Assembly: GCF_007483665.1 (NCBI RefSeq)
Contig: NZ_VIQO01000010.1
Span: forward strand, 186,001 to 250,000
Direction of reading: 5' to 3'
DNA from: Catellatospora sichuanensis
GTDB lineage: Bacteria > Actinomycetota > Actinomycetes > Mycobacteriales > Micromonosporaceae
DNA length: 64,000 nucleotides
A program made the translations under genes and the position numbers. The notes below the pieces were generated by a model. The model worked only from the letters and a program-made list of their open reading frames with translations, was not told the origin of the DNA and made no database searches. Below are positions 1 to 64,000 of the stretch, piece after piece (position 1 is the first letter of the stretch; each line of letters begins with the position of its first letter).

Positions 1-228
1 GCGGTCGAAACCCCCGTCGGCTTCGTCCCCCGCGTCGAGGACCTCGACCTCACCGGCCTCGACCAGCCCGCCGCCGACGTCGAACTCGCCCTCGAAGTCC
101 GCCAGGACGAGTGGGCCGCCGAAATCCCCCAGATCACCGAGTGGTTCGACAAGTTCGGCGACAAGCTCCCCGCCGTCCTCTGGTCCGAGCTCGACGCCCT
201 CAAAGCCCGCCTCAACGTCACCGAGTAA
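1..228 (+). CDS. pckG: Phosphoenolpyruvate carboxykinase (GTP), C-terminal end (partial)
   Basis: Only the last 75 codons are present; the frame is open from base 1 to TAA at 226-228. The residues EWFDKFGDKLP and ELDALKARL match the C-terminal helix region of GTP-dependent PEP carboxykinases. The family converts oxaloacetate and GTP to phosphoenolpyruvate, GDP and CO2 in the cytosol, the first committed step of gluconeogenesis. The active-site and nucleotide-binding residues lie upstream of the window. A class II fructose bisphosphatase, another gluconeogenic enzyme, is found about 11.5 kb downstream. A palindromic repeat and a 10-bp GC-rich hairpin follow the stop. Confidence 0.85.
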   Translation, partial: AVETPVGFVPRVEDLDLTGLDQPAADVELALEVRQDEWAAEIPQITEWFDKFGDKLPAVLWSELDALKARLNVTE

Positions 229-237
229 CCCTCTGAG

Positions 238-322
238 GCGACGATCTTGCGTGAACTGTGGGGATGACACACCTTAAACGGACGAATCCTCAACAGTTCG
301 CGCAAGATCGTCACGATCTTGG
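238..322 (+). repeat. Intergenic palindromic repeat, family A copy 1
   Basis: The left arm CGACGATCTTGCGTGAACTGT is matched by an inverted right arm with one mismatch, and the right end carries a second small palindrome AAGATCGTCACGATCTT. The loop carries GGGATGACAC, a variant of the GGGTATGACAC of the other copies. The related copies are at 22823, 28982 and 29610 (reverse orientation). It lies between pckG and an Rrf2 regulator and is not coding. Confidence 0.8.
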
Positions 323-332
323 CACAGTCACG

Positions 333-361
333 CAGGCCCCCCGGCGGAGTCGGGGGGCCTG
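333..361 (+). terminator. GC-rich hairpin downstream of pckG
   Basis: A perfect 10-bp stem (CAGGCCCCCC paired with GGGGGGCCTG) encloses a 9-nt loop. There is no U tract, as is usual for actinobacterial terminators. It lies 17 bases upstream of the Rrf2 start and could also act in that gene's leader. Confidence 0.6.
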
Positions 362-377
362 CGGGCATCATGGGGGT

Positions 378-833
378 GTGCAGATCTCGGCTAGAGGCGA
401 CTATGCGGTCCGGGCCGCTCTGGAGCTGGCCAACGCGTACCCGGCCACCATCTCGGCACAGGCCCTCGCGGACGCTCAGAGCCTGCCGCGCAAGTTCCTC
501 GAGGCGGTCCTCGCCGATCTGCGCCGCAGTGGGGTGATCCACGCTGTCCGGGGCGCCGACGGCGGCTACAGCCTCAGCTCGCCGCCCGCCGAGGTGACCA
601 TCGGCATGGTGCTCAGGGCCGTGGACGGGCCGCTGGCGGGTGTGCGCGGGCACCGCCCCGAGCAGACCAGCTACACCGGCACCTCCACCCATCTACCCCT
701 GGTCTGGGTCGCCGTGCGGTCCGCCGTGCGCGGCGTCGTCGATGAGGTGACCCTCGCCCAGGCCGTGACCGGCCAGCTGCCGGAGGCCGTCCGAGATCTG
801 ACCACGGTCCCGGACGCCTGGCAGCCGCGCTGA
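378..833 (+). CDS. Rrf2-family transcriptional regulator without Fe-S cysteines
   Basis: The protein is 151 residues from GTG 378, the usual Rrf2 length. The N-terminus (QISARGDYAVRAALELA) and the recognition-helix segment (LPRKFLEAVLADLRRSG) followed by VRGADGGY are the Rrf2 winged-helix signature. Longer in-frame starts from 258 would run through the palindromic repeat and the hairpin, so 378 is preferred although its ribosome-binding site is weak. IscR/NsrR-type members use three cysteines near residues 90-110 to hold an Fe-S cluster; this protein contains no cysteine at all. It is therefore more like CymR-type, cluster-free members, and its effector cannot be read from the sequence. A 29-base gap separates it from the downstream prenyl synthase. 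Confidence 0.8.
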   Translation: MQISARGDYAVRAALELANAYPATISAQALADAQSLPRKFLEAVLADLRRSGVIHAVRGADGGYSLSSPPAEVTIGMVLRAVDGPLAGVRGHRPEQTSYTGTSTHLPLVWVAVRSAVRGVVDEVTLAQAVTGQLPEAVRDLTTVPDAWQPR

Positions 834-862
834 TCTGCGTCGGCGGCGTTAGGCTGCGCAGG

Positions 863-1633
863 ATGAAACTCCGCGACCTCGTCTACTCCGTATATGAACG
901 CCGCCTCACCCAGTTGCTGGCGGGCAAGCCGCGGCCCCGGCACGTCGGCGTCATGTGCGACGGCAACCGCCGCTGGGCGCGCGACATGGGCTACGTGGAC
1001 CCCAACGACGGCCACCGGGTCGGCGCGGCGCGGATCAAGGAGCTGCTGCGCTGGTGCGACGAGGCCGGCATCGCGCACGTCACGCTGTACCTGCTGGCCA
1101 CCGACAACCTGCGCCGCCCGGCCGCCGAGCTGGACCCGCTGCTGCAGATCATCGAGGACCTGAGCACCGAGCTGGCCGAGGACGGCAACCCCTGGCAGCT
1201 GCGCATGGTGGGCGCGCTCGACCTGCTGCCCGCCGACACGGCCGCCGCGCTGAAGGCGGCCCAGGAGCGCACCGCGGGCCGCCGCGACGGCGCCCACGTC
1301 AACATCGCGGTGGGCTACACCGGCCGCCGGGAGATCGCCGACGCGGTGCGCTCGCTGCTGCAGGAGCACGCGAAGGCGGGCGCGACCCTGGAGGAGGTGG
1401 CGGAGAAGCTCGACGTCGAGCACATCGCCGAGCACCTCTACACCCGCGGCCAGCCCGACCCGGATCTGATCATCAGGACCAGCGGGGAGCAGCGGCTGTC
1501 CGGCTTCCTGCTGTGGCAGTCGGCGCACTCGGAGTTCTACTTCTGCGAGCTGAACTGGCCGGACTTCCGGCACGTGGACTTCCTGCGCGCGCTGCGGGCC
1601 TACGCCGGCCGCCAGCGCCGCTTCGGCGCGTGA
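863..1633 (+). CDS. Short-chain Z-isoprenyl diphosphate synthase (Z-FPP synthase-like)
   Basis: The 256-residue protein is a cis-prenyltransferase. MCDGNRRWA holds the catalytic Asp and diphosphate-binding arginine, and RTSGEQRLSGFLLWQSAHSE is the C-terminal family signature. The family condenses isopentenyl diphosphate in Z configuration onto an allylic primer. The N-terminal YSVYERRL segment and the overall sequence resemble mycobacterial Rv1086, which makes omega,E,Z-farnesyl diphosphate, rather than the longer-product UppS of cell-wall synthesis. Whether the product here is C15 or longer is inference. The start is ATG 863. It likely feeds polyprenyl phosphate carriers used in cell-envelope polymer assembly. 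Confidence 0.85.
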   Translation: MKLRDLVYSVYERRLTQLLAGKPRPRHVGVMCDGNRRWARDMGYVDPNDGHRVGAARIKELLRWCDEAGIAHVTLYLLATDNLRRPAAELDPLLQIIEDLSTELAEDGNPWQLRMVGALDLLPADTAAALKAAQERTAGRRDGAHVNIAVGYTGRREIADAVRSLLQEHAKAGATLEEVAEKLDVEHIAEHLYTRGQPDPDLIIRTSGEQRLSGFLLWQSAHSEFYFCELNWPDFRHVDFLRALRAYAGRQRRFGA

Positions 1634-1703
1634 GGCTCAGGGTTTTCCACCCATAGCCCGAGTCCGATTCCTTCCCCTCTTCCACCTGCGCTCCCGTTGA
1701 AAT

Positions 1704-1719
1704 TGTGACCTGTTTCACG
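1704..1719 (+). promoter_or_regulatory. CRP-like operator upstream of the first SLT-like gene
   Basis: TGTGACCTGTTTCACG matches the CRP/FNR consensus TGTGA-N6-TCACA at nine of ten defined positions. It is 105 bases upstream of the GTG start at 1825. The second paralogue has a similar 16-mer at 4020-4035. In mycobacteria and streptomycetes CRP is known to control resuscitation/peptidoglycan hydrolase genes; its use here is inference. Confidence 0.45.
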
Positions 1720-1824
1720 ATCCACGTGACGGACTTGGCACGTCGCCGGAAAACCCGGCAGGGTCCCTGACCAGCGCCTTCCTCCCCCCTGAGGCGCGGC
1801 AACCCCCTACGAAGGGACCGACTC

Positions 1825-2529
1825 GTGTCGACACCCCGTGACCCTCTGCTGGGCCGCCACCGTGAAATCCGACAGCGCAGCGGCCCGGCCCGGCTGCTGG
1901 CCGTCCACTCCCGAAAGATCGCGATCGGCGTGCTCTGCGCCGCCGTCCTCGGCGCGGTCGGTTACGGCCTCGCCGGGAACAACGCCCCCGCATCCGTCGC
2001 CGCCGACCTGGCCGCGGCCCGTGCGGCCGAGGCCGACGCCGCCAGCCGCGACTACAGCCGCCTCGACGCCACGCCGACGCCGAGCGCCAGCGCCACGCCG
2101 ACGCCGAGCGTGAGCCCGACCCGGCTCGCGACGCCCAAGGCGCACCTGCCGTCCACGGTCAAGGCCACGCCCAAGCCGGCCGTCACCCGCACCGCCACGA
2201 CGCCCACGCCGTCCTCCTGCAAGGGTTTCAGCGGCAACCAGCTGACCGCGTGCAAGCTGCTGCCCAGCTTCGGGTTCGCGTACAGCCAGATGAGCCCGCT
2301 GGTGAAGCTGTGGGACCACGAGAGCGGCTGGAACCACAAGGCCGAGAACTCCGGCTCCGGGGCGTACGGCATCCCGCAGGCGCTGCCCGGCAGCAAGATG
2401 GCGAAGTTCGGCGACGACTGGAAGACCAACCCCGCCACGCAGATCAAGTGGGGTCTGGACTACATCAAGAACCGGTACAAGACGCCCGCCGGCGCGTGGT
2501 CGCACTTCCAGGACGTCAGCTGGTACTAG
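1825..2529 (+). CDS. Secreted/anchored lysozyme-fold (SLT-like) peptidoglycan hydrolase
   Basis: The 234-residue protein starts at GTG 1825, seven bases after GAAGGGA. A basic N-terminus is followed by a hydrophobic segment (about residues 31-52), so it is secreted or membrane-anchored. A linker rich in Pro, Thr and Ser (about 75-130) leads to a C-terminal domain of about 100 residues with the putative catalytic Glu in WDHESGWNHKA and the segment SGAYGIPQALPGSKMA, typical of aggregation-promoting-factor-like/transglycosylase SLT domains. Such enzymes cleave the glycan strand of peptidoglycan. Two cysteines (SCKGF and ACKLL) may form a disulfide. A close paralogue lies at 4233-4895, with phoH between them. 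Confidence 0.8.
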   Translation: MSTPRDPLLGRHREIRQRSGPARLLAVHSRKIAIGVLCAAVLGAVGYGLAGNNAPASVAADLAAARAAEADAASRDYSRLDATPTPSASATPTPSVSPTRLATPKAHLPSTVKATPKPAVTRTATTPTPSSCKGFSGNQLTACKLLPSFGFAYSQMSPLVKLWDHESGWNHKAENSGSGAYGIPQALPGSKMAKFGDDWKTNPATQIKWGLDYIKNRYKTPAGAWSHFQDVSWY

Positions 2530-2536
2530 GCACTCC

Positions 2537-2596
2537 GATCGCCGCTCGTTTCACGACTCGCAGTGACCCTGCGACTGCGTAACGCGAGCGGCGATC
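2537..2596 (+). terminator. Long imperfect hairpin after the first SLT-like gene
   Basis: Perfect 12-base outer arms (GATCGCCGCTCG and CGAGCGGCGATC) surround an inner 5-bp stem CGCAG/CTGCG with a 5-nt loop. It begins 8 bases after the stop and most likely terminates the gene. Confidence 0.65.
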
Positions 2597-2698
2597 TCTT
2601 TCGGCATCCCCCGACCGGGTGATGCCAGGATCGGCGGATCGTCGGACAGATCGCGAAGACATGCTGGCCAAACGGGTTTCTTGCGGTTAGCGTGAGTC

Positions 2699-3991
2699 AT
2701 GGTCGATGTCCCGATACGAACGTACGTACTCGACACCTCCGTGCTGCTGGCTGATCCGGCTGCGATCCGCCGCTTCTCCGAGCACAACGTCGTGCTGCCG
2801 CTCGTGGTCATCTCCGAGCTGGAGGGCAAGCGGCACCACCCGGAACTCGGCTGGTTCGCCAGGCAGTCGCTGCGGCTGCTCGACGACCTGCGGGTCAAGC
2901 ACGGCAGGCTGGACGTGCCGCTGCCGGTGAACGACGCCGGCGGAACGCTGCGGGTGGAGCTCAACCACACGGATCCGCAGCTGCTGCCCAGTGGTTTCCG
3001 CAACGACACGAACGACGCCCGCATCCTGTCGGTGGCGCTCGGTCTCGCGGCGGACGGGCAGCAGGTGACCCTGGTCAGCAAGGACATGCCGCTGCGGGTC
3101 AAGGCCGCCGCGGTGGGCCTGGCGGCCGACGAGTACCGGCATGACCAGGCGGTGGATCCGACCTGGTCCGGGCTTGCGGAGGTGGACCTGTCGGACGCGG
3201 AGATGACCGCGCTGTATGCCGGGGACGGCATCGACCATGACGAGGCGGCGGGGCTGCCCGTCCATACGGGACTCATCCTGCACGCGGGCCGCGGTTCGGC
3301 GCTGGGGCGGGTGCACACGGACAAGACGGTGCGGCTGGTCCGCGGCGACCGCGAGGCGTTCGGGCTGCGCGGGCGTTCGGCGGAGCAGCGCATCGCGCTG
3401 GACCTGCTGCTCGACGACAGCATCGGCATCGTCTCGCTGGGCGGCCGGGCCGGCACCGGCAAGTCGGCGCTGGCCCTGTGCGCCGGGCTCGAGCAGGTGA
3501 TGGAGCGGGGCAAGCACAAGAAGGTCATCGTGTTCCGCCCGCTGTACGCCGTCGGCGGCCAGGAGCTGGGCTATCTGCCGGGCAGCGAGGCGGAGAAGAT
3601 GTCGCCGTGGGCGCAGGCGGTGTTCGACACCCTCGGCGCGCTGGTGCACGACAACGTGCGCGACGAGGTGCTGCACCGCGGCATGCTCGAGGTGCTGCCG
3701 CTGACCCACATCCGCGGCCGCAGCCTGCACGACGCGTTCGTCATCGTCGACGAGGCGCAGTCGCTGGAGCGCGGCGTGCTGCTCACCGTGCTGTCGCGCA
3801 TCGGCTCCGGTTCGCGGGTGGTGCTCACCCACGACGTGGCGCAGCGGGACAACCTGCGGGTGGGCCGGCACGACGGCGTCACCGCGGTCATCGAGACCCT
3901 CAAGGGGCATCCGCTCTTCGCGCACGTGACCCTGACCCGGTCCGAGCGCTCCGCCATCGCCGAGGTGGTGACCGACCTCCTGGAGGAGTGA
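2699..3991 (+). CDS. phoH: PIN domain-PhoH ATPase fusion protein
   Basis: The protein is 430 residues. The first ~150 residues form a PIN nuclease domain with the expected acidic residues in [15 protein letters not shown] and NDTNDARIL. The second half is a PhoH-type ATPase with Walker [13 protein letters not shown] (around residue 250) and Walker [10 protein letters not shown] (around 350). PIN-PhoH proteins (mycobacterial PhoH2) couple ATP-driven RNA unwinding to RNA cleavage. In mycobacteria a small antitoxin-like ORF precedes phoH2; here the 169 bases upstream hold only a hairpin and no convincing small gene. The start is ATG 2699. Confidence 0.85.
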
Positions 3992-4019
3992 GTCCGTCCT
4001 GATTTGACACTCTATGGAG

Positions 4020-4035
4020 TGTGACCGGGGCCACA
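4020..4035 (+). promoter_or_regulatory. CRP-like operator upstream of the second SLT-like gene
   Basis: TGTGACCGGGGCCACA matches TGTGA-N6-TCACA with one mismatch. It lies 197 bases upstream of the GTG start at 4233 and overlaps the 5' arm of a GC-rich hairpin. Its value rests mainly on the parallel site in front of the paralogue at 1704. Confidence 0.35.
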
Positions 4036-4067
4036 GTCGCCCAGCCGGGCGACGACAGGCCCCGGTC
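4023..4067 (+). terminator. Nested two-stem hairpin between phoH and the second SLT-like gene
   Basis: An outer perfect 10-bp stem (GACCGGGGCC with GGCCCCGGTC) encloses an inner perfect 7-bp stem (GTCGCCC with GGGCGAC) with an AGCC loop. The phoH stop is 31 bases upstream, so this is probably its terminator; it could alternatively fold in the leader of the downstream gene. Confidence 0.55.
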
Positions 4068-4232
4068 CACTGCGTCAGGGTGGCATCGAGCGCCCTTGCA
4101 TCCGGGGTGTCCGGCGTGCCGTCCCCTCGGCCGCCGTGTGGCGTTCCGGTTGCCCGGCACGGCGCTTCCCCGGGACCGTCCAACCCCTGCACGCGGGACG
4201 GACCGGGGCCCCCGCCGCCGAGAGGATCTTCA

Positions 4233-4895
4233 GTGTCCCGGCAACGCCGCGCCCACCGACGGGCGCACCCCGCGACCGGCCGCTTGATCGTGCGCACGCT
4301 CGCCGTGCTGACCCTGCTCGGCGGGGTCGCCGGTGCGATGCGGCTCGACGAGACCGAGCAGTGGCAGGCCGACACTCTCACCTCGGGCCACCAGGCGCAG
4401 ATCGTCGCGCAGGCCGAGTCGGCCGCGCTCACCCTGCAGCAGCACCAACTCCTCGCCGAGGCCAAGGACCGCGCCGCGGCCGAGGCCAAGGCCGCCGCGG
4501 CCCGCGCCGCCGCGGTGGAGAAGGAGGCCAGTCGCCGTGGCGCCACCCGCACCACGGTCAACTTCGGGCCCATCCCCAAGAGCTGCCAGGAGTTCAGCGG
4601 CAACCGCGCGATCGGGTGCGCGCTGGTGCTGGCCGCCGGGATGGACCTCACCCAGATGGCCTGCCTGAACAAGCTGTGGACCCGCGAGTCCGGCTGGAAC
4701 CACAAGGCCCACAACAAGAGCTCCGGGGCGTACGGCATCCCGCAGTCACTGCCCGGCGACAAGATGGCCAAGTTCGGCGACGACTGGCAGACCAACCCCG
4801 CCACGCAGATCAAGTGGGGCCTGGACTACATCAAGAAGCGCTACAGCACCCCGTGCAAGGCCTGGCAGCACTCCGAGGACATCGGCTGGTACTGA
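4233..4895 (+). CDS. Secreted/anchored lysozyme-fold (SLT-like) peptidoglycan hydrolase, second copy
   Basis: GTG 4233 is chosen because GAGAGGA lies six bases upstream and translation then begins with a basic segment plus a hydrophobic stretch (TLAVLTLLGGVAGA), a signal or anchor sequence. The frame is open further upstream but would translate the hairpin. The 220-residue protein has an Ala/Glu-rich helical region (about 50-100) and a C-terminal SLT-like domain nearly identical in motif order to the copy at 1825: WTRESGWNHKA with the likely catalytic Glu, SGAYGIPQSLPGDKMA and a final IGWY. The helical linker replaces the Pro/Thr linker of the paralogue, so the two probably differ in placement in the wall rather than in chemistry. 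Confidence 0.8.
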   Translation: MSRQRRAHRRAHPATGRLIVRTLAVLTLLGGVAGAMRLDETEQWQADTLTSGHQAQIVAQAESAALTLQQHQLLAEAKDRAAAEAKAAAARAAAVEKEASRRGATRTTVNFGPIPKSCQEFSGNRAIGCALVLAAGMDLTQMACLNKLWTRESGWNHKAHNKSSGAYGIPQSLPGDKMAKFGDDWQTNPATQIKWGLDYIKKRYSTPCKAWQHSEDIGWY

Positions 4896-4899
4896 CCCG

Positions 4900-5532
4900 T
4901 CAGCCGGGTTCGGTGAGGCCGGCGCTGGTGTGTTCCTGGGCCAGCCGGCGCAGCGCGGTGAGCACCGCCTCGCCGAGCACGGTGCCGGTGACCACGCCCT
5001 CGACCATGGCGGCCCGGTCGCCGCGCGCCAGCACGAGGCCGACCTCCTGCACGGCCAGCCGCTCGGTGGCCTCGGCGTAGCCGTCGACCATCGCCAGCAT
5101 GTCCTCCTGGCCGAGTTCGCGCAGCGCCGCTATGGCGTCGGCGAGCTGGTCCAGCGCGGCTGCGCGCTCGTGCACGAGCCAGCCCCGGTCGGCCACGATC
5201 CGGGCGGCCTCGGCGCGGGCCGCCTGCCAGCCCGATGTGCTGCGATCGGCGCGCGGCGAGCCCGCGACCGCCTCGTGCGCGGTGCCGAGCAGGTCGTGAC
5301 CGGGCAGCTCGGCGTCGTCCACGGCCTGCAGCACCTGGCGCACCCCGGCCACGCTGAGGTTGCCGACATCGATCAGGGCCCGGATCAGGCGCAGCCGGCG
5401 CAGATGCGCGTCGCCGTATTCGGCCTGGTTGCGGCCCATCGCCCGGCCGGGCGGCAGCAGCCCCTCGCGCAGGTAGTACTTGACCGTGGGCAGCGACACG
5501 CCGCTGCCGCGGCTCAGCTCGGAAATCCTCAT
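4900..5532 (-). CDS. MerR-family transcriptional regulator
   Basis: The 210-residue protein opens with MRISELSRGSGVSLPTVKYY, a canonical MerR winged-helix N-terminus, followed by REGLLPPGRAMGRNQAEY. The C-terminal ~130 residues are helical and Ala-rich with no cysteine pair for metal binding, suggesting an organic effector or none. It faces the preceding SLT-like gene with a 4-base gap and diverges from a DUF4188 gene; a 23-bp palindrome sits in the 64-bp intergenic region, making the neighbour the likely target. Confidence 0.85.
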   Translation of the reverse strand: MRISELSRGSGVSLPTVKYYLREGLLPPGRAMGRNQAEYGDAHLRRLRLIRALIDVGNLSVAGVRQVLQAVDDAELPGHDLLGTAHEAVAGSPRADRSTSGWQAARAEAARIVADRGWLVHERAAALDQLADAIAALRELGQEDMLAMVDGYAEATERLAVQEVGLVLARGDRAAMVEGVVTGTVLGEAVLTALRRLAQEHTSAGLTEPG

Positions 5533-5557
5533 CGCGGTTGACGATACCCAATCGGAT

Positions 5558-5580
5558 AGTGGATAGTGATGCTATCCACT
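5558..5580 (+). promoter_or_regulatory. Palindromic operator between merR-like gene and DUF4188 gene
   Basis: AGTGGATAG and CTATCCACT are perfect 9-base inverted arms around a 5-base spacer. A possible -35 (TTGACG, 5538-5543) and a -10-like GATAGT (5562-5567), 18 bases apart, face the DUF4188 gene, with the -10 inside the palindrome. This matches how MerR proteins bind long-spacer promoters; the promoter assignment is inference. Confidence 0.6.
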
Positions 5581-5596
5581 AGGCAGAGGGGGAGTC

Positions 5597-6079
5597 ATGC
5601 CAGCCGTGGTTCCGGGCCGCATGTCGGCCGACATCGAGGGCGATTTCGTGGTCTTCCTGATCGGCATGCGGTTCAACAAGCCCTGGAAGGTCCACAAGTG
5701 GTGGGGCGCGTTCACCGCGATGCCTCGCATGCTGCGGGTGCTCGCCCAGCGCCCGGAGCTCGGCCTGCTCGCGGCGGAGTACGCGATCACGCCGCGCGGC
5801 CCGCTGACCATCCAGTACTGGCGCAGCGTCGAGCAGTTGGAGGCGTTCGCGCGGGACGCCGCGCTGCCGCACCACCCGGCCTGGCGCGCCTTCAACAAGG
5901 TGGTCGGCGGCAACGGGGACGTGGGCATCTGGCACGAGACCTACCTGGTCAGCGCGGGCCGCTACGAGGTGCTCTACGGCAACATGCCACCCTTCGGCCT
6001 GGCTCGGGCGGGCGAGCACGTGCCGGTGGCGCGCAAGGGCGATACGGCCACGGTACGCCGGGGCGGTTCCGCAACATAA
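5597..6079 (+). CDS. DUF4188 domain protein
   Basis: The 160-residue protein starts at ATG 5597 after GGGGGAG. It resembles DUF4188 proteins (FVVFLIGMRFNKPWKVHKW near the N-terminus, the central YAITPRGPLTIQYWRS, and the C-terminal WHETYLVSAGRYEVLYGNMP). The fold is ferredoxin-like, of the dimeric alpha-beta barrel type related to monooxygenase-like small proteins; no reaction is established and no cofactor site is visible. Its divergent MerR neighbour and shared operator suggest inducible expression. Confidence 0.7.
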   Translation: MPAVVPGRMSADIEGDFVVFLIGMRFNKPWKVHKWWGAFTAMPRMLRVLAQRPELGLLAAEYAITPRGPLTIQYWRSVEQLEAFARDAALPHHPAWRAFNKVVGGNGDVGIWHETYLVSAGRYEVLYGNMPPFGLARAGEHVPVARKGDTATVRRGGSAT

Positions 6080-6136
6080 AGGATTAATCGCCCAAACAAG
6101 CTAATATCGGCATCACGTCGACCTCGGAGGATGCTG

Positions 6137-6931
6137 ATGCGGGCTCTCGCGCTGTTCCTGTGCGTGACGGCGATGGCCGCGGGCGTGGCGGCGCCCGCCG
6201 CGGCCAGACCGGCGGATCCGCCGCACGTCGAGGTGATCGGCGGAGCACGCGCGGGCGCGGGCGAGTTCCCGTGGATGGTGCGGCTGAACAACGGCTGCGC
6301 CGGCACCCTGGTGCGCACCCAGTACGTACTGACCGCCGCGCACTGTGTGGGGCGCACCGGGTCCAACTCGTCGATCACGGTGACCGCGGGCGCCGCCGAT
6401 CTCGGCTCGCGCAAGACGTTCCAGGTGCGCAGCAGCCAGGTGTGGCGGGCCCGCGGCTTCTCCGACGTGACCCGCGGTGACGACTGGGCCGTGATCCGGC
6501 TGTCCCGCGCCGTCGACGTGCCGGTGGTCGCCCTGCCCTCCGGCGGCGGGCTGGACAACGGCACGCTCACCGCGGTCGGCTGGGGCGCCACCCGGGAGGG
6601 CTCCCGTGCGCAGCAGCGATACCTGCGCAAGGTTCAGGTGCCATTCATCGGCGACGCCTCCTGCGGCAAGATCTACCGCTCGCACGGATACAGCTTCACC
6701 GACTCGGACATGATCTGCGCCGGCGACCTCAAGCGCGGCGGCAAGGACAGCTGCCAGGGCGACTCGGGCGGCCCGCTGCTGCGCCGCGACGGCGCGCGCT
6801 GGGTGCAGGTCGGCATCATCAGCTGGGGCGTGGGGTGCGGCCGCGCGGCCTACCCGGGTGTCTACACCCAGGTGTCCCACTTCGCCGCGGATATCAACGC
6901 GGCCATTGAGGAGAACGCCGCGCGCGGCTAG
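6137..6931 (+). CDS. Secreted trypsin-like serine protease (S1 family)
   Basis: ATG 6137 is preferred over ATG 6131 because GGAGG ends at 6130, leaving a normal 6-base spacing only for 6137. A signal peptide (RALALFLCVTAMAAGVAAPAAA) precedes the mature domain. The catalytic triad is visible: His in TAAHC, Asp in GDDWAVIRLS, Ser in GDSGGP. The Asp in DSCQGDSGGP, six residues before the catalytic Ser, predicts trypsin-like cleavage after Arg/Lys. Six cysteines fit three disulfides. The mature N-terminus probably begins near VIGG, preceded by only a few residues of pro-sequence. Confidence 0.88.
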   Translation: MRALALFLCVTAMAAGVAAPAAARPADPPHVEVIGGARAGAGEFPWMVRLNNGCAGTLVRTQYVLTAAHCVGRTGSNSSITVTAGAADLGSRKTFQVRSSQVWRARGFSDVTRGDDWAVIRLSRAVDVPVVALPSGGGLDNGTLTAVGWGATREGSRAQQRYLRKVQVPFIGDASCGKIYRSHGYSFTDSDMICAGDLKRGGKDSCQGDSGGPLLRRDGARWVQVGIISWGVGCGRAAYPGVYTQVSHFAADINAAIEENAARG

Positions 6932-6940
6932 GTTCACCCC

Positions 6941-7072
6941 ATGAGCGAACGAGTCAGATGGCTCGATCCGGTTCACCTCGTCGCCGGCGTCGGACGACGA
7001 GCGGCCGTGGGGCGGCCCGGAGCTCATGTCATCGACGAGCGTTGCGAGGAGCAGTGTGAGCGACCGGAGTGA
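6941..7072 (+). repeat. Degenerate first unit of a tandem micro-ORF repeat
   Basis: The unit begins ATGAGCGAACGAG and ends with a GACGAGCG...GCGAGGAGCAG segment, as do the intact 23-codon units at 7056 and 38881, but the middle is about 45 bases longer. Read from ATG 6941 it would give 43 residues starting MSER and containing DERCEEQ, ending at TGA 7070-7072 inside the next unit. It is probably a decayed or expanded copy rather than an expressed gene. Confidence 0.5.
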
Positions 7073-7127
7073 GCGAACCATGGGCCCCCGCACCGCCGCC
7101 GACGAGCGAAGCGAGGAGCAGGCGTGA
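7056..7127 (+). CDS. 23-residue micro-ORF coupled to the ferredoxin reductase gene
   Basis: GTG 7056 follows GAGGAG by four bases. The peptide is 23 residues, starts VSDRSERTM, and ends AADERSEEQA. Its TGA (7125-7127) overlaps the GTG of the next gene in a GTGA. The codons for SEE (AGCGAGGAG) double as the Shine-Dalgarno sequence of the downstream gene. A second 23-codon member with the same pattern, (M/V)S-D/E-R-x-ER....AADER-x-EE-x-A, lies at 38881-38952 and also overlaps both neighbours. Conservation of length, register and overlap argues for a real translational-coupling cassette. Whether the peptide itself does anything is unknown. Confidence 0.55.
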   Translation: MSDRSERTMGPRTAADERSEEQA

Positions 7128-8092
7128 GCGAGCGTAGCGAGGTCGATGTCGCGATCATCGGGGCGGGCCCGACCGGTCTGTTCGCGGCGTACTACGCCGG
7201 GTTCCGGGGGCTGAGCACGCTGGTCGTCGACGCGCTGCCGGAGGCGGGCGGGCAGGTCACCGCCATGTATCCGGAGAAGATGATTTTCGACGTGGCCGGC
7301 TTCCCCGCGGTGCGCGGGCGCGAGCTCATCGCGAACCTGGTGGCGCAGGCGGGCGCGTTCTCGCCGACGTACCGGCTGGGCGTGCAGGCCGCCGCGCTGA
7401 CCTATGCGGAGGGCATCCCGGTCCTCGGGCTCGGCGACGGCACCGAGGTGCGCTGCGGCGCGGTGCTGATCACCGGCGGCCTGGGCTCGTTCACCCCGCG
7501 TCCACTGCCCGCCGCGGCCGGCTTCACCGGCGCCGGCATCATCTTCTTCGTGCCGGACCCGACGATGCTCGCGGGCAAGCACGTGGTGATCGTGGGTGGC
7601 GGCGACTCGGCGTTCGACTGGGCGCTGGCGCTGGCCGGGGTCGCCGCGAGCGTCACCCTGGTGCACCGGCGCGACAAGTTCCGGGCCCACGCCGCGACCG
7701 TGGCACGGGTGAAGGCACTGCCGGTGCGCATCGAGGTCAACAGCCAGCTCACCAAGATTATCGGCGGCGGCCAGGTGGAGTCCGTCGAGCTGAACGGCAC
7801 CGAGGAGATCCCCGCCGACGTCGTGGTCGCCGCGCTCGGCTTCACCGCCGACCTGGGACCGCTGGCGATGTGGGGCCTGGCCCTGGACAAGCGGCACATC
7901 ACCGTCGACTCCACGATGGCCACCAACCTGCCGCGCATCTTCGCCGCGGGCGACATCGTGGAGTACCCGGGCAAGGTGCGGCTCATCGCGACCGGCTTCG
8001 GCGAGGCCGCCACGGCCGTCAACAACGCGGCGATCGTGATCGACCCTGCGGCGCACCTGTTCCCCGGCCACTCCTCCGAGGACGTCGTCTGA
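7124..8092 (+). CDS. Ferredoxin--NADP+ reductase, thioredoxin-reductase-like
   Basis: The 322-residue flavoprotein has an FAD-binding GAGPTGLFAAYYAG near residue 12, an NAD(P)H-binding GGGDSAFDWALAL near 160, and a C-terminal FAD segment FAAGDIVEYPGKVRL. The redox-active CxxC of thioredoxin reductase is absent, which places it with YumC-type ferredoxin-NADP+ reductases that pass electrons between NADPH and ferredoxin or flavodoxin. The protein begins MSERSE because a copy of the micro-ORF repeat end forms its start; the conserved domain begins at DVAIIGAGP. It is the last gene before a convergent sugar kinase. Confidence 0.8.
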   Translation: MSERSEVDVAIIGAGPTGLFAAYYAGFRGLSTLVVDALPEAGGQVTAMYPEKMIFDVAGFPAVRGRELIANLVAQAGAFSPTYRLGVQAAALTYAEGIPVLGLGDGTEVRCGAVLITGGLGSFTPRPLPAAAGFTGAGIIFFVPDPTMLAGKHVVIVGGGDSAFDWALALAGVAASVTLVHRRDKFRAHAATVARVKALPVRIEVNSQLTKIIGGGQVESVELNGTEEIPADVVVAALGFTADLGPLAMWGLALDKRHITVDSTMATNLPRIFAAGDIVEYPGKVRLIATGFGEAATAVNNAAIVIDPAAHLFPGHSSEDVV

Positions 8093-8119
8093 CCTCGGCC
8101 ACCGGCCACGCGTCGCGAT

Positions 8120-8196
8120 GATCGCCCGACTTGCCAGGCAGGTGTGCGTATCTTGGGCGCGGTTACGCCCAGGTGCCCGGCAAGTCGGACGATCGT
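8120..8196 (+). repeat. Intergenic palindromic repeat, family B copy 1
   Basis: The left arm carries GATCGCCCGACTTGCCAGGCA and the right arm is its near-perfect inverse (TGCCCGGCAAGTCGGACGATC). The loop contains TGTGCGTATCTTG. It lies between convergent genes. Other copies are at 13709 (inverted) and 36631. Confidence 0.8.
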
Positions 8197-8201
8197 GGAG
8201 G

Positions 8202-9125
8202 TCAGACGAGCTGGAACGCGCGGAGTTCGTCCAGGGTGGGCGGGTCGGCGCCGGGGCGGGTGCAGGTGAGCGCTGCCGCGTCGCACATGTGGCGCAGCAT
8301 CAGCCGCAGCGTCTCCGGCGCCAGCTCGCGGCCGAGCTGGTCACCCAGCCGTCCGGCGGTGTGCAGCCAGGCCAGCAGCGCGCCCATCGCGGTGTCGCCC
8401 GCGCCGATGGAGTCGATCATCGAGATGGCGGGGGCGGCGACGGTCACCTCCTCGGTCGCGGTCAGCGCCACCGCGCCCGCGTCGCCGTGCGTCAGCACCA
8501 GCAGTCGCGGGCCGGCGGCCAGCCAGCGGCGAGCGGTCTCCATCGGTGGCACGTGCGGGTACGCGTGGGTCAGGTCGCCCTCGCTGGCGCGTACCAGGTG
8601 GGCCAGCTCGACCAGGCGCTCCAGCCGGACCAGGGAGTCCGGGCGGGCCAGCGCGACGCCGCGCACGTTCGGGTCGAAAGTGATCGTGCACCGGTCGCGG
8701 TGCCGCAGCGCCCAGCGCTCCAGCGTGTCCGCGCCCGGCGGCAGGAACGCGGCCAGCGAGCCGATGTGGATGGTGCTGCCGTCGGGCAGCTCGGGCAGCT
8801 CGCGCTCACGCCAGCCGAAGTCGGCGGCCCCGGCCAGCCAGAAGTCGTACAGCGCCTCGCCGTCGTCGCCGACCGTGGCCAGTGCCAGCGCCGACGGCTG
8901 GGACGTGGCGACCAGGTACTGGGTGTCCACGCCCGACGAGGTGAGCCGCTGGCGGAACGCATTGCCGAAGGAGTCGCGGCCGACCCGCGCCGCCATCGCC
9001 ACGGGCGCGCCGAGCCGGGCCGCCGCGATGGCGGTGTTGGCGGGGCCGCCACCGAGGGCGGCGCGCAGCAGGGCTTCCCCGGCGGGGACGAGGTCGACTA
9101 CTTGTTCTCCGGCTACCACGATCAC
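8202..9125 (-). CDS. PfkB-family carbohydrate kinase
   Basis: The 307-residue protein shows both PfkB signatures: GGGPANTAIAAARLG near residue 25 and DSIGAGDTAMGALLA near 235, the latter containing the catalytic Asp and anion hole. PfkB kinases phosphorylate fructose, ribose, tagatose-6-phosphate or nucleosides; the closest general type is fructokinase/2-keto-3-deoxygluconate kinase, but the substrate cannot be settled here. No sugar transporter is adjacent. It ends against a family B palindrome shared with the convergent reductase gene. Confidence 0.82.
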   Translation of the reverse strand: MIVVAGEQVVDLVPAGEALLRAALGGGPANTAIAAARLGAPVAMAARVGRDSFGNAFRQRLTSSGVDTQYLVATSQPSALALATVGDDGEALYDFWLAGAADFGWRERELPELPDGSTIHIGSLAAFLPPGADTLERWALRHRDRCTITFDPNVRGVALARPDSLVRLERLVELAHLVRASEGDLTHAYPHVPPMETARRWLAAGPRLLVLTHGDAGAVALTATEEVTVAAPAISMIDSIGAGDTAMGALLAWLHTAGRLGDQLGRELAPETLRLMLRHMCDAAALTCTRPGADPPTLDELRAFQLV

Positions 9126-9171
9126 CCGGATAGTGTGGCCGCCGCGCGACGGCCGGGCAATGCCGCACCCG

Positions 9172-9942
9172 TCACCGCAGACCGACGTACCCCGCCATCA
9201 CGCGCAGCTGGTGGTCGAAGAACGACCGGCGGCTGTCCTCGATCATGTTCTGGAACCGGCCGAACAGCTCGAAGGTGACCACGCCGAACAGCTGGATCCA
9301 GGCGGTGATCCCGCGGGCCAGCAGCTCGCGCGGCACGGTCGGGCAGACCAGTGCGGCGATGCGGTCCAGCTCGGCGGACAGGTCGGCGGGCAGCGGCAGC
9401 CCGCCCCCCGCCGCCGGGAACCGGTTCGTCCCGGAGTTCGTGGCCGACGTGGCCGGACTCGTGTCCGGTGCGCGTCCGGCGGGCGGGGCGGTCAGCACGC
9501 CGGCGGCCACACCGTCGGCGAGCAGGGTGAGGATCAGGTTCGTGGTGCGGGCGGCCGGGCCGACGGTCGTCTCCGGGGCCTTGTAGCCGGGCACCGGCGA
9601 GCCGTAGATCAGGGCGTACTCGGCCGGGTTGGCCAGGGCCCAGTCCCGGATGCCGTGTCCCGTCGCGAGCCACCGGCCGATCAGGTCGGCGCGGTCCACG
9701 GCCGCCTCGGCGGTCTCGGCCGCCGCGCCCAGCTCGTCGTAGCAGTCGATGATCAGCGCGGTGAGCAGGTCGTCGCGGCTGGGGAAGTAGCGGTAGACCG
9801 CCGACGAGACCATGCCCAGCTCCCGGGCCACCGCGCGCAGTGACAGGTTGGCGCCCTCGGTGGCGAGTTGCCGTCGCGCGATGGCCTTGATCTCGCTGGT
9901 CAGCTCATCGCGTACGCGGGCGCGGATGTTCTTGGCGGTCAT
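9172..9942 (-). CDS. TetR-family transcriptional repressor
   Basis: ATG 9942 (TAKNIRARVRDELTSEI...) is preferred because the frame further upstream runs into the operator. The N-terminal helix-turn-helix (LSLRAVARELGMVSSAVYRYFPSRDDLL) is typical. The 256-residue length with a Pro/Thr/Gly-rich insertion around 150-180 and a TetR_C-like ligand domain (WIQLFGVVTFELFGRF) fits the WHG-domain subgroup. It diverges from an SDR gene across 120 bp containing two copies of a GAGAGC-N3-GCTCT(C/T) palindrome, so it very likely represses itself and the SDR gene. Confidence 0.85.
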   Translation of the reverse strand: MTAKNIRARVRDELTSEIKAIARRQLATEGANLSLRAVARELGMVSSAVYRYFPSRDDLLTALIIDCYDELGAAAETAEAAVDRADLIGRWLATGHGIRDWALANPAEYALIYGSPVPGYKAPETTVGPAARTTNLILTLLADGVAAGVLTAPPAGRAPDTSPATSATNSGTNRFPAAGGGLPLPADLSAELDRIAALVCPTVPRELLARGITAWIQLFGVVTFELFGRFQNMIEDSRRSFFDHQLRVMAGYVGLR

Positions 9943-9964
9943 GTCGAGAGCATAGCAACAAAAC

Positions 9965-9979
9965 GAGAGCACTGCTCTT
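9965..9979 (+). promoter_or_regulatory. TetR operator 1
   Basis: GAGAGCACTGCTCTT is a near-perfect 6+3+6 inverted repeat, 22 bases upstream of the tetR start. It is repeated at 10018-10032, with centres 53 bp apart. Confidence 0.65.
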
Positions 9980-10017
9980 GACAGTCGCGAGGAGAAGGGT
10001 GTTGACTGGTCTCAACA

Positions 10018-10032
10018 GAGAGCGGTGCTCTC
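10018..10032 (+). promoter_or_regulatory. TetR operator 2
   Basis: GAGAGCGGTGCTCTC is a perfect 6+3+6 inverted repeat, 30 bases upstream of the SDR start codon. It matches operator 1 at 13 of 15 positions. Confidence 0.7.
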
Positions 10033-10062
10033 GAAACGAATCAGAGATCTGGGGAGACTGAG

Positions 10063-10980
10063 ATGCATGTGATCGTCGGCGCGGGACCTGTCGGCTCCGC
10101 CACCGCACTGCTGCTGGCCGAGCGCGGCGAGCAGGTCCGGATCGTCACCCGCCGGGGCACCGGGCCGGCGGCGCCCGGCATCGAGCTGGTCGCCGCCGAC
10201 GCCGCCGACCCGGCCCGGCTCGCCGGACTGACCGAAGGTGCGACCGCCCTCTACAACTGCGCGAACCCGGCATACCACCGCTGGCTGACCGACTGGCCGC
10301 CGCTGGCCGGGGCACTGCTGCACGCCGCGGAGGCGTCCGGTGCGGTGCTGGTGACCATGAGCAACCTGTACGGCTACGGTCCCGTCACCGGCCCGATCAC
10401 CCACCACACCCCGCTCGCCGCCACCCACCCGAAGCTGGCGATGCGCGTGCGCATGTGGGAGGACGCGCTGGCCGCGCACCGGGCCGGACGGCTGCGGGCA
10501 ACCGAGGCCAGGGCGAGCGACTTCGCCGGTCCGGGGTCCTACGGGGTGCTCAACGAGACCGCGCTGTCGCGCACCGCGAAGGGCCGCACCGCGTACGTCA
10601 TCGGCGACCCGGACGCCCCGCACAGCTGGACCGCCATCGCCGACGTGGCCCGCACCCTGGTCGCGCTCGCCGGCGACGAGCGGGCCTGGGGCCAGGCATG
10701 GCTGGTGCCCACCGCGCCCCCCATCTCCATCCGCCAGGCGGCCCGGCGCGCGAACGAGCTGATCGGCCTGCCCGTGGCCAAGGTGAGCCGCGTGCCGTAC
10801 CCGGTGCTGTGGGCCGCCGGTCTGTTCTCGACCATGCTGAAGGAGATGCGGACCACGCACTACCAGTTCGCCGCGCCGTTCGTCGTGGACAGCTCGCACA
10901 CCGAGCAGGTCTTCGGCCTCAAGCCGACGCCGCTGGACGACACCCTCGCCGAGACCGCGGCGACATACCGCGACGCCTGA
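10063..10980 (+). CDS. NAD(P)-dependent epimerase/reductase (atypical SDR)
   Basis: The 305-residue protein begins HVIVGAGPVGSATALLLAERG, a Rossmann GxGxxG motif. TMSNLYGYGP resembles the Tyr-containing active-site segment of extended SDRs, although the usual YxxxK pairing is not obvious, placing it among atypical SDRs. Substrate unknown. ATG 10063 follows GGGGAG. The divergent TetR gene and a pair of operators in the shared promoter indicate ligand-inducible expression, commonly linked to detoxification or small lipophilic molecules. Confidence 0.75.
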   Translation: MHVIVGAGPVGSATALLLAERGEQVRIVTRRGTGPAAPGIELVAADAADPARLAGLTEGATALYNCANPAYHRWLTDWPPLAGALLHAAEASGAVLVTMSNLYGYGPVTGPITHHTPLAATHPKLAMRVRMWEDALAAHRAGRLRATEARASDFAGPGSYGVLNETALSRTAKGRTAYVIGDPDAPHSWTAIADVARTLVALAGDERAWGQAWLVPTAPPISIRQAARRANELIGLPVAKVSRVPYPVLWAAGLFSTMLKEMRTTHYQFAAPFVVDSSHTEQVFGLKPTPLDDTLAETAATYRDA

Positions 10981-11007
10981 GCGGCGACAGGCAGACATGC
11001 CGGCGAT

Positions 11008-11030
11008 CGGCCAGGTGATGCGCCTGGCCG
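11008..11030. terminator. Bidirectional hairpin between convergent genes
   Basis: CGGCCAGG and CCTGGCCG form a perfect 8-bp stem around a 7-nt loop, between the SDR stop (10980) and the DUF4245 stop (11036). Confidence 0.6.
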
Positions 11031-11035
11031 CGCCG

Positions 11036-11569
11036 TCAGCGGGCGATCGCCGCAGCCAGCCCGGTCAGGTCGGCGCCCTGGCCGATCAACAGCGTGGTGG
11101 TGTTGCCCGCGGACCGGGCCAGCGCGGTCTGTCCGTCCGGCGCGCGGAAGCGCTGCCATGTGACGGAGCCCACCACGGTCTCGCCGTCGGCCTGGGCCTT
11201 GCCGTCCAGCTCGTCCTTGACCAGCGCGTCCAGCGCGGTGCGGGACTGCACCAGCCGCGCCCCGTTGTTGTCCGGGTCGAGGTAGCCGATGCGCAGCACG
11301 CCCGGCTCCCACTTGGCGGTCACGGTCTGCCAGCCGTCCGGGGCGGCCATCGGCAGCGGGGCGAACGAGGCCCGCCCGGCGCTCGCGATCGCGTTCGCCG
11401 GATCCACCGTCACCGCGGTGTCCCAGCCGTAGAACAGCCGGTAGCCCAGCACCAGGAGCAGCACCGGGATCAGCAGCACGCCGAGGGACAGGGCCATGTC
11501 CTTCGGGGTGCGGCCACCCGACGCCGGCACGGACGTCTGCTCGCTATCCACGGTCTCCACGGTGCTCAC
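11036..11569 (-). CDS. DUF4245 membrane-anchored protein
   Basis: GTG 11569 gives 177 residues (STVETVDSEQTS...). A single transmembrane segment (MALSLGVLLIPVLLLVLGYRLF, about residues 25-46) is followed by an extracytoplasmic domain of ~130 residues. The family has no known activity. In mycobacteria and other actinobacteria the DUF4245 gene lies beside glpX in this same divergent arrangement (Rv1100/Rv1099c). Longer starts would overlap the glpX promoter region. Confidence 0.75.
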   Translation of the reverse strand: MSTVETVDSEQTSVPASGGRTPKDMALSLGVLLIPVLLLVLGYRLFYGWDTAVTVDPANAIASAGRASFAPLPMAAPDGWQTVTAKWEPGVLRIGYLDPDNNGARLVQSRTALDALVKDELDGKAQADGETVVGSVTWQRFRAPDGQTALARSAGNTTTLLIGQGADLTGLAAAIAR

Positions 11570-11690
11570 CCCACCATCTTGACCGATGTCACAGGTCACA
11601 CCGGCACGAGGTCACCGTATGCAACATCCCGAACGTACGTTCAGCCCGGGGCATGACAGGATCACTTCAGCCGATCGTAGGAGGAGCAGC

Positions 11691-12689
11691 ATGGCGACCC
11701 GTACTCCGCAGGATCTCGACCGGAACCTCGCGCTGGATCTCGTCCGGGTGACCGAGGCGGCGGCCATGGCCGCGGGCCGCTGGGTCGGCCGGGGCGACAA
11801 GGAGGGCGGCGACGGCGCGGCCGTCGACGCCATGCGCAAGCTGATCAACTCGCTGCCCATGTCCGGCACCGTGGTCATCGGCGAGGGCGAGAAGGACAAC
11901 GCCCCGATGCTGTTCAACGGCGAGCGGGTCGGCGACGGCACCGGGCCTGAGGTCGACGTCGCGGTCGACCCGATCGACGGCACCACGCTGATGAGCAAGG
12001 GCATGCCGAACGCGCTGGCCGTGCTGGCCGTCGCCGAGCGCGGCGCGATGTTCGACCCGAGCGCCGTCTTCTACATGGAGAAGCTGGTCGTGGGCGCCGA
12101 GGCGGCCGACGTCATCGACATCACCGCCGGCTGGACCGAGAACCTGCGCCGCATCGCCAAGGCCAAGCGGGTGCGCGTGTCCGACCTGACCGTCTGCATC
12201 CTGGACCGGCCCCGCCACGCCGACCTGATCCGCGAGGTACGCGACGCGGGCGCCCGGATCAACTTCATCTCCGACGGCGACATCGCCGGCGCCATCTACG
12301 CCGCACGTGACCAGTCCGACGTCGACGTGCTGATGGGCATCGGCGGCACGCCCGAGGGCATCACCGCCGCGTGCGCGCTCAAGTGCCTCGGCGGTGCCAT
12401 GCAGGCCCGGCTGTGGCCGCAGGACGCGGCCGAGCGCGAGCGGGCCATCGCCGCCGGGCACGACCTGGACCGCGTGCTCACCACCGACGACCTGGTCACC
12501 GGCGAGAACGTGTTCTTCGTGGCCACCGGTGTCACCTCCGGCGACCTGCTGCGCGGCGTGCGCTACCGGGACAACGGCGCGTACACCCAGTCGATCGTCA
12601 TGCGGTCGAAGTCGGGCACCATCCGCGTCATCGACTCGTACCACCGCCTGGAGAAGCTCGCCGGCTACTCGGTGGTCGACTTCGCGTGA
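11691..12689 (+). CDS. glpX: Class II fructose-1,6-bisphosphatase
   Basis: ATG 11691 follows GGAGGAG by four bases, making a 332-residue protein. [12 protein letters not shown] and [12 protein letters not shown] carry the metal-binding acidic residues of the inositol-monophosphatase-like fold, and GIGGTPEGI is the GlpX signature. It hydrolyses fructose 1,6-bisphosphate to fructose 6-phosphate and phosphate with divalent metal, the main FBPase of actinobacteria and essential for gluconeogenesis. The partial pckG at the window start is in the same pathway. The preceding divergent DUF4245 gene is the conserved actinobacterial neighbour. Confidence 0.92.
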
Positions 12690-12711
12690 TCCGCACCGCT
12701 GAGGCCCGGCT

Positions 12712-13632
12712 GTGAGCGTCGACTCCGGCCGGGCCGCCGGCGTGGCGCTGGCCGTGCTCGGCGGCAGCTGCCTGGCCCTGCAGTCGCGCATCAACGGCGA
12801 GCTGGGCCACCGCCTCGGCGACGGCATCGCGGCCGCCACGGTCTCGTTCGGCGTCGGACTGGTCGTGCTGCTGCTCGCGCTGCCATGGATGCACCGCAAC
12901 ACCCGCCGCATCATCGATGCGCTGCGCTCCGGGCAATTGCGCTGGTGGCAGTGCATCGGCGGGGCGTGCGGCGCGTTTCTGGTCACCACCCAGGGGCTCA
13001 CCGTGCCCTGGCTGGGTGTCTCGATCTTCATCGTGGCCCTGGTCGCCGGGCAGTCCGCGTCCAGCCTCGCCATGGACCGGCTCGGCGTCGGGCCCGGCGG
13101 CAAACGCCTGATCACCCGGAACCGGGCCGTCGGGGCGGTGCTGTGTGTGGTGGCGGTGATCGTCGCGGTCGGCGGCAGCTTCGGCGACCCGCGCTCGCTC
13201 GGCTTCGCCGCGCTGCCGCTGCTGGCCGGCATCGGCGTGGCCTGGCAGCAGGGCGTCAACGGGCGGGTGGCGCTGGCCGCGACCTCCCCGTGGCCCGCGA
13301 CTCTGCTGAACTTCGCGGTGGGCACGGTCGCGCTGCTGGTCGCGCTGGGCGTCGAGTCGGCGGTGCGCGGCGGCGGTCCACCCGGCGCGTTCCCCGCCGT
13401 CCCCTGGCTCTACGTCGGCGGCCCGCTCGGCATCGTCTTCATCGCGATCTCGGCGGCCGTGGTGCACCGGATCGGCGTACTGCTGCTCGGCCTCGGCATG
13501 ATCGCAGGCCAGATCCTCGGCGCGCTCGCCATCGACGCCGCCGTCCCCGGCCCCGCCGGCCGCCCCGACCTCCTCACCATCACCGGCGCCGCCCTCACCC
13601 TCCTCGCCGTCCGCATCGCCACCCGCGGCTAG
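12712..13632 (+). CDS. DMT-type membrane transporter, DUF606/YdcZ family
   Basis: The protein has 306 residues from GTG 12712 and consists of about ten hydrophobic segments. GGSCLALQSRINGELG in the first helix and GIGVAWQQGVNGRVA after the midpoint reveal the internal duplication of two DUF606 halves (about residues 1-145 and 150-306). Such proteins are predicted inner-membrane exporters or carriers with unknown substrate. It begins 22 bases after glpX in the same direction and is probably cotranscribed. Confidence 0.78.
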   Translation: MSVDSGRAAGVALAVLGGSCLALQSRINGELGHRLGDGIAAATVSFGVGLVVLLLALPWMHRNTRRIIDALRSGQLRWWQCIGGACGAFLVTTQGLTVPWLGVSIFIVALVAGQSASSLAMDRLGVGPGGKRLITRNRAVGAVLCVVAVIVAVGGSFGDPRSLGFAALPLLAGIGVAWQQGVNGRVALAATSPWPATLLNFAVGTVALLVALGVESAVRGGGPPGAFPAVPWLYVGGPLGIVFIAISAAVVHRIGVLLLGLGMIAGQILGALAIDAAVPGPAGRPDLLTITGAALTLLAVRIATRG

Positions 13633-13708
13633 TCCGGGATCATTTCGCCGCGGGTGTGGTGGCTGTCCTGACCCCCGCTGTCCGGCGTGCCGGTGCGGTC
13701 TCGCACCA

Positions 13709-13788
13709 AGGTCACCCGACTTGCCAGGCAACCGGGCGAAAGCGCGGTCAAGATACGCACAGGTGCCTGGCAAGTTGGATGATCAAGG
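13709..13788 (-). repeat. Intergenic palindromic repeat, family B copy 2 (inverted)
   Basis: Reading the minus strand gives GATCATCCAACTTGCCAGGCA, then TGTGCGTATCTTGACCGCG and the inverse arm GCCTGGCAAGTCGGGTGACC, aligning along its whole length with the copy at 8120. It lies between the convergent DMT transporter and xseB genes. Confidence 0.8.
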
Positions 13789-13815
13789 GCCGTCGCGCTG
13801 CACGCGCCCGGAGGA

Positions 13816-14051
13816 TCAGGAGGAGGCGGCGTCGAGTTTGGCTTTGGCGCCGTCGAGCCAGCGCTGGCAGACGGCGGCCAGGTGTTCGCCGCGCTCCCAG
13901 AGGGCGAGGGACTCCTCCAGGGTGCCGCCGCCGGACTCCAGCTTCTGCACCACTTCGGCGAGCTCGCCGCGGGCCTGCTCGTAGGACAGCTCCGGCGCCG
14001 GGGCCTCGTCGCGCTTGCCCTTGTCGTCGGCCACGGCCTCGCTGCGCTTGC

Positions 14052-14055
<4 letters not shown>
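13816..14055 (-). CDS. xseB: Exodeoxyribonuclease VII small subunit
   Basis: The protein has 79 residues with the XseB core [20 protein letters not shown] and [15 protein letters not shown]. It forms the multi-copy small subunit that binds XseA and restrains its nuclease; the complex degrades single-stranded DNA from both ends. The start codon ATG 14055 overlaps the xseA stop as ATGA, indicating translational coupling. The N-terminal 20 residues are a charged extension. Confidence 0.9.
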
Positions 14056-15314
<1,259 letters not shown>

Positions 15315-15336
15315 AGGCCGACGGTACGATGGTCGG

Positions 15337-16305
15337 GTGATCGAGACTCCTCGCAAGCGTGTCCTGCTGGCCAAGCCCCGTGGTTACTGCGCCGGTGTCG
15401 ACCGCGCCGTGCAGACCGTGGAGGAGGCGCTGAAGCTCTACGGCGCCCCCATCTACGTGCGCAAGGAGATCGTGCACAACAAGCACGTCGTCACCACCCT
15501 GCAGGCCAAGGGCGCCATCTTCGTCGAGGAGAACGAGGAGGTCCCCGAGGGCTCCACGGTGATCTTCTCGGCCCACGGTGTCGCGCCGGTGGTGCACGAC
15601 CAGGCGCGCGAGCGCAACCTCAAGGCCATCGACGCCACCTGCCCGCTGGTGACCAAGGTCCACCACGAGGCGAAGCGCTTCGCCGCGGAGGACTACGACA
15701 TCCTGCTCATCGGCCACGAGGGCCACGAGGAGGTCATCGGCACGTCCGGCGAGGCTCCCGAGCACATCCAGCTCGTCGACGGCCCCGGCGGCGTGGACGC
15801 GGTGACCGTGCGCGACCCGAGCAAGGTCGTCTGGCTGTCGCAGACCACGCTCAGCGTCGACGAGACCATGGAGACCGTGGCCCGGCTGAAGGAGAAGCTG
15901 CCGCTGCTGCAGTCGCCGCCCAGCGACGACATCTGCTACGCCACGCAGAACCGCCAGCAGGTGATGAAGCAGATCGCGCCCGAGTGCGACGTGATCCTGG
16001 TGGTCGGCTCCCGCAACTCGTCGAACTCGGTCCGCATGGTCGAGGTCGCCGTCAACGCCGGCGCCCGGCAGGGCCACCTGATCGACTTCGCTCACGAGAT
16101 CGACCCGGCCTGGCTGGACGGCGCGACCACGGTCGGCCTGTCCTCCGGCGCGAGCGTGCCCGAGGAGCTGGTCGCCGAGGTGCTGGTCCGCCTCGCCGAG
16201 CTGGGCTTCGCCGACGTCGAGGAGGTCGTCACGGTGCAGGAGCGCCTGATCTTCTCGCTGCCCCAGGAACTCAAGCGCGACATGAAAGCCGCCGCCGCCT
16301 CCTGA
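15337..16305 (+). CDS. ispH: 4-Hydroxy-3-methylbut-2-enyl diphosphate reductase
   Basis: GTG 15337 gives 322 residues ([19 protein letters not shown]). The three conserved [4Fe-4S] cysteines are in [20 protein letters not shown] and [11 protein letters not shown], and the substrate-binding TQNR and SRNSSNS motifs are present. It makes IPP and DMAPP from HMBPP, the last step of the MEP pathway, and so supplies the prenyl synthase at 863. It needs a reduced ferredoxin or flavodoxin; a ferredoxin reductase and a ferredoxin gene are also in this window. Divergent from xseA; terminated by a family C hairpin 3 bases after the stop. Confidence 0.95.
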
Positions 16306-16307
16306 TC

Positions 16308-16360
16308 GAAAGGAAGGGCACCTTCACAACGCTCAGCGTTGTAGAAGGTGCCCTTCTTGA
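16308..16360. terminator. Family C bidirectional terminator, copy 1
   Basis: AAGGAAGGGCACCTTCACAA and its inverse TTGTAGAAGGTGCCCTTCTT form a stem of more than 20 bp between the convergent ispH and ectodomain gene. Related sequences close two other convergent pairs at 46897 and 53038. Confidence 0.8.
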
Positions 16361-16371
16361 CGTCAGGCGGA

Positions 16372-17082
16372 CTAGTTGCAGGGGTTGCCGTCGTCGTCCC
16401 AGCCGACTTTGTCGTGGCCGAAGACGGTGGAGCGGTCGCTCATGGCGATGGTCTGCGGGAGGACGGTGCTGCCGCGGCCGTAGTACCAGGATCCGGCGCA
16501 CTCGTGCACGGCGAGCTTCGTGGTCCACGTCAGGTGGGTCGCGTCCAGGTACGACACGCCGGAGTCGTACAGGTACAGCCGCTCCGGATCCGGACCGGGC
16601 ACGTACACGACCCACCACACCCGTCGGCGCTGGCCGCAGAACTGCGGCGGACTGCCGTCGTTCCCGTCGGCCATGAAGGTGATCGTCCAGTCGCGCTTCG
16701 GCGTGGTCGCGTTGATCGACGAGTTGGGCGAGCACGCGGGTGACGGGACGCCCGCCGGCTTCGGCGAGGTACGGGGCGAGGACTTCGGCCGCGGGGTGGG
16801 CGTGGCGGCCCTCGCCGGGGTCGGCGAAGTGCTCGGTGACGTGCTCGGCTCAGCCGGGGGCGACCCGGCCGGGGCGGCGGTGGTCTCGGCCGGGCCGGTG
16901 GCGTCGGGGGTGGTGAATGCGGCAGCGGCAGGCGGGGCCTCGGTGGCTGCGGTGTCGCCGAGCCAACGGGGCACCAGCACCACGCCCAGCAGCAGCGCCA
17001 CGGCCACTCCGGCCGCCGAGAGCACGACGGCCAGGGTGCGGCGGCGGCTCGCCGGTGGTGGTTCGAAGGACGGTTCGGTCAT
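16372..17082 (-). CDS. Single-pass membrane protein with four-cysteine ectodomain
   Basis: ATG 17082 gives 236 residues. After a short cytoplasmic tail (TEPSFEPPPASRRR) there is one transmembrane helix (TLAVVLSAAGVAVALLLGVV), a Pro/Thr/Ser/Ala-rich stalk (about 45-130) and a C-terminal domain of ~105 residues. The domain has cysteines in PSPACSPN, FCGQRRRVWW, HECAGSWYYG and DGNPC; all four are matched in the C-terminus of the protein at 17254-18519, along with LTW(T/S)(T/A) and CAG(S/A)WYYGRG. I do not recognise the domain. The orientation (C-terminus outside) is inferred from the Arg cluster before the helix. It may be an accessory or decoy version of its larger neighbour's sensor domain. 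Confidence 0.65.
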   Translation of the reverse strand: MTEPSFEPPPASRRRTLAVVLSAAGVAVALLLGVVLVPRWLGDTAATEAPPAAAAFTTPDATGPAETTAAPAGSPPAEPSTSPSTSPTPARAATPTPRPKSSPRTSPKPAGVPSPACSPNSSINATTPKRDWTITFMADGNDGSPPQFCGQRRRVWWVVYVPGPDPERLYLYDSGVSYLDATHLTWTTKLAVHECAGSWYYGRGSTVLPQTIAMSDRSTVFGHDKVGWDDDGNPCN

Positions 17083-17253
17083 GGTGGGCACCCCCGCGTC
17101 GATGTGAGGCACCGAGCGTAGGTTCGGCCGGCACATGAGTGGATCAACCGATGTGCTGATCCACCTGCCGCGAATGGTTCTTTCCCCGTCGCACCTGTGC
17201 GAGGTGAGGCGCGGCGCCGCAAGCCGACCATGGGGCATCCCGGCGGCCCGGTG

Positions 17254-18519
17254 TCAGAAGCAGGCGCTTCCGCTGCCGTTGGTGCCGAGCCTGCTGCCGG
17301 CGAATGCGGCGTCTCGCGCGCTGTCTTCGATCGTGGCGGGGATCTCGACCTCGCCGCGCCCGTAATACCAGGCCCCGGCGCAGTCCTCGACCGCGATCGT
17401 CGCCGACCAGGTCAGCCGGTCCTTGTCCAGATACTGCGAGCCTGAGTGGGCCAGGCGCAGCACCCCGGCCTCGGCGTCCAGGGTGTAGCTGGCCCACCAC
17501 ACGAGTCTGCGCGTGCCGCAGAACTCCAGCTGCCCCTCGGTCTGGCGGGCCTGGAACTCGACCACACCGTTGGCGTCGGGGACGACCGCGCCGACGCTGA
17601 CCATCACCTGGCAGGGCGGTGACGGGGAGGGCGAGGGGGACACCGCCGGCCTGGTCGCGGGCGGGTTGCCCGGACGCGGCGACGCACCGGGCCGGGTCGG
17701 TGTTGGGGTCGGTCTCGCCCGGGAGGCGCTGGGCCCGGGGCTCGGTGTCGCGGTCGTGCCGCTCGGGGTCGGCACGGGATCCTCGGTGGCGGACGGATCG
17801 GGCCAGGGGATGTCGGCCGCGGCGCTCGCGGACACCTCCGGTGCGGCGGTGCCGCCGGCGGGTTCGGCGGGCCATCGCATCACCACCACGATCGCCGCCA
17901 CCAGCACGGCCGCCGCACCGGCGGCCACCAGGGACCGGGTACGGCGCGGGCTGCGCGACGGCGCGAGGGAGTGCGAGCGCGCACGCCGCGGCTTGGCGGG
18001 GTCCGCGCGCGAATGGGACGGCTTGGCAGAGTCCGCGCGGGAGCGCGGCACCGTGATCTCCCAGCCCGTGCACAGCTGCGCGAACAGGGCGGCAGGATCC
18101 TGCCCCGGCAGCGCCGTGGCCAGGTGCTCCAGCGCCTCGTCCCACTGCGCGGCGGGGATCGTGGTCGCGCCGAGCGCGACGTACTCGTGCGAGGGCACGT
18201 CGGCCAGCAGCAGCACCACCGTCCGGCGGGTGGCCGGGTCGAGCATGGCGAGCGCGGCCACCATCGCGGGGCCGAACTCGTCGCCACTGGGCCGTGCCGT
18301 GCCGAGCCACCGCTCGTCGATGCGCTGCCAGGCCTCCTGGCGGGCCCAGCGGATGGGGTCCTCCTGCCGCTCCAGCCTGGTCCAGCGGCTGCCCGCCAGG
18401 CTGAACACCTCCTGGGCGATCTCGGCCGCGGCAGCACGGTCACCGGTGTACGCGTAGATCTCGGCGGCGATCCGGGGCTGCCAGATCTGCTGGAATTCCC
18501 GGTAGTCGGACGACGTCAC
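17254..18519 (-). CDS. Membrane-tethered degenerate ECF sigma-like protein with four-cysteine ectodomain
   Basis: GTG 18519 (TSSDYREFQQIW) is chosen because GAGGAG precedes it by six bases; GTG 18540 lacks one. The protein is 421 residues. Residues ~9-73 resemble sigma region 2 of SigE-type ECF factors (AYTGDRAAAAEIAQEVFSLA and PIRWARQEAWQRIDERW). Residues ~88-137 align loosely with region 4 (LAMLDPATRRTVVLLLADVP), but the helix-turn-helix that should follow is not recognisable. A basic segment and one transmembrane helix (about 197-214) lead to a Pro/Ser/Thr stalk and a ~105-residue ectodomain with four cysteines shared with the gene at 16372. It may be a membrane-held regulator that senses envelope signals, or a co-opted sigma fold without transcription activity. 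Confidence 0.6.
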   Translation of the reverse strand: MTSSDYREFQQIWQPRIAAEIYAYTGDRAAAAEIAQEVFSLAGSRWTRLERQEDPIRWARQEAWQRIDERWLGTARPSGDEFGPAMVAALAMLDPATRRTVVLLLADVPSHEYVALGATTIPAAQWDEALEHLATALPGQDPAALFAQLCTGWEITVPRSRADSAKPSHSRADPAKPRRARSHSLAPSRSPRRTRSLVAAGAAAVLVAAIVVVMRWPAEPAGGTAAPEVSASAAADIPWPDPSATEDPVPTPSGTTATPSPGPSASRARPTPTPTRPGASPRPGNPPATRPAVSPSPSPSPPCQVMVSVGAVVPDANGVVEFQARQTEGQLEFCGTRRLVWWASYTLDAEAGVLRLAHSGSQYLDKDRLTWSATIAVEDCAGAWYYGRGEVEIPATIEDSARDAAFAGSRLGTNGSGSACF

Positions 18520-18666
18520 GAACGGCTCCTCGGTAGGCACGGCGCACCGAGCCTAGATGCGATCGGCCATACGCGGACCCTCCAAAGTGGTGATTTACGC
18601 CTCCGACAGGCATTCCGCCGCCCGGGTCCGCCGCGGCGCACGAGGTCGCGCCGCGGCGGCGTGCGG

Positions 18667-20112
18667 TCAGGCCGTGACGAACTCCGCGAGGTGCTGGGCC
18701 TGCGCCAGGCGGCTCGGCTCGTGCACGTACATCATGTGGCCGGCCTCGTAGTACCGGAACTCGATGTTGCCGCGCAGCTCGGCGGGGATCTCCAGGTGCG
18801 CGAAGGTGTGCTCGGCGGCGTAGTAGGGCGTCGCGCCGTCGTGGTAGCCGCATGCCACCTGCACCCGCAGGTGCGGGTTGGCGCGCATCGCGGCGGCGAG
18901 TTTGTCGGCCACGTTGACGTGCTGCCCCTCGAACTCCTTGAACGACCACGGCATGACGTCCCCGGTGAGGGTCTTGTACGGCAGGTCGTTGCGGTAGCCG
19001 AGGTCGGTCCGCAGGTACTGGTTGACCGCCGCGGTGTACGGCCCCATGATCGCGTCCATGGACGGGTCGCTGGACCAGTGCTCGCGCCCGTAGTCGGCGT
19101 CCCAGCCCAGGAAGCGCCCGTCGAGGCGGCCCACCGTGCGGCGGCGCGAGCGCAGCAGCTCGGTGAAGAAACGCACGTGCTCGGGGCGCAGGTCGACCCG
19201 GTCCAGGTAGTCGGGATCCAGGCCGGTGAGCCGGGCCAGCGCGCCGATCGCCGCGGTGCGCTCGGCGTCGGACAGCCGCGCGCCGCGGGCCAGCGCCCAC
19301 GGATAGGTCCGGTCGGCGAACTCCTCCGCCTCGGCCAGCACCTCGCCGAGCGGCCGGTCGCCGTGCAGGCCGTGATAGTGCGCGATCGCCGCGTACGTCG
19401 GCAGGAACAGCGGGTACGCCATGTCGAGGTGCGGGTGGAACTCCAGCGTGCCGATGTTGAGCACGCTGGAGATCAGCATCAGGCCGTTGAGCCACATGCC
19501 GTGCCGGTCCTGCAGGTGGTGGGCGAGCGCGGCGGCGCGCAGCGTGCCGTACGACTCGCCGCACAGGTACTTCGGCGACGTCCACCGCCCGTGCCGGGAC
19601 GTCCACAGCCGGATCAGCTCGCCGACGCTCTCCACGTCGCCGGTGAAGCCGTGGTGCTCCTTGCTCTTGCCGCCCTTGACCGCGCGGGAGTAACCGGTCG
19701 ACACGGGGTCGATGAAGACCAGGTCGGCGTGGCGCAGCAGGGTCTCGGTGTTGTCGGCCAGCCCGTACGGCGGGGGCGTCAGCGCGCCCGCGTCGCCCAT
19801 CACGACCCGGCGCGGCCCGAGCACACCCAGGTGCAGCCACACGCTGGACGACCCGGGGCCGCCGTTGAAGGCGAACACGACCGGCCGGGTGGCCGGGTCG
19901 GCGCCGTCCAGCGTGTACGCGACCACGAACATCTCGGCCTTGGCCTGGTGTCCGTCGAACGCGTCGTCGGTGTGCGACTCGGCGCGCACCACGATCCGGC
20001 CCGCGGTGGCGGTGTAGCGGAGCCCGGCGACCTCGTGATGGGTGACGCTGAGCTCGTCGGCGGGCTCGGCGGCCGGGGTGGGAGCGCCGTTGTTCTTCTG
20101 CTCGTCTGCCAT
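18667..20112 (-). CDS. S10-family serine carboxypeptidase-like protein
   Basis: The 481-residue protein has the S10 oxyanion segment FNGGPGSSSVW near residue 85, the nucleophile in CGESYGTLRA near 165, an Asp region near ACGYHDGATPYYAAEHT and the C-terminal catalytic His in YYEAGHMMYVH. No signal peptide is evident, so it may act in the cytoplasm, unusual for the family. The alpha/beta hydrolase cap is the long insert between ~230 and 370. S10 enzymes release C-terminal residues from peptides at acidic pH; actinobacterial members are poorly studied. A winged-helix regulator ends 31 bases upstream in the same direction. Confidence 0.82.
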   Translation of the reverse strand: MADEQKNNGAPTPAAEPADELSVTHHEVAGLRYTATAGRIVVRAESHTDDAFDGHQAKAEMFVVAYTLDGADPATRPVVFAFNGGPGSSSVWLHLGVLGPRRVVMGDAGALTPPPYGLADNTETLLRHADLVFIDPVSTGYSRAVKGGKSKEHHGFTGDVESVGELIRLWTSRHGRWTSPKYLCGESYGTLRAAALAHHLQDRHGMWLNGLMLISSVLNIGTLEFHPHLDMAYPLFLPTYAAIAHYHGLHGDRPLGEVLAEAEEFADRTYPWALARGARLSDAERTAAIGALARLTGLDPDYLDRVDLRPEHVRFFTELLRSRRRTVGRLDGRFLGWDADYGREHWSSDPSMDAIMGPYTAAVNQYLRTDLGYRNDLPYKTLTGDVMPWSFKEFEGQHVNVADKLAAAMRANPHLRVQVACGYHDGATPYYAAEHTFAHLEIPAELRGNIEFRYYEAGHMMYVHEPSRLAQAQHLAEFVTA

Positions 20113-20143
20113 GGCGACAGACCCTACTGCGGCGTGGCCGGTG

Positions 20144-20695
20144 TCAGACGGCCCGTCGCAGCCCGATCCCGGTGCCGGGCTCCAGCCGGTAGCCGAAGCC
20201 GTGCACCGTGGCGAGGCCCGTGCCGTGCTCGCCGAGCTTGGCGCGCACCCGGCGGACGTGCACGTCCACGGTGCGCTCGCCGCTGAACTCGTGCCCCCAG
20301 ACCGCTCGCATCAGCTGCAACCGGGTGAACGCCGCGCCGGTGTGGCGTACCAGGAAGAACAGCAGCTCGAACTCGCGGCGGGTGAACCGCACCGGTGCGC
20401 CGTGCACGGTGACGGTGCGGCTCGTCGTGTCGATCAGCACGGCGTTCTCCGGCCGCGGCGCCGGTGCCGGCAGCTCGGGCGGGGCGATCTCGCCGTCCCA
20501 GACCGTGTCGCGCAGCGGTTCCGCGTCGGCCAGCGCGTGCACCAGACGGGTCGCGGCGGTCGCCGCGTCGGGGCCGGTCAGCTTGAGGGTCAGCGTGACG
20601 GTGAGCGGTTCGTCGCCGCCGGCCGGGTCGGCGGCGGAGCGGCGGACGGTCGAGAGCACGTCGGTGTACGCGGGCTCGGTGAGCATGACTGTCAT
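20144..20695 (-). CDS. Orphan winged-helix (OmpR/PhoB-type) DNA-binding protein
   Basis: ATG 20695 follows AGGAGT by seven bases, giving 183 residues. The C-terminal ~95 residues are a Trans_reg_C winged helix: FTRREFELLFFLVRHTGAAF, LMRAVWGHEF, ERTVDVHVRRVRAKLG and VHGFGYRLEP. The N-terminal ~85 residues are not a receiver domain: the acidic pocket and Lys are missing. That part (LTVTLTLKLTGPDAATAATRL) may be a small ligand-binding fold. There is no histidine kinase nearby. It probably regulates itself or the downstream S10 peptidase gene. Confidence 0.75.
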   Translation of the reverse strand: MTVMLTEPAYTDVLSTVRRSAADPAGGDEPLTVTLTLKLTGPDAATAATRLVHALADAEPLRDTVWDGEIAPPELPAPAPRPENAVLIDTTSRTVTVHGAPVRFTRREFELLFFLVRHTGAAFTRLQLMRAVWGHEFSGERTVDVHVRRVRAKLGEHGTGLATVHGFGYRLEPGTGIGLRRAV

Positions 20696-20868
20696 GTCGG
20701 AACTCCTGGTCGTTACGGGTCGGGTGGGCAGGTGTGCGAATGCCCGGCGACATCGGAACGTTCGCGGCACGGGACCCTCCACGAGCGACTCAGCAATTAC
20801 CTGGACAGCGTAACTCGATAACTCCTATCGGGCTAGTAGGAAATACGTGAGCCCGCGTGAGTCCGGTC

Positions 20869-21318
20869 TCAGCGGTGTGCCGACTCGTGCTCCAGCAGCC
20901 ACCGCTTCACGTCGAGGCCCCAGCGGTAACCGCCCAGGCTGCCGTCGGTGCGCAGTACCCGGTGGCACGGCACGATCAGCGCGATCTGATTGCGGGCGCA
21001 GCCCTGGGCCGCCGCGCGCACCGCCGCCGGGCGGCCGGTCAGCTCGGCCAGCCGGGTGTACGAGACCGGCCCGTCCAGCGTGCGCAGCATGTCCCAGCAC
21101 TGCTCCAGGTAGACCGTGCCGTGCTGGTTCACCGCGATGCCGTCCAGGGCGGCCACGTCGCCGTCGAAGTAGGCGCGCACCGCGGCCACCGCCGATGCCG
21201 GCACCTCGCCGGGCGTCGCCCACTCGGGCGGCAGGCTGCTGTCGAAGGCGGCCGCGGTGACGGCCGTGCCGTCGCCGGTCATCGTGAACGGGCCGGCCGG
21301 GGTGTCAATGGTGATCAT
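20869..21318 (-). CDS. ogt: Methylated-DNA--protein-cysteine methyltransferase
   Basis: ATG 21318 follows GGAGAG and gives 149 residues. The active-site motif is IVPCHRVL, with the acceptor cysteine, followed by GGYRWGLDVKRWLLEHE; the DNA-binding arginine-finger region is RAAAQGCARNQIALI. It removes methyl groups from O6-methylguanine in a single-turnover suicide reaction. The start overlaps the Ada-AlkA stop as ATGA, so the two alkylation-repair proteins are made together. Confidence 0.9.
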   Translation of the reverse strand: MITIDTPAGPFTMTGDGTAVTAAAFDSSLPPEWATPGEVPASAVAAVRAYFDGDVAALDGIAVNQHGTVYLEQCWDMLRTLDGPVSYTRLAELTGRPAAVRAAAQGCARNQIALIVPCHRVLRTDGSLGGYRWGLDVKRWLLEHESAHR

Positions 21319-22760
21319 GATGCTCTCCAGAGTCGGATCTGCGCGTACGAGCGCCAAGGCCGCCAGCGTTCGGCGTGCCGGGCCAGGTCCGCGGGGTCGT
21401 CGGGCAGGCCGAGCGCCTTCGCGCCGCGGCGGGTGCCCAGGTCGGTGGTCAGAAGTACGTCGGGGTCGCCCAGCGCACGCAGGGCGATGTAGTCGGCGGT
21501 CCACGGCCCCACGCCGGGCAGCGCCAGCAGCGCCTCCCGCGTCGCGGCCCGGTCGCTGCCCGCGTCGAGCCGCAGCCCGTCGCGCACCGCCTCGGCGACC
21601 GCGCGCAGGGTGCGCCGCCGCGACGCCGGCATCGAGAACGCCTCGTCGGGCAGCAACAGCAGCTGCTCCGGGGTGGGGAAGACGCTGGTGGGCAGCCCTG
21701 GCCGGTCCGCCGTCCCGGCTGCGGGCGGGCAGAGCCGGGCCAGCACGGTACGCGCGCCCGCCACGCTGATCTGCTGGCCGACCACGGCGCGCACCGCCAT
21801 CTCGAACCCGTCGACGCTGCGCGGCAGCCGCACCCCCGGTTCGGCGGCGACGACCGCGGCCAGCGCGGGATCGGCGGCCAGCGCCGCGTCCACGGCGGCC
21901 GGGTCGGCGTCGAGGTCCAGCAGGCGGCGGCACCGCGCGACCGCGGGCGTCAGGTCCCGCATGTCCGACAACCGCAGCTCGGCCTCGATGAAACCGGAGC
22001 CCGCGCCTGTCCCGTCGTCGCGTGCTGCGCCGGTGCCGGGCCACAGGGTGACCGTCGCCGGGCCGTGCGGCAGGCGCAGGGAGCGGGTGTACCGGCCGTC
22101 GGTGTAGCTGTCGACGCCGGTGATCGTGCGCGCGCCGAGGAAGCCGAACAGGGCTTCGGTATGCAGCGGCGCGCGGTAGCTCAGTCGCAGCGGCACCACC
22201 CCGTCGACCGGGGTGTCCGCCCGCCGCAGCGTCGACGGCGCGCAGCCGTACACCTCACGGAACGTGTCGTTGAACTGCCGGATGCTGCCGAATCCCGCGG
22301 CGAACGCGATCTCCGACAGCCCCAGCCCGGTCTTCGTGATCAGCGTCTTCGCCGTCTGTGCCCGCTGCGTCCGGGCCAGTGCCAGCGGCCCCGCCCCGAG
22401 TTCCTCACTGAGCAGCCGATTCAAATGCCGCTCGGTATACCCGAGCCGCGACGCCAGCTCCGGCACCCCGCCCCGATCCACCACCCCGTCCCCGATCAGG
22501 CGCACCGCCCGCGCCGTCACATCAGCCCGGCTGTCCCACAACGGCGACCCCGGCACCGCGTCCGGCGCACACCGCCGACACGCCCGGAACCCGTTCCGCG
22601 CCGCAGCCGCCGCACTGGGGAAATACTTCACGTTCTCCGACTTGGGCGTCCGCGCCGGACAAGACGGCCGACAATAGATCCCCGTCGAAGTGACCCCGAA
22701 CCAGAACCGCCCGTCGAACCGAGAATCCCGACTGCTCACCGCCCGGTAATAACTCTCCAC
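21315..22760 (-). CDS. Ada-AlkA fusion: alkylation-responsive regulator and 3-methyladenine DNA glycosylase
   Basis: GTG 22760 (ESYYRAVSSRDSRFDGRFWFG) gives 481 residues. The N-terminal Ada zinc domain has cysteines in IYCRPSCPAR and FRACRRCAPD; one becomes methylated by phosphotriesters. An AraC-type helix-turn-helix follows (about 85-180, LASRLGYTERHLNRLL and AFAAGFGSIRQFNDTFRE). The C-terminal AlkA domain has the helix-hairpin-helix LPGVGPWTADYIALRALGD with the catalytic Asp a few residues later (TTDLG). It thus combines sensing, activation and base excision. It is the first gene of a two-gene operon with ogt; the Ada-type autoactivation site should lie upstream, in the region also holding repeat A2. 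Confidence 0.9.
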   Translation of the reverse strand: MESYYRAVSSRDSRFDGRFWFGVTSTGIYCRPSCPARTPKSENVKYFPSAAAAARNGFRACRRCAPDAVPGSPLWDSRADVTARAVRLIGDGVVDRGGVPELASRLGYTERHLNRLLSEELGAGPLALARTQRAQTAKTLITKTGLGLSEIAFAAGFGSIRQFNDTFREVYGCAPSTLRRADTPVDGVVPLRLSYRAPLHTEALFGFLGARTITGVDSYTDGRYTRSLRLPHGPATVTLWPGTGAARDDGTGAGSGFIEAELRLSDMRDLTPAVARCRRLLDLDADPAAVDAALAADPALAAVVAAEPGVRLPRSVDGFEMAVRAVVGQQISVAGARTVLARLCPPAAGTADRPGLPTSVFPTPEQLLLLPDEAFSMPASRRRTLRAVAEAVRDGLRLDAGSDRAATREALLALPGVGPWTADYIALRALGDPDVLLTTDLGTRRGAKALGLPDDPADLARHAERWRPWRSYAQIRLWRAS

Positions 22761-22822
22761 ACCCCCACCCTGCCCGCCGCCCACCCCGCCCCGCTAGCGG
22801 AAATCGGACCTCACCCTGTCCG

Positions 22823-22907
22823 GCGACGATCTTGCGTGAACTGTGGGTACGACACGCCTATAACGGGCAAAAGGGCAACAGTTCTTGCAAGATCGTCGCG
22901 ATCTCGG
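22823..22907 (+). repeat. Intergenic palindromic repeat, family A copy 2
   Basis: The copy begins GCGACGATCTTGCGTGAACT, continues TGGGTACGACAC, and ends with GCAAGATCGTCGCGATC. It sits between the divergent ada-alkA and ychF genes, so it may separate their promoters. Confidence 0.8.
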
Positions 22908-22974
22908 CGATCGGGGTCACGGGGAGAGGGCGGGGAGGAGGGAGGGGAGGGGTGGGTCAGTAAGCTTTGGTGTC

Positions 22975-24060
22975 GTGAGCCTCAGCATCGGCATCGTCGG
23001 CCTGCCCAACGTCGGCAAGAGCACCCTGTTCAACGCGCTGACCCGCAACAACGTGCTCGCGGCGAACTACCCGTTCGCCACGATCGAGCCCAACGTCGGC
23101 GTCGTCGGGCTGCCCGACCAGCGGCTGGACAAGCTCGCCGAGATCTTCTCCTCGCAGCGCATCCTGCCCGCCCCGGTGAGCTTCACCGACATCGCGGGCC
23201 TGGTCAAGGGCGCCTCGAAGGGCCAGGGCAAGGGCAACGCGTTCCTCGCCAACATCCGCGACTGTGACGCCATCTGCCAGGTCGTGCGCGCCTTCAGCGA
23301 CCCGAACGTGGTGCACGTCGACGGCAAGGTCTCGCCGAAGGACGACATCGAGACCATCAACACCGAGCTGATGCTCGCCGACCTGCAGACCATCGAGAAG
23401 GCGCTGCCTCGGCTGGAGAAAGAGGTCAGGGTCCGCAAGGACCGGGCCGGCATCGTCGCCGCCGCGAAGGCCGCCCACGCCGTGCTGGACAGCGGCACGA
23501 CGCTGTTCGCGGGCGCGGCCAAGGCAGGCATCGACCTCGCCGAGCTGCGCGAGCTGCACCTGATGACCGCCAAGCCGTTCCTGTACGTCTTCAACGTCGA
23601 CGAGGCCGAGCTGCACAACGCCGAGTTCCTCGACGAGCTGAGGGCCCTGGTCGCCCCGGCCGAGGCCGTCTTCATGGACGCGAAGATCGAGTCCGAGCTG
23701 ATCGACCTGTCGCCCGAGGACGCGGCCGAGATGCTGGAGTCGATCGGGCAGTCCGAGCCCGGCCTCAACCAGCTGATCCGCGTCGGGTTCGGCACGCTCG
23801 GCCTGCAGACCTACCTCACCGCGGGCCCGAAGGAGGCGCGCGCCTGGACCGTCCCGGTCGGCGCGACCGCCCCCGAGGCGGCCGGTGTCATCCACACCGA
23901 CTTCCAGCGCGGCTTCATCAAGGCCGAGATCGTGGCGTACGACGACCTCGTCGAGCACGGATCCATGGCGGCGGCGAAGGCGGCCGGCAAGGTCCGCATG
24001 GAGGGCAAGGAGTACGTCATGTCCGACGGCGACGTCGTGGAGTTCCGCTTCAACGTGTAG
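22975..24060 (+). CDS. ychF: Redox-regulated ATPase/GTPase YchF (OLA1 family)
   Basis: GTG 22975 gives 361 residues. G1 is GLPNVGKSTLFNAL, Switch II is DIAGLVKGASKGQGKGN, and the G4 position (FNVDEAEL) has the altered NxxE-type motif that makes this family prefer ATP. The C-terminal TGS domain contains LQTYLTAGPKEARAWTV and the terminal DGDVVEFRFNV. YchF associates with ribosomes and responds to oxidative stress. A purine-rich tract (GGAGGAGGGAGGGG, about 22935-22950) precedes the start. The 3' end overlaps the convergent HNH gene by 11 bases. Confidence 0.93.
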   Translation: MSLSIGIVGLPNVGKSTLFNALTRNNVLAANYPFATIEPNVGVVGLPDQRLDKLAEIFSSQRILPAPVSFTDIAGLVKGASKGQGKGNAFLANIRDCDAICQVVRAFSDPNVVHVDGKVSPKDDIETINTELMLADLQTIEKALPRLEKEVRVRKDRAGIVAAAKAAHAVLDSGTTLFAGAAKAGIDLAELRELHLMTAKPFLYVFNVDEAELHNAEFLDELRALVAPAEAVFMDAKIESELIDLSPEDAAEMLESIGQSEPGLNQLIRVGFGTLGLQTYLTAGPKEARAWTVPVGATAPEAAGVIHTDFQRGFIKAEIVAYDDLVEHGSMAAAKAAGKVRMEGKEYVMSDGDVVEFRFNV

Positions 24061-24610
24061 CTGAGTCCGTGGGCCCGGCCACGACTTGGTCGAGCTCGCG
24101 ACGAGGGGTCACGAGATCCGTGGGCGGCGGAGTGTGCAGGCCGGCGATGTGGGGGCGCGACGCGACGAGGCCGAAGTCAATCAACGCGCGGGTTTGGGTG
24201 TCGGCCAGCTCATAGAGCTTCTCCACCACGATCCGAAGCTCCGTCACGTCCGGCTTGTACCTGTATTCGGCGATGTAAGCGGCGATGGCGCTCCGCCGCG
24301 GCCCGTCGAGCCGAGGGTGCCCCTCCCACGGGTTTCCGGCCTTGACCTTGTTGCAGGGTTCGCAAGCCGGGACGATGTTGCCCCAGGCGTGCAGACCGAC
24401 CGCGGTGCGATTGATCGGCACCACGTGTTCCGCCACCAGCGCCGCCGCGTCGCCGCAGTAGGCGCAGGAGTTGCCGAAACGGGACAGCAGTGAAGTAGGC
24501 ATGCTTCCGAAGAGCGGGAGGCCCCGGTTCTGGTCGTACTGGCGCCCCGCTTGTTCAAGGAACAAACGCACGACCCGGTTCGGTACATCGGAGTAGCTGC
24601 GAAGCGCCAT
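24050..24610 (-). CDS. HNH endonuclease domain protein
   Basis: The 186-residue protein has an HNH domain at about residues 45-95: CAYCG (zinc ligands), AEHVVPINR (the catalytic His), GNIVPACEPCNKVKAG (the Asn and second zinc pair). The His-Asn-His-like core looks intact. Flanking regions are short and unrecognised. It overlaps the end of ychF by 11 bases. A 62-residue gene lies 110 bases upstream on the same strand. Free-standing HNH proteins occur in phage, restriction and anti-phage settings; no other mobile-element gene is near. Confidence 0.78.
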   Translation of the reverse strand: MALRSYSDVPNRVVRLFLEQAGRQYDQNRGLPLFGSMPTSLLSRFGNSCAYCGDAAALVAEHVVPINRTAVGLHAWGNIVPACEPCNKVKAGNPWEGHPRLDGPRRSAIAAYIAEYRYKPDVTELRIVVEKLYELADTQTRALIDFGLVASRPHIAGLHTPPPTDLVTPRRELDQVVAGPTDSATR

Positions 24611-24719
24611 GTGTCATGGGTACCACCGCTTGCGCCTCGATGGTCGCCTGCCCGCGTCGCCCGTACCGAAACGGTGAACGTCGGCGGTGCTTCCTTCGTC
24701 CAGACCGCCGGGCTCGCAG

Positions 24720-24908
24720 CTATGCGGCACGCTGCTGGTTCTCCCACGGCTTCGGGATGGCCTCAAGTCGTGCTGTCTGCGCCAGGTAACGACGGACTGC
24801 CACTTCGTCGCCACGCTCGCGAGCGGTGTCAGTCCAACCTTGGATTTCCGCCACCCACCGCTCATGCTCGGCACGGGTCGCCTCATCGATCGCTCGGATC
24901 ACGTCCAT
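24720..24908 (-). CDS. Small helical protein of 62 residues upstream of the HNH gene
   Basis: ATG 24908 is preceded by GGGAGG at a 6-base spacing, one of the better ribosome-binding sites here. The sequence (DVIRAIDEATRAEHERWVAE, then QTARLEAIPKPWENQQ) predicts two amphipathic helices, strongly charged. I do not recognise a family. It is co-oriented with the HNH nuclease 110 bases downstream, so it could be an immunity, antitoxin-like or partner subunit; that is inference. Confidence 0.55.
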   Translation of the reverse strand: MDVIRAIDEATRAEHERWVAEIQGWTDTARERGDEVAVRRYLAQTARLEAIPKPWENQQRAA

Positions 24909-25259
24909 GCTCAGCCTCCCAACCGCTCGTCGAGCTGACCCAACGCATGCCCGTTGGCTTCGATTCTGGCCCGGTGAAAGGGTCCGCCGTGACGACACGC
25001 AACGAGGGCTCGGCACGCGGAGCTGTCCTACGCCCGCCACAGCTGGGGCTCGTGCCACGTGCCCTCGGCTGACGGGGCAGCTCTCCGCAGGTCGAGCGGG
25101 GGGGCCACGCGGCTCGGTTCCCGCTGACGCTCACGAAGAAGCGCAGCGGAGCAGTTAGGTGGAGCACGCGGGGCGGCGAGCGCGGCGACGCTCGCCTAAC
25201 GTGACCGCCATGCACGTTCTGTGTACACGGGGAATTCGGCGGTTGGAAGAGGTGCACGA
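24909..25259. other. 351-base region without a supported gene
   Basis: This interval holds the divergent promoters of the 62-residue gene and the membrane glycosyltransferase-like gene. Composition is slightly less GC-biased near 24950-25000. I see no convincing ORF with a ribosome-binding site, no strong palindrome other than short GCGAGCG...CGCTCGC near 25177-25195, and no tRNA fold. Confidence 0.5.
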
Positions 25260-26510
25260 GTGAGCGCCCAGCGGTCGGTTCTGGCGGACGAGGGCGAGGC
25301 CGAGGGTTCTGCCGGGACGGCACAGCCGCTGGTGCCCAGCCAGGCCCGGCCTGCCGTCCGATCCGACGACGGCAGCGTCGCCAGGCCGGGCCGACCCGCC
25401 CGGATCTGGTCGTACGCCTGGCTGCCGCTGCTCGCCTACCTGCTCGGCCACCTGCTGCACGGCGCTGCCGCGTACTGGTTCGGGTTCGACTGGCTGAGCA
25501 CCGACTCGCGTATCCGCTGGGACGGCGGCATCTATCTCGGCATCGCGGAGACGGGTTACAGCGCGGGCCCGTGCGCGCAGGTCTATCCGGCCGGCCCCAA
25601 CCCCGACGGCCTCTGCGGCAACGCCGGCTGGTTCCCACTGCTGCCGTACCTGGTGCTGGCCCTGATGAAAGCAGGCCTGGGCTCGGCGACCGCCGGTGTC
25701 CTCATCGTCGAGGCGTGCGCGCTGGGCCTGCTGGTCGCCCTGTCGCGGCTGCTCGACCCGGCCCGCACCGCGGTCAAGGTCGCCTGCCTGGCGGTCGCGG
25801 CACTGCTGCCCAGCGGCGTGTACTTCCACGCGACCTTCCCGATGTCGCTGGCGGTGCTGCTGATCCTGGTGACGTTCCTGCTGCTGGTACGCGGTCGCTG
25901 GGTGCTCGCCGGGCTGACCGGCATGGTCGCCGCGACGGCGTACCCGCTGGCCGTGCTGCTGGCCCCGGCGGCGGTGGTGTTCCTGCTGATCCCGCCCGGC
26001 AGGTGGGCCCGGCGCAGACTCGCGATCGCCGCGTACGTGGGCGGCCTGACCGGCACCGGGGTGCTCGCCGTCTTCGGGGTGATGCACCTGGCCACCGGCA
26101 GGTACGACGCCTACCTGGCCATCCAGTCCAGCAACTACGGCCACGGGGTGCACAACCCGATCACGACGTTCCTGACCTTGCTCGAATGGCAGCCGGCCAC
26201 GGTCTCCGCCGAGCTGCTGTTCAGTACCGGGCTGGTGCTGTTCGCGGCGGTGGCGCTGGCGGCCGCCGCGGTGCGTCGACAGGCGACTGCGCTGGACTGG
26301 ACACTCGGCGCGGTGTACGGCCCGCTGCTGCTGATCGCGCCGCTGGTCGTCGGAGCCGGTCAGGCCCAGTTCCGGTCGCATACGCTGCTGCTGCCGGTGG
26401 TGCTGCTGCTGCGGCACCTGCGCTGGCCGGTGGCGGCGGGGCTGGCTGCCCTTGGGTCGCCGCTGGCGTTCCTGATGACGGGGCTGTTCCTGACGCGGGC
26501 GCTGGTGTGA
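25260..26510 (+). CDS. Integral membrane glycosyltransferase-like protein (GT-C, PIG-V type)
   Basis: GTG 25260 follows GGAAGAGG by seven bases. The 416-residue protein has a ~45-residue cytoplasmic N-terminus and about ten hydrophobic helices. DSRIRWDGGIYLGIAETGYS, directly after helix 1, resembles the RWDxxxYxxIAxxGY loop of PIG-V-like mannosyltransferases that use polyprenyl-phospho-sugars outside the membrane. A cysteine pair (GPCAQVYPAG and DGLCGNAGWF) lies in the same loop. The acceptor is unknown; glycolipid or protein mannosylation are the usual roles. Confidence 0.7.
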   Translation: MSAQRSVLADEGEAEGSAGTAQPLVPSQARPAVRSDDGSVARPGRPARIWSYAWLPLLAYLLGHLLHGAAAYWFGFDWLSTDSRIRWDGGIYLGIAETGYSAGPCAQVYPAGPNPDGLCGNAGWFPLLPYLVLALMKAGLGSATAGVLIVEACALGLLVALSRLLDPARTAVKVACLAVAALLPSGVYFHATFPMSLAVLLILVTFLLLVRGRWVLAGLTGMVAATAYPLAVLLAPAAVVFLLIPPGRWARRRLAIAAYVGGLTGTGVLAVFGVMHLATGRYDAYLAIQSSNYGHGVHNPITTFLTLLEWQPATVSAELLFSTGLVLFAAVALAAAAVRRQATALDWTLGAVYGPLLLIAPLVVGAGQAQFRSHTLLLPVVLLLRHLRWPVAAGLAALGSPLAFLMTGLFLTRALV

Positions 26511-26519
26511 GCGGCCTTG

Positions 26520-26972
26520 TCAGCCCTGCCGGTTACGCAGGACGTAGCGCAGGAAGCCGCTGTGCGGGGTGTAGCGGTCGTAGAGGGCCCGCGCCCGGTA
26601 GTTGTTCTCGCGGGTGCTCCAGTACAGCGTCGCCCAGCCCCGGTCTCTGGTCTGTGCCCACAGCCAGTCGATCAGCGCCGCGCCGGTGCCGCGGGCGCGG
26701 GCAGCCGGGTCGACGTACAGGTCCTGGAGGTAGCAGGACAGGGTGAGCGCTGAGGTGTTCTCGTGCAGCAGATAGTGGGCGATCCCGACGACCTTGCCGT
26801 CGGCCTCCGCGACGATCGCGTGCACGGGCACGGTGTCGTCGAAGATGCGGGCCCAGAGGTGGCGGGTGATCGCCTCGGCGGGTTCGCGTTCGTAGAAGCG
26901 GGTGTAGCCGTCCCACAGCTCGCGCCAGCGGCTCTCGTCGGCGAGTGTGACGGGCCGGACGGCGAGGTTCAT
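26520..26972 (-). CDS. GNAT-family N-acetyltransferase
   Basis: The 150-residue protein has the GNAT fold: LAVRPVTLADESRWRELW at the N-terminus, the acetyl-CoA loop VDPAARARGTGAALIDWL (R/Q-x-x-G-x-G/A), and YWSTRENNYRARALYDRY, typical of GNATs acting on small amines or protein N-termini. The substrate is not determined. Its ATG overlaps the stop of the TPR gene (ATGA), so the two are coupled. Confidence 0.85.
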   Translation of the reverse strand: MNLAVRPVTLADESRWRELWDGYTRFYEREPAEAITRHLWARIFDDTVPVHAIVAEADGKVVGIAHYLLHENTSALTLSCYLQDLYVDPAARARGTGAALIDWLWAQTRDRGWATLYWSTRENNYRARALYDRYTPHSGFLRYVLRNRQG

Positions 26973-27949
26973 CGCGGGTCCTCCGCTGGCGTGGCCGGAC
27001 GTCCTGACGTGATCTCGGCGAGCAGCCGCGAGGCGTCGGCCAGGCGGCGCTCGTGCAGGGCGTCACCGGGGCGGCCGAGGTCCGAGAACCGTTCGGCCGC
27101 CTCGCGCGCAAGGTCCACGGCCTGCTCGTCGCCCTGCCGGTGCCCGGCGTACGCCGCCGTGTAGCAGGCCAGCGCGATGCCTTCGCCGCCTGGGAGGATC
27201 TTCTCCTGGTCCAGCCGGCGGAACGTCTCCAGCGCGGTCCGCGCGGCGACGCGGCCGTCGAGCCCGCTGTCCGTCTGGGCCAGGGCGAGCGCCGTATAGG
27301 CAAAGCCGCTGCCCGCCTGCATGTACGGCACCGGCTCCGGCGGAGCGATCGAGGCGAGGTGCACCGCACGCGTGGCCATGGTGAGCGCGGCCGGGGTGTC
27401 GCCGGTCCGGCGCAGCACCATGCTGGTGTTCGCGGCGAACAGTGCGCGGACGGTGAGCGCTTGGTCGGCGTGGTCCGCCGCGTCACCGGTCAAGACTGCC
27501 TGCCGCAGGTGCGCGAGCGCCCGCTCGTCGTGGCCGAGCCTGGCCAGCGTGCGGCCGAGCACATAGAGGACCTGTGCGTGCCGCAGGTCGTTCGGATGGA
27601 GCCGGGCGCTGAGTTCCGCGGCCTCGGTGGCGGCGGCGAGGGCGGCGTCGGTGTGCCCGGCGACCAGCGCTTCGCTGGCGTAGTGGCCGAGCACGCCGAC
27701 GAGCACCGTCGCACGGGCCGGTGTGGAGCGCCTGTGCCGTAGCCGGGCGATCTCCCTGGCCAGTCGCGTGAGGCCCGCGTCGGTGCGGCCGCTCTCGATG
27801 AGCTTGGCCGCACGCTCGACGCGCCGGGTGTGCCTGCGGTGGGCCGAGCGGGGCAGCAGCGCGAGGATGGCGAAGAGCACCAGCAGGAGGAGGCACAGCA
27901 GGCCTGGTCCCATGAAGAAGAGCTCGAAGAGATCCGCGCCGGAGGGCAT
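26969..27949 (-). CDS. Membrane-anchored TPR-repeat protein
   Basis: The 326-residue protein has an N-terminal transmembrane helix (GPGLLCLLLLVLFAILALL) and then a helical solenoid. Repeating pairs such as GHTDAALAAATEAAELSARL, GHDERALAHLRQAV and GDTPAALTMATRAVHLA fit tetratricopeptide repeats, a protein-interaction scaffold. No enzymatic domain is visible. It is upstream of and overlaps the GNAT gene by four bases, forming a two-gene operon. Confidence 0.7.
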   Translation of the reverse strand: MPSGADLFELFFMGPGLLCLLLLVLFAILALLPRSAHRRHTRRVERAAKLIESGRTDAGLTRLAREIARLRHRRSTPARATVLVGVLGHYASEALVAGHTDAALAAATEAAELSARLHPNDLRHAQVLYVLGRTLARLGHDERALAHLRQAVLTGDAADHADQALTVRALFAANTSMVLRRTGDTPAALTMATRAVHLASIAPPEPVPYMQAGSGFAYTALALAQTDSGLDGRVAARTALETFRRLDQEKILPGGEGIALACYTAAYAGHRQGDEQAVDLAREAAERFSDLGRPGDALHERRLADASRLLAEITSGRPATPAEDPR

Positions 27950-28021
27950 GGGCGCTGAGCCTAGCTGTCCGGGCGGGAGGGCGGTGCCCCGTGTGGCGGT
28001 GCGGTGCGGTGTGCGGGGTCG

Positions 28022-28327
28022 TTACTGGTTGAGTGACTGGTAGGCGGCCTCGACGCGGGCGGCCATGCCGATCTCGGCGGAGGTGAGTGCACCGTTGTCG
28101 CCGGCGCAGAGCTGGATCTGGGTGCGGCCGTCGAGGCGGCGGATGTGGGGGCGTACGCCGAAGGTGTCCGCCGCGACCGAGATGCGCTCGGTCAGCACGG
28201 CGTGTTCGGTGTCGTCGAGGGGGAGGGTGCGTTTGAGGCAGTCGCCCTCGTGCACCCATCCGGTGAGCTGGGAAAGTGCGTCGCTGATGTAGTCGCGTCG
28301 TCGGCCCCGTTTCCAGACCGCGCTCAT
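28022..28327 (-). CDS. Pterin-4a-carbinolamine dehydratase-like protein lacking the catalytic histidines
   Basis: ATG 28327 follows GGAGGTG. The 101-residue protein has the layout of the PCD/DCoH fold: LTGWVHEGDCLKRTLPLDD, then helix HAVLTERISVAADTFG, a strand RTQIQLCA and a closing helix LTSAEIGMAARVEAAY. In active enzymes the first helix ends with HHP and a later strand has THD. Here those positions read RPH and CAGDNG, so the catalytic histidines are not in place. It may be a structural or regulatory relative (like DCoH) rather than an enzyme. Confidence 0.6.
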   Translation of the reverse strand: MSAVWKRGRRRDYISDALSQLTGWVHEGDCLKRTLPLDDTEHAVLTERISVAADTFGVRPHIRRLDGRTQIQLCAGDNGALTSAEIGMAARVEAAYQSLNQ

Positions 28328-28543
28328 CCGCACCTCCGATACCTCCCACGCGGTGATATCGGCTTGTGGCCGAATCTTGTCCGCACCGACACTTCGGTGA
28401 GACCTATCCTGCCCTCTATCGCGGCGTGTGTCCACGCGAACAAAACCGACTTCCTGCACTTCACGGGACGCTGTGTGCAGCGCGGACTCGCTTGGTGACA
28501 CCGCGTTCACCACGAACCCGGTTTGTCTGGCACGCTGTCCGCC

Positions 28544-28957
28544 GTGCCTAATTTCTCCTCCGAGATCCGAGTCATCGTCGGTGCTGCCATCATCGCCGAT
28601 GGGCGGGTGCTGGCCTGTGAGCGTTCCGAACCGGCCGAGGTGGCCGGACGGTGGGAGTTTCCTGGCGGAAAGGTGGAGCCGGGTGAAACGGAGCATGACG
28701 CGCTCGTGCGCGAATGCGAGGAGGAGCTGGGTGTGCTCGTCGAGGTCGGCGAGCGCGTCGGCCAGGACGTGATGCTCGGGCACGGCCGCGCCGTGCTCAA
28801 GGTGTACACCGCTCGCCTGGTCAGGGGCGTGCCGCAGCTGATCGAGCACGCGGAGTTCCGCTGGCTGGCCGCGCACGAACTGCACACCGTCCAGTGGCTT
28901 CCCGCCGACGCCCCCATCGTGGCGGCCCTCCCGAAGTTCATGGGCGACGGCGCCTAA
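28544..28957 (+). CDS. MutT-type Nudix hydrolase
   Basis: The 137-residue protein from GTG 28544 has a complete Nudix box, GGKVEPGETEHDALVRECEE (Gx5Ex7REUxEExGU) continuing ELGV. The sequence RVIVGAAIIADGRVLACERS and WEFPGG match (deoxy)nucleoside triphosphate pyrophosphohydrolases such as MutT, which hydrolyse oxidised nucleotides like 8-oxo-dGTP. A TTG at 28523 would add seven residues. Divergent from the PCD-like gene across 216 bases. Confidence 0.85.
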   Translation: MPNFSSEIRVIVGAAIIADGRVLACERSEPAEVAGRWEFPGGKVEPGETEHDALVRECEEELGVLVEVGERVGQDVMLGHGRAVLKVYTARLVRGVPQLIEHAEFRWLAAHELHTVQWLPADAPIVAALPKFMGDGA

Positions 28958-28981
28958 CCCCACCCCCCACCCCCCAAGGTC

Positions 28982-29064
28982 GCGACGATCTTGCGCGGAC
29001 TGTGGGTATGACACGGGTGAAACGGTCATATCCATAACAGCTCACGCAAGATCGTCGCGATCTT
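28982..29064 (+). repeat. Intergenic palindromic repeat, family A copy 3
   Basis: Starts GCGACGATCTTGCGCGGACT, carries GTGGGTATGACAC in the loop, and ends CACGCAAGATCGTCGCGATC. It lies between the convergent Nudix gene and the DUF559 pseudogene and may serve as a terminator for both. Confidence 0.8.
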
Positions 29065-29079
29065 CGCTTTGAGCGGGGT

Positions 29080-29494
29080 TCAGGGAGGGGTGAGGAGGGG
29101 GCGGAGGGTGGTGAGGATACGGGCGGGGTGGCGGTAGAGGTCGGCGTCGGTGAAGTGGCGCATGTGCCAGCCCTGGGTGGCGAGCCGGTTGCCGCGGTGG
29201 CGGTCGTGGCGGATCCGGTCGCGGGTGAGGCGGGAGGAGCCGTCGTACTCGATGCCGACCTTGAGTTCTTCGTAGCCCCATGTCGAGGCGGATGTGGCCG
29301 ACCTGGAGCTGTGGTTCGGGGTGGGGGAGCCCGCCGTCGATGATGACGAGGCGTAATTGGCTCTCCTGGCGGCACTCCGCGCAATAGACGCCACGCCAGG
29401 GCCGGTGCAGATCACCACGGCGGTACGCGGTCCGCAGCACCTGCGTCGACGCCCCCGCCGCACGCAACTGCCGAAGCGTTCCAGGAACAGACAT
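29080..29494 (-). pseudogene. DUF559/AbiEi-N-like gene remnant with frameshift and internal deletion
   Basis: The 5' part (SVPGTLRQLRAAGASTQVLR, RRGDLHRPWRGVYCA) matches the N-terminal helix-turn-helix of AbiEi-like/DUF559 proteins. The 3' part (GYEELKVGIEYDGSSRLTRD, GNRLATQGWHMRHFT) matches the DUF559 endonuclease-like C-terminus, but it is in another frame. Removing one base from the C4 run at 29276-29279 restores LDMGYEELKVGIEYDG. Even then, about 100-150 residues between the two parts are missing compared with the family. The two defects together favour real decay over a sequencing error. Confidence 0.7.
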
Positions 29495-29548
29495 GCCCCG
29501 CAGGCTGCCGCCGACCCAGCCTCAACTCCACCGCCCCCACCCCACGCC

Positions 29549-29575
29549 TGTGGACAACCCCACCCTTGTGGACAA
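29549..29575 (+). other. Two DnaA-box-like nonamers
   Basis: TGTGGACAA occurs at 29549-29557 and 29567-29575, i.e. TTGTCCACA on the minus strand, the high-GC form of the DnaA box. Two boxes alone do not make an origin; they could titrate DnaA or be chance. Confidence 0.3.
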
Positions 29576-29609
29576 CCCCCGCCCTACCCCGCCCCTGTGC
29601 TACGGCCCC

Positions 29610-29703
29610 ACGCAAGATCGCGACGATCTTGCGTGAACTGTTGAGGGTATGACCGATTTGCACGTGTCATACCCGCAGTCCACGCAAGATCGTCGCGATC
29701 TTG
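29610..29703 (-). repeat. Intergenic palindromic repeat, family A copy 4 (inverted)
   Basis: On the minus strand it reads GCGACGATCTTGCGTGGACT, then GCGGGTATGACACGTG, and ends ACGCAAGATCGTCGCGATC. The inner GTATGAC is itself inverted as GTCATAC, giving a longer stem than the other copies. It is just downstream of sdhB and may be its terminator. Confidence 0.8.
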
Positions 29704-29717
29704 GTGGTGCGAGGGGG

Positions 29718-30713
29718 TTAGCGCTCGGGGTGGTAGTAGTTCAGGGTGTTGGGGTTGATCGGGAAGGTGATGTCGTCGCCGAAGGGGGAGGCGGCGGCGG
29801 CACGGTCGGAGAGCATTTCGTTCAGGTTTACGTGGCCTGCGGCGTTGACCTCGGCGGGCTGAGGGGGCCGGGTTTCGCGGCCGAAGTCGACCGGGGCCTG
29901 GCCGTCGGCGACCGTCACGGGGCCGGCGTGCACGGTGGGGCCGGCGGGCACGGTGGCGGCCAGCTGGTCACGGCGGAGAATCTTGCGTCCGAATACCACC
30001 AGCGGATCATACCGACGGTCCACGACCCGTTCCTTCATGGGGATGATGGCGTTGTCGGTGATCTTGATGTGCTCGGGGCAGACCTCGGTGCAGCACTTGG
30101 TGATGTTGCAGTAGCCCAGGCCCTGGGACTGCTGCGCGATCTCCTTGCGGTCGTGCCGGGCGTCGAGCGGGTGCATGTCCAGCTCGGCGGCGCGGATGAA
30201 CAGGCGCGGGCCGGAGAAGGCCGGCTTGTTCTCGTCGTGGTCGCGTACGACGTGGCAGGTGTTCTGGCAGAGGAAGCACTCGATGCACTTGCGGAACTCC
30301 TGCGAGCGCTCCACGTCGATCTGCTGCATCCGGTACTCGCCGGGGGCCAGGTCGGCGGGCGGCGCGAACGCGGGCATCTCCTGTGCCTTCTGGTAGTTGA
30401 AGGACACGTCGGTGACCAGGTCGCGGATGACCGGAAAGGTCCGCAGCGGGGTGACCGTGATGGTCTCGTCCTCCTCGAAGGTGGACATCCGGGTCATGCA
30501 TCCGAGGCGGGGCATGCCGTTGATCTCCATCGAGCACGAGCCGCACTTGCCGGCTTTGCAGTTCCAGCGGCAGGCCAGGTCGGGCTCCTGGGTGGCCTGC
30601 AGCCGGTGGATGACGTCGAGCACGACCTCGCCCTCGTTGACCTCGACCTTGTAGTCGTTGAGCTGGCCACCTGCGGCGTCGCCACGCCAGACCTTGAATT
30701 GCCGGACTGTCAC
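29718..30713 (-). CDS. sdhB: Succinate dehydrogenase iron-sulfur subunit (Sdh1 type)
   Basis: GTG 30713 overlaps the sdhA stop (GTGA). The 331-residue protein has a [2Fe-2S] site (CRWNCKAGKCGSCSM ... LGC), and the CIECFLCQNTCHVV and CNITKCCTEVCPEHI motifs for the [4Fe-4S] and [3Fe-4S] clusters. It carries electrons from SdhA to the membrane quinone site. It is about 80 residues longer than canonical SdhB, with a C-terminal tail (VPAGPTVHAGPVTVADG...INPNTLNYYHPER), as in actinobacterial Sdh1. Operon order is sdhC-sdhA-sdhB. Confidence 0.92.
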   Translation of the reverse strand: MTVRQFKVWRGDAAGGQLNDYKVEVNEGEVVLDVIHRLQATQEPDLACRWNCKAGKCGSCSMEINGMPRLGCMTRMSTFEEDETITVTPLRTFPVIRDLVTDVSFNYQKAQEMPAFAPPADLAPGEYRMQQIDVERSQEFRKCIECFLCQNTCHVVRDHDENKPAFSGPRLFIRAAELDMHPLDARHDRKEIAQQSQGLGYCNITKCCTEVCPEHIKITDNAIIPMKERVVDRRYDPLVVFGRKILRRDQLAATVPAGPTVHAGPVTVADGQAPVDFGRETRPPQPAEVNAAGHVNLNEMLSDRAAAASPFGDDITFPINPNTLNYYHPER

Positions 30714-32596
30714 GACAGCTCCTTGTCGGTCATGTACTTGGCCAGCTCGGACTTGTCGAACAGGGCGAGCAGGTCGGGGGTCATCGTGGGGATCGGCTGG
30801 TGGGTGAGGTCCACGTCGCCGTCGGGGGTGAGCGAGCAGACCAGGTTGACCTGCCGCCACTTCGAGTCCATCTTCGGGAAGTCCTCGCGGGTGTGGCCGC
30901 CGCGCGACTCCTCGCGCTCCAGCGCCGCCTTCGCGGTGCACTCCGACACGACCAGCATGTTGCGCAGGTCGAGGGCGAGGTGCCAGCCCGGGTTGTAGCG
31001 GCGGCCGCCGGCCGCGCCGACCTTGCGGATGCGCTCGCGCAGCTCGGCCAGGCGGGACAGCGACTCCTGCAGTTCGCCCTTGCGGCGGATGATGCCGACC
31101 AGGTCGCCCATCACATCCTGAAGATCACTCTGCAGGGTGTACGGGTTCTCCCCGCCGTCACGCGCCAGCGGCGTGAGTGCCTCCTCGACCGCCGCGGCGA
31201 CCTGCTTGTCGTCGACCTTGGGCCGCTTGGGGCCGAGGGTGTCGGTGTAGCCGGCCGCGTACTCGCCCGCGCGCTTGCCGAAGACCAGCAGGTCGGACAG
31301 GGAGTTGCCGCCGAGCCGGTTGGAGCCGTGCATACCGCCGGAGACCTCGCCGGCCGCGTACAGGCCGAGCACGCCCGCGGACGCGGTGTCCGGGTCGACC
31401 TCGACGCCGCCCATCACGTAGTGGCAGGTCGGGCCGACCTCCATGGGCTGCGTCGTGATGTCCACGTCGGCCAGTTCCTTGAACTGGTGGTACATGGACG
31501 GCAGCTTCTTGAGGATCTCCGCGGCGGGGCGGCGCGAGGCGATGTCGAGGTAGACGCCGCCGGCCTTGGTGCCGCGACCGGCCTTGACCTCGGAGTTGAT
31601 GGCGCGGGCCACCTCGTCGCGGGGCAGCAGCTCGGGGGGACGCCGGTTGTTGTCCGGGTCGGTGTACCAGCGGTCGCCCTCTTCGGGAGTCTCCGCGTAC
31701 TGCTTGCGGAACACGTCCGGGACGTACTCGAACATGAAGCGCTTGCCCTCGGAGTTCTTGAGGACGCCGCCGTCGCCGCGCACCGACTCGGTGACCAGGA
31801 TGCCCCGCACCGACGGCGGCCACACCATGCCGGTCGGGTGGAACTGCAGGAACTCCATGTTGATCAGCTTCGCCCCGGCGCGCAGCGCCAGCGCGTGGCC
31901 GTCACCCGTGTACTCCCACGAGTTCGAGGTGACCTTGTAGGAGCGGCCGACGCCGCCGGTGGCCAGCACCACGGCGGGCGCCTCGAACAGCACGAACTCG
32001 CCGGACTCGCGGTGGTAGCCGAACGCGCCCGCGATGCGCTTGTCGCCGCCGGTCTCGTCGAGCAACAGCTCGGTGATGGTGCACTCGGCGAACACGCGCA
32101 GCCGCGCCTGGTAGTCGCCGTGCTGGACCTTGTCCTCCTGCTGCAGCGACACGATCTTCTGCTGCAGGGTGCGGATCAGCTCCAGACCGGTGCGGTCGCC
32201 GACGTGGGCCAGTCGCGGGTACTCGTGGCCGCCGAAGTTGCGCTGCGAGATCTTGCCGTCCTTGGTCCGGTCGAAGAGCGCGCCGTACGTCTCCAGCTCC
32301 CAGATCCGCTCCGGCGCCTCCTTGGCGTGCAGCTCGGCCATCCGGTAGTTGTTCAGGAACTTGCCGCCGCGCATGGTGTCGCGGAAGTGGACCATCCAGT
32401 TGTCGTTCGAGTTGACGTTGCCCATCGCGGCCGCCGCGCCGCCCTCGGCCATGACCGTGTGGGCCTTGCCGAACAGCGACTTCGAGATGATGGCGACCTT
32501 CTTGCCGGCGAGGCGGGCCTCGATCGCGGCGCGCAGACCCGCGCCGCCGGCGCCGATCACGACGACGTCGTACCAGTGCTTCTCAATGTTGATCAT
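30710..32596 (-). CDS. sdhA: Succinate dehydrogenase flavoprotein subunit
   Basis: The 628-residue protein has the FAD-binding GAGGAGLRAAIEARLAGKK, the covalent-flavin His region GKAHTVMAEGGAAAAMGN, the substrate region with HPTGM and the catalytic segment REESRGGHTREDFP. It oxidises succinate to fumarate at the inner face of the membrane. The length and the sequence with separate sdhC type match the Sdh1 complex (Rv0248c in M. tuberculosis), which favours succinate oxidation with menaquinone. Stop overlaps the sdhB start; 21 bases separate it from sdhC. Confidence 0.93.
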   Translation of the reverse strand: MINIEKHWYDVVVIGAGGAGLRAAIEARLAGKKVAIISKSLFGKAHTVMAEGGAAAAMGNVNSNDNWMVHFRDTMRGGKFLNNYRMAELHAKEAPERIWELETYGALFDRTKDGKISQRNFGGHEYPRLAHVGDRTGLELIRTLQQKIVSLQQEDKVQHGDYQARLRVFAECTITELLLDETGGDKRIAGAFGYHRESGEFVLFEAPAVVLATGGVGRSYKVTSNSWEYTGDGHALALRAGAKLINMEFLQFHPTGMVWPPSVRGILVTESVRGDGGVLKNSEGKRFMFEYVPDVFRKQYAETPEEGDRWYTDPDNNRRPPELLPRDEVARAINSEVKAGRGTKAGGVYLDIASRRPAAEILKKLPSMYHQFKELADVDITTQPMEVGPTCHYVMGGVEVDPDTASAGVLGLYAAGEVSGGMHGSNRLGGNSLSDLLVFGKRAGEYAAGYTDTLGPKRPKVDDKQVAAAVEEALTPLARDGGENPYTLQSDLQDVMGDLVGIIRRKGELQESLSRLAELRERIRKVGAAGGRRYNPGWHLALDLRNMLVVSECTAKAALEREESRGGHTREDFPKMDSKWRQVNLVCSLTPDGDVDLTHQPIPTMTPDLLALFDKSELAKYMTDKELS

Positions 32597-32617
32597 TTTT
32601 GTGCCACCTATCCCGGC

Positions 32618-33424
32618 TCAGCCGATGAACCGCAGGTCGGACCACCAGCCGGCGGCGAGACCCATGATGTAGAAGTCGGTGAGCGCCAGCGTCGCCAGCG
32701 TGATCCAGGCCAGTCCCATGTGCCGGGTGTTCAGCACCGAGACCCAGGTCCAGATCTTGTAGCGCACCGGGTGCTTGGAGAAGTGCTTGAGCCGGCCGCC
32801 GACGATGTGCCGGCAGGAGTGGCAGGAGGCGGTGTACGCCCACAGCATGATCACGTTGATCCACAGGATCACGTTGCCCAGGCCGAACCCGAAGCCGCTC
32901 GGGGAGTGCATGGCCAGCACGGCGTCCCAGGTGTTGATGAGCGAGATCAGCACGGCGGCGTAGAAGGCGTAGCGGTGCGCGTTCTGGAAGATCAGCGGGA
33001 AGCGGGTCTCGCCGGAGTACTTGGCGTGCCCGTCCGGCACCGCGCAGGCCGGCGGCGACAGCCAGAACGACCGGTAGTACGCCTTGCGGTAGTAGTAGCA
33101 GGTCAGCCGGAAGAGCAGCAGGAACGGCAGGGACAGCGCCGCGAACGGGATCAGCGGGTTGTCCGGGATGAACCGTCCGAACTCGGCGGCGGCCGGGTAG
33201 CAGCCCTTCGAGACGCAGGGGGAGTAGAACGGGGTCAGGTAGTGGTACGCGTCGACCCAGTACAACTTCTGCATGAACACCCGGAACGTCGCGTAGGCGA
33301 CCCAGGCGGTGAGACCAATGACCGTCAGCACCGGTGCGAGCCACCAGCGGTCGGTGCGCAACGTCTTGGCCTCGATCGCGGCGCGCGGTTTCGCGCCGGC
33401 CGGCCTCGTTGCCGTCGTCGTCAT
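32618..33424 (-). CDS. sdhC: Succinate dehydrogenase cytochrome b/membrane anchor (Sdh1 type)
   Basis: ATG 33424 gives 268 residues with about five transmembrane helices. Histidines placed for haem or quinone binding include NAHRYAFY, CHSCRHIVGGRLKHF and NTRHMGLAW. Two cysteine pairs (SPCVSKGC and CHSC) stand out. The size and helices match the single large anchor of actinobacterial Sdh1 (Rv0249c) rather than the two-protein SdhC/SdhD anchor. First gene of the operon; promoter within 33425-33600. Confidence 0.85.
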   Translation of the reverse strand: MTTTATRPAGAKPRAAIEAKTLRTDRWWLAPVLTVIGLTAWVAYATFRVFMQKLYWVDAYHYLTPFYSPCVSKGCYPAAAEFGRFIPDNPLIPFAALSLPFLLLFRLTCYYYRKAYYRSFWLSPPACAVPDGHAKYSGETRFPLIFQNAHRYAFYAAVLISLINTWDAVLAMHSPSGFGFGLGNVILWINVIMLWAYTASCHSCRHIVGGRLKHFSKHPVRYKIWTWVSVLNTRHMGLAWITLATLALTDFYIMGLAAGWWSDLRFIG

Positions 33425-33753
33425 CTTCGTCGCTCCCTGAGGTACGCAGTCGTGGGAACACGTGCGTGGATCAATCACGGACACGTTACGCCGAAAGATG
33501 TCGATCATGTGACTCGGGACACTGTGATGTGTCGCATCGCGGCCTTGCCGGGCCCGCTCACCAGCGGTGACACCCATTGCCGAGCCCTTTTCGCGACCTG
33601 CCGCACCGCGCGGGCACGGTGCATGTGAAACGGCTGCTCGTTTCGGGACGCTCAAGCGTCCCGAAACGAGCAGCCGTTTTCCGCACCATGTGCCATCGGC
33701 GGACCTGGACGGTGGCCGTGCTGCGCCCGGTCCGGCCGGGACGGCGCGGCGGA
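33425..33753. other. 329-base region between sdhC and tldE
   Basis: No gene is supported. It contains the sdhCAB promoter region, a 16-bp palindrome GACAC-TGTGAT-GTGTC at 33518-33533 about 95 bases upstream of sdhC (a possible operator), and a very strong hairpin at 33628-33679. Confidence 0.6.
33628..33679 (-). terminator. Perfect 25-bp hairpin downstream of the tldD-tldE operon
   Basis: AAACGGCTGCTCGTTTCGGG continuing ACGCT is followed, after only two bases (CA), by its exact inverse. It lies 75 bases past the tldE stop on the minus strand. The arm has internal repetition of CTGCTCGTTTCGGGACG-type sequence and no U tract. Perfect arms this long are unusual for a simple terminator. Confidence 0.75.
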
Positions 33754-35067
33754 TCAGCCGCTGGCGTTGCCGGTGATGTTCCAGGAGGCCAGGTGCAGGG
33801 CCGGGGCGGTCCACGCGCCGAGGAACACCCGCGACGGCTGAGGCACCGCATCCGCGCCCACGCCGAGCACCGCGCCCGGCCCCAGGGCCTGCGGATAGAG
33901 CTGGGTGAAGCGCATGTTGCGCACCGGCCGGGTGACCTCGCCGCCCTCGATCAGCCAGACGCCGTTGCGGGTCAGGCCGGTGAGTGCCAGCGTGCGCGGG
34001 TCGAGCACCCGGGTGTACCAGAGGTCGGTGATCAGCAGACCGCGTTCGACCCGCGAGGTCATCTCCTCGGCGCTGCTGCCGCCCGGCGCGAAGCCGAGGT
34101 TGTTGAGCATCGGGCCCCAGGCCGCGCTGCCCGCGTGGCCGGTGGAGGCGGCCCCGGACACCGCGGCGGTGCGCCGGTCGTGCGCCAGCGCCGTGGTGAT
34201 CCCCTTCTCCACCAGCGCGAGCCGGGTACGCGGGGTGCCCTCGCCGTCGAACGGCTCACGCGGGTCGTCGTACAGGCTGATCGCCTCGTCGAACTGCGCC
34301 GCGCCCAGCTCGGCGAACGAGCGCCGTTCCTGCACCGCCTTGGCGTTGAAGCCGAACAGGGCGAAGTTGGTGAGCAGGTCCGCCACGGCCTCCGGTTCGA
34401 GGATCACCTCGTACCGGCCCGGTGGCAACTCCACCGGGTCGGCCTGTGACCGGGCCTTGGCCGCGGCGCGGGTGCCCAGCGCCGCACCGTCCAGGTCGGA
34501 CAGGCGCACGCTGGAGCGGCGGGCCACCCCGTCCGCACCGGCGTCACGCGCGATGCCGTCCAGCTCCGCGGTCGTGGCCTGCGCGGACAGCGACTGACCC
34601 GCGGAGTTGCGGTACGCCCCGGACCAGTGGCCGGTCTGGCAGTAGCCGGCCGTCTCCAGGCCGCCCGCCGCGTCGACGAAGTCCCGCACCCGCGCTGCCC
34701 GGTCGTCGGGGGAGGCGTTCCGGGTCGCTTCGTCCACCACGCCGGACAGGGCGAGCGGCGACGGCGGGGCCAGGCCGGGCCAGCCCGGATCGCGGGGGGC
34801 CGAGCGAACCGCGGCGGCGGTCCGCGCCACCAGCGAGGTCAGCCCTTCCGGGCCGGTCAGCGTGGTGGTCGTGGTGACCGTACGGCCGTCGAGGTGGGCG
34901 CGCAGCCGCACGGTGACGGTGTCCTCGGCGACGTTCTGGTGGATGCGCGAGTTCGCGAACCGGGTCAGCGCCCGGTGCACCGCGTCCGCGGTGACGTCCA
35001 CCTCGGCCCCGGGCAGTGCCCGCACCGCGAGCTCGAGCACCTGCTCAGCAGTGGTGGTGACACTCAT
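33754..35067 (-). CDS. tldE: TldE/PmbA-family metalloprotease subunit
   Basis: The 437-residue protein belongs to the PmbA/TldE family (VHRALTRFANSRIHQNVAED at the N-terminus, GRYEVILEPEAVADLL in the middle, the C-terminal GLLITDLWYTRVLDPRTLALTGLTRNG in pieces). TldE lacks its own HExxxH motif and pairs with TldD to form a zinc protease that threads and cleaves unfolded peptides, including RiPP leader peptides and antitoxins. Its ATG overlaps the tldD stop (ATGA). No RiPP precursor was found nearby. Confidence 0.9.
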   Translation of the reverse strand: MSVTTTAEQVLELAVRALPGAEVDVTADAVHRALTRFANSRIHQNVAEDTVTVRLRAHLDGRTVTTTTTLTGPEGLTSLVARTAAAVRSAPRDPGWPGLAPPSPLALSGVVDEATRNASPDDRAARVRDFVDAAGGLETAGYCQTGHWSGAYRNSAGQSLSAQATTAELDGIARDAGADGVARRSSVRLSDLDGAALGTRAAAKARSQADPVELPPGRYEVILEPEAVADLLTNFALFGFNAKAVQERRSFAELGAAQFDEAISLYDDPREPFDGEGTPRTRLALVEKGITTALAHDRRTAAVSGAASTGHAGSAAWGPMLNNLGFAPGGSSAEEMTSRVERGLLITDLWYTRVLDPRTLALTGLTRNGVWLIEGGEVTRPVRNMRFTQLYPQALGPGAVLGVGADAVPQPSRVFLGAWTAPALHLASWNITGNASG

Positions 35068-36500
35068 GCCCGCACCCCCACTCGCACGTTCTGGAAGCGG
35101 GCCGGGGCGGACGGGTGGCCGGTGTGGCCGACCTGCGTCGGCTGGCCCTTGCCGCAGTTCGGCGTGCCCCAGTATTCGATCTCGCTGGACAGCATGTCCA
35201 TCGACTGCCAGAACTTCGGCCCGATCCCGGTGTACGTGGGATTGCGCAGCATCCGGCCCTTCTTCCCGTTCTTCACCTCGTACGCGATCTCGCAGCCGAA
35301 CTGGAAGTTGAGCCGCTTGTCGTCGATGGACCAGGAACGGTTGTTCTCCATGAACACGCCGTCGTCGGTCTCGGCGATGATCTGCTCCAGGGTGTGCGGG
35401 CCGGGTTCCAGCCCGACGTTGGTCATCCGCACCATGGGCAGCCGGGCCCAGCCGTCGGCCCGTACGCTGCCGCCGTAGTCGAGCCCGGCCAGGGCCGCCG
35501 AGTCGCGCCCGGCCAGCACGCCGACCCATACCCCGTCCTTGACGGCGTAGCGCTTGGCCGCGGGGGTGCCCTCGTCGTCGAAGCCGAAGCTGCCCAGCGC
35601 GCCGGGCAGGGTCGGGTCGATGGTGATGTTCATCAGCTCCGAGCCGTAGCGCAGCGAGCCAAGCTGGGACAGGTCCAGCCAGGAGGTGCCGGCGAAGGCG
35701 GCCTCCCAGCCGAGGATCCGGTCCAGCTCGATGGCGTGCCCGACGGACTCGTGGATCTGCAGGAACAGCTGCTCGCCGCCGAGGATCAGCGCGGTCTCGC
35801 CGCTCGGGCATGTGGGCGCGGACAGCAGTGCCCGCGACTCGTCGGCCAGGCGCGGCGCGTGGGCGAGCAGGTCCAGGCCCTGCACGAGTTCCCAGCCGCG
35901 GGTGCCGTACTGGCCGCGGGCGGCGGGGTAGGAGCGCACCTGCGTCTCGCCCTCGCCGATCGCGGTGGCCTGGATGCCCGCCCCGCACTCGCGTACGTGC
36001 TGGTCGATGCGGTGGCCTTCGCTGGAGACGAACCACTTGCGGGTGTCCCAGACCTGGTACACCCCGGTGGCCTGGTCCGCGCCGTGCTCGACCATGGTCT
36101 TGGTGGCGTGCGTGAGCAGGTCACCCTTGTCGGACAGCGGCACGGCGAGCGGGTCGATCAGGCATTCGCTGGCCCAGGTCGCGGTGCTGGCCGTCGTCGG
36201 GACCAGGTCGACGCCCGGCCCGGCGACCCGGGCGCTGGCCTTGGCGATGGCCGTGGCGCGGGCGCCGGCCAGCCGGGCCGCGCTGTCGGACAGGTCCGGT
36301 ACTGCGTAGAAGCCCCAGCTGGAGCCGACGAGTGCGCGTACGCCGAGGCCGGCGGACTCGTCCGAGTTCAGGTCCTCGACCTCGCCGTTGCGGGCCTCCA
36401 TGGACTCGTATCGCTTGTGCATCACCCGCGCGTCGGCGTAACGCGCGCCCGCGTCCAGGGCCGCCGCCACCGCCGCCTCCGCGACGTCGAAAAAGCTCAT
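35064..36500 (-). CDS. tldD: TldD-family zinc metalloprotease
   Basis: ATG 36500 gives 478 residues. The zinc motif HESVGHAIELDR (HExxxH) is near residue 250. The C-terminal NNRSWSIDDKRLNFQFGCEI region is typical and carries glycines and Asp near the third ligand region. With TldE it forms the heterodimeric protease. First gene of the operon; upstream is a 324-base region shared with the divergent opp operon. Confidence 0.92.
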   Translation of the reverse strand: MSFFDVAEAAVAAALDAGARYADARVMHKRYESMEARNGEVEDLNSDESAGLGVRALVGSSWGFYAVPDLSDSAARLAGARATAIAKASARVAGPGVDLVPTTASTATWASECLIDPLAVPLSDKGDLLTHATKTMVEHGADQATGVYQVWDTRKWFVSSEGHRIDQHVRECGAGIQATAIGEGETQVRSYPAARGQYGTRGWELVQGLDLLAHAPRLADESRALLSAPTCPSGETALILGGEQLFLQIHESVGHAIELDRILGWEAAFAGTSWLDLSQLGSLRYGSELMNITIDPTLPGALGSFGFDDEGTPAAKRYAVKDGVWVGVLAGRDSAALAGLDYGGSVRADGWARLPMVRMTNVGLEPGPHTLEQIIAETDDGVFMENNRSWSIDDKRLNFQFGCEIAYEVKNGKKGRMLRNPTYTGIGPKFWQSMDMLSSEIEYWGTPNCGKGQPTQVGHTGHPSAPARFQNVRVGVRA

Positions 36501-36824
36501 GATCGCCACCCTAGTCCGAGAGCGACCGGTCCGACGCCCCTGCGTCGTGATCGCCCGGATCGCCGCGATGCGCACTGTTCACCGGATCCGCGTCGATCGA
36601 CCTGCGCACACGCTGCCCGCACGGTCCGCGTCGATCGTCGGCCTTGCCTGGCAATCAGGCGAATCATGAGCACTCTTCGGCGCATGTGCCAGGCAATTCG
36701 GGCGATCGGAAGGGGGGCGTTAGCCAGTTGTTACGTAGCGCGTCTGTTGCCGACACGCCGGGGTCCGTTACCTTTTGGCCGACGAGTATGAAAGTTTTCT
36801 TCATCGGCAGGGACGGGAGCGGCA
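36501..36824. other. 324-base divergent intergenic region between tldD and oppD
   Basis: No gene is supported. It contains repeat B3 (36631-36710) and presumably two divergent promoters. A relatively AT-rich stretch at 36722-36805 (GTTACGTAGCG, CCGTTACCTTTTGG, ATGAAAGTTTTCTTCAT) lies just before oppD; the last element is a small inverted repeat. Confidence 0.5.
36631..36710 (+). repeat. Intergenic palindromic repeat, family B copy 3
   Basis: Arms CGATCGTCGGCCTTGCCTGGCA and TGCCAGGCAATTCGGGCGATCG are inverted with few mismatches. The loop (CATGAGCACTCTTCGGCGCATG) has diverged from copies 1 and 2, so the arms, not the loop, are what is conserved. Confidence 0.75.
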
Positions 36825-37874
36825 ATGACGCACGATGCTGCAAGCCCCCCGTATCTGCAGGTCGACGACCTGCGGGTGCGCTTCAGCACCGCGGACGGCG
36901 AGGTCCGCGCGGTGGACGGGGTGAGCTTCGGCCTCCAGAGAGGGCGGACGCTCGGCATCGTCGGCGAGTCCGGCTCAGGCAAGAGCGTGACGAGTTTAGC
37001 GGTGATGGGGCTGCACGATCCGGCCCGCACCCGGATCACCGGCGCGATCAAGCTGGGCGGCCGGGACCTGGTCGGGCTGTCCGACGGCGAGATGCGCAAG
37101 CTGCGCGGCCGGGACGTCGCCATGATCTTCCAGGACCCGCTGTCCGCGCTGCACCCGTTCTACACGGTCGGCCGGCAGCTGGTGGAGGGATACCGCACGC
37201 ACCATGCCGGCGCGTCGAAGGCGCAGGCCAGGCAGCGCGCGCTGGACATGCTCGACCGGGTGGGCATCCCGCAACCGGACCGGCGCTTCAGCCAGTACCC
37301 GCACGAGTTCTCCGGTGGCATGCGCCAGCGCGTGATGATCGCGATGTCGCTGATGAACGACCCGGCGCTGCTCATCGCCGACGAGCCGACCACGGCGCTC
37401 GACGTGACCGTGCAGGCGCAGATCCTCGACCTGCTCGCCGACCTGCAGCGCGAGTTCCACAGCGCGATCATCCTGATCACCCATGACCTGGGCGTGGTCA
37501 GCCAGGTCGCCGACGAGGTCCTGGTCATGTACGGCGGCCGGGCCGTCGAGCACGGCACGGTGGCGCAGGTGATGCGCGGCCCGCAGCACCCGTACACGTG
37601 GGGCCTGCTGGCCAGCATCCCGAGCCTGCACGGCGACCCGGAGGTCGACCTCAAGCCGATCAAGGGCAACCCGCCGAGTCTCATCAACGTGCCGAGCGGC
37701 TGCGCGTTCCACCCCCGCTGCGCGTACGCGATGAAGCCCGAGCCCTGCGCGGCGCAGGTGCCGCAGCTGCTCGCGGTGCAGGCCGACGGGCACCGAGTGG
37801 CCTGCCACCTGCCCGAGCCGCAGCGCATCAGCACCTATACCGACGAGATCGCGCACGTGGGGGTGGCCCAGTGA
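36825..37874 (+). CDS. oppD: Oligopeptide ABC transporter ATP-binding protein
   Basis: The 349-residue protein has Walker A GESGSGKS, signature FSGGMRQR, Walker [10 protein letters not shown] and the H-loop [12 protein letters not shown]. The C-terminal oligopeptide/dipeptide domain contains [16 protein letters not shown], cysteines that hold a [4Fe-4S] cluster in related DppD/OppD subunits. It powers peptide or nickel uptake with OppF. The stop overlaps the oppF GTG (GTGA). Confidence 0.9.
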
Positions 37875-38884
37875 GTGAAGCCTTGCTGAGGGTGCGGGGG
37901 CTGACCAAGCACTTCGCGGTACGCCAGGGCGCGACCGGGGCGAAGGCCTCGGTGCGCGCCGTCGACGGGCTCGACTTCGACGTGCACGCGGGCGAGACGC
38001 TGGGCCTGGTCGGGGAGTCGGGCTGCGGCAAGACCACCACCGGCCGGATGCTGGTACGCCTGCTGGAGCCGACCGCCGGCAGCATCGAGTTCCAGGGGCG
38101 CGACATCACCACGCTGGGCCGCCGGGCGATGCGCCCGCTGCGGCAGGACCTGCAGATCATCTTCCAGGACCCGTACTCGTCGCTGAACCCGAGGCACACC
38201 GTCGGCAAGATCGTGGCGATGCCGCTGGAGGTCAACGGAATCAAGCCGGCGGGCGGCGTGAAGCAGCGGGTGCAGGAGCTGCTGGAGCTGGTCGGGCTCA
38301 ACCCCGAGCACTACAACCGCTTCCCGCACGAGTTCTCCGGAGGCCAGCGCCAGCGCATCGGCATCGCGCGGGCGCTCGCGCTGCGCCCAAAGCTCATCGT
38401 CGCCGACGAGCCGGTCTCGGCGTTGGACGTGTCGATCCAGGCGCAGGTGGTGAACCTGCTGCGGGACCTGCAGCGGGAGCTGGACCTCGCCTTCGTGTTC
38501 ATCGCGCACGACCTGGCGATCGTGCGCCATTTCAGCCGCCGGGTCGCCGTGATGTACCTGGGCAAGGTCGTCGAGATCGGCGACCGGGCCGACATCTACG
38601 AGCGGCCGCGGCACCCGTACACCCGGGCACTGCTGTCGGCGGTGCCGGACGTGGCCGCGTTCGGCGAGCAGCGGCAGCGGATCCGGCTCACCGGCGACGT
38701 GCCGACCCCGCTGAACCCGCCGTCCGGCTGCCGGTTCCGTACCCGCTGCTGGAAGGCCCAGGACGTGTGCGCGACCGAGGAGCCGCCGCTGGTCGCCCGC
38801 GAAGGCAGCGCGCAGCAGGTGGCCTGCCACTTCCCGGAAGCGGTCGGCGTCGTGAACGAGCACGTGAGCGAGGTGGCAGCATGA
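37871..38884 (+). CDS. oppF: Oligopeptide ABC transporter ATP-binding protein
   Basis: GTG 37871 gives 337 residues with Walker [26 protein letters not shown], signature [15 protein letters not shown], Walker [14 protein letters not shown] and the C-terminal cysteine motif [14 protein letters not shown]. It pairs with OppD. Its TGA (38882-38884) overlaps the ATG of a 23-codon micro-ORF, which in turn overlaps oppC, so all are translationally linked. Confidence 0.9.
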
Positions 38885-38952
38885 GCGAACGTCGTGAGCG
38901 AATCATGAACGTCCTCGATGCCGCCGACGAGCGCCGCGAGGAGAAGGCATGA
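38881..38952 (+). CDS. 23-residue micro-ORF between oppF and oppC
   Basis: ATG 38881 overlaps the oppF stop as ATGA and its own TGA (38950-38952) overlaps the oppC start as ATGA. The peptide starts MSERRERIM and ends [10 protein letters not shown]: the same length and pattern as the micro-ORF at 7056. Its GAGGAG codons form the oppC ribosome-binding site. The insertion of this exact unit inside a well-conserved operon, in perfect register at both ends, is the best evidence that the unit is a mobile or duplicated coupling cassette. Peptide function unknown. Confidence 0.6.
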
Positions 38953-39950
38953 GCCTGTCGCAGATCGGGACGGACGCCGCGGGCGTCGACGCGACCGCGG
39001 TGCCGGTCGCGCCGCAGCCCGGCATGGTGGGCCGCTCTCCCGGCCGGCTGGCCTGGGCCCGGCTGCGGGCCAACCGCACCGCGATGGTCAGCGGCTGGAT
39101 CATGCTGTTCTTCATCGTGCTCGGACTGGCCGCGCCACTGATCGAGCTGCTGTACGGCATCAGCCCGTTCGAGCAGTTCCAGGACAAGATCGCCAACAAC
39201 AGCCTGCCGCTGGGTTACTTCGGCGGCGTCTCCGGCGAGCACTGGTTCGGCCTGGAGCCGCAGCTGGGCCGGGACATCTTCATCCGGCTGGTGTACGGCC
39301 TGCGCACCTCGCTGTTCATCGCGACCTCGGCCGCGCTGCTGACCACGGCGCTCGGCATCGTGCTGGGCATCGTCTCCGGCTACCTGGGCGGCTGGATCGA
39401 CGGGGTGATCAGCTGGGTCATCGACTTCGCGCTGGCGCTGCCGTTCCTCATCTTCGCGCTGGCGATCATGCCGACGGTGACCGCGCGCTTCTACGGGCCG
39501 CGTGACGAGATCCCGGTGCCGTTCCGGATCGGGGTGATGATCTTCCTGTTCGCGCTGTTCGGCTGGACCGGCACGGCCCGGCTGGTACGCGGTCAGGTGA
39601 TCTCGCTGCGCGAGCGGGAGTTCGTCGAGGCGGCCCGCGCCAGCGGCGCCGGCCTGTTCCACATCCTGTTCCGCCAGCTGCTGCCCAACCTGTGGGCGCC
39701 GATCCTGGTGTCGTTCTCGCTGGCGGTGCCGGGCTACATCACCGGCGAGGCGGCGCTGTCCTTCCTGGGCATCGGCGTCGTCGACCCGACCCCGGACTTC
39801 GGCGTGATGATCAACAAGAGCCTGAGCTACGCGCAGACCGATCCGGCCTACCTCATCTTCCCGGGCGTGGTGATCTTCCTGCTGGTGCTGGCGTTCAACC
39901 TGTTCGGCGACGGCCTGCGCGACGCGCTCGACCCCAAGTCGTCCCGGTAG
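38949..39950 (+). CDS. oppC: Oligopeptide ABC transporter permease
   Basis: The 333-residue protein has an N-terminal cytoplasmic segment and about six transmembrane helices. The permease EAA-like loop REREFVEAARASGAGLFHILFRQLLPN contacts the ATPases. It forms the membrane channel with OppB. The start ATG overlaps the micro-ORF stop. The 30-residue N-terminal tail ([20 protein letters not shown]) is typical of OppC/DppC. Confidence 0.9.
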   Translation: MSLSQIGTDAAGVDATAVPVAPQPGMVGRSPGRLAWARLRANRTAMVSGWIMLFFIVLGLAAPLIELLYGISPFEQFQDKIANNSLPLGYFGGVSGEHWFGLEPQLGRDIFIRLVYGLRTSLFIATSAALLTTALGIVLGIVSGYLGGWIDGVISWVIDFALALPFLIFALAIMPTVTARFYGPRDEIPVPFRIGVMIFLFALFGWTGTARLVRGQVISLREREFVEAARASGAGLFHILFRQLLPNLWAPILVSFSLAVPGYITGEAALSFLGIGVVDPTPDFGVMINKSLSYAQTDPAYLIFPGVVIFLLVLAFNLFGDGLRDALDPKSSR

Positions 39951-39960
39951 GAGGCACGAG

Positions 39961-40947
39961 ATGCTGCGATTCCTGATCAAGCGCCTGCTGCTCGGCACGC
40001 TGACGATGTTCGCCGTCAGCCTGGTCGCCTTCGGCATGTTCTTCATGCTGCCCCGCGACGCCGTGGCCACCATGTGCGTGAAGAACTGCAACCCCGAGCG
40101 GCTGGAGCGGGTGCGTGTCGAACTGGGACTGAAGGATCCGCTGATCGACCAGTACACCGGCTACATGAAGGGCATCTTCGTGGGCCGGGACCTGGGCAGC
40201 GCGCAGGGCGGCTTCTGCGATGCGCCGTGCCTGGGCTACTCGTACACCAGCAGCGAGGAGGTCTCCGACATCTTCGCCCGGGTCCTCCCGGTGACCTTGA
40301 GCATCGTCATCCCGGCGTCGGTGCTGTGGCTGGGGCTGGGCATCGGCCTGGGCATGATCTCGGCGCTGCGGCGCGGCACCGTCTTCGACCGGCTGGCCAT
40401 CGGCTTCTCGCTGACCGGCGCGTCCATGCAGCTCTACTTCGTGGGCGGCATGCTGATGATCATCTTCGTGTACACGCTGAAGATCCTGCCGGTGCCGCAC
40501 TACACCTCGCTGTGGGACGACCCGCTGGACTGGGCGAGCGGGCTGGTGCTGGCCTGGGTGGCGCTGGCCTTCCTGTTCTCCGCGGTCTACGCCCGGCTGT
40601 CGCGGGCGCAGATGCTGGAGACCCTCGCCGAGGACTTCGTGCGCACCGCGCGGGCGAAGGGCCTGAGCAAATCGCGGGCGTACGGGCGGCACGCGCTGCG
40701 CGCCGCGATCACCCCGATCGTGACCATCGCCGGCCTGGACATCGGCGGCGCGCTCGGCGGCACCGTGATCACCGAGACCACCTTCGGCATCCAGGGCCTG
40801 GGCCGCACCGCCGTGGAGGCGGTCCGCCTCGGCGACCTTCCGACGATCATGGCGACCGTGCTCATCTCGGCGGTCTTCATCGTCGTCGCCAACATCGTGG
40901 TCGACCTGCTGTACGCGGTCATCGACCCGCGGGTGCGGCTCAGCTAG
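39961..40947 (+). CDS. oppB: Oligopeptide ABC transporter permease
   Basis: ATG 39961 follows GGAGGC by seven bases. The 328-residue protein starts LRFLIKRLLLGTLTMFAVS, the OppB N-terminal helix, and has the permease loop ETLAEDFVRTARAKGLSKSR. A short loop with cysteines (MCVKNCNPERL and GFCDAPCLGY) is placed outside the membrane and is uncommon. It partners OppC; the solute-binding protein gene follows after 95 bases. Confidence 0.9.
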   Translation: MLRFLIKRLLLGTLTMFAVSLVAFGMFFMLPRDAVATMCVKNCNPERLERVRVELGLKDPLIDQYTGYMKGIFVGRDLGSAQGGFCDAPCLGYSYTSSEEVSDIFARVLPVTLSIVIPASVLWLGLGIGLGMISALRRGTVFDRLAIGFSLTGASMQLYFVGGMLMIIFVYTLKILPVPHYTSLWDDPLDWASGLVLAWVALAFLFSAVYARLSRAQMLETLAEDFVRTARAKGLSKSRAYGRHALRAAITPIVTIAGLDIGGALGGTVITETTFGIQGLGRTAVEAVRLGDLPTIMATVLISAVFIVVANIVVDLLYAVIDPRVRLS

Positions 40948-41042
40948 CGCTCCCGCCGCCGTATCGAAGGGTATGGCGAAATCTATCAATCACTGCTACA
41001 CATTTCGTAAGTTTCCTTCACACCACCGGCACGGGAGTGAAT
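40948..41042 (+). promoter_or_regulatory. AT-rich leader between oppB and oppA
   Basis: The stretch near 40975-41020 (GGCGAAATCTATCAATCACT, CATTTCGTAAGTTTCC) is much more AT-rich than its surroundings, suggesting a separate promoter that boosts the binding protein over the membrane subunits. GGGAGTGAAT forms the oppA ribosome-binding site. Confidence 0.4.
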
Positions 41043-42773
41043 ATGAGATCCAGAGCGATACTGGCAGCGGGAGGCGTGCTCGCGCTGACCGTGGCCCTGG
41101 GCGCGTGCAGCGAGAACAAGAACACCGACAGCGACGTCGACACCGACCGCGTGGCCTCCGGCGCGATCGCGACCGACCCCAAGGACTCGATGGGTCCGGC
41201 CAAGGCGGTCGAGGGCGCGGCCAAGGGCGGCACGTTCACCGTGATCCGCCAGACGAAGATCTCGCACATGGACCCGCAGCGGGTCTACTCGTTCGTGGGT
41301 CTCAACACCGCCCCGCTCTACGCCCGCTTCCTGACCACGTGGAAGGACGACGGCAAGGGCAACGTGACCCTCGTCGGCGACCTCGCGGAGACGCCGGGCG
41401 TCAACGTCAACAAGGACTGCAAGGTCTGGGAATTCAAGATCAAGGACGGGGTGAAGTTCGAGGACGGCAGCGCGATCACCTCCAAGGAGGTCGCGTACGG
41501 CATCGCCCGCTCGTTCGACCCCGACCTGGCCGGCGGCCCGACCTACATCCAGGAGTGGCTGGCCAACGACGCGGCCTTCGACACCAAGTGGGACTTCAAG
41601 GCCAACAAGACCTCGCTGCCCCCGGGTCTGACCACCCCGGACGCCAAGACGCTGCGCTTCGAGTTCGCCAAGCCGCACTGCGACCTGCCGTTCGCGGCCT
41701 CGCTGCCGGCCACCGCGCCGCTGCCGCCGGCCAAGGACACCGGCGTCGAGCTGGACAACAAGCCGTTCTCGTCCGGCCCGTACAAGCTGGTCAAGAACAC
41801 GGTCGGCGTGGAGATGCTGTTCGAGCGCAACGAGCACTGGGACGCCAACACCGACCCGGTGCGCAACGCGTACCCGGACAAGTTCGTCTACAAGTTCGGC
41901 CCGAACGCCGAGGCGCAGACCAACCGCCTCATCGCCGACGGCGCCGAGGACCAGGCCACGCTCGGCTGGAACGGTGTCGACTCCTCGCTGGTGGCCAAGG
42001 TCGCCGGTGACGCCGGGCTGATGGGCCGCACCCTGCGTGAGCCGACCCCGAGCGCGTGGCGGCTGTCCATCAACACCCAGCGGGTGCCGGACCTGTCGGT
42101 CCGCCAGGCGCTGAACTACGCCATCGACCGGTCCGGCATGGTCAAGGCCGCCGGCGGCGACCTGAAGGTTGCCCCGCTGACCACCCTGATGCCGCCGTCG
42201 ACGCTCGGCTTCAAGAAGTTCGACGCCTACCCGGCCGACATCGAGAAGGCCAAGTCCACGCTGGCGGGCAAGACCCCCGAGCTGGTGCTGGTAATCGGCG
42301 ACGACTCGGGCGCGCAGGAGCTGGGCACCCAGGTGAAGAACGACCTGGAGAAGGCCGGCTTCAAGATCACGATCAAGGTCATCCCGGCGGACAGCAAGCT
42401 GGACGAGACCAAGAAGAAGGACAACCCCTGGGACCTGTACCTGGACTCCTGGGCGGCGGACTGGCCGAGCGGCGCCGCGCTCCTGCCGGTGCTCTTCGAC
42501 GGTCGCACCATCAAGGCTGAGGGCAACAGCAACACGTCCTACATCAACAACGACGCGATCAACGCCGAGTTCGACCGCGTGCTGGCCCTCGACCCGGCCG
42601 CTCAGGCGCCCGAGTGGGCCAAGCTGGACGAGCGGATCATGAAGGAGCTGGCCCCGGCGGTCCCGCTCTACGCGGACGTCATGTTCGTGATGCACGGCTC
42701 GAAGGTCGGTGGCGTCTACATCGACAGCATCTTCGGCTACCCCGCCTTCACCCGCGCCTTCGTCAAGCAGTAA
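41043..42773 (+). CDS. oppA: Oligopeptide ABC transporter solute-binding lipoprotein
   Basis: The 576-residue protein has a lipoprotein signal (RSRAILAAGGVLALTVALGAC) with the lipidated Cys at residue 21, then an acidic linker and an SBP_bac_5 domain (family 5). Landmarks are WEFKIKDGVKFEDGSAITSK, FSSGPYKLVKN and PDLSVRQALNYAIDRSGMV. It captures peptides outside the membrane and delivers them to OppBC. The ligand class (oligo- versus dipeptide or other) cannot be read directly. Confidence 0.9.
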   Translation: MRSRAILAAGGVLALTVALGACSENKNTDSDVDTDRVASGAIATDPKDSMGPAKAVEGAAKGGTFTVIRQTKISHMDPQRVYSFVGLNTAPLYARFLTTWKDDGKGNVTLVGDLAETPGVNVNKDCKVWEFKIKDGVKFEDGSAITSKEVAYGIARSFDPDLAGGPTYIQEWLANDAAFDTKWDFKANKTSLPPGLTTPDAKTLRFEFAKPHCDLPFAASLPATAPLPPAKDTGVELDNKPFSSGPYKLVKNTVGVEMLFERNEHWDANTDPVRNAYPDKFVYKFGPNAEAQTNRLIADGAEDQATLGWNGVDSSLVAKVAGDAGLMGRTLREPTPSAWRLSINTQRVPDLSVRQALNYAIDRSGMVKAAGGDLKVAPLTTLMPPSTLGFKKFDAYPADIEKAKSTLAGKTPELVLVIGDDSGAQELGTQVKNDLEKAGFKITIKVIPADSKLDETKKKDNPWDLYLDSWAADWPSGAALLPVLFDGRTIKAEGNSNTSYINNDAINAEFDRVLALDPAAQAPEWAKLDERIMKELAPAVPLYADVMFVMHGSKVGGVYIDSIFGYPAFTRAFVKQ

Positions 42774-42791
42774 CCGCAACCCTGCTCCACC

Positions 42792-42822
42792 GGGGCGGCA
42801 CCCTTCGGGGTGCCGCCCCTTC
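42792..42822 (+). terminator. Strong intrinsic-type terminator of the opp operon
   Basis: GGGGCGGCACC and GGTGCCGCCCC form a perfect stem around a CTTCG-type tetraloop-like centre, 18 bases after the oppA stop. Confidence 0.85.
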
Positions 42823-42844
42823 GCGTCGTGGCCGCCGCCAGGTC

Positions 42845-42909
42845 AAGATCGCTGTTTCGTGCCAAGATCTGCGGTCTGACCTCACCTTCCGACCTGAAAC
42901 GGCGATCTT
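42845..42909 (+). repeat. Intergenic imperfect palindrome (unique here)
   Basis: AAGATCGCTGTTTCGTG is inverted as CCTGAAACGGCGATCTT, with a further AAGATC and CTGACCTCACC in the loop. Together with the terminator it fills most of the 303-base gap between oppA and the next gene; I see no gene in the gap. Confidence 0.6.
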
Positions 42910-43076
42910 CGCCCGTAAGTGCCCCGCGGCCGGCCGAAGAAACTGACTTTCGGGGGGTGTGGGAGCTGGCTTTTGACGGGTGCGCAGGGGCGGTGAGCTG
43001 CGGGATCGTGGGAAGTGCCCAGGTGGACGGCGAGGTCGGCCAGGGCGGCTCATCGGTTCACACGGGAGGTCAGCTC

Positions 43077-43586
43077 ATGGCAATGCGCACGGGTCGATTC
43101 GCCGTTCTCGCCGCACTCACCGCCGCGTTCTCCGCGCCCGTGCTCGTGCACGCCGCACCGGCGCTGGCGGCCCCGCCGCCGCACCTGGTCGTCGAGTCGC
43201 ACGACACCAGGGCCGCGGAGAAGGCCGCGCAGAAGGCGGCCGCCGCGTTGGGTGTCGCCGACGAGACCGCGATCCAGGCCCGGCTGTCGGCCCGCGCCGC
43301 CGTTTCGGCGAAGCAGCACGCCGCCGACGCCAAGCAGGCAGCCAAGGCCGCCGCGGCCCGGGTGCGTGCCGACCTGAAGGCCCGGCTCGACGGGGCCCGG
43401 GTGGAGCAGGACATGCAGCTTGCCGACCAGGCCAAGCAGCATGCGGCGAGCGCCGCCGAGATCGCCGAGCAGGCCGCTGTGCAGGCCCGCGTCGACGCCA
43501 AGGCCGCCGAGAAGGCGCGCCAGAAGGCCGCCGCCGCCGAGGAGATCGCGGCGCAGGCCGCGGTGAAGGCGCAGCTGGGCCGCTGA
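43077..43586 (+). CDS. Secreted Ala-rich coiled-coil protein
   Basis: ATG 43077 follows GGGAGG. The 169-residue protein has a signal peptide (RFAVLAALTAAFSAPVLVHA, cleavage near APALA). The rest is a single highly helical, Ala/Lys/Glu/Gln-rich region with heptad-like repeats (AAEKAAQKAAAALG, AKQHAADAKQAAKAAAARV, AEEIAAQAAVKAQ). No enzymatic motif. It could be an extracellular fibre, spacer or wall-associated protein; low complexity makes homology calls unreliable. Confidence 0.6.
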   Translation: MAMRTGRFAVLAALTAAFSAPVLVHAAPALAAPPPHLVVESHDTRAAEKAAQKAAAALGVADETAIQARLSARAAVSAKQHAADAKQAAKAAAARVRADLKARLDGARVEQDMQLADQAKQHAASAAEIAEQAAVQARVDAKAAEKARQKAAAAEEIAAQAAVKAQLGR

Positions 43587-43601
43587 ACGGGCCCGTATAC
43601 C

Positions 43602-43633
43602 CTCCGCCCACGCAGCTGGCTGCGTGGGCGGAG
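43602..43633 (+). terminator. 15-bp perfect hairpin after the secreted helical protein gene
   Basis: CTCCGCCCACGCAGC and GCTGCGTGGGCGGAG pair perfectly around a 2-nt loop, 16 bases after the stop. Confidence 0.8.
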
Positions 43634-43705
43634 CCGTCTCACGCGGCAGCGCGCCAGTCGTCGCGTCGTGCGGCTGGGCCCCGGCTCCTGCCTTTTATAG
43701 ACGGT

Positions 43706-43752
43706 GGCCTATCACATCGAGAATGATCTACCAAAAGTCGATGTAATAGGCC
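43706..43752 (-). other. AT-rich inverted repeat downstream of the S9-like gene
   Basis: GGCCTATCACATCGA and TCGATGTAATAGGCC are inverted with one mismatch around a 17-base AT-rich loop (GAATGATCTACCAAAAG). The low GC content contrasts with all surrounding DNA. It is 35 bases past the stop of the minus-strand S9-like gene, so it may act as its terminator or be a remnant of foreign DNA. Confidence 0.55.
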
Positions 43753-43786
43753 AACGTCAATGCGAGTCGGGGGTGGGCGCGGGCGG

Positions 43787-45502
43787 TCAGGTGCGGATCT
43801 CGACCGGCTCGGTCTCCTGGATGATCACGGTGGGCGGCAGGTCCTCCAGGGCGTGCCGGGCGTAGATCTCGCTGTCCAGCTCCTGCGGGCCCAGGTAACG
43901 CTCGGCGAGCGGGGCCGGCAGCGCCGACCAGTCCCACGGCTCCACGGCGACCGCCGCCCGCACCGTGTCCGGCCGGCGGGCCGCCAGCAGCGCGGCCAGC
44001 CACCCGCCGAAGCCGCGACCGTACGCGGTGACCCGGGCCAGGTCCAGGTCGGAGTGCTTGTCGGCGATGATGCGCAGCGCCTCGGCGTGGTCGGCGACGG
44101 CCAGGTCGGCCACCCGCCGGTGGGTCACCTTCTCGAAGCTCGGTGACACCCCGACGGTGCCCCGGCCGTCGACCATCACCACGGCGAATCCCGCCTCGGC
44201 CCAGTGCCGGGCCGCCGTGAACGCCTCGTGGTCGTTGCGCACCTGCTGCTGGGTCGGGGTGTCCGGCAGGCACAGCAGCACCGGCAGCCGGCGGCCGAAG
44301 ACATGGCCGGGCGGGTAGAGCACGGCGGTGGGCAGCCGCCGGTCGGTGACCCGGTCCAGGGCCGGGCGGATCGTGGTCGCGGGCACCGGGCGGCGCGGGG
44401 TCAGCTCGGCGACCTGGTTGCCGGCGAACCATACGGTGAGCTGCACGTCCTCGTCGTCGAGGCTGCGCAGGCCGGTCACCACGGTGTCGCCGCCGCAGGC
44501 GGCGCTGTGCCAACCCGGCACGCTGGTCAGCCGGTGCACCACCATGCCGCCGCTGGTGCTGCTGCGCACCCGGAACAGGTGCTGCTCGGCGGGCTCGCCC
44601 TCGCTGGCCTCGATGAGCAGGTCGCCCAGTTCGCCGCCGGCCGAGCCGGGGCCGAGCCGTCCCACGACGCGCCGGACGTACAGGTTGGGCGGGGTGAGCA
44701 GGGTGCCGTCGGCGAACAGGCAGCGCGCGTCGTACCCGTCGTGGGAGATCTCGCCGCCGACCAGCACCCGGCCGTCGGCGAGGTGGCGCGGCGTGCCGGC
44801 GATCGGGTTGACCCAGCGCGGGTCGGCCAGCTCGGCGTGGACCTGGGTCTCCCCGGTGCGCCGGTCCACCGCCAGCACCAATCCGTGCCCCTGCGAGCGG
44901 CGCAGCGCCGTGATCAGCGGACCGCCGTCGGCCCAGCGCACCGTGCCCAGGTACGGGTAGATCTCGCGGTCCCAGTGCACGTCGACCCAGCCGCCGTCGA
45001 GGTCCAGCAGGTGCAGCGAGACCTGCTCGCCGCTGCGGCGGGTGGCCAGGATGCTCTCCCCGTCCGGGGCCCACCACCAGCCGGTACGCCGGCCGAACCA
45101 GCCCGCGTGCGGGTCGGCCTCGCCCCAGCGGACCCCGTCCGGCTCCCCGGCCAGCAGTTCGTCCTCGGCGCCGACAGCCACCCGCAGGGTGCCTTCGTGC
45201 AGGTAGGCGATGCGGCGGCCGGTCGGATCGGGCCGGGCCGTGGCGACCGGGCCCGGGGTGGACAGGGCGGTCACACCGTCGGCGTCACGCCGGTGGAGCC
45301 GACCGTCCGAGGTCCAGACGACGACGGCACCGGTACGGTCGAACGCGAAATCGTCCACCGCCTCGGCCACGGTATGGACCCGGCCCGAAGCCGGTTCACA
45401 CATGTCCAGCACGTGATCATGCAGGTGGCCCACCCGAAGGCCGTCAGAACTGACGGCTATGCGGTGGCCAGGCCCCGGACCGTCAGGCTGCTGCGCCTCC
45501 AT
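43787..45502 (-). CDS. S9 (prolyl oligopeptidase/DPP-IV)-like protein, probably inactive
   Basis: ATG 45502 gives 571 residues. The first ~400 residues form a beta-propeller-like region (RIAYLHEGTLRV, WWWAPDGESILATRRSGEQ, similar to DPP-IV propellers). The C-terminal ~170 residues begin an alpha/beta hydrolase domain (LPVLLCLPDTPTQQQVRN, FAVVMVDGRGTVG). At the nucleophile elbow the family has GxSxGG, but here the sequence is YGRGFGG: Gly replaces Ser. The protein also ends at QETEPVEIRT, before the regions that supply the catalytic Asp and His. It is therefore likely a pseudoenzyme. It diverges from mshB over 68 bases. Confidence 0.75.
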   Translation of the reverse strand: MEAQQPDGPGPGHRIAVSSDGLRVGHLHDHVLDMCEPASGRVHTVAEAVDDFAFDRTGAVVVWTSDGRLHRRDADGVTALSTPGPVATARPDPTGRRIAYLHEGTLRVAVGAEDELLAGEPDGVRWGEADPHAGWFGRRTGWWWAPDGESILATRRSGEQVSLHLLDLDGGWVDVHWDREIYPYLGTVRWADGGPLITALRRSQGHGLVLAVDRRTGETQVHAELADPRWVNPIAGTPRHLADGRVLVGGEISHDGYDARCLFADGTLLTPPNLYVRRVVGRLGPGSAGGELGDLLIEASEGEPAEQHLFRVRSSTSGGMVVHRLTSVPGWHSAACGGDTVVTGLRSLDDEDVQLTVWFAGNQVAELTPRRPVPATTIRPALDRVTDRRLPTAVLYPPGHVFGRRLPVLLCLPDTPTQQQVRNDHEAFTAARHWAEAGFAVVMVDGRGTVGVSPSFEKVTHRRVADLAVADHAEALRIIADKHSDLDLARVTAYGRGFGGWLAALLAARRPDTVRAAVAVEPWDWSALPAPLAERYLGPQELDSEIYARHALEDLPPTVIIQETEPVEIRT

Positions 45503-45570
45503 GGCCGCGATGCTATCGACGCGAGAGGCAGGCGCGTGGCGGTTTGCCTGATGCGGGCTAGAGTGACCGG

Positions 45571-46449
45571 GTGGCTCGCAGCATCCTCTTCGTGCACGCG
45601 CATCCCGACGACGAGTCGATCGGCACCGGCGCGACCATGGCTCACTACGCAGCGCAGGGCGCACACGTCACCCTGGTGACGTGCACCCTCGGCGAGGAGG
45701 GCGAGATCCACGTGCCCGAGCTCGCGCGGCTGGAAGCCGCGCAGGGCGATCAACTGGGCGGATACCGCCTGTCCGAGCTGAAGAGCGCGCTGAACGCGCT
45801 GGGCGTGATCGACCACCGCATGCTCGGCGGGGCGGGCCGCTACCGCGACTCCGGCATGATGGGCACCCCTGCCAACGAGCATCCGCGCAGCTTCTGGGGC
45901 GCCGACCTCGAGGAGGCCTCGGCGCACCTGGTCGAGATCATGGACGAGGTGCGGCCCCAGATCGTCGTCACGTACGACGCGAACGGCTTCTACGGCCACC
46001 CGGACCACATCCAGGCCCACCGGGTCGCCATGCGCGCCTCCGAGATCGCCGCCGAGCGCGGCTTCGGCCCCTCCAAGATCTACTGGACGGCGATGCCGTT
46101 GAGCGTGCTGAAGGCCGGGGTCGAGGCGCTGGCCGACTCGACGGACAACCCGTTCGCCGCCGTCACCGACGTGGCCGACTTCCCCTTCGGCACGCCCGAC
46201 GAGGAGGTCGCGGCCTGCATCGACGGCTCCGACCACCACGACGCCAAGGTCGCCGCGCTGAAGGCGCACGCCACCCAGATCCCGGAGACGTCCTGGCTCT
46301 ACTCCATCGCCGGCAACTTCGGCCAGGAGTTCATGGGCGTCGAGCACTACACGCTGGCGCACGGCGTCCGTGGTCGCGGCGACGGCCCGTACGGGTGGGA
46401 GACCGACCTGTTCAGCGGCCTGCCCGACGGCTCGCCCGCCGCGCGGTGA
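45571..46449 (+). CDS. mshB: Mycothiol biosynthesis deacetylase
   Basis: The 292-residue protein from GTG 45571 has the zinc motif [11 protein letters not shown] (His, Asp-Asp) and the second His region [14 protein letters not shown] of the PIG-L/LmbE-like fold. MshB removes acetate from GlcNAc-inositol to give GlcN-inositol in the synthesis of mycothiol, the actinobacterial glutathione analogue. [20 protein letters not shown] is characteristic of MshB and distinguishes it from the mycothiol conjugate amidase Mca. Stop overlaps the DUF6113 start (GTGA). Confidence 0.9.
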
Positions 46450-46862
46450 GGCTGTTCGACCTCGCCCTGCGCGGGATCGGAGGGCTGCTCGCGGTCTTCC
46501 TGGGCACCACGTCGGCGGTGCTGGAGGCGGTCTACACGCCGTACCGCATCGGCGGCTGGCCCGCGGTGTGGCTGGTGCCGGTGGCGCTGCTGGTCAGCCT
46601 GTTCCTGGGCTGGTTCGCCCGCGCGGCCACGGGCCTGGCCTGGGGCTGGTGGCTCGCTGCGGTGCCGTGGTTCCTCGTCATGATCTTCGCGGTGGGCGGC
46701 ACCCAGGAAGGCGACCAGATCGCCGCGACCTGGCTTGGACTGCTGGTGCTCGCCACCGGCGGCCTCGGCTTCGTCGGCCCTGCCGCATACCGCGCCGGCA
46801 AGCGCACCACCGCGCCGCCGCCGCGGACCGCCGCCCCGCAACTCACGCCGCACCAGTCCTGA
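46446..46862 (+). CDS. DUF6113-type small membrane protein
   Basis: GTG 46446 overlaps the mshB stop. The 138-residue protein has four predicted transmembrane helices and a Pro/Thr-rich tail ([18 protein letters not shown]). The gene is a regular neighbour of mshB in actinobacteria (as Rv1171 follows Rv1170), but its role is unknown. Terminated by a family C hairpin. Confidence 0.7.
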
Positions 46863-46896
46863 CCGCATCCGCCCTGCTCGGATGCCGCCGAGTGGT

Positions 46897-46948
46897 GAGG
46901 ACGGGCACCCTCCGCACCAATGGCGTCAAGAAGGTGCCCTTCCTTCTG
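46897..46948. terminator. Family C bidirectional terminator, copy 2 (diverged)
   Basis: GGACGGGCACCCTCCGCACC faces GAAGGTGCCCTTCCTTC across TGGCGTC. It aligns with copies at 16308 and 53038 on the reverse strand and closes the convergent DUF6113 and DUF4239 genes. Confidence 0.65.
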
Positions 46949-46953
46949 CCAGG

Positions 46954-47712
46954 TCAGGTGTTGAGGGCGTCCAGGCGGAGCACGACGTTCTGGTACGCCG
47001 TCGGCGGCACCCGTTCGGTGCTGGTGAACGGCCGTTCGATCTGGTGGATCGTGAACAGCAGCAACGTGATCATGCCGACCACGGCGGTGGTCATGGCGAG
47101 CTGCGTACCGATGTGGTCGAACCGGAAGAACAGGATCGGCATCCCGGCCAGCAGCGCGCCGAACAGCAATGCGAACCAGGTCACGTCGCCGATCCGCTTG
47201 TCCGCCAGAGCGAGCCGATCCTCGCGGGCCTGCATCACCGCGTGCACGGTGCTCTCCGGCGACGCGTCGCTGTCGGGCGGCACCGGCACCCGGGCCGCGG
47301 CGGCGCGCAGGTCGTTCAGCACCGCCCAGCCCTGCTCGCCGACGGGCTCGCCGGTACGCAGCCGCGGCAGCTCCTGGTCCAGGATCTCGCGCAGGTAGGC
47401 GCGCGACAGCGTGTGGATCGCGGCGCGCACCTCAGGCGGGCCGGTCTCGGCGGCCCACGCCACCGACTGCACCGCCTGCGCCTCGCGGTACGTCGCATCC
47501 CGGGCGTCGTTGCCGATCTGCCACACGTCGATGAAGACGAACGCGGCGACCACGGCGTACAGCGTGCCGGTCATCGAGAACACCACGCTGAGCACGTCGT
47601 GGATGTCGGCGCGGCGGTCCGGTGGCCACGAGCGGCGGATGAACACCACGGCGAGCGCCGCGATCCCGCAGATGCCGAGAAACCACAGGAGACCGCTCGC
47701 GTACGCCCGCAT
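46954..47712 (-). CDS. DUF4239 membrane protein
   Basis: ATG 47712 follows GGAGGAA. The 252-residue protein has two N-terminal helices (GLLWFLGICGIAALAVVFI and VVFSMTGTLYAVVAAFVFI), a cytoplasmic helical domain (about 75-175) and two C-terminal helices (WFALLFGALLAGMPILFF and TTAVVGMITLLLFTI). This matches DUF4239, distantly related to bestrophin-like channels. Conserved YREAQAVQSVAWAAE is typical. Function not established. It diverges from the Pro-Ser repeat gene with 58 bases between starts. Confidence 0.75.
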   Translation of the reverse strand: MRAYASGLLWFLGICGIAALAVVFIRRSWPPDRRADIHDVLSVVFSMTGTLYAVVAAFVFIDVWQIGNDARDATYREAQAVQSVAWAAETGPPEVRAAIHTLSRAYLREILDQELPRLRTGEPVGEQGWAVLNDLRAAAARVPVPPDSDASPESTVHAVMQAREDRLALADKRIGDVTWFALLFGALLAGMPILFFRFDHIGTQLAMTTAVVGMITLLLFTIHQIERPFTSTERVPPTAYQNVVLRLDALNT

Positions 47713-47770
47713 GAGTTCCTCCAAAAACACTATTCGCCCAAACGGGACGTTTAGGGCTATACAAGATGCT

Positions 47771-49234
47771 ATGCGTGCGACGTCCAGATATCGACCCCTC
47801 GTTGTCGGGCTGTTCCTGGCCACGGCGATCGCCCTGCCGTCGGCCGTCGCGCTGCTCGCGCCTGGCGTCGCGCTGGGCGCACCGCCCGGCGAGCTGCTGC
47901 AGGTCCGCTCCGCGGTGCCCAACGCGCCGTCCGAGCTGGTCAGTCTGAATCCCGACACCGGAGCGGTACGCCGCAGAGTCTGGTTGCAGCACACCGTCAA
48001 CGCGATCGGATACGACCCCGCGCAGGGGCTGCTCTACGGCATCGCCGTCCGGTTCCGGTTGGTGCCCCTCGGCGGCGGGCATCTCGTCGCGATCAGTCCT
48101 GATGGGACGGTCGTCGATCACGGGCCGGTGCGTGGCACCCCGCCCGCCGTCCCCATGGGCACCGCGACCGCGGGCGCGATCGTCGGCGGGGAACTGCTGC
48201 TGTCGGCCGGCAGCCGGTTGACCGGACTCGACGTGCGAGCCGGGGCCGCCACATTCGGGCAGGTCACAAGGGATGTGGCGCTGTCCGTGCCGGTACGCGT
48301 CGCCGACTGGGACTACGACCCGTACCGGCAGGCGCTGCTCGGGGTGGACGCGACCGGGCCCACGCCGCGGCTGATCGCGGTCGACCCGGTCACCGGGCAG
48401 GTCAGCACCAGTGAACTCAGCGGTGACCTGCGGCGGGGCGGATCCTACGGTTCCGTCGCGCTGATCGGCGACACGCTTTATGCGAGCCGCAACGGGCTGG
48501 CCCGGCCGCTGCGGCAGTACCGCATAGGCCTGTCCACCGGCGAGGCGACTCTGCTGGCCACCACGCAGCCGGTGTACCTCACCGACGCGGCCTGGCTGCC
48601 CGCCGCACCGAGCCCGTCGCCGTCCCCAAGTCCGAACCCTTCCCCATCGCCTAGCCCGTCTCCGTCTCCGTCCCCGAGCCCTTCCCCGAGTCCGAGTCCG
48701 TCTCCGAGTCCGTCTCCGAGTCCGTCTCCGAGTCCGTCTCCGAGTCCGTCTCCGAGCCCGTCGCCGAGCCCGTCGCCGAGTCCGAGTCCGAGCCCGTCGC
48801 CGAGTCCGTCGCCGAGTCCGTCGCCGAGTCCGAGTCCGTCCCCGAGTCCGAGTCCGGTTCCATCACCCAGTCCGTCGCCGAGTCCTTACGGGCCACCGCG
48901 CGCGTCGCCTTCATCCAGCCCGAGTCCGTCCCCGTCCCCGTCGCCGACTGTCGCGCCGTCGCCCAGCCCGTCCCCGTCCGCAGTGCTGGTGGCACCGGTG
49001 GTGCCGCTGCCGGAGCCGCAGGCGCCGCCGGAGCCGTCCGAGATGCCGAGTCCGTCACCGGAACCGTCGCCGCCTCCGCCGCCGAGCCCGGCGCGGCGAC
49101 CTGTGGTGATCGAGCCGGAGCCGGTACGCCACGTGCGGGACCCCGTCGAGACCGGGCGCAATACCGTCGTGATCTTCATCCTCGGGCTGTCCGGCACCCG
49201 CCTGCTGCTCGCCGCCCGCCGCCGACGTCGCTGA
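47771..49234 (+). CDS. Secreted Pro-Ser-repeat protein with N-terminal propeller-like domain and C-terminal anchor
   Basis: ATG 47771 gives 487 residues. A signal peptide (RYRPLVVGLFLATAIALPSAVA) is followed by a ~240-residue domain with repeats such as LVSLNPDTGAVRRRVW and AVDPVTGQVSTSELSG, similar to DUF6923-like beta-propellers. Residues ~279-371 are almost pure Pro-Ser dipeptides, with more PSPSPS later. The end (VFILGLSGTRLLLAARRRRR-like hydrophobic stretch plus Arg tail) resembles a membrane or sortase-type anchor, although the preceding DPVETG does not meet LPxTG. The layout suggests a wall-spanning stalk exposing the propeller. Confidence 0.65.
   Translation: MRATSRYRPLVVGLFLATAIALPSAVALLAPGVALGAPPGELLQVRSAVPNAPSELVSLNPDTGAVRRRVWLQHTVNAIGYDPAQGLLYGIAVRFRLVPLGGGHLVAISPDGTVVDHGPVRGTPPAVPMGTATAGAIVGGELLLSAGSRLTGLDVRAGAATFGQVTRDVALSVPVRVADWDYDPYRQALLGVDATGPTPRLIAVDPVTGQVSTSELSGDLRRGGSYGSVALIGDTLYASRNGLARPLRQYRIGLSTGEATLLATTQPVYLTDAAWLPAAPSPSPSPSPNPSPSPSPSPSPSPSPSPSPSPSPSPSPSPSPSPSPSPSPSPSPSPSPSPSPSPSPSPSPSPSPSPSPSPSPSPVPSPSPSPSPYGPPRASPSSSPSPSPSPSPTVAPSPSPSPSAVLVAPVVPLPEPQAPPEPSEMPSPSPEPSPPPPPSPARRPVVIEPEPVRHVRDPVETGRNTVVIFILGLSGTRLLLAARRRRR
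48607..48885 (+). repeat. Pro-Ser dipeptide-encoding tandem repeat
   Basis: About 90 residues of near-perfect PS dipeptides are encoded by CCGAGTCCGTCT/CCGAGCCCGTCG-type 6- and 12-base units. Local runs of CCGAGTCCGTCTCCGAGT are identical, which should allow slippage in steps of six bases without frame loss. Confidence 0.9.
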
Positions 49235-49343
49235 CCCGCCTGCTCGCCGCCCTCGTCCGCCGACGGACGTGGACGGCCGAGCCCGCGCGATCGGGTTCGG
49301 TCCGGGCCACGGCCCGGCGCAGTGGAGGGTCCGAACGCGACGG

Positions 49344-50771
49344 TCAGGCCGAGGGCTGCGAGGGATCGTTCGCGGTGGCCGGTGCGGCGGTGGTGGCGCC
49401 CGCCGCGACGGCTTCCACCATGGCCAGGTCCGCGGGCAGCATGCCGCTGGCGCGTGCTCCCGCGACGGTCAGTTCGAGCTGGCGGTCCAGTGCGGCGATG
49501 GTCGCCACGCGATCGGGTGTCATCGCGCCGCGGTAGCCGGACAGGCAGCAGTCGCGGAGCATGAGCATGGTCCGCAGCAGGGGGATGACCACGCTGGGGT
49601 GGGGCGCGGCGTAGTGCCGCAGCTGGTTGAAGGCGTGGGCGACGTACTCGGTGTGGTCGAGGTCACAGGGGGTGAGCAGGATGCGGCCGTCGCGGTCGCG
49701 CACTGCCTGGGCCGGGCAGTCGGCCAGCAGCAGCGGCCGCATGACCGTGCCGATGCGCAGGATCACCTCGATCGCCGTGGTCGGGTCGTTGACGGCCTGG
49801 GACAGTGCGCGCAGTCCGACGTCGTTCAGCTGGCGCAGGCCGAAGTCGATGTCCTGCTGCATGGTGCGGGCGACGCCGATGATGACCGCCTCGGCGATGA
49901 GGCGCGCCGACGTGGCCGGGTCGGCCGGTGGCGGCCACATGGTGACCAGGGGAGTGCCCGCGGTCACGAACGCGCCGACGCGGGTCTCCAGCCGCACCAC
50001 CGTGTCCGGCGGTACGGCCGCGACGACGGCGCGCCGGCTGATCTGCTGCACCCACCCGTCGGTGACGGCGGTGACGACGAGCGGCGGGCCGAGTGTGCCG
50101 ACATCGGGCGGGTCGACCGGCTCGCCGACCTTGACGCCGATGCGCGGCCCGTACGGCAGTTCGCTGATCAGGCCGTGGGTTTCCCGGGCGACCCGCTGCA
50201 CGATCCGGCCGACGTACTGGTTGCGGCTGATCCGGTCCAGGTAGACGACGATCGCGATGACCGAGAGCAGGGTGAGCAGGAGGGCGAAGCCCACGGTCAG
50301 CGGGGGCGCGTGGTCGGCGGCGGTGTCGACGCGCGCCAGGGCCAGCACGCAGAACGCGAAGGTGCTGAGCAGCAGGCCGACGAGCACCTGGCCGTGGCGG
50401 TCGCGCCAGAAGCCGCGCAGCACCCGCGGCGAGAACTGGCCACTGGCCAGTTGCAGCGAGACCACCAGCAGCGAGAAGACCACGCCGGCCGTCGTGATCA
50501 TGGCACCGGCGATGATGCCCAGCAGCGTGACGGCGACGTCCGGAGTGAAGCTGATCACTTCACTGGGGTCTGTCATGTAGCGCTCGTCGATCTCCGCGAG
50601 CAGCAACGCGATGATCATCGAAGCGGCGAGCATCATGATCGGCAGGAACAGCAGGCTCTCCGCCAGGCGGTCGCGCAGCGCCCGGGAGCGCAGTCGGCGT
50701 ACGTGCGGGGCCACCTCGTGCTCGTAGTAGGCAGCCGTCCCACTGTCACCATCTCGGACAAATTTGTCCAT
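49344..50771 (-). CDS. DUF2254 membrane protein
   Basis: ATG 50771 gives 475 residues. Four predicted helices are in the first ~180 residues (SLLFLPIMMLAASMIIALLL, DVAVTLLGIIAGAMITTAGV, VLVGLLLSTFAFCVLALA, VGFALLLTLLSVIAIVVYL). The rest is a soluble domain with IGVARTMQQDIDFGLRQLND and ALSQAVNDPTTAIEVI, conserved in DUF2254. No function is established; the SQAVNDPTTA motif is a good family marker. It diverges from the VanW gene across 90 bases. Confidence 0.8.
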   Translation of the reverse strand: MDKFVRDGDSGTAAYYEHEVAPHVRRLRSRALRDRLAESLLFLPIMMLAASMIIALLLAEIDERYMTDPSEVISFTPDVAVTLLGIIAGAMITTAGVVFSLLVVSLQLASGQFSPRVLRGFWRDRHGQVLVGLLLSTFAFCVLALARVDTAADHAPPLTVGFALLLTLLSVIAIVVYLDRISRNQYVGRIVQRVARETHGLISELPYGPRIGVKVGEPVDPPDVGTLGPPLVVTAVTDGWVQQISRRAVVAAVPPDTVVRLETRVGAFVTAGTPLVTMWPPPADPATSARLIAEAVIIGVARTMQQDIDFGLRQLNDVGLRALSQAVNDPTTAIEVILRIGTVMRPLLLADCPAQAVRDRDGRILLTPCDLDHTEYVAHAFNQLRHYAAPHPSVVIPLLRTMLMLRDCCLSGYRGAMTPDRVATIAALDRQLELTVAGARASGMLPADLAMVEAVAAGATTAAPATANDPSQPSA

Positions 50772-50861
50772 TAGCCACCATTTTCTCGAATGTGGGCCAG
50801 CTTCATATAACGCGCTAACCTGGTCGCCAACGTCTCCCACCAATGATGATGAGGTGCCGTC

Positions 50862-52574
50862 TTGTCCGTCGCCCCCGTTCCCCACCGACGCTGGCTGATC
50901 GCCGGCCTGGCTTCCGTCCTCGCGCTCACCGCGACCGGCGCCTTCGCCGGTCACGCGTTCAGCGCCGATGTGCCCCGCGGCGCGAAGGTGCTCGGCATCT
51001 CCATCGACGGCACCGCGGCCGAGGCCGCCGACGCCCTGCGGACCGGCCTGGCGGGCAAGGCCGACCAGCTGGGCGCGCCGCTGACCGTACGCATCGGCGA
51101 GAAGACCGCCACCGTGCAGCCGCAGGACGTCGGCCTCGCGGTCGACGTGGACGCGACCGTCGCGGCGGCCGTGTCGCGTGGCCACAACCCGTTCGCCACC
51201 CTCTTCGGCGGAGACGAGGTGGCGCCCGTGGTCTCCGTCGACGAGGCGCGGCTGGCGGCCGCGCTGGCACCGGTGGCGCAGCAGTCCGGTGCGGCGATGA
51301 CCCTGCCCGCGGTCACCTTCGATGGAACCACTCCGAAGCCGGTGTACCCCAAGGCGGGCCGCGGACTCGACCCGGCCGACGCCGCGGACGCCGTCCGCGA
51401 CGGCTGGCTGCGCCGCGGGGAGGTCGAGGTGAAGCTGGGGGAGAAGAACCCGGCCAGCTCGAAGGACGACGTCGACCGGATGGTCGCCGAGGTGGCCACG
51501 CCGGCGGTGTCCGCGCCGGTCACCGTCACCACGCCCAAGGGTGTCGTCACCGTGTCGCCGAAGGCGATCGCGGCAAGCCTGGTGATCTCCTCTGACGCCA
51601 AGGGCGAGCTGTCCAGCCGGGTCGACGAGAAGAAGCTGCGCAAGGCGCTGGGCAAGGAGCTGGCCAAGGTCGAGGTGCAGCCGAAGAACGCCACCATCGA
51701 CGGCTCCGGTGGCGCGCCCCAGGTCGTGGCCGCCAGCGGTGGCACGCTGGTCGACACCGCGAAGCTGGCCGGCGACCTGCTGCCGGTGCTCAAGCGGGGC
51801 GCCGATCGCGCCGTCTCGGCCGGGCTCACCGACGTGAAGCCCGCGACGACCACCGGCGACCTCGCCGAACTGGGCATCAAGGAGCAGGTCTCCAGCTTCA
51901 CGACGTACTTCACCGGTGGGCTCACCAGCCCGCGCAGCAAGAACATCGTGCAGATCGCGAAGGAGGTCGACGGCGCGATCGTGCGGCCGGGGGAGACCTT
52001 CTCGCTCAACGGGCACACCGGTCCCCGGGGCTACGCCGAGGGCTACCACGACGCGCCCGTGATCATGGACGGCAAGCTGGTCCCCGGCGTCGGCGGCGGC
52101 GCGTCGCAGTTCACCACGACGATCTTCAACGCCTCGTACTACGCGGGCATGAAGGACGTCGAGCACAAGCCGCACTCGTACTACTTCTCGCGGTACCCGG
52201 CGGTCATCGAGTCGACCATCATGTACCCGACGCTGGACCTCAGGTTCACCAACACCACCCCGTACGGCGTGCTGATCGACACCTCGTACACGGACAGCTC
52301 GGTGACGGTCAGCATGTGGTCGACCAAGGTCTACGACAGCGTCACCACGCAGTACGACCCCAAGCGCGACATCACGGAACCGGAGAAGGTCGTTCTCGAG
52401 GACGGTCCCACCTGCATCGCTACTGGGGGTAGTCAAGGTTTCACTCAGGACGCCTGGCGTATCTTCCGCAAGGACGGTAAAGAGATCAAGCGGGAGAAGT
52501 TCACCTGGCGGTATGACGCTGAGCCACAGTTCGTGTGCGAGGCGAAGAAGCCGCCGCTGACTGCCAAGCCCTGA
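50862..52574 (+). CDS. VanW-family protein with PG-binding-like repeats
   Basis: A TTG start at 50862 follows GAGGTG by five bases, giving 570 residues. There is an N-terminal hydrophobic anchor (WLIAGLASVLALTATGAFAG). Two copies of a peptidoglycan-binding-like (PG_binding_4) segment follow (about 40-160 and 190-310). The VanW domain (about 345-500) shows FTTYFTGGLTSPRSKNI, ETFSLNGHTGPRGYAEGYHD and GGGASQFTTTIFNASYYAG. VanW was named from glycopeptide-resistance clusters; its activity is unproven. No vanHAX genes are present, so resistance should not be inferred. Confidence 0.82.
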   Translation: MSVAPVPHRRWLIAGLASVLALTATGAFAGHAFSADVPRGAKVLGISIDGTAAEAADALRTGLAGKADQLGAPLTVRIGEKTATVQPQDVGLAVDVDATVAAAVSRGHNPFATLFGGDEVAPVVSVDEARLAAALAPVAQQSGAAMTLPAVTFDGTTPKPVYPKAGRGLDPADAADAVRDGWLRRGEVEVKLGEKNPASSKDDVDRMVAEVATPAVSAPVTVTTPKGVVTVSPKAIAASLVISSDAKGELSSRVDEKKLRKALGKELAKVEVQPKNATIDGSGGAPQVVAASGGTLVDTAKLAGDLLPVLKRGADRAVSAGLTDVKPATTTGDLAELGIKEQVSSFTTYFTGGLTSPRSKNIVQIAKEVDGAIVRPGETFSLNGHTGPRGYAEGYHDAPVIMDGKLVPGVGGGASQFTTTIFNASYYAGMKDVEHKPHSYYFSRYPAVIESTIMYPTLDLRFTNTTPYGVLIDTSYTDSSVTVSMWSTKVYDSVTTQYDPKRDITEPEKVVLEDGPTCIATGGSQGFTQDAWRIFRKDGKEIKREKFTWRYDAEPQFVCEAKKPPLTAKP

Positions 52575-52584
52575 GGAGGGTTCG

Positions 52585-53034
52585 ATGAAGGAGCGGTGGC
52601 TGCCGGTAGGCGTGATCGCCGGCGTGCTGTTCGTGGTCAATGTGGTCGCCCGGTGGGTCGGCAAGGGCATTGACGATCCGGACACGCAGGCCACGGCGGG
52701 GTTCGTCGCACTAGGTGTGATCGGGTTCGTGTTCTTTGCGATGGCGCTGTACTGGGGCCGCCGGCGGCCGTGGTCGCGGGTGGTCGCCGACCTCGGCGCC
52801 GCGGCCTTCGCCGCATGCCTGTTGAGCATCTTCGTCGGCCCGCTCGCGGCCGGCGAGGGCCCGTTCGCACACGGCGCGGGCGCGTTCTTCAACCAGGTCT
52901 GGGTCTACGCCGCGGTCTTCGCCGTCGGCACCGGCCTGGGCATGGTCGGCCTGATCGCCTTCGCCGCCGACTACCGTGCCAGGCAGCTCAAGCTCTTCGC
53001 GGAGCGCGCCAAAGCCCACCCCCGCCGCGTCTAG
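52585..53034 (+). CDS. Small four-helix membrane protein
   Basis: ATG 52585 follows GAGGAGGG, ten bases after the VanW stop, so it is probably cotranscribed. The 149-residue protein has four predicted transmembrane helices (VGVIAGVLFVVNVVARWVG, GFVALGVIGFVFFAMALYW, AAFAACLLSIFVGPLA, VYAAVFAVGTGLGMVGLIAF) and a basic C-terminus. I do not recognise a characterised family. Confidence 0.65.
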   Translation: MKERWLPVGVIAGVLFVVNVVARWVGKGIDDPDTQATAGFVALGVIGFVFFAMALYWGRRRPWSRVVADLGAAAFAACLLSIFVGPLAAGEGPFAHGAGAFFNQVWVYAAVFAVGTGLGMVGLIAFAADYRARQLKLFAERAKAHPRRV

Positions 53035-53037
53035 CCC

Positions 53038-53091
53038 AAAGGAAGGGCACCTTCACATCGCTATGCGTTGTAGAAGGTGCCCTTCTTAACG
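53038..53091. terminator. Family C bidirectional terminator, copy 3
   Basis: AAAGGAAGGGCACCTTCACA and GTAGAAGGTGCCCTTCTTA form a long stem between convergent stops (53034 and 53154). It is nearly identical to the copy at 16308, differing mainly in the loop. Confidence 0.8.
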
Positions 53092-53153
53092 CCTGCTGTC
53101 CGCGGCGGAAGGCCGCGGGTGCGGCGGCCCTTGACAGCCGCCGTCCGGGCGCG

Positions 53154-53984
53154 TCAGCGCTCGCCCGGTGGGTCGGCTGCGGGGACGCCGAGCAGCGCCG
53201 CCACCTGCACGAGCTGCGCCGCCAGAGCTTCGACGGTGGCCGGGCCGACCGGGCGGCGGGTCGCGCGCACCGTGTAGACCTCGTCACCGACGACAGCCCA
53301 CGGCGGGATCCGCCCGGTCATGTGCGCGCGGCGCGCCTGCGGGGTGGTCAGCCGGCCGGCCAGCTCGAGGTCCTCGGTGACGACGCGGTATTCGTCCCAG
53401 AACGCGTCCTCGTCCCGCCCGCCCCGCGCGCGCTGCGGGCGGCGCTGCACGGCCAAGTACGGCATCGCCCGTGGCAACCGCAGCACCGCGAAAGCGCCGG
53501 CGCTCGCCGACCCGTCCACCACGCCGCCGAGACCGGTCACCTCGTCGTCCCACCGGATCTCGCCCACCGTGACGGGCAGACCGGCGGCGTGGGTGTCCAC
53601 CGCGAACACGACGGTGACCGGGTCGGTCGTGCCGTCCTGCGCCGCCCAGGGCCACGCGGTGCGGTTCGCGACCTCCGCCCCGCCCGCACGTTCGGCCCAC
53701 CGCACCGTCGCGCGCCGGCTGAGCCACTGCCACCAGCCGTACCCGACGGAGGCGACGCCGGTGAGCGCCAACAGGCTGCCGATCACGGAGACGCCCGCGA
53801 TGTGACTGGGCGCCGCCTCCGCACCGTAGAAGAGGGCGCCGCAGCCGCAGCACGACAGCAGCAGGAAGCCGGCGCACCCCAGGCCGGTCAGGATCCGGGT
53901 GGGCAACGAGTCGGGGCCGCGGTGGCGGCGCACCGGGCCCCGGGACACCCAGAACTTCCGGTTCGAGCCGAGGGGGTGCTGCAC
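53154..53984 (-). CDS. Membrane protein of unknown function
   Basis: GTG 53984 gives 276 residues. Two hydrophobic helices (ILTGLGCAGFLLLSCCGCGALF and AGVSVIGSLLALTGVASVGY) are near the N-terminus, the first with a Cys-rich SCCGCG segment. The remaining ~190 residues look like a soluble beta-rich domain (VTVVFAVDTHAAGLPVTVGE, IPPWAVVGDEVYTVRATRR). I do not recognise it. The ribosome-binding site is weak, so the exact start is uncertain. Confidence 0.55.
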   Translation of the reverse strand: MQHPLGSNRKFWVSRGPVRRHRGPDSLPTRILTGLGCAGFLLLSCCGCGALFYGAEAAPSHIAGVSVIGSLLALTGVASVGYGWWQWLSRRATVRWAERAGGAEVANRTAWPWAAQDGTTDPVTVVFAVDTHAAGLPVTVGEIRWDDEVTGLGGVVDGSASAGAFAVLRLPRAMPYLAVQRRPQRARGGRDEDAFWDEYRVVTEDLELAGRLTTPQARRAHMTGRIPPWAVVGDEVYTVRATRRPVGPATVEALAAQLVQVAALLGVPAADPPGER

Positions 53985-54018
53985 GCCGGTGAGGGTATCG
54001 CCGGCGGTCCAGTGGTGT

Positions 54019-54969
54019 TCAGCGCAGCTTGTATCGGGTGTAGTGGTGGTGGCGGACGAAACCGAGCTTGGCGTACATCGCCAGAGCCGGGGCGTTGCGC
54101 GACTCGACCTGCAGGAAGGCGTCGGTCGCGCCGAGCTGCGCGGCCCAGCGGGCCAGCACGCCCATCGCCTCCTGGGCCAGGCCGCGCCGACGTGCGGCGG
54201 CTGCCGTCTCGACGCCGAAGACGCCCAGCCAGCGGCCGTCGCCGGTGACGGTGCCGCGGGCCCGGGCCAGCAGCGCGCCGCTGTCGTCGTACCGCTGGGC
54301 GAACACCAGCTCGGGGACCGCGGTCAGCACGTGCACCGCGGCCTCGGGCAGCGGCCCCCGGTCGTCGGCCACCATCGCCAGGAAGCCGGGCGACATGGTC
54401 GGGCTCAGCTCGAACGCGTCACCGGGCGGCGTCACCGCGATCAGCTCGTCAAGGGGGCAGACCTGGACCTCGACGGTGCACTCGGCGTGCCAACCGGCCT
54501 TGATCAGCTCCCGCTGTACGCCGGCAGCCAGCGGCAGCGGCACGTCGACCTGCGGGGGCAGTCCCTGGCGGCGGTAGAAGGCGACGACCGCGTCCAGCGC
54601 TGTGGGCAGCGGCAGGCCGGGGTCGCCGACCGGCAGCGCCGAGTTGGCCCGGCCGGTGTAGCCGCCGGCCGCCCGCAGCCGCCAGGCGCCCAGCTCCTCG
54701 ACCACCGGCGGCGGCCAGGCCTCGGTGGCGGCCAGCTCCAGGGCCGCGATCTCGCGGGCGGTCGGGCCGCGCCGGGCGGGTACGACCTTGGCCCGGTGCA
54801 CCTCGGCCAGCGGTACGACGACCATTCCGTGGGACGTCGCGACGGTCAGAGACGAGTCCCCGAACTCGGTGAGATCGCCCAGCACATCGGTGAACTGCGG
54901 GCGATCATCCCGGATTCCGGCGAATCTGCGTACCACCACGCGGGACCCGAGATCACTCTTAGCCAACAC
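54019..54969 (-). CDS. GNAT acetyltransferase with N-terminal extension
   Basis: GTG 54969 gives 316 residues. The C-terminal half is a GNAT domain: the acetyl-CoA loop VETAAAARRRGLAQEAMGVL and VESRNAPALAMYAKLGFVRHHHYTRY. The N-terminal ~85 residues (FGDSSLTVATSHGMVVVPLAEV) form a small SH3-like beta domain seen in actinobacterial relatives next to fdxA. The substrate is unknown. It diverges from the ferredoxin gene. Confidence 0.78.
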   Translation of the reverse strand: MLAKSDLGSRVVVRRFAGIRDDRPQFTDVLGDLTEFGDSSLTVATSHGMVVVPLAEVHRAKVVPARRGPTAREIAALELAATEAWPPPVVEELGAWRLRAAGGYTGRANSALPVGDPGLPLPTALDAVVAFYRRQGLPPQVDVPLPLAAGVQRELIKAGWHAECTVEVQVCPLDELIAVTPPGDAFELSPTMSPGFLAMVADDRGPLPEAAVHVLTAVPELVFAQRYDDSGALLARARGTVTGDGRWLGVFGVETAAAARRRGLAQEAMGVLARWAAQLGATDAFLQVESRNAPALAMYAKLGFVRHHHYTRYKLR

Positions 54970-55075
54970 TGACTACCTACCTCCCTCACCCGGATACTAG
55001 GCTTTGACTTGGCCGCGTGGAGCGGCGGAACGTGCACTGTCATGTTCCGTATGAGAGTGCGTGGAGGGACGACCC

Positions 55076-55402
55076 GTGACCTACATCATCGCCGAGCCGT
55101 GCGTCGATGTGCTCGACAAGGCCTGCATCGAGGAGTGCCCTGTCGACTGCATCTACGAGGGCAACCGCATGCTCTACATCCACCCGGACGAGTGCGTCGA
55201 CTGCGGTGCCTGTGAGCCGGTCTGCCCGGTAGAGGCGATCTTCTACGAGGACGACGTGCCGGAGCAGTGGCGCGACTACACCACCGCGAACTACGAGTTC
55301 TTCAACGAGCTCGGCTCGCCCGGTGGCGCCTCGAAGATCGGAAAGATCAGCGCGGACGCGCCGTTCGTGGCCGGCCAGCCCGCCAAGGAAGGCGACCACT
55401 GA
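55076..55402 (+). CDS. fdxA: Seven-iron ferredoxin
   Basis: GTG 55076 follows GGAGGGA by seven bases. The 108-residue protein has an N-terminal CVDVLDKACIEECPVDC segment and the second CVDCGACEPVCP motif, the arrangement for one [3Fe-4S] and one [4Fe-4S] cluster. It carries electrons to cytochromes P450, reductases and Fe-S enzymes such as IspH. AAGGAAGG at the 3' end is the ribosome-binding site of dapC. Its TGA overlaps the dapC CTG start. Confidence 0.93.
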   Translation: MTYIIAEPCVDVLDKACIEECPVDCIYEGNRMLYIHPDECVDCGACEPVCPVEAIFYEDDVPEQWRDYTTANYEFFNELGSPGGASKIGKISADAPFVAGQPAKEGDH

Positions 55403-56502
55403 GCACGCCGGTTTCCGGTTCAGGCCGGCGGAGAGTCTCCGCCGGCCTGCCGGACTTTCCCTGGGACCTGCTGGAGCCGTCGAAGCGCCGGGCAGCGGCG
55501 CACCCTGACGGCATCGTGGACCTGTCCATCGGCACACCCGTCGACCCGGTGCCCGCGGTCGTCCGCAAGGCGCTGGCCGAGGCGTCCGACGCCCCCGGCT
55601 ACCCGCTGACGGCGGGGACCGCCGAACTCCGGCAGGAGATCACCGCCTGGACCGTGCGCTCCTGCGGCGCCGCGCCCGGGTTCGGCGTGCTGCCGACGAT
55701 CGGCTCCAAGGAGCTGGTGGCCTGGCTGCCGACGCTGCTCGGCGTCGGTGCGGGCGACACCGTCGTCATCCCCGAGGTCTGCTACCCGACGTACGAGGTC
55801 GGCGTGCAGCTCGCCGGAGCCAGGGTGCTGCGGGCCGACACCCCGCCCGCGGGGGAGCGCCCCGCCCTGATCTGGATCAACTCGCCCGGCAACCCGCACG
55901 GCCGGGTCGCCTCCGAGGCCGAACTGCGCGCCTGGATCGCGTACGCCCGCGCCACCGGAGCCGTGCTGGTCAGCGACGAGTGTTACCTGACCCTGCCGTG
56001 GACCGCGACGCCGGTCTCGGTGCTGTCGCTGTGCGACGGCGACTTCACCGGGGTGCTGGCGGTGCACTCGCTGTCCAAGCGGTCCAACCTGGCCGGTTAC
56101 CGGGCCGGTTTCGTCGCCGGTGACCCGGAGCTGGTCGGCGAGCTGCTGGCGGTGCGCAAGCACGCGGGCATGATCATGCCCGCGCCGGTGCAGGCCGCGA
56201 TGATCGCGGCACTGGCCGACGAGTCGCATGTGGACGAGCAGCGGGCCCGCTATGCCGCCCGCCGCGAGCTGCTGCGGGGGGCGCTGCTCGGCGCCGGGTT
56301 CACCATCGAGCACTCCGAGGCCGGGCTCTACCTGTGGGCGACCCGCAGCGAGGACTGCTGGACGACCGTGGACGCGCTGGCCGAGCTGGGTGTGCTGGTA
56401 GCGCCGGGGGCGATCTACGGACCCGGCGGCGCGAAGCACGTGCGGGTGGCACTCACCGCCACCGACGAGCGGGTGCGCACGGCGGTGGCCCGGCTCGCCT
56501 GA
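55399..56502 (+). CDS. dapC: Succinyldiaminopimelate transaminase, probable CTG start
   Basis: This is a fold-type I aminotransferase of 367 residues (VDLSIGTPVDPVP, PTIGSKELVAWLP, the PLP-lysine segment HSLSKRSNLAGYRAGFVAG). In this lineage it is the actinobacterial DapC of lysine and diaminopimelate synthesis, usually beside fdxA (Rv1177-Rv1178 arrangement). No ATG, GTG or TTG occurs in frame between the fdxA stop and the conserved SAGLPDFPWDLL. CTG 55399 has AAGGAAGG six bases upstream and overlaps the fdxA TGA as CTGA, so it is the likely start. dapD, which supplies the preceding intermediate, lies 7 kb away. Confidence 0.88.
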   Translation: MSTPVSGSGRRRVSAGLPDFPWDLLEPSKRRAAAHPDGIVDLSIGTPVDPVPAVVRKALAEASDAPGYPLTAGTAELRQEITAWTVRSCGAAPGFGVLPTIGSKELVAWLPTLLGVGAGDTVVIPEVCYPTYEVGVQLAGARVLRADTPPAGERPALIWINSPGNPHGRVASEAELRAWIAYARATGAVLVSDECYLTLPWTATPVSVLSLCDGDFTGVLAVHSLSKRSNLAGYRAGFVAGDPELVGELLAVRKHAGMIMPAPVQAAMIAALADESHVDEQRARYAARRELLRGALLGAGFTIEHSEAGLYLWATRSEDCWTTVDALAELGVLVAPGAIYGPGGAKHVRVALTATDERVRTAVARLA

Positions 56503-56506
56503 CCGG

Positions 56507-57862
56507 TCAGGCCACCGTGACCGGCACCTCCACCGCCCAGTAGAGCTGACCCTGCGGGCCGGTGAAGAGCAGTACCACCATCAGGTGGGCGGACGGCCTC
56601 AATCCGGTCTGCTCGTCACGCGGGAGCGTGCCGACGAAACCGGTCGACGTCTCGTCCGGCTGGACGCCGACTGCCATGCCGTCCGGGTAGCTGATCTCGG
56701 CGTTGCCGTGCGGGGTCGGGGCCAGTGCCGACAGCCAGGGGTAACGCTTCCAGGCGTCGCGCAGGGCGTCACCGCCCCAGCCGCCGCCGTCCCGGCCGTA
56801 GAACCGGCGCACGACCCGGTTGTACCGCCTGTCGATCATGATGAGCTGGTAGTACCCACGCGTCGTCGGCTGCGGCGTGGCGACGTCGAGTCGACCGAGA
56901 ATGGTTTGGCCGAGCGTGGAGTGGAGGCCGGACACGCCCAGGGCGGCGGCGTCGGCGTCGAAGTGCTCCATGTCGGTCAGCCGGATCGTGGCGACGGGGT
57001 GCACCGCCTCGGGCTCGTACGGCGGGCGGTCGCGCCACGCGCCGAAGCCGACCGCTGCCACCGAGGCAGTCACCATGACGATCGCGATGAAGGGCACGAG
57101 CCGCAGCCGACGGCCGGGCGCGGATTCGCTCCACAGTGCCGCCGCCAGGAACAGCACGCCGAGCGCCAAGCCGGTGGCGACGGCGCCCGCCCATTCCGCG
57201 GTCTCGCCGTTCAGCGCGGCACGCACCTGATCGGCTTGGTGCAGCAGGCAGAGCATGGCGAGCACCAGGCCGACCGTGGTCAGCGAGGCGACGGCGTGCG
57301 CCCGCGCCGCCAGGTCCACCGCGCTGGTCGTGTCGGCGAGCGGGGCACGCCGCGTGACGTGCTGCACCGTCGCGGTGACGAACACGCAGGTGACCAGCGC
57401 GCCCACGCCCCAGGCGGCGATCTCCCCGCCGTCTCCGAGGCCCGATGACAGCGCCAAGGCGGTGGAAACGAGCGCGATGGCGGCGACGACGAGGGGCGTA
57501 CGGCGCAGCCACGCCGGGACCGGAACGGCGGTCACGGTCCGGGTCGCGGTGCCCGCCGCCAGTTCGGCCGACGCCGCGCCGAGCAGCCAGCCGGCCAGCA
57601 GCGGCACGAACAGGACGGCGAACCGCTGCTCGGGCAGCAGCCAGATCAGCGGGACCACGATGCCGAGCAGGAGGCCCCAGACCCGCCGTCGCCGGATCAG
57701 CCGCAGATAGCGCTCGACGGAGGCGGCCCGTTCCTGGGTGAGGTCCAGCCCGTGGCGGTTCGCGAAGCCGAGAATCCGCGGCGGGCCCACCCAGCCGCGG
57801 ATCGCGATGATCAGCACGGCGACAGCCACCGCCGCGAAAACGATCACAGACACCTCGGCCAC
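56507..57862 (-). CDS. Tandem paralogous membrane protein A
   Basis: The 451-residue protein has about eight hydrophobic helices in residues 1-270 and a soluble C-terminal domain. It begins with GWVGPPRILGFANRHGLDLT and RAASVERYLRLIRRRR, shared with the neighbour at 58059, as are WLLPEQRFA, VTCVFVTATVQHV and DAAALGVSGL. The C-terminal part has YYQLIMIDRRYNRVVRRFYG and a final LYWAVEVPV. I do not recognise the family. The stop is 4 bases from the convergent dapC. Confidence 0.6.
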   Translation of the reverse strand: MAEVSVIVFAAVAVAVLIIAIRGWVGPPRILGFANRHGLDLTQERAASVERYLRLIRRRRVWGLLLGIVVPLIWLLPEQRFAVLFVPLLAGWLLGAASAELAAGTATRTVTAVPVPAWLRRTPLVVAAIALVSTALALSSGLGDGGEIAAWGVGALVTCVFVTATVQHVTRRAPLADTTSAVDLAARAHAVASLTTVGLVLAMLCLLHQADQVRAALNGETAEWAGAVATGLALGVLFLAAALWSESAPGRRLRLVPFIAIVMVTASVAAVGFGAWRDRPPYEPEAVHPVATIRLTDMEHFDADAAALGVSGLHSTLGQTILGRLDVATPQPTTRGYYQLIMIDRRYNRVVRRFYGRDGGGWGGDALRDAWKRYPWLSALAPTPHGNAEISYPDGMAVGVQPDETSTGFVGTLPRDEQTGLRPSAHLMVVLLFTGPQGQLYWAVEVPVTVA

Positions 57863-58058
57863 GCCTGCTCCTCCACCCCGTAGTGGGCAGGACTCTAGCG
57901 TTCGGCCGCCACCGCAGCCGCCCCGTCAGCGGACCACGACGCTCGCCTGACCTTCCGTCCGGACGGTGGGCCGAATGTAACGGTCCGCCGCCATCGCCGC
58001 GGCCCTGGCCGGCAGCGGTGAGGGGCGGGCCGGTGCACGCCTGCCGGCCTGATCCTTT

Positions 58059-59423
58059 TCAGGCCGCGCTGACCGGCACCTGCACCGCCCAGTGGAACTG
58101 GTTCCGCGGCCCTTTGAAGATCAGTGCGACGAGCAGGTGCGAACTTCGCAGCCCTGCTCCGTCGGGGACGTTGCCGAAGAACGTGATGCGCATCGGCCCA
58201 CCGGTGGCGCGGGTGTGCACCGCGGTGGGGCGCTCCGCCCAGAAATCGCCGTCCTGCGCTGCCGGGCCGAGGGCGAGCGCGGAGAGCCAGTCATAACGGT
58301 CGGGCAGGTCGCCGGGGTCGCCCCAGCCGTTGCCCTCGCCGCCGTACAGCGCGTACACCGCCCGGTTGTGCCGCCTGTCGATGACGACGATCAGGTACTG
58401 GCTGTCTTCCGGGACCTGGGGCGGCGCGGCGACGTCGATCCGGCCGACAAAGGCCCGCTCGCCCTCGACGGCCGCCGTGTTGACGGTGCCGGTGAGGCCG
58501 AGCGCCGCCGCGTCGGCGTCGAAGTGCGCGCGGTCCGTCAGCCGGATGGTCGCGTTCGGGCGCAGCTCCTGCGGCCCGTACGGCGGCCGGTCGCGGAGCA
58601 CGGTCCGGCCGAGCCAGGCGGCGGAGAACACCAGCAGCAGGGCCGTGGTGACGGCGAGCAGGCGGGTGGACCTGCCGGGCACGGCGGCCAACCAGATCAG
58701 GACGCCGATGAGCATGATGCCGAACCCCAGGACGGTGCCGACGGTGGCGGTCGCCAGCGCGGTCTGCCCGCCCAGCTCGGCTTGCACGTTGTCGAGCTGG
58801 CGCAGCAGGCAGTGCACGGCGAGCACCAGACCGACCGCGGTCACCGCCGCGGTGGCATGTGCGCGGGCCGCCAGGTCCACCGCACGGTCCGTGTCGACGA
58901 GCGGGCGGCGGCGCCAGACGTGCTGCACCGTCGCGGTGACGAACACGCACGTGAGCAGCGCTCCGATGCCCCAGCCGACGATCTCCCCGGGGTGCCCGAC
59001 GCCGGCCCACAGCGCCAGGGCGGTGGAGACCGGTGCGACGGCGGCGACGATGCCGGGCGTCCGGCGCAGCCAGGCCGGCACGGTCATGGGTTCCCCGGCC
59101 GGTGTCGCGGTGCCCGCCGCCAGCTCGGCCCAGGATGCGCCGAGCAGCCAGCCCACCAGCACCGGCATGGTCTCGATGGCGAAACGCTGCTCGGGCAGGA
59201 GCCAGATCAGCGGGACCGCGCAGCCGAGGAACACGGTGAAGGCCCGGTGCCGCCGGGTCAGCCGCAGGTAGCGCTCGACGGACGCGGCCCGTTCCGGGGT
59301 GAGGTCCAGCCCGTGCCGGGTCGCGAACCGTCTGATCCGCGGTGGCCCGACCTGCTCGTGGGCGGCGACCACCAGCGCGATGATCACCACGGCCGCGATG
59401 ATGAGCAACGGATACTCGGACAC
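58059..59423 (-). CDS. Tandem paralogous membrane protein B
   Basis: The 454-residue protein is colinear with the copy at 56507: EQVGPPRIRRFATRHGLDLT, RAASVERYLRLTRRHR, WLLPEQRFA, LLTCVFVTATVQHV, SQYLIVVIDRRHNRAVYALY and FHWAVQVPV. The non-coding sequences just upstream of both starts also match (GGCCGCCA-CGC-GCTGCCCCGTCAGCGG-type), so the duplication included the promoter region. Function unknown. Confidence 0.6.
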   Translation of the reverse strand: MSEYPLLIIAAVVIIALVVAAHEQVGPPRIRRFATRHGLDLTPERAASVERYLRLTRRHRAFTVFLGCAVPLIWLLPEQRFAIETMPVLVGWLLGASWAELAAGTATPAGEPMTVPAWLRRTPGIVAAVAPVSTALALWAGVGHPGEIVGWGIGALLTCVFVTATVQHVWRRRPLVDTDRAVDLAARAHATAAVTAVGLVLAVHCLLRQLDNVQAELGGQTALATATVGTVLGFGIMLIGVLIWLAAVPGRSTRLLAVTTALLLVFSAAWLGRTVLRDRPPYGPQELRPNATIRLTDRAHFDADAAALGLTGTVNTAAVEGERAFVGRIDVAAPPQVPEDSQYLIVVIDRRHNRAVYALYGGEGNGWGDPGDLPDRYDWLSALALGPAAQDGDFWAERPTAVHTRATGGPMRITFFGNVPDGAGLRSSHLLVALIFKGPRNQFHWAVQVPVSAA

Positions 59424-59487
59424 GCCTGTTCCTCCGCCCCGTCAGGTGGGCAGACTCTAACCACCGGCCGCCATCGCGGCTGCCCCG

Positions 59488-60774
59488 TCAGCGGGCCGTG
59501 ATGCGGTGCGGGGCCAGGCGTTCCAGGAAGGCCCGGTTGGCCTCCCAGCCGTCGACCTGCGGCGGATCCGTGCCGAGCCAGACCGGCTCCGCCGCCGGGT
59601 ACGCGTGCAGCTGCTCTTCGACCCCGGCCCGGCTCACCACGACGCACGCCTGCCGGTGCCGGGAGGCCAGCACGCACAGCCGTCCCGCCTCCAGGTGGAA
59701 GGCGCTGGCGTCGCGCCGCCCGCTCAGCGGATGCCAGGCCAGCACCACCTCGTACTGCCGCCCCTGCAGCCGGTTGGCCGTGTCGACGGTGACCCCGGTG
59801 ACTCCCCGGCGCTGCAACGCGGCTTCCACGTGCGCCTTCTGGTCCCGGTGCACCACCCCGACGGCCACGTCGGCCCGGCTGAGCGGTCGCGGCCCGGACG
59901 GGTCCACCGTGGACACATCCGCGGTGACGAGCTGATGCACCAGGTCGGCCAGCGTCGCGACCAGGGCCGGGTCGGTACGCGGCACGTGCGCGGCGGGCAG
60001 TTCCAGCAGGGCCCAGCCGTGCTCGGCGGCGTGTGCCAGTGCGGGGTGCGCGAGGCTGGCCAGTTCGAGCCGCCGGTCGGTCGGCGCGGCTCCGGCGGTG
60101 AACGCGCGGGTGTAGAACGCGTCGGAGATCACCGGCGCGGTGTGCGGGGCGAGTCGCCAGCTCACCGGCAGCGGGATGACGGGGGTGTCCGGGTGGTGGC
60201 GCAGCAGCGTGCCCGCCGCGGTGTCCAGCGGCCAGGTGGCGAGCGAGCGCACCGAGTGCTCGTCGGCGACGGTGAACGGGGCGAGCTGCCCCGGGTCGCC
60301 GACCAGCAGCAGCCGGTCGAACAGGTGCCCGACGCGCACCAGCGCCGCCGCCGACATCTGGTACGCCTCGTCGATGACGCCCAGCGGCCAGGTCCGCTCG
60401 TCGGCCTTGACGAAGGCCCACTTCGCGGCGGTGCCCACGATGACGTCGCAGCCGCCCAGCTCGCCGAGCTTGGTACCGGTGCGCACCTTGGTCCGCGGCC
60501 AGCCGGTCGGTGGTGTCCATTCCTGGCCGTGCAGGCGGCCGGTGGACAGTCCGGCCCCGGCCAGCGCGATCACCAGGTCGTCGGCCTGGTCGTTGGTCTG
60601 CACCACGATAGGCACGTGCTCACCCACGGCCACCAGGCGTTTCGCGAGTTCCCGGACCAGCGTGGACTTGCCCGCGCCGGGCGGCGAGTCGACGACGACG
60701 GCCCGGTCGGTGCCGCGTACCCGGTCCCAGACCTCCTCGATGGCGGCCTCATGCCGTGCTCCGGCGCTGCTCAC
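59488..60774 (-). CDS. Upf1-like SF1 DNA/RNA helicase
   Basis: GTG 60774 overlaps the upstream stop (GTGA). The 428-residue protein shows ordered helicase motifs: I PPGAGKST (31-38), II VIDEAYQ (around 133), III LLLVGDPGQLAPF (around 156), V VTVDTANRLQGRQYEVVLAW (around 340) and VI with LCVLASRHRQACVVVSR (around 382). DEAxQ in motif II and the GRQYE segment place it with Upf1/Dna2-type SF1B helicases. It lacks large accessory domains. It is the third gene of an operon with an Fe-S nuclease and an unknown protein. Confidence 0.82.
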   Translation of the reverse strand: MSSAGARHEAAIEEVWDRVRGTDRAVVVDSPPGAGKSTLVRELAKRLVAVGEHVPIVVQTNDQADDLVIALAGAGLSTGRLHGQEWTPPTGWPRTKVRTGTKLGELGGCDVIVGTAAKWAFVKADERTWPLGVIDEAYQMSAAALVRVGHLFDRLLLVGDPGQLAPFTVADEHSVRSLATWPLDTAAGTLLRHHPDTPVIPLPVSWRLAPHTAPVISDAFYTRAFTAGAAPTDRRLELASLAHPALAHAAEHGWALLELPAAHVPRTDPALVATLADLVHQLVTADVSTVDPSGPRPLSRADVAVGVVHRDQKAHVEAALQRRGVTGVTVDTANRLQGRQYEVVLAWHPLSGRRDASAFHLEAGRLCVLASRHRQACVVVSRAGVEEQLHAYPAAEPVWLGTDPPQVDGWEANRAFLERLAPHRITAR

Positions 60775-62333
60775 AGTGCTCCTCGCGGCTCACCCGGGGC
60801 AGCCGTGCCGCCTGCGGGGACGCCGTCGCCCGGATCGGCACGCGGCCCGGGGACGCGGCCCGGCGTGCCACCGAGGTCGACGGCTGCGGCAGCCGGGGCG
60901 GCGGGTGCGAGGTCGGTGTCCAGGTCGTCGTCCTGCTCCGGTTCGGGTGCGGGCTTCGGGCGCGACGACCGGGTGGGCCAGGGCAGCTCGTCGGGCAGGT
61001 TGTCGGGGAAGTACTGCAACGGGCCGAACGGGGCCAGCACCACCTCGGCGTCGGTGTCGGGCAGCAGGTTCAGCTTGGGCCGGGTCACCGCGCCGCTGGT
61101 CACCATCAGTTCGACGGTGTCGTCGGTGGATCCGCGCACCACCATGCCGACCTTGCCCCACCACAGCTCGGTGCCCGCGGGCCGGTCGAACGCGGCCGCG
61201 GTGCGCACCCACAGCAGGGGCCGCAGCACCGAGCGGCCGCCGGAGTTGACGACCGTGTGCTCGGGGTCGCGCTTGAAAACGACCCCGGCGACGGCTTCGC
61301 CGGTGGCCAGGTAACGGGCCATGACCAGCGGATCGTCCAGCGCCATCTGCCGTTCCAGGGCGGCCGTGCGGGTCTCCAGCTCGTGCAGGAAGCGGTATGC
61401 GGGCACGTCGGACAGCCGCGCGCTGAACGACACCGTGCCCGCGAGCACCCGTTCCCGGTGCCGGGTCCACGACCAGCGGTCGGACTCCCAGCGTTTGGCC
61501 ACGTGCTCGCCGGGCGGCAGCATCCGCACCAGGTCGATCGCCGCCCAGGTGTCGCGCCAGGCCCCGTCGAGCACCTCGGCGGCGGCCAGTTTGAGCCGCC
61601 GTACGTCGCCCTGCTGCTTGGCCCGTTCCAGGGCCGGGCGCAGCACGACCTGGTCCCAGGACGGGTCGCTGGCGGGCCCGGCCGGCGGCATCGCCTCGGC
61701 GTCGCGCGCGGCCTGCCAGGCGTCGGCTCCGGCGGGCGGCTCGATCCAGGCCAGCAGCCGGCCCAGGTGCCCGTCCTCGGTGGGCAGCTGGCCGGTGCGC
61801 CAGTGCGCGGTGAGCAGGTCGGTTGCGGTGAGCAGCACGCTGGAGCCGGGCAGGTGGCGGCGTGAGGCGATCCAGCCCAGGTGCGCCCCGGCGGCGGCGA
61901 GCACCGGGTCGTCGAGGGTGCGCAGGTACTGCCCGAGCAGGCCGACCCAGTGCGCGGTGGCCTCGTTGGGCACGACCAGCTGCGGGGCGTCCACGCAGCA
62001 GTGGTCCACCTCCAGTTCGCGGCCGCTGCCGGTGGCCCGCACCACGGGCTCGGTGACCGTGTAGCGGCTCAGGTAGGTGGCCAGGTCGCGGGCCAGGCCG
62101 CCGAGCGCGGCGAAGCGCAGCGCCCGGTCCCGTGGCTCGGCCACGGTGAGCAGCTTGGGGGAGTCGCGGAAGGAGCCGTAACGGATCGCGACCGGCGCGG
62201 ACGGCTCCCCGGCCAGGTGGTAGCCGGTCAGCAGCCAGGGTCGCGGGGACAAATGCCGGTGGGCGCGGGAGGCCGCAGGCACGGCACGGGCCCGGGACAG
62301 CGCCAGCAGCCGCTGGTAGACGTCGAGGCTCAT
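60771..62333 (-). CDS. Unknown 520-residue protein between the nuclease and the helicase
   Basis: ATG 62333 overlaps the nuclease stop and TGA overlaps the helicase GTG, so it is coupled on both sides. I do not recognise the family. Residues ~1-450 look globular (RHLSPRPWLLTGYHLAGEPS, LEVDHCCVDAPQLVVPNEAT, FRDSPKLLTVAEPRDRALRF, WRDTWAAIDLVRMLPPGE). A beta-rich part near 330-440 ends in LNLLPDTDAEVVLAPFGPLQ. The last ~70 residues are Pro/Ala/Asp-rich and probably disordered. It may bridge nuclease and helicase or bind DNA. Confidence 0.6.
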   Translation of the reverse strand: MSLDVYQRLLALSRARAVPAASRAHRHLSPRPWLLTGYHLAGEPSAPVAIRYGSFRDSPKLLTVAEPRDRALRFAALGGLARDLATYLSRYTVTEPVVRATGSGRELEVDHCCVDAPQLVVPNEATAHWVGLLGQYLRTLDDPVLAAAGAHLGWIASRRHLPGSSVLLTATDLLTAHWRTGQLPTEDGHLGRLLAWIEPPAGADAWQAARDAEAMPPAGPASDPSWDQVVLRPALERAKQQGDVRRLKLAAAEVLDGAWRDTWAAIDLVRMLPPGEHVAKRWESDRWSWTRHRERVLAGTVSFSARLSDVPAYRFLHELETRTAALERQMALDDPLVMARYLATGEAVAGVVFKRDPEHTVVNSGGRSVLRPLLWVRTAAAFDRPAGTELWWGKVGMVVRGSTDDTVELMVTSGAVTRPKLNLLPDTDAEVVLAPFGPLQYFPDNLPDELPWPTRSSRPKPAPEPEQDDDLDTDLAPAAPAAAAVDLGGTPGRVPGPRADPGDGVPAGGTAAPGEPRGAL

Positions 62334-63295
62334 CGGGCGCTCCCTCCGGCCGGGCCGGGGCCCGTGGCGACGCCGGAACCACCGACCGCCCAGCCGTACG
62401 CCGCCGCGGCGCGCGCCAGCTCGTCCGCGATGGCCTGCTCCGCCTCGCCGGACGGGGAGCGCTCGCCGTGGGCCAGGGCCAGCGCGTGCACGGCCGTGCC
62501 GACGGGGCCGCACAGGTTCGCCGCCGCCCCACCCGCGCGGGCGACCGTGCCGGTGCGTTCGGCGTCCTGGCGGCAGTGCGTGTACATCGGACAGCTCGGG
62601 CAGCCGTCGCCGAACCGCGCGTCGACCGCGGCCAGCGCGTTGACCAGCGCTTGTCCACCCAGGTCGGGAAGGCGCAGCCGGGCCGGCAGATCGACGGCGT
62701 CGAGCCGGTCCAGTGACCAGCCCAGGCGGCGTACCTGTGGCGCGACGTCGAGCAGGGTGCCGACCGGGGCGAGGCCGAAGTTGCGCGGCAGCACCAGCAG
62801 GCAGCGGCTGCTGACGCGCTCCGGCACGGGTGCGGCCTGCCGCAGCGCGGCCACGACCACGGCCAGCTCGCGGGCGGTGCCGGCGACCTTGGCCGGGTCG
62901 GCGTGACCGTCCAGGCAGGCGTACGACCTGATCTCGACCGGGTGCAGCAGCGTGCCGTCACCGGCCAGCACGATCCGCTCGGGGGTGACCGGCAGGTCGC
63001 GCAGGCGCAGCTTCGGCTCGCGCCACACCCACAGGCCCGCGCCGACCGGCAGCTCCGACGTCTCGACGGCGGCCTCGCAGTCGATGCCGAGGTGCCGTCC
63101 GACCAGCTCGGGCAGCCGGGCCGTGGCCAGGTGCGTGAAGGTCCCGTCCCGCTCCCGGGCGTACGGGCTCTGCCCGCCCGGCGGCGCGCCGATGGCCTCG
63201 GCCAGCAGCCCGAGATCGACCTGCGCCGCGTCCAGGGCCTGCCGGCGACGGCAGCCGGGCGCGTCGAGCAGCCCGGCTATCCGTCGCGGGTCCAA
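62330..63295 (-). CDS. Fe-S RecB/Cas4-like (PD-(D/E)XK) nuclease-type protein
   Basis: TTG 63295 follows GGAGG by nine bases and gives 321 residues. A lone N-terminal cysteine (APGCRRRQ, Cys15) and a C-terminal cluster CPSCPMYTHC (C-x2-C-x5-C, near 231-240) match the [4Fe-4S] pattern of Cas4, AddB and Dna2 nucleases. Between them lie AGDGTLLHPVEIRSY, resembling D...ExK, and PAKVAGTARELAVVVAALRQ, resembling the QxxxY helix. The active-site Lys is replaced by Arg (EIR), so activity is uncertain. First gene of the operon; 39 bases after dapD. Confidence 0.65.
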   Translation of the reverse strand: MDPRRIAGLLDAPGCRRRQALDAAQVDLGLLAEAIGAPPGGQSPYARERDGTFTHLATARLPELVGRHLGIDCEAAVETSELPVGAGLWVWREPKLRLRDLPVTPERIVLAGDGTLLHPVEIRSYACLDGHADPAKVAGTARELAVVVAALRQAAPVPERVSSRCLLVLPRNFGLAPVGTLLDVAPQVRRLGWSLDRLDAVDLPARLRLPDLGGQALVNALAAVDARFGDGCPSCPMYTHCRQDAERTGTVARAGGAAANLCGPVGTAVHALALAHGERSPSGEAEQAIADELARAAAAYGWAVGGSGVATGPGPAGGSAR

Positions 63296-63334
63296 GCCAG
63301 CACCTCCAAGTGCGTGCCTCCCAGCTGGGCGAGG

Positions 63335-64000
63335 TCAGTCGTTGGCGTGCAGTGCCGCGTTGAGCACGATGCCGGTGCCGCTGCGCGGCCGGGCCTCCAC
63401 CGCGCCGGTCACCGAGTTGCGCAGGAACAGCACGTTGGACGCGCCGGACAGGGTCAGCGCCTTCACCACCTCGCCGGTGGCGACCAGGGTGACCTTGGTG
63501 CCCGCGGTGACGTAGCAGCCGGCCTCGACCACGCAGTCGTCACCGAGCGAGATGCCGATGCCGGCGTTCGCGCCGACCAGGCTGCGCTGCCCGACGCTGA
63601 TGGTCTCCTTGCCGCCGCCGGACAGGGTGCCCATGATGGACGCGCCCGCGCCGATGTCGGAGCCCTCGCCGACGACGACGCCCGCGGAGATGCTGCCCTC
63701 GACCATGGAGGTGCCCAGCGTGCCGGCGTTGAAGTTGACGAAGCCCTTCTGCATGACCGTGGTGCCGGAGGCCAGGTGCGCGCCGAGGCGCACCCGGTCG
63801 GCGTCGGCGATGCGCACGCCCGGCGGCACGACGTAGTCGGTCATGCGGGGGAACTTGTCCACGCCGTACACGGCGAGGTGGCGGCCGGCGGCGCGCTCGA
63901 TCAGGCGCAGCTCGTCGACGCGGTCCGGCGGGCAGACGCCCGCGGAGGTCCAGGCGTTGTTCGGCAGCAGCCCGAAGATGCCGTCGAGGTTGGCCTGATG
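63335..64000 (-). CDS. dapD: 2,3,4,5-Tetrahydropyridine-2,6-dicarboxylate N-succinyltransferase (partial)
   Basis: The C-terminal 221 residues are present and the frame is open to the window edge. [19 protein letters not shown], then [20 protein letters not shown] and a left-handed beta-helix of hexapeptide repeats ([38 protein letters not shown]) match the actinobacterial DapD. It succinylates tetrahydrodipicolinate before the DapC transamination in lysine/diaminopimelate synthesis. The N-terminal part lies beyond 64000. Confidence 0.93.

Follow-up and report, generated by a model that had tools for sequence, protein, structure and literature searches.

A three-gene relative of the DNA2/Bad helicase-nucleases in Catellatospora sichuanensis whose nuclease homologue is predicted not to cut

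In the genome of Catellatospora sichuanensis, three overlapping genes raise the question of whether the nuclease and helicase modules of DNA2 can be distributed over separate proteins, and of what such an assembly would do. They lie in a stretch of 64,000 nucleotides, hereafter the window (contig NZ_VIQO01000010.1, positions 186,001 to 250,000 of the forward strand), from the first letter of which all positions below are counted. The ORFs stand in series on the minus strand, joined by two 4-nt overlaps as an earlier note on this DNA had described, and are designated here NUC (62330..63295, 321 aa, TTG start), a Cas4-like Fe-S RecB-family nuclease homologue predicted to be catalytically inactive in the window copy, MID (60771..62333, 520 aa, ATG start), a partner protein of unassigned fold with a proline-rich tail at the C-terminus, and HEL (59488..60774, 428 aa, GTG start), a compact SF1B helicase core with intact motifs. 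In six Catellatospora genomes, the window copy counted, all three ORFs are intact and constrained, with mean dN/dS values over 15 pairs of 0.29 for NUC, 0.23 for MID and 0.11 for HEL, and the set is found again in several actinobacterial families, from which it follows that the arrangement is not a product of chance. Upstream of NUC by 39 nt and on the same strand, the 3' part of dapD (63335..64000, minus strand, continuing past the window end) belongs to the actinobacterial DapD family; this gene was not mentioned in the earlier note.

The Upf1/Dna2-type SF1B identity proposed for the last gene is borne out, as HEL sides with DNA2/Upf1 in both profile and PDB comparison, its best PDB relative being DNA2 (E 2.4e-12), and Pfam AAA_11, AAA_12 and AAA_30 all score above cut-off. 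The motifs previously picked out (PPGAGKST, DEAYQ and GDPGQLAP) are present, namely motif I or Walker A (PPGAGKST, residues 31-38, 60661..60684), motif II (DEAY, residues 135-138, 60361..60372) and motif III (GDPGQL, residues 159-164, 60283..60300), together with motif V (VDTANRLQG, residues 330-338, 59761..59787), all on the minus strand; motifs I, II, III, V and VI are invariant among 11 aligned HEL members. Eukaryotic DNA2, the nearest solved relative of HEL, unites the same pair of modules as the trio but, according to a published account (PMC7430649), is a single chain with an active nuclease. Besides, merely 30 residues stand ahead of motif I in HEL, and DNA2 has no MID.

The middle protein, which the earlier note could not recognise, has no significant relative in PDB, Pfam or the other libraries searched. 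Against the central part of DNA2-like fusion proteins from actinobacteria, which were used for this comparison rather than the sequence of the Geobacillus helicase-nuclease Bad, MID gave a P of 0.25 where its best control gave 0.027, and for want of such similarity a part-for-part match with Bad is not established. AlphaFold models of NUC and MID, built from six close sequences, were unusable (pLDDT 33.5 and 35.4, respectively). The candidate role of MID as carrier of the DNA2/Upf1 1B barrel was dropped, its sole hint being a strand-rich C-terminal part of the unusable model, and the profile comparison just described giving a P of 0.25. A plasmid-borne relative, MID', does align with MID (P 8.3e-11).

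When the three-gene linkage was checked across genomes, MID adjoined NUC in all 62 loci, and HEL lay no more than 4 kb downstream in 45 of the 62 and not so in 17. NUC, MID and HEL are jointly present or absent in 30 of 30 selected genomes, even with HEL unlinked, and three genomes (G133, G139 and G163) hold two copies of each. Fusions of NUC with MID are seen, while none of NUC with HEL was. There are also plasmids of actinobacteria that carry MID and HEL as a pair with no NUC nearby.

As a family, NUC groups with Cas4 and hence with the PD-(D/E)XK nucleases: the profiles align by hhalign with a P of 4.4e-6, the D, ExK, Q and Cys positions in register, against a best P of 0.13 among 21 control clusters. 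Window NUC itself reaches no Pfam family above its cut-off, and one of 17 NUC members reaches PDDEXK_1, with an E of 0.13 only. The cysteine pattern formerly noticed in the first gene is present as the four cysteines of a predicted iron staple, one N-terminal (C15, 63251..63253, minus strand) and three C-terminal (C232-x2-C235-x5-C241, 62573..62602, minus strand), all invariant across the six Catellatospora. The catalytic positions tell a different story, five of six being replaced in the window copy, namely the motif-I Glu (RGNxFE in relatives) by Thr at residue 54 (E54T, 63134..63136), the motif-II metal ligand Asp by Glu (D106E, 62978..62980), the ExK Lys by Arg with Glu retained at 121 (K123R, 62927..62929), and QxxxY by ExxxV at residues 143-147 (Q143E and Y147V, 62855..62869), all on the minus strand. 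Thus, where 54 of the 74 family loci compared carry the active signature, and all 54 copies outside the inactivated set read E, D, E, K, Q, Y, the window copy reads T, E, E, R, E, V. Since these five residues are invariant in all of those 54 copies, window NUC is predicted to be non-cutting, and judging from the residues it appears to have lost the cutting site and kept the Fe-S cysteines. Compared with Cas4, it lacks most catalytic residues and bears a C-terminal extension past the cysteines. The earlier description of a Fe-S RecB-family nuclease consequently stands for the family but not for a working nuclease at this locus.

The inactivated clade comprises 19 loci in four genera, and has its own cysteine spacing, C-x2-C-x5-C, against C-x3-C-x5-C in all 54 copies not counted as inactivated. 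In four of its loci NUC and MID form one fused ORF, and dapD precedes the fused gene in L219, L223 and L229. The Catellatospora NUC branch is long in the tree. One further locus, L111, clusters with Catellatospora in the NUC tree only and not in the MID or HEL trees, and was for this reason treated as a separate inactivation, long-branch attraction being a possible cause of the grouping.

The idea of a split Dna2 is thereby upheld in part: the DNA2-like HEL, the Cas4-like NUC family and the linkage speak for it, whereas the inactive signature of the window nuclease does not support a working nuclease here, and the MID-HEL pairs with no NUC nearby call for some qualification of the DNA2 analogy. 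A close parallel is Bad, which, as described (PMC7430649), likewise combines an iron-staple RecB-family nuclease, an SF1B helicase and a middle part of unclear kinship, but in one chain rather than three genes and with the nuclease site that the window copy has lost; its looping-motor activity was seen there only with the nuclease suppressed. TM0106-type fused proteins of other actinobacteria (TIGR03491; for example L123 and L129) join RecB-like nuclease, RNase_H_2 and SF1 helicase domains in one polypeptide of about 1,100 aa, the helicase half of which aligns with HEL (hhalign P 1.6e-27) and the N-terminal part weakly with NUC (P 0.007-0.015), but MID has no match to their middle, and TIGR03491 found no match in the C. 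sichuanensis genome. In the literature searched, as far as its text was available, no description of the NUC-MID-HEL trio was found.

On balance, the trio is probably a three-subunit helicase assembly of the DNA2/Bad type, the nuclease of which would have turned, in the inactivated clade, into a non-cutting Fe-S, DNA-binding pseudo-nuclease. In such an assembly HEL would act as the SF1B motor, with MID as a constant partner, the three proteins forming one complex in which NUC may bind an Fe-S cluster and hold or thread the DNA for the motor. The whole would move 5' to 3' on single-stranded DNA without cutting, and such cutting as occurs would fall to separate enzymes, candidates being the two UvrD/PD-(D/E)XK proteins beginning 8.5 kb past the window end, which we take to be an AdnAB-like pair.

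A broader and tentative proposal, which seems rather doubtful at present, is that MID-HEL constitutes a hitherto undescribed motor module of actinobacteria whose effectors can be swapped. These would be the Fe-S nuclease NUC in operons of the chromosome or of defence islands, AAA/VWA genes where the pair is plasmid-borne, and the pseudo-nuclease in the Catellatospora clade, where the module might serve as a pure DNA motor or a DNA-end sensor; its accessory form might counter foreign DNA in concert with SMC-type complexes (SbcCD, Wadjet). It is unlikely, if conceivable, that the trio as such is an unrecognised anti-phage or anti-plasmid operon paired with SMC-type systems. Some accessory copies do adjoin SbcCD (L053, L056, L116, L243 and also L046), and GmrSD-like, HsdM or type III restriction genes are likewise met as neighbours of accessory copies. 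An accessory copy is followed immediately by a gene set annotated as Wadjet-type on two related Streptomyces plasmids, and by HmaABC in L111. Bad, too, adjoins a type III-like methyltransferase gene, a neighbour hinting at restriction (PMC7430649). Against this, the window copy sits behind dapD, a chromosomal site shared with g326 and g298, and eleven g63 loci have identical upstream neighbours, a neighbourhood that looks like core chromosome. Moreover, the trio does not match proteins of described anti-phage systems, PADLOC giving no match for NUC or MID at E up to 1 and weak partial matches for HEL (best E 2.8e-5), the phage collection giving no match for MID, and a pattern search of viral contigs finding no relative of NUC, MID or HEL. 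The anti-phage role suggested earlier thus suits some accessory paralogues and fits the chromosomal locus of the window less well.

It is improbable that NUC still cuts by way of a displaced metal site made up of Glu106, Glu121 and Arg123, in which case the trio would process DNA ends as a split helicase-nuclease of the ordinary sort. Residual cutting is possible in so far as some PD-(D/E)XK enzymes can work with another residue in place of the Lys and Glu sometimes substitutes for Asp in such sites; the window copy is acidic at both 106 and 121, and conservation is seen for the genes as well as for their partners. Of the 20 inactivated loci, judged by eye, 14 retain the Asp and 11 the Glu of ExK, but Q has become E in 18 of 20, the motif-I Glu is gone in most, and K has become R in 20 of 20, a residue partly used to define the set. 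Even within Catellatospora the acidic pair is not constant, position 106 reading E/G/E/E/E/D across the six genomes, with Gly in L002, and Glu121 being Val in L003. Already disfavoured and most improbable is the reading of NUC as a decaying pseudogene retained through its overlap with MID, for which the lost catalytic residues, the highest dN/dS of the three genes and the long branch could be invoked, but against which stand its presence in 11 of 11 Catellatospora genomes examined, a mean dN/dS as low as 0.29, the invariant cysteines and the in-frame fusion to MID in related genera.

As a probable three-subunit assembly, the trio adds a multi-gene form to the DNA2/Bad class of helicase-nucleases, one whose partner protein found no match in the libraries searched, and it is apparently core in several actinobacterial genera. 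The nuclease inactivation that was made on Bad in the laboratory seems to have been repeated here by evolution, and with a naturally inactivated NUC the role of the iron-staple domain beyond cutting becomes directly askable. The accessory copies near Wadjet, SbcCD and Hma, for their part, offer a testable lead into genome defence.

The three minus-strand genes lie exactly where the earlier note had placed them, with a 4-nt overlap at each of the two junctions, and encode the Cas4-like nuclease homologue NUC (62330-63295, 321 aa), its partner protein MID (60771-62333, 520 aa) and the SF1B helicase HEL (59488-60774, 428 aa). dapD (TIGR03535, C-terminal part), which shares this strand, ends 39 nt ahead of NUC. 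Five Catellatospora species supply the closest named genomes (NUC identity 81-94%); the genus g1 is taken as Catellatospora from identity, and g2 and g63 are presumed to be Micromonospora and Streptomyces, respectively. ORFs were called with a simple home-made gene caller, and corrected NUC sequences were used in the comparison for L002, L004 and L005, where a long antisense ORF over dapD confounds the calls. The NUC start codon (63293-63295, minus) is TTG in all six Catellatospora genomes compared as well as in loci L189 and L193, and GTG stands at this position in L196, L224 and L225, a choice possibly tuning expression. Directly downstream of HEL, two tandem paralogous proteins of ~450 aa are encoded on the minus strand (56507-57862 and 58059-59423), both with hydrophobic stretches discernible by eye; neither matched NCBIfam, nor the second Pfam. 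Of the five other Catellatospora loci, all but L005 have a related gene after HEL.

Searches of Pfam, NCBIfam, PADLOC and PHROGs returned nothing significant for NUC or MID, and the natural fusions of the two gave no significant match either (L219 against Pfam and NCBIfam, L223 against Pfam). Using hhalign, a 42-sequence NUC profile nonetheless aligned with Cas4-family proteins from other genomes (P 4.4e-6; best P 0.13 among 21 unrelated neighbour-gene clusters as control), pairing the metal-binding Asp, ExK, Gln and cysteines, which bears out the suggested kinship with Fe-S RecB-type nucleases. The middle protein, described earlier as not recognised, stays so, as profile search found no PDB relative of MID either. 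In Pfam, HEL scores above threshold for AAA_11, AAA_12 and AAA_30, and its family profile retrieves DNA2 first from the PDB (E 2.4e-12) and then SMUBP-2 and Upf1, in agreement with the Upf1/Dna2-type helicase previously proposed; 30 residues precede motif I, the protein starting directly with its first RecA domain, and its helicase motifs are invariant among 11 aligned members. Regarding the fused TM0106-type proteins, where a RecB-like nuclease, RNase_H_2 and a helicase share a single chain, the helicase half matches HEL (P 1.6e-27) and the N-terminal part NUC (P 0.007-0.015), while the score of MID (P 0.25) falls short of the best among its own controls (0.027). In a distant actinobacterium (L119:8058-9752, minus), an RNase_H_2-domain protein follows HEL with a 17-nt overlap, this domain being the one that sits between nuclease and helicase in the fused proteins.

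The neighbourhood survey for co-occurrence and fusions suggested by the earlier note supports the linkage. NUC adjoins MID in 62/62 MID loci, an adjacency partly built in for the 18 picked via NUC search, and in 45/62 a HEL in the same orientation lies at most 4 kb downstream. Among the other 17, the 12 for which HEL was searched elsewhere all belong to genomes possessing it, L227 directly shows HEL close by in opposite orientation, and four fell outside the search. MID is positive in 27/200 genomes of the order; in 26 of these (G173, an incomplete genome in which the hit was partial, was dropped) NUC and HEL are both present, and both are absent from the same four MID-negative g2 genomes tested. 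G133, G139 and G163 possess two copies of each gene, and an additional broken HEL piece occurs in G028. In the phylum sample, MID is found in at least 14/396 genomes; the count is a minimum, as G444 and G359, which came up through HEL, have NUC and MID next to that gene. NUC occurs in 167/250 genomes of the family. Genera g326 and g298 contribute four loci in which a single ORF of 710-754 aa covers both NUC and MID, with HEL coming next; dapD sits directly upstream in L219, L223 and L229, and was not seen in L218. Four loci of g300 have three separate genes side by side, in different surroundings, and upstream clusters 7, 6 and 5 are common to eleven g63 loci.

The catalytic site of NUC was compared across 74 loci, a further 18 having been set aside because their sequence or genomic position marked them, in our judgement, as duplicates. 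A group of 54 shows no variation (54/54 each) at the motif-I Glu, Asp, ExK Glu, ExK Lys, Gln and Tyr; Cys2-4 are kept in 54/54 and Cys1 in 50/54, with a gap at that position in the remaining four. Among the other 20, ExK Lys is replaced by Arg (20/20, a circular count since the split was drawn after the residues were seen, which does not affect the invariance in the 54), Gln by Glu in 18/20, and the motif-I Glu is retained in 3/20. The motif-II column being partly misaligned automatically (15 Asp, 4 Glu, 1 gap), it was read by eye, giving Asp in 14, Glu in five (the window, L003, L004, L005, L220) and Gly in L002. These inactivated copies are Micromonosporaceae in 19/20 cases (11 Catellatospora, 4 g300, 3 g326, 1 g298), the last being L111, an accessory copy of g63, whose degeneration is apparently independent of that of the Catellatospora clade. 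The six positions in the window NUC read T54, E106, E121, R123, E143 and V147; with T54, E106, R123, E143 and V147 standing where 54/54 copies are invariant, a working nuclease is, judging from sequence, probably not what this gene encodes. The four cysteines are kept in 6/6 Catellatospora, and can be read in 18 inspected loci of the clade and in L229; the gaps (four loci) and regex misses (three loci) are artefacts of aligning or slicing long open frames. Their spacing is C-x2-C-x5-C in the inactivated clade, and C-x3-C-x5-C in L111 and in 54/54 loci outside the inactivated set. Mean dN/dS over 15 pairs of six genomes is 0.287 for NUC vs. 0.225 for MID and 0.114 for HEL; NUC is therefore maintained under constraint, albeit weaker than on its partners. 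A second NUC match occurs in two g326 genomes (G651, G614).

Accessory copies of the set lie beside defence-related genes in several cases. An extra gene, SIX (~270 aa), accompanies the set on the same strand in sixteen loci. SbcD-SbcC adjoins the set in L053, L056, L116 and the plasmid L243, and also in L046, there without SIX. On two related Streptomyces plasmids (L242:2318-14021 and L243:6971-18676), SIX-NUC-MID-HEL, with a live NUC signature, is directly followed by genes with the annotations DUF3375, DUF4194, SbcC/MukB-like (ATP-binding protein in L243) and JetD, a row we read as Wadjet JetABCD. Besides, a GmrSD-like gene lies between MID and HEL in L048, with HsdM after it, and in L120 a type III restriction gene is found close to the set. 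HmaABC is directly downstream of the set in L111 (2537-14100, minus), where the second degenerate NUC stands in an operon-like row. Several other SIX loci have no such neighbour in the stretch inspected, and the association is to be taken as a lead rather than a statistic.

Ten of the 29 plasmid records with a HEL relative were inspected; two carry the full set, and six, together with L250, the MID-HEL pair. In these six, from Rhodococcus, Mycolicibacterium, Cellulosimicrobium and Euzebya, a MID relative of 388-448 aa (MID') precedes the HEL relative (HEL'), neither NUC nor SIX being found in the fetched stretches. The six MID' sequences align with the MID profile (P 8.3e-11; best of 21 controls 0.016; L250 left out). 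Ahead of the pair, 5/6 have a gene annotated as AAA/MoxR-type ATPase and/or VWA, Euzebya having a methyltransferase gene instead; operons with AAA ATPase and/or VWA protein, a 60-70 aa protein, MID' and HEL' are seen in L241, L244, L245, L246 and L249, and in part in L247. The divergent neighbour in Arthrobacter L248 matches the MID' profile weakly (E 0.0047, against that one protein).

As to function, the report on Bad, the single-chain bacterial DNA2-like helicase-nuclease of Geobacillus (PMC7430649), describes an iron-staple nuclease in front of an SF1B motor, an unrecognised middle domain, a looping-motor activity seen only with the nuclease suppressed and a neighbouring type III-like methyltransferase gene. 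According to PMC7311471, loss of the DNA2 cluster alters DNA binding, and nuclease, helicase and ATPase activity all need the cluster. From these two reports we infer that a NUC unable to cut could go on holding DNA as a subunit, and that the window operon would yield a non-cutting motor. More speculatively, cutting could be supplied by two tandem UvrD + PD-(D/E)XK proteins (AdnAB-like), encoded on the opposite strand from 8.5 kb past the window end (L240; G000:C6 258525-265074).
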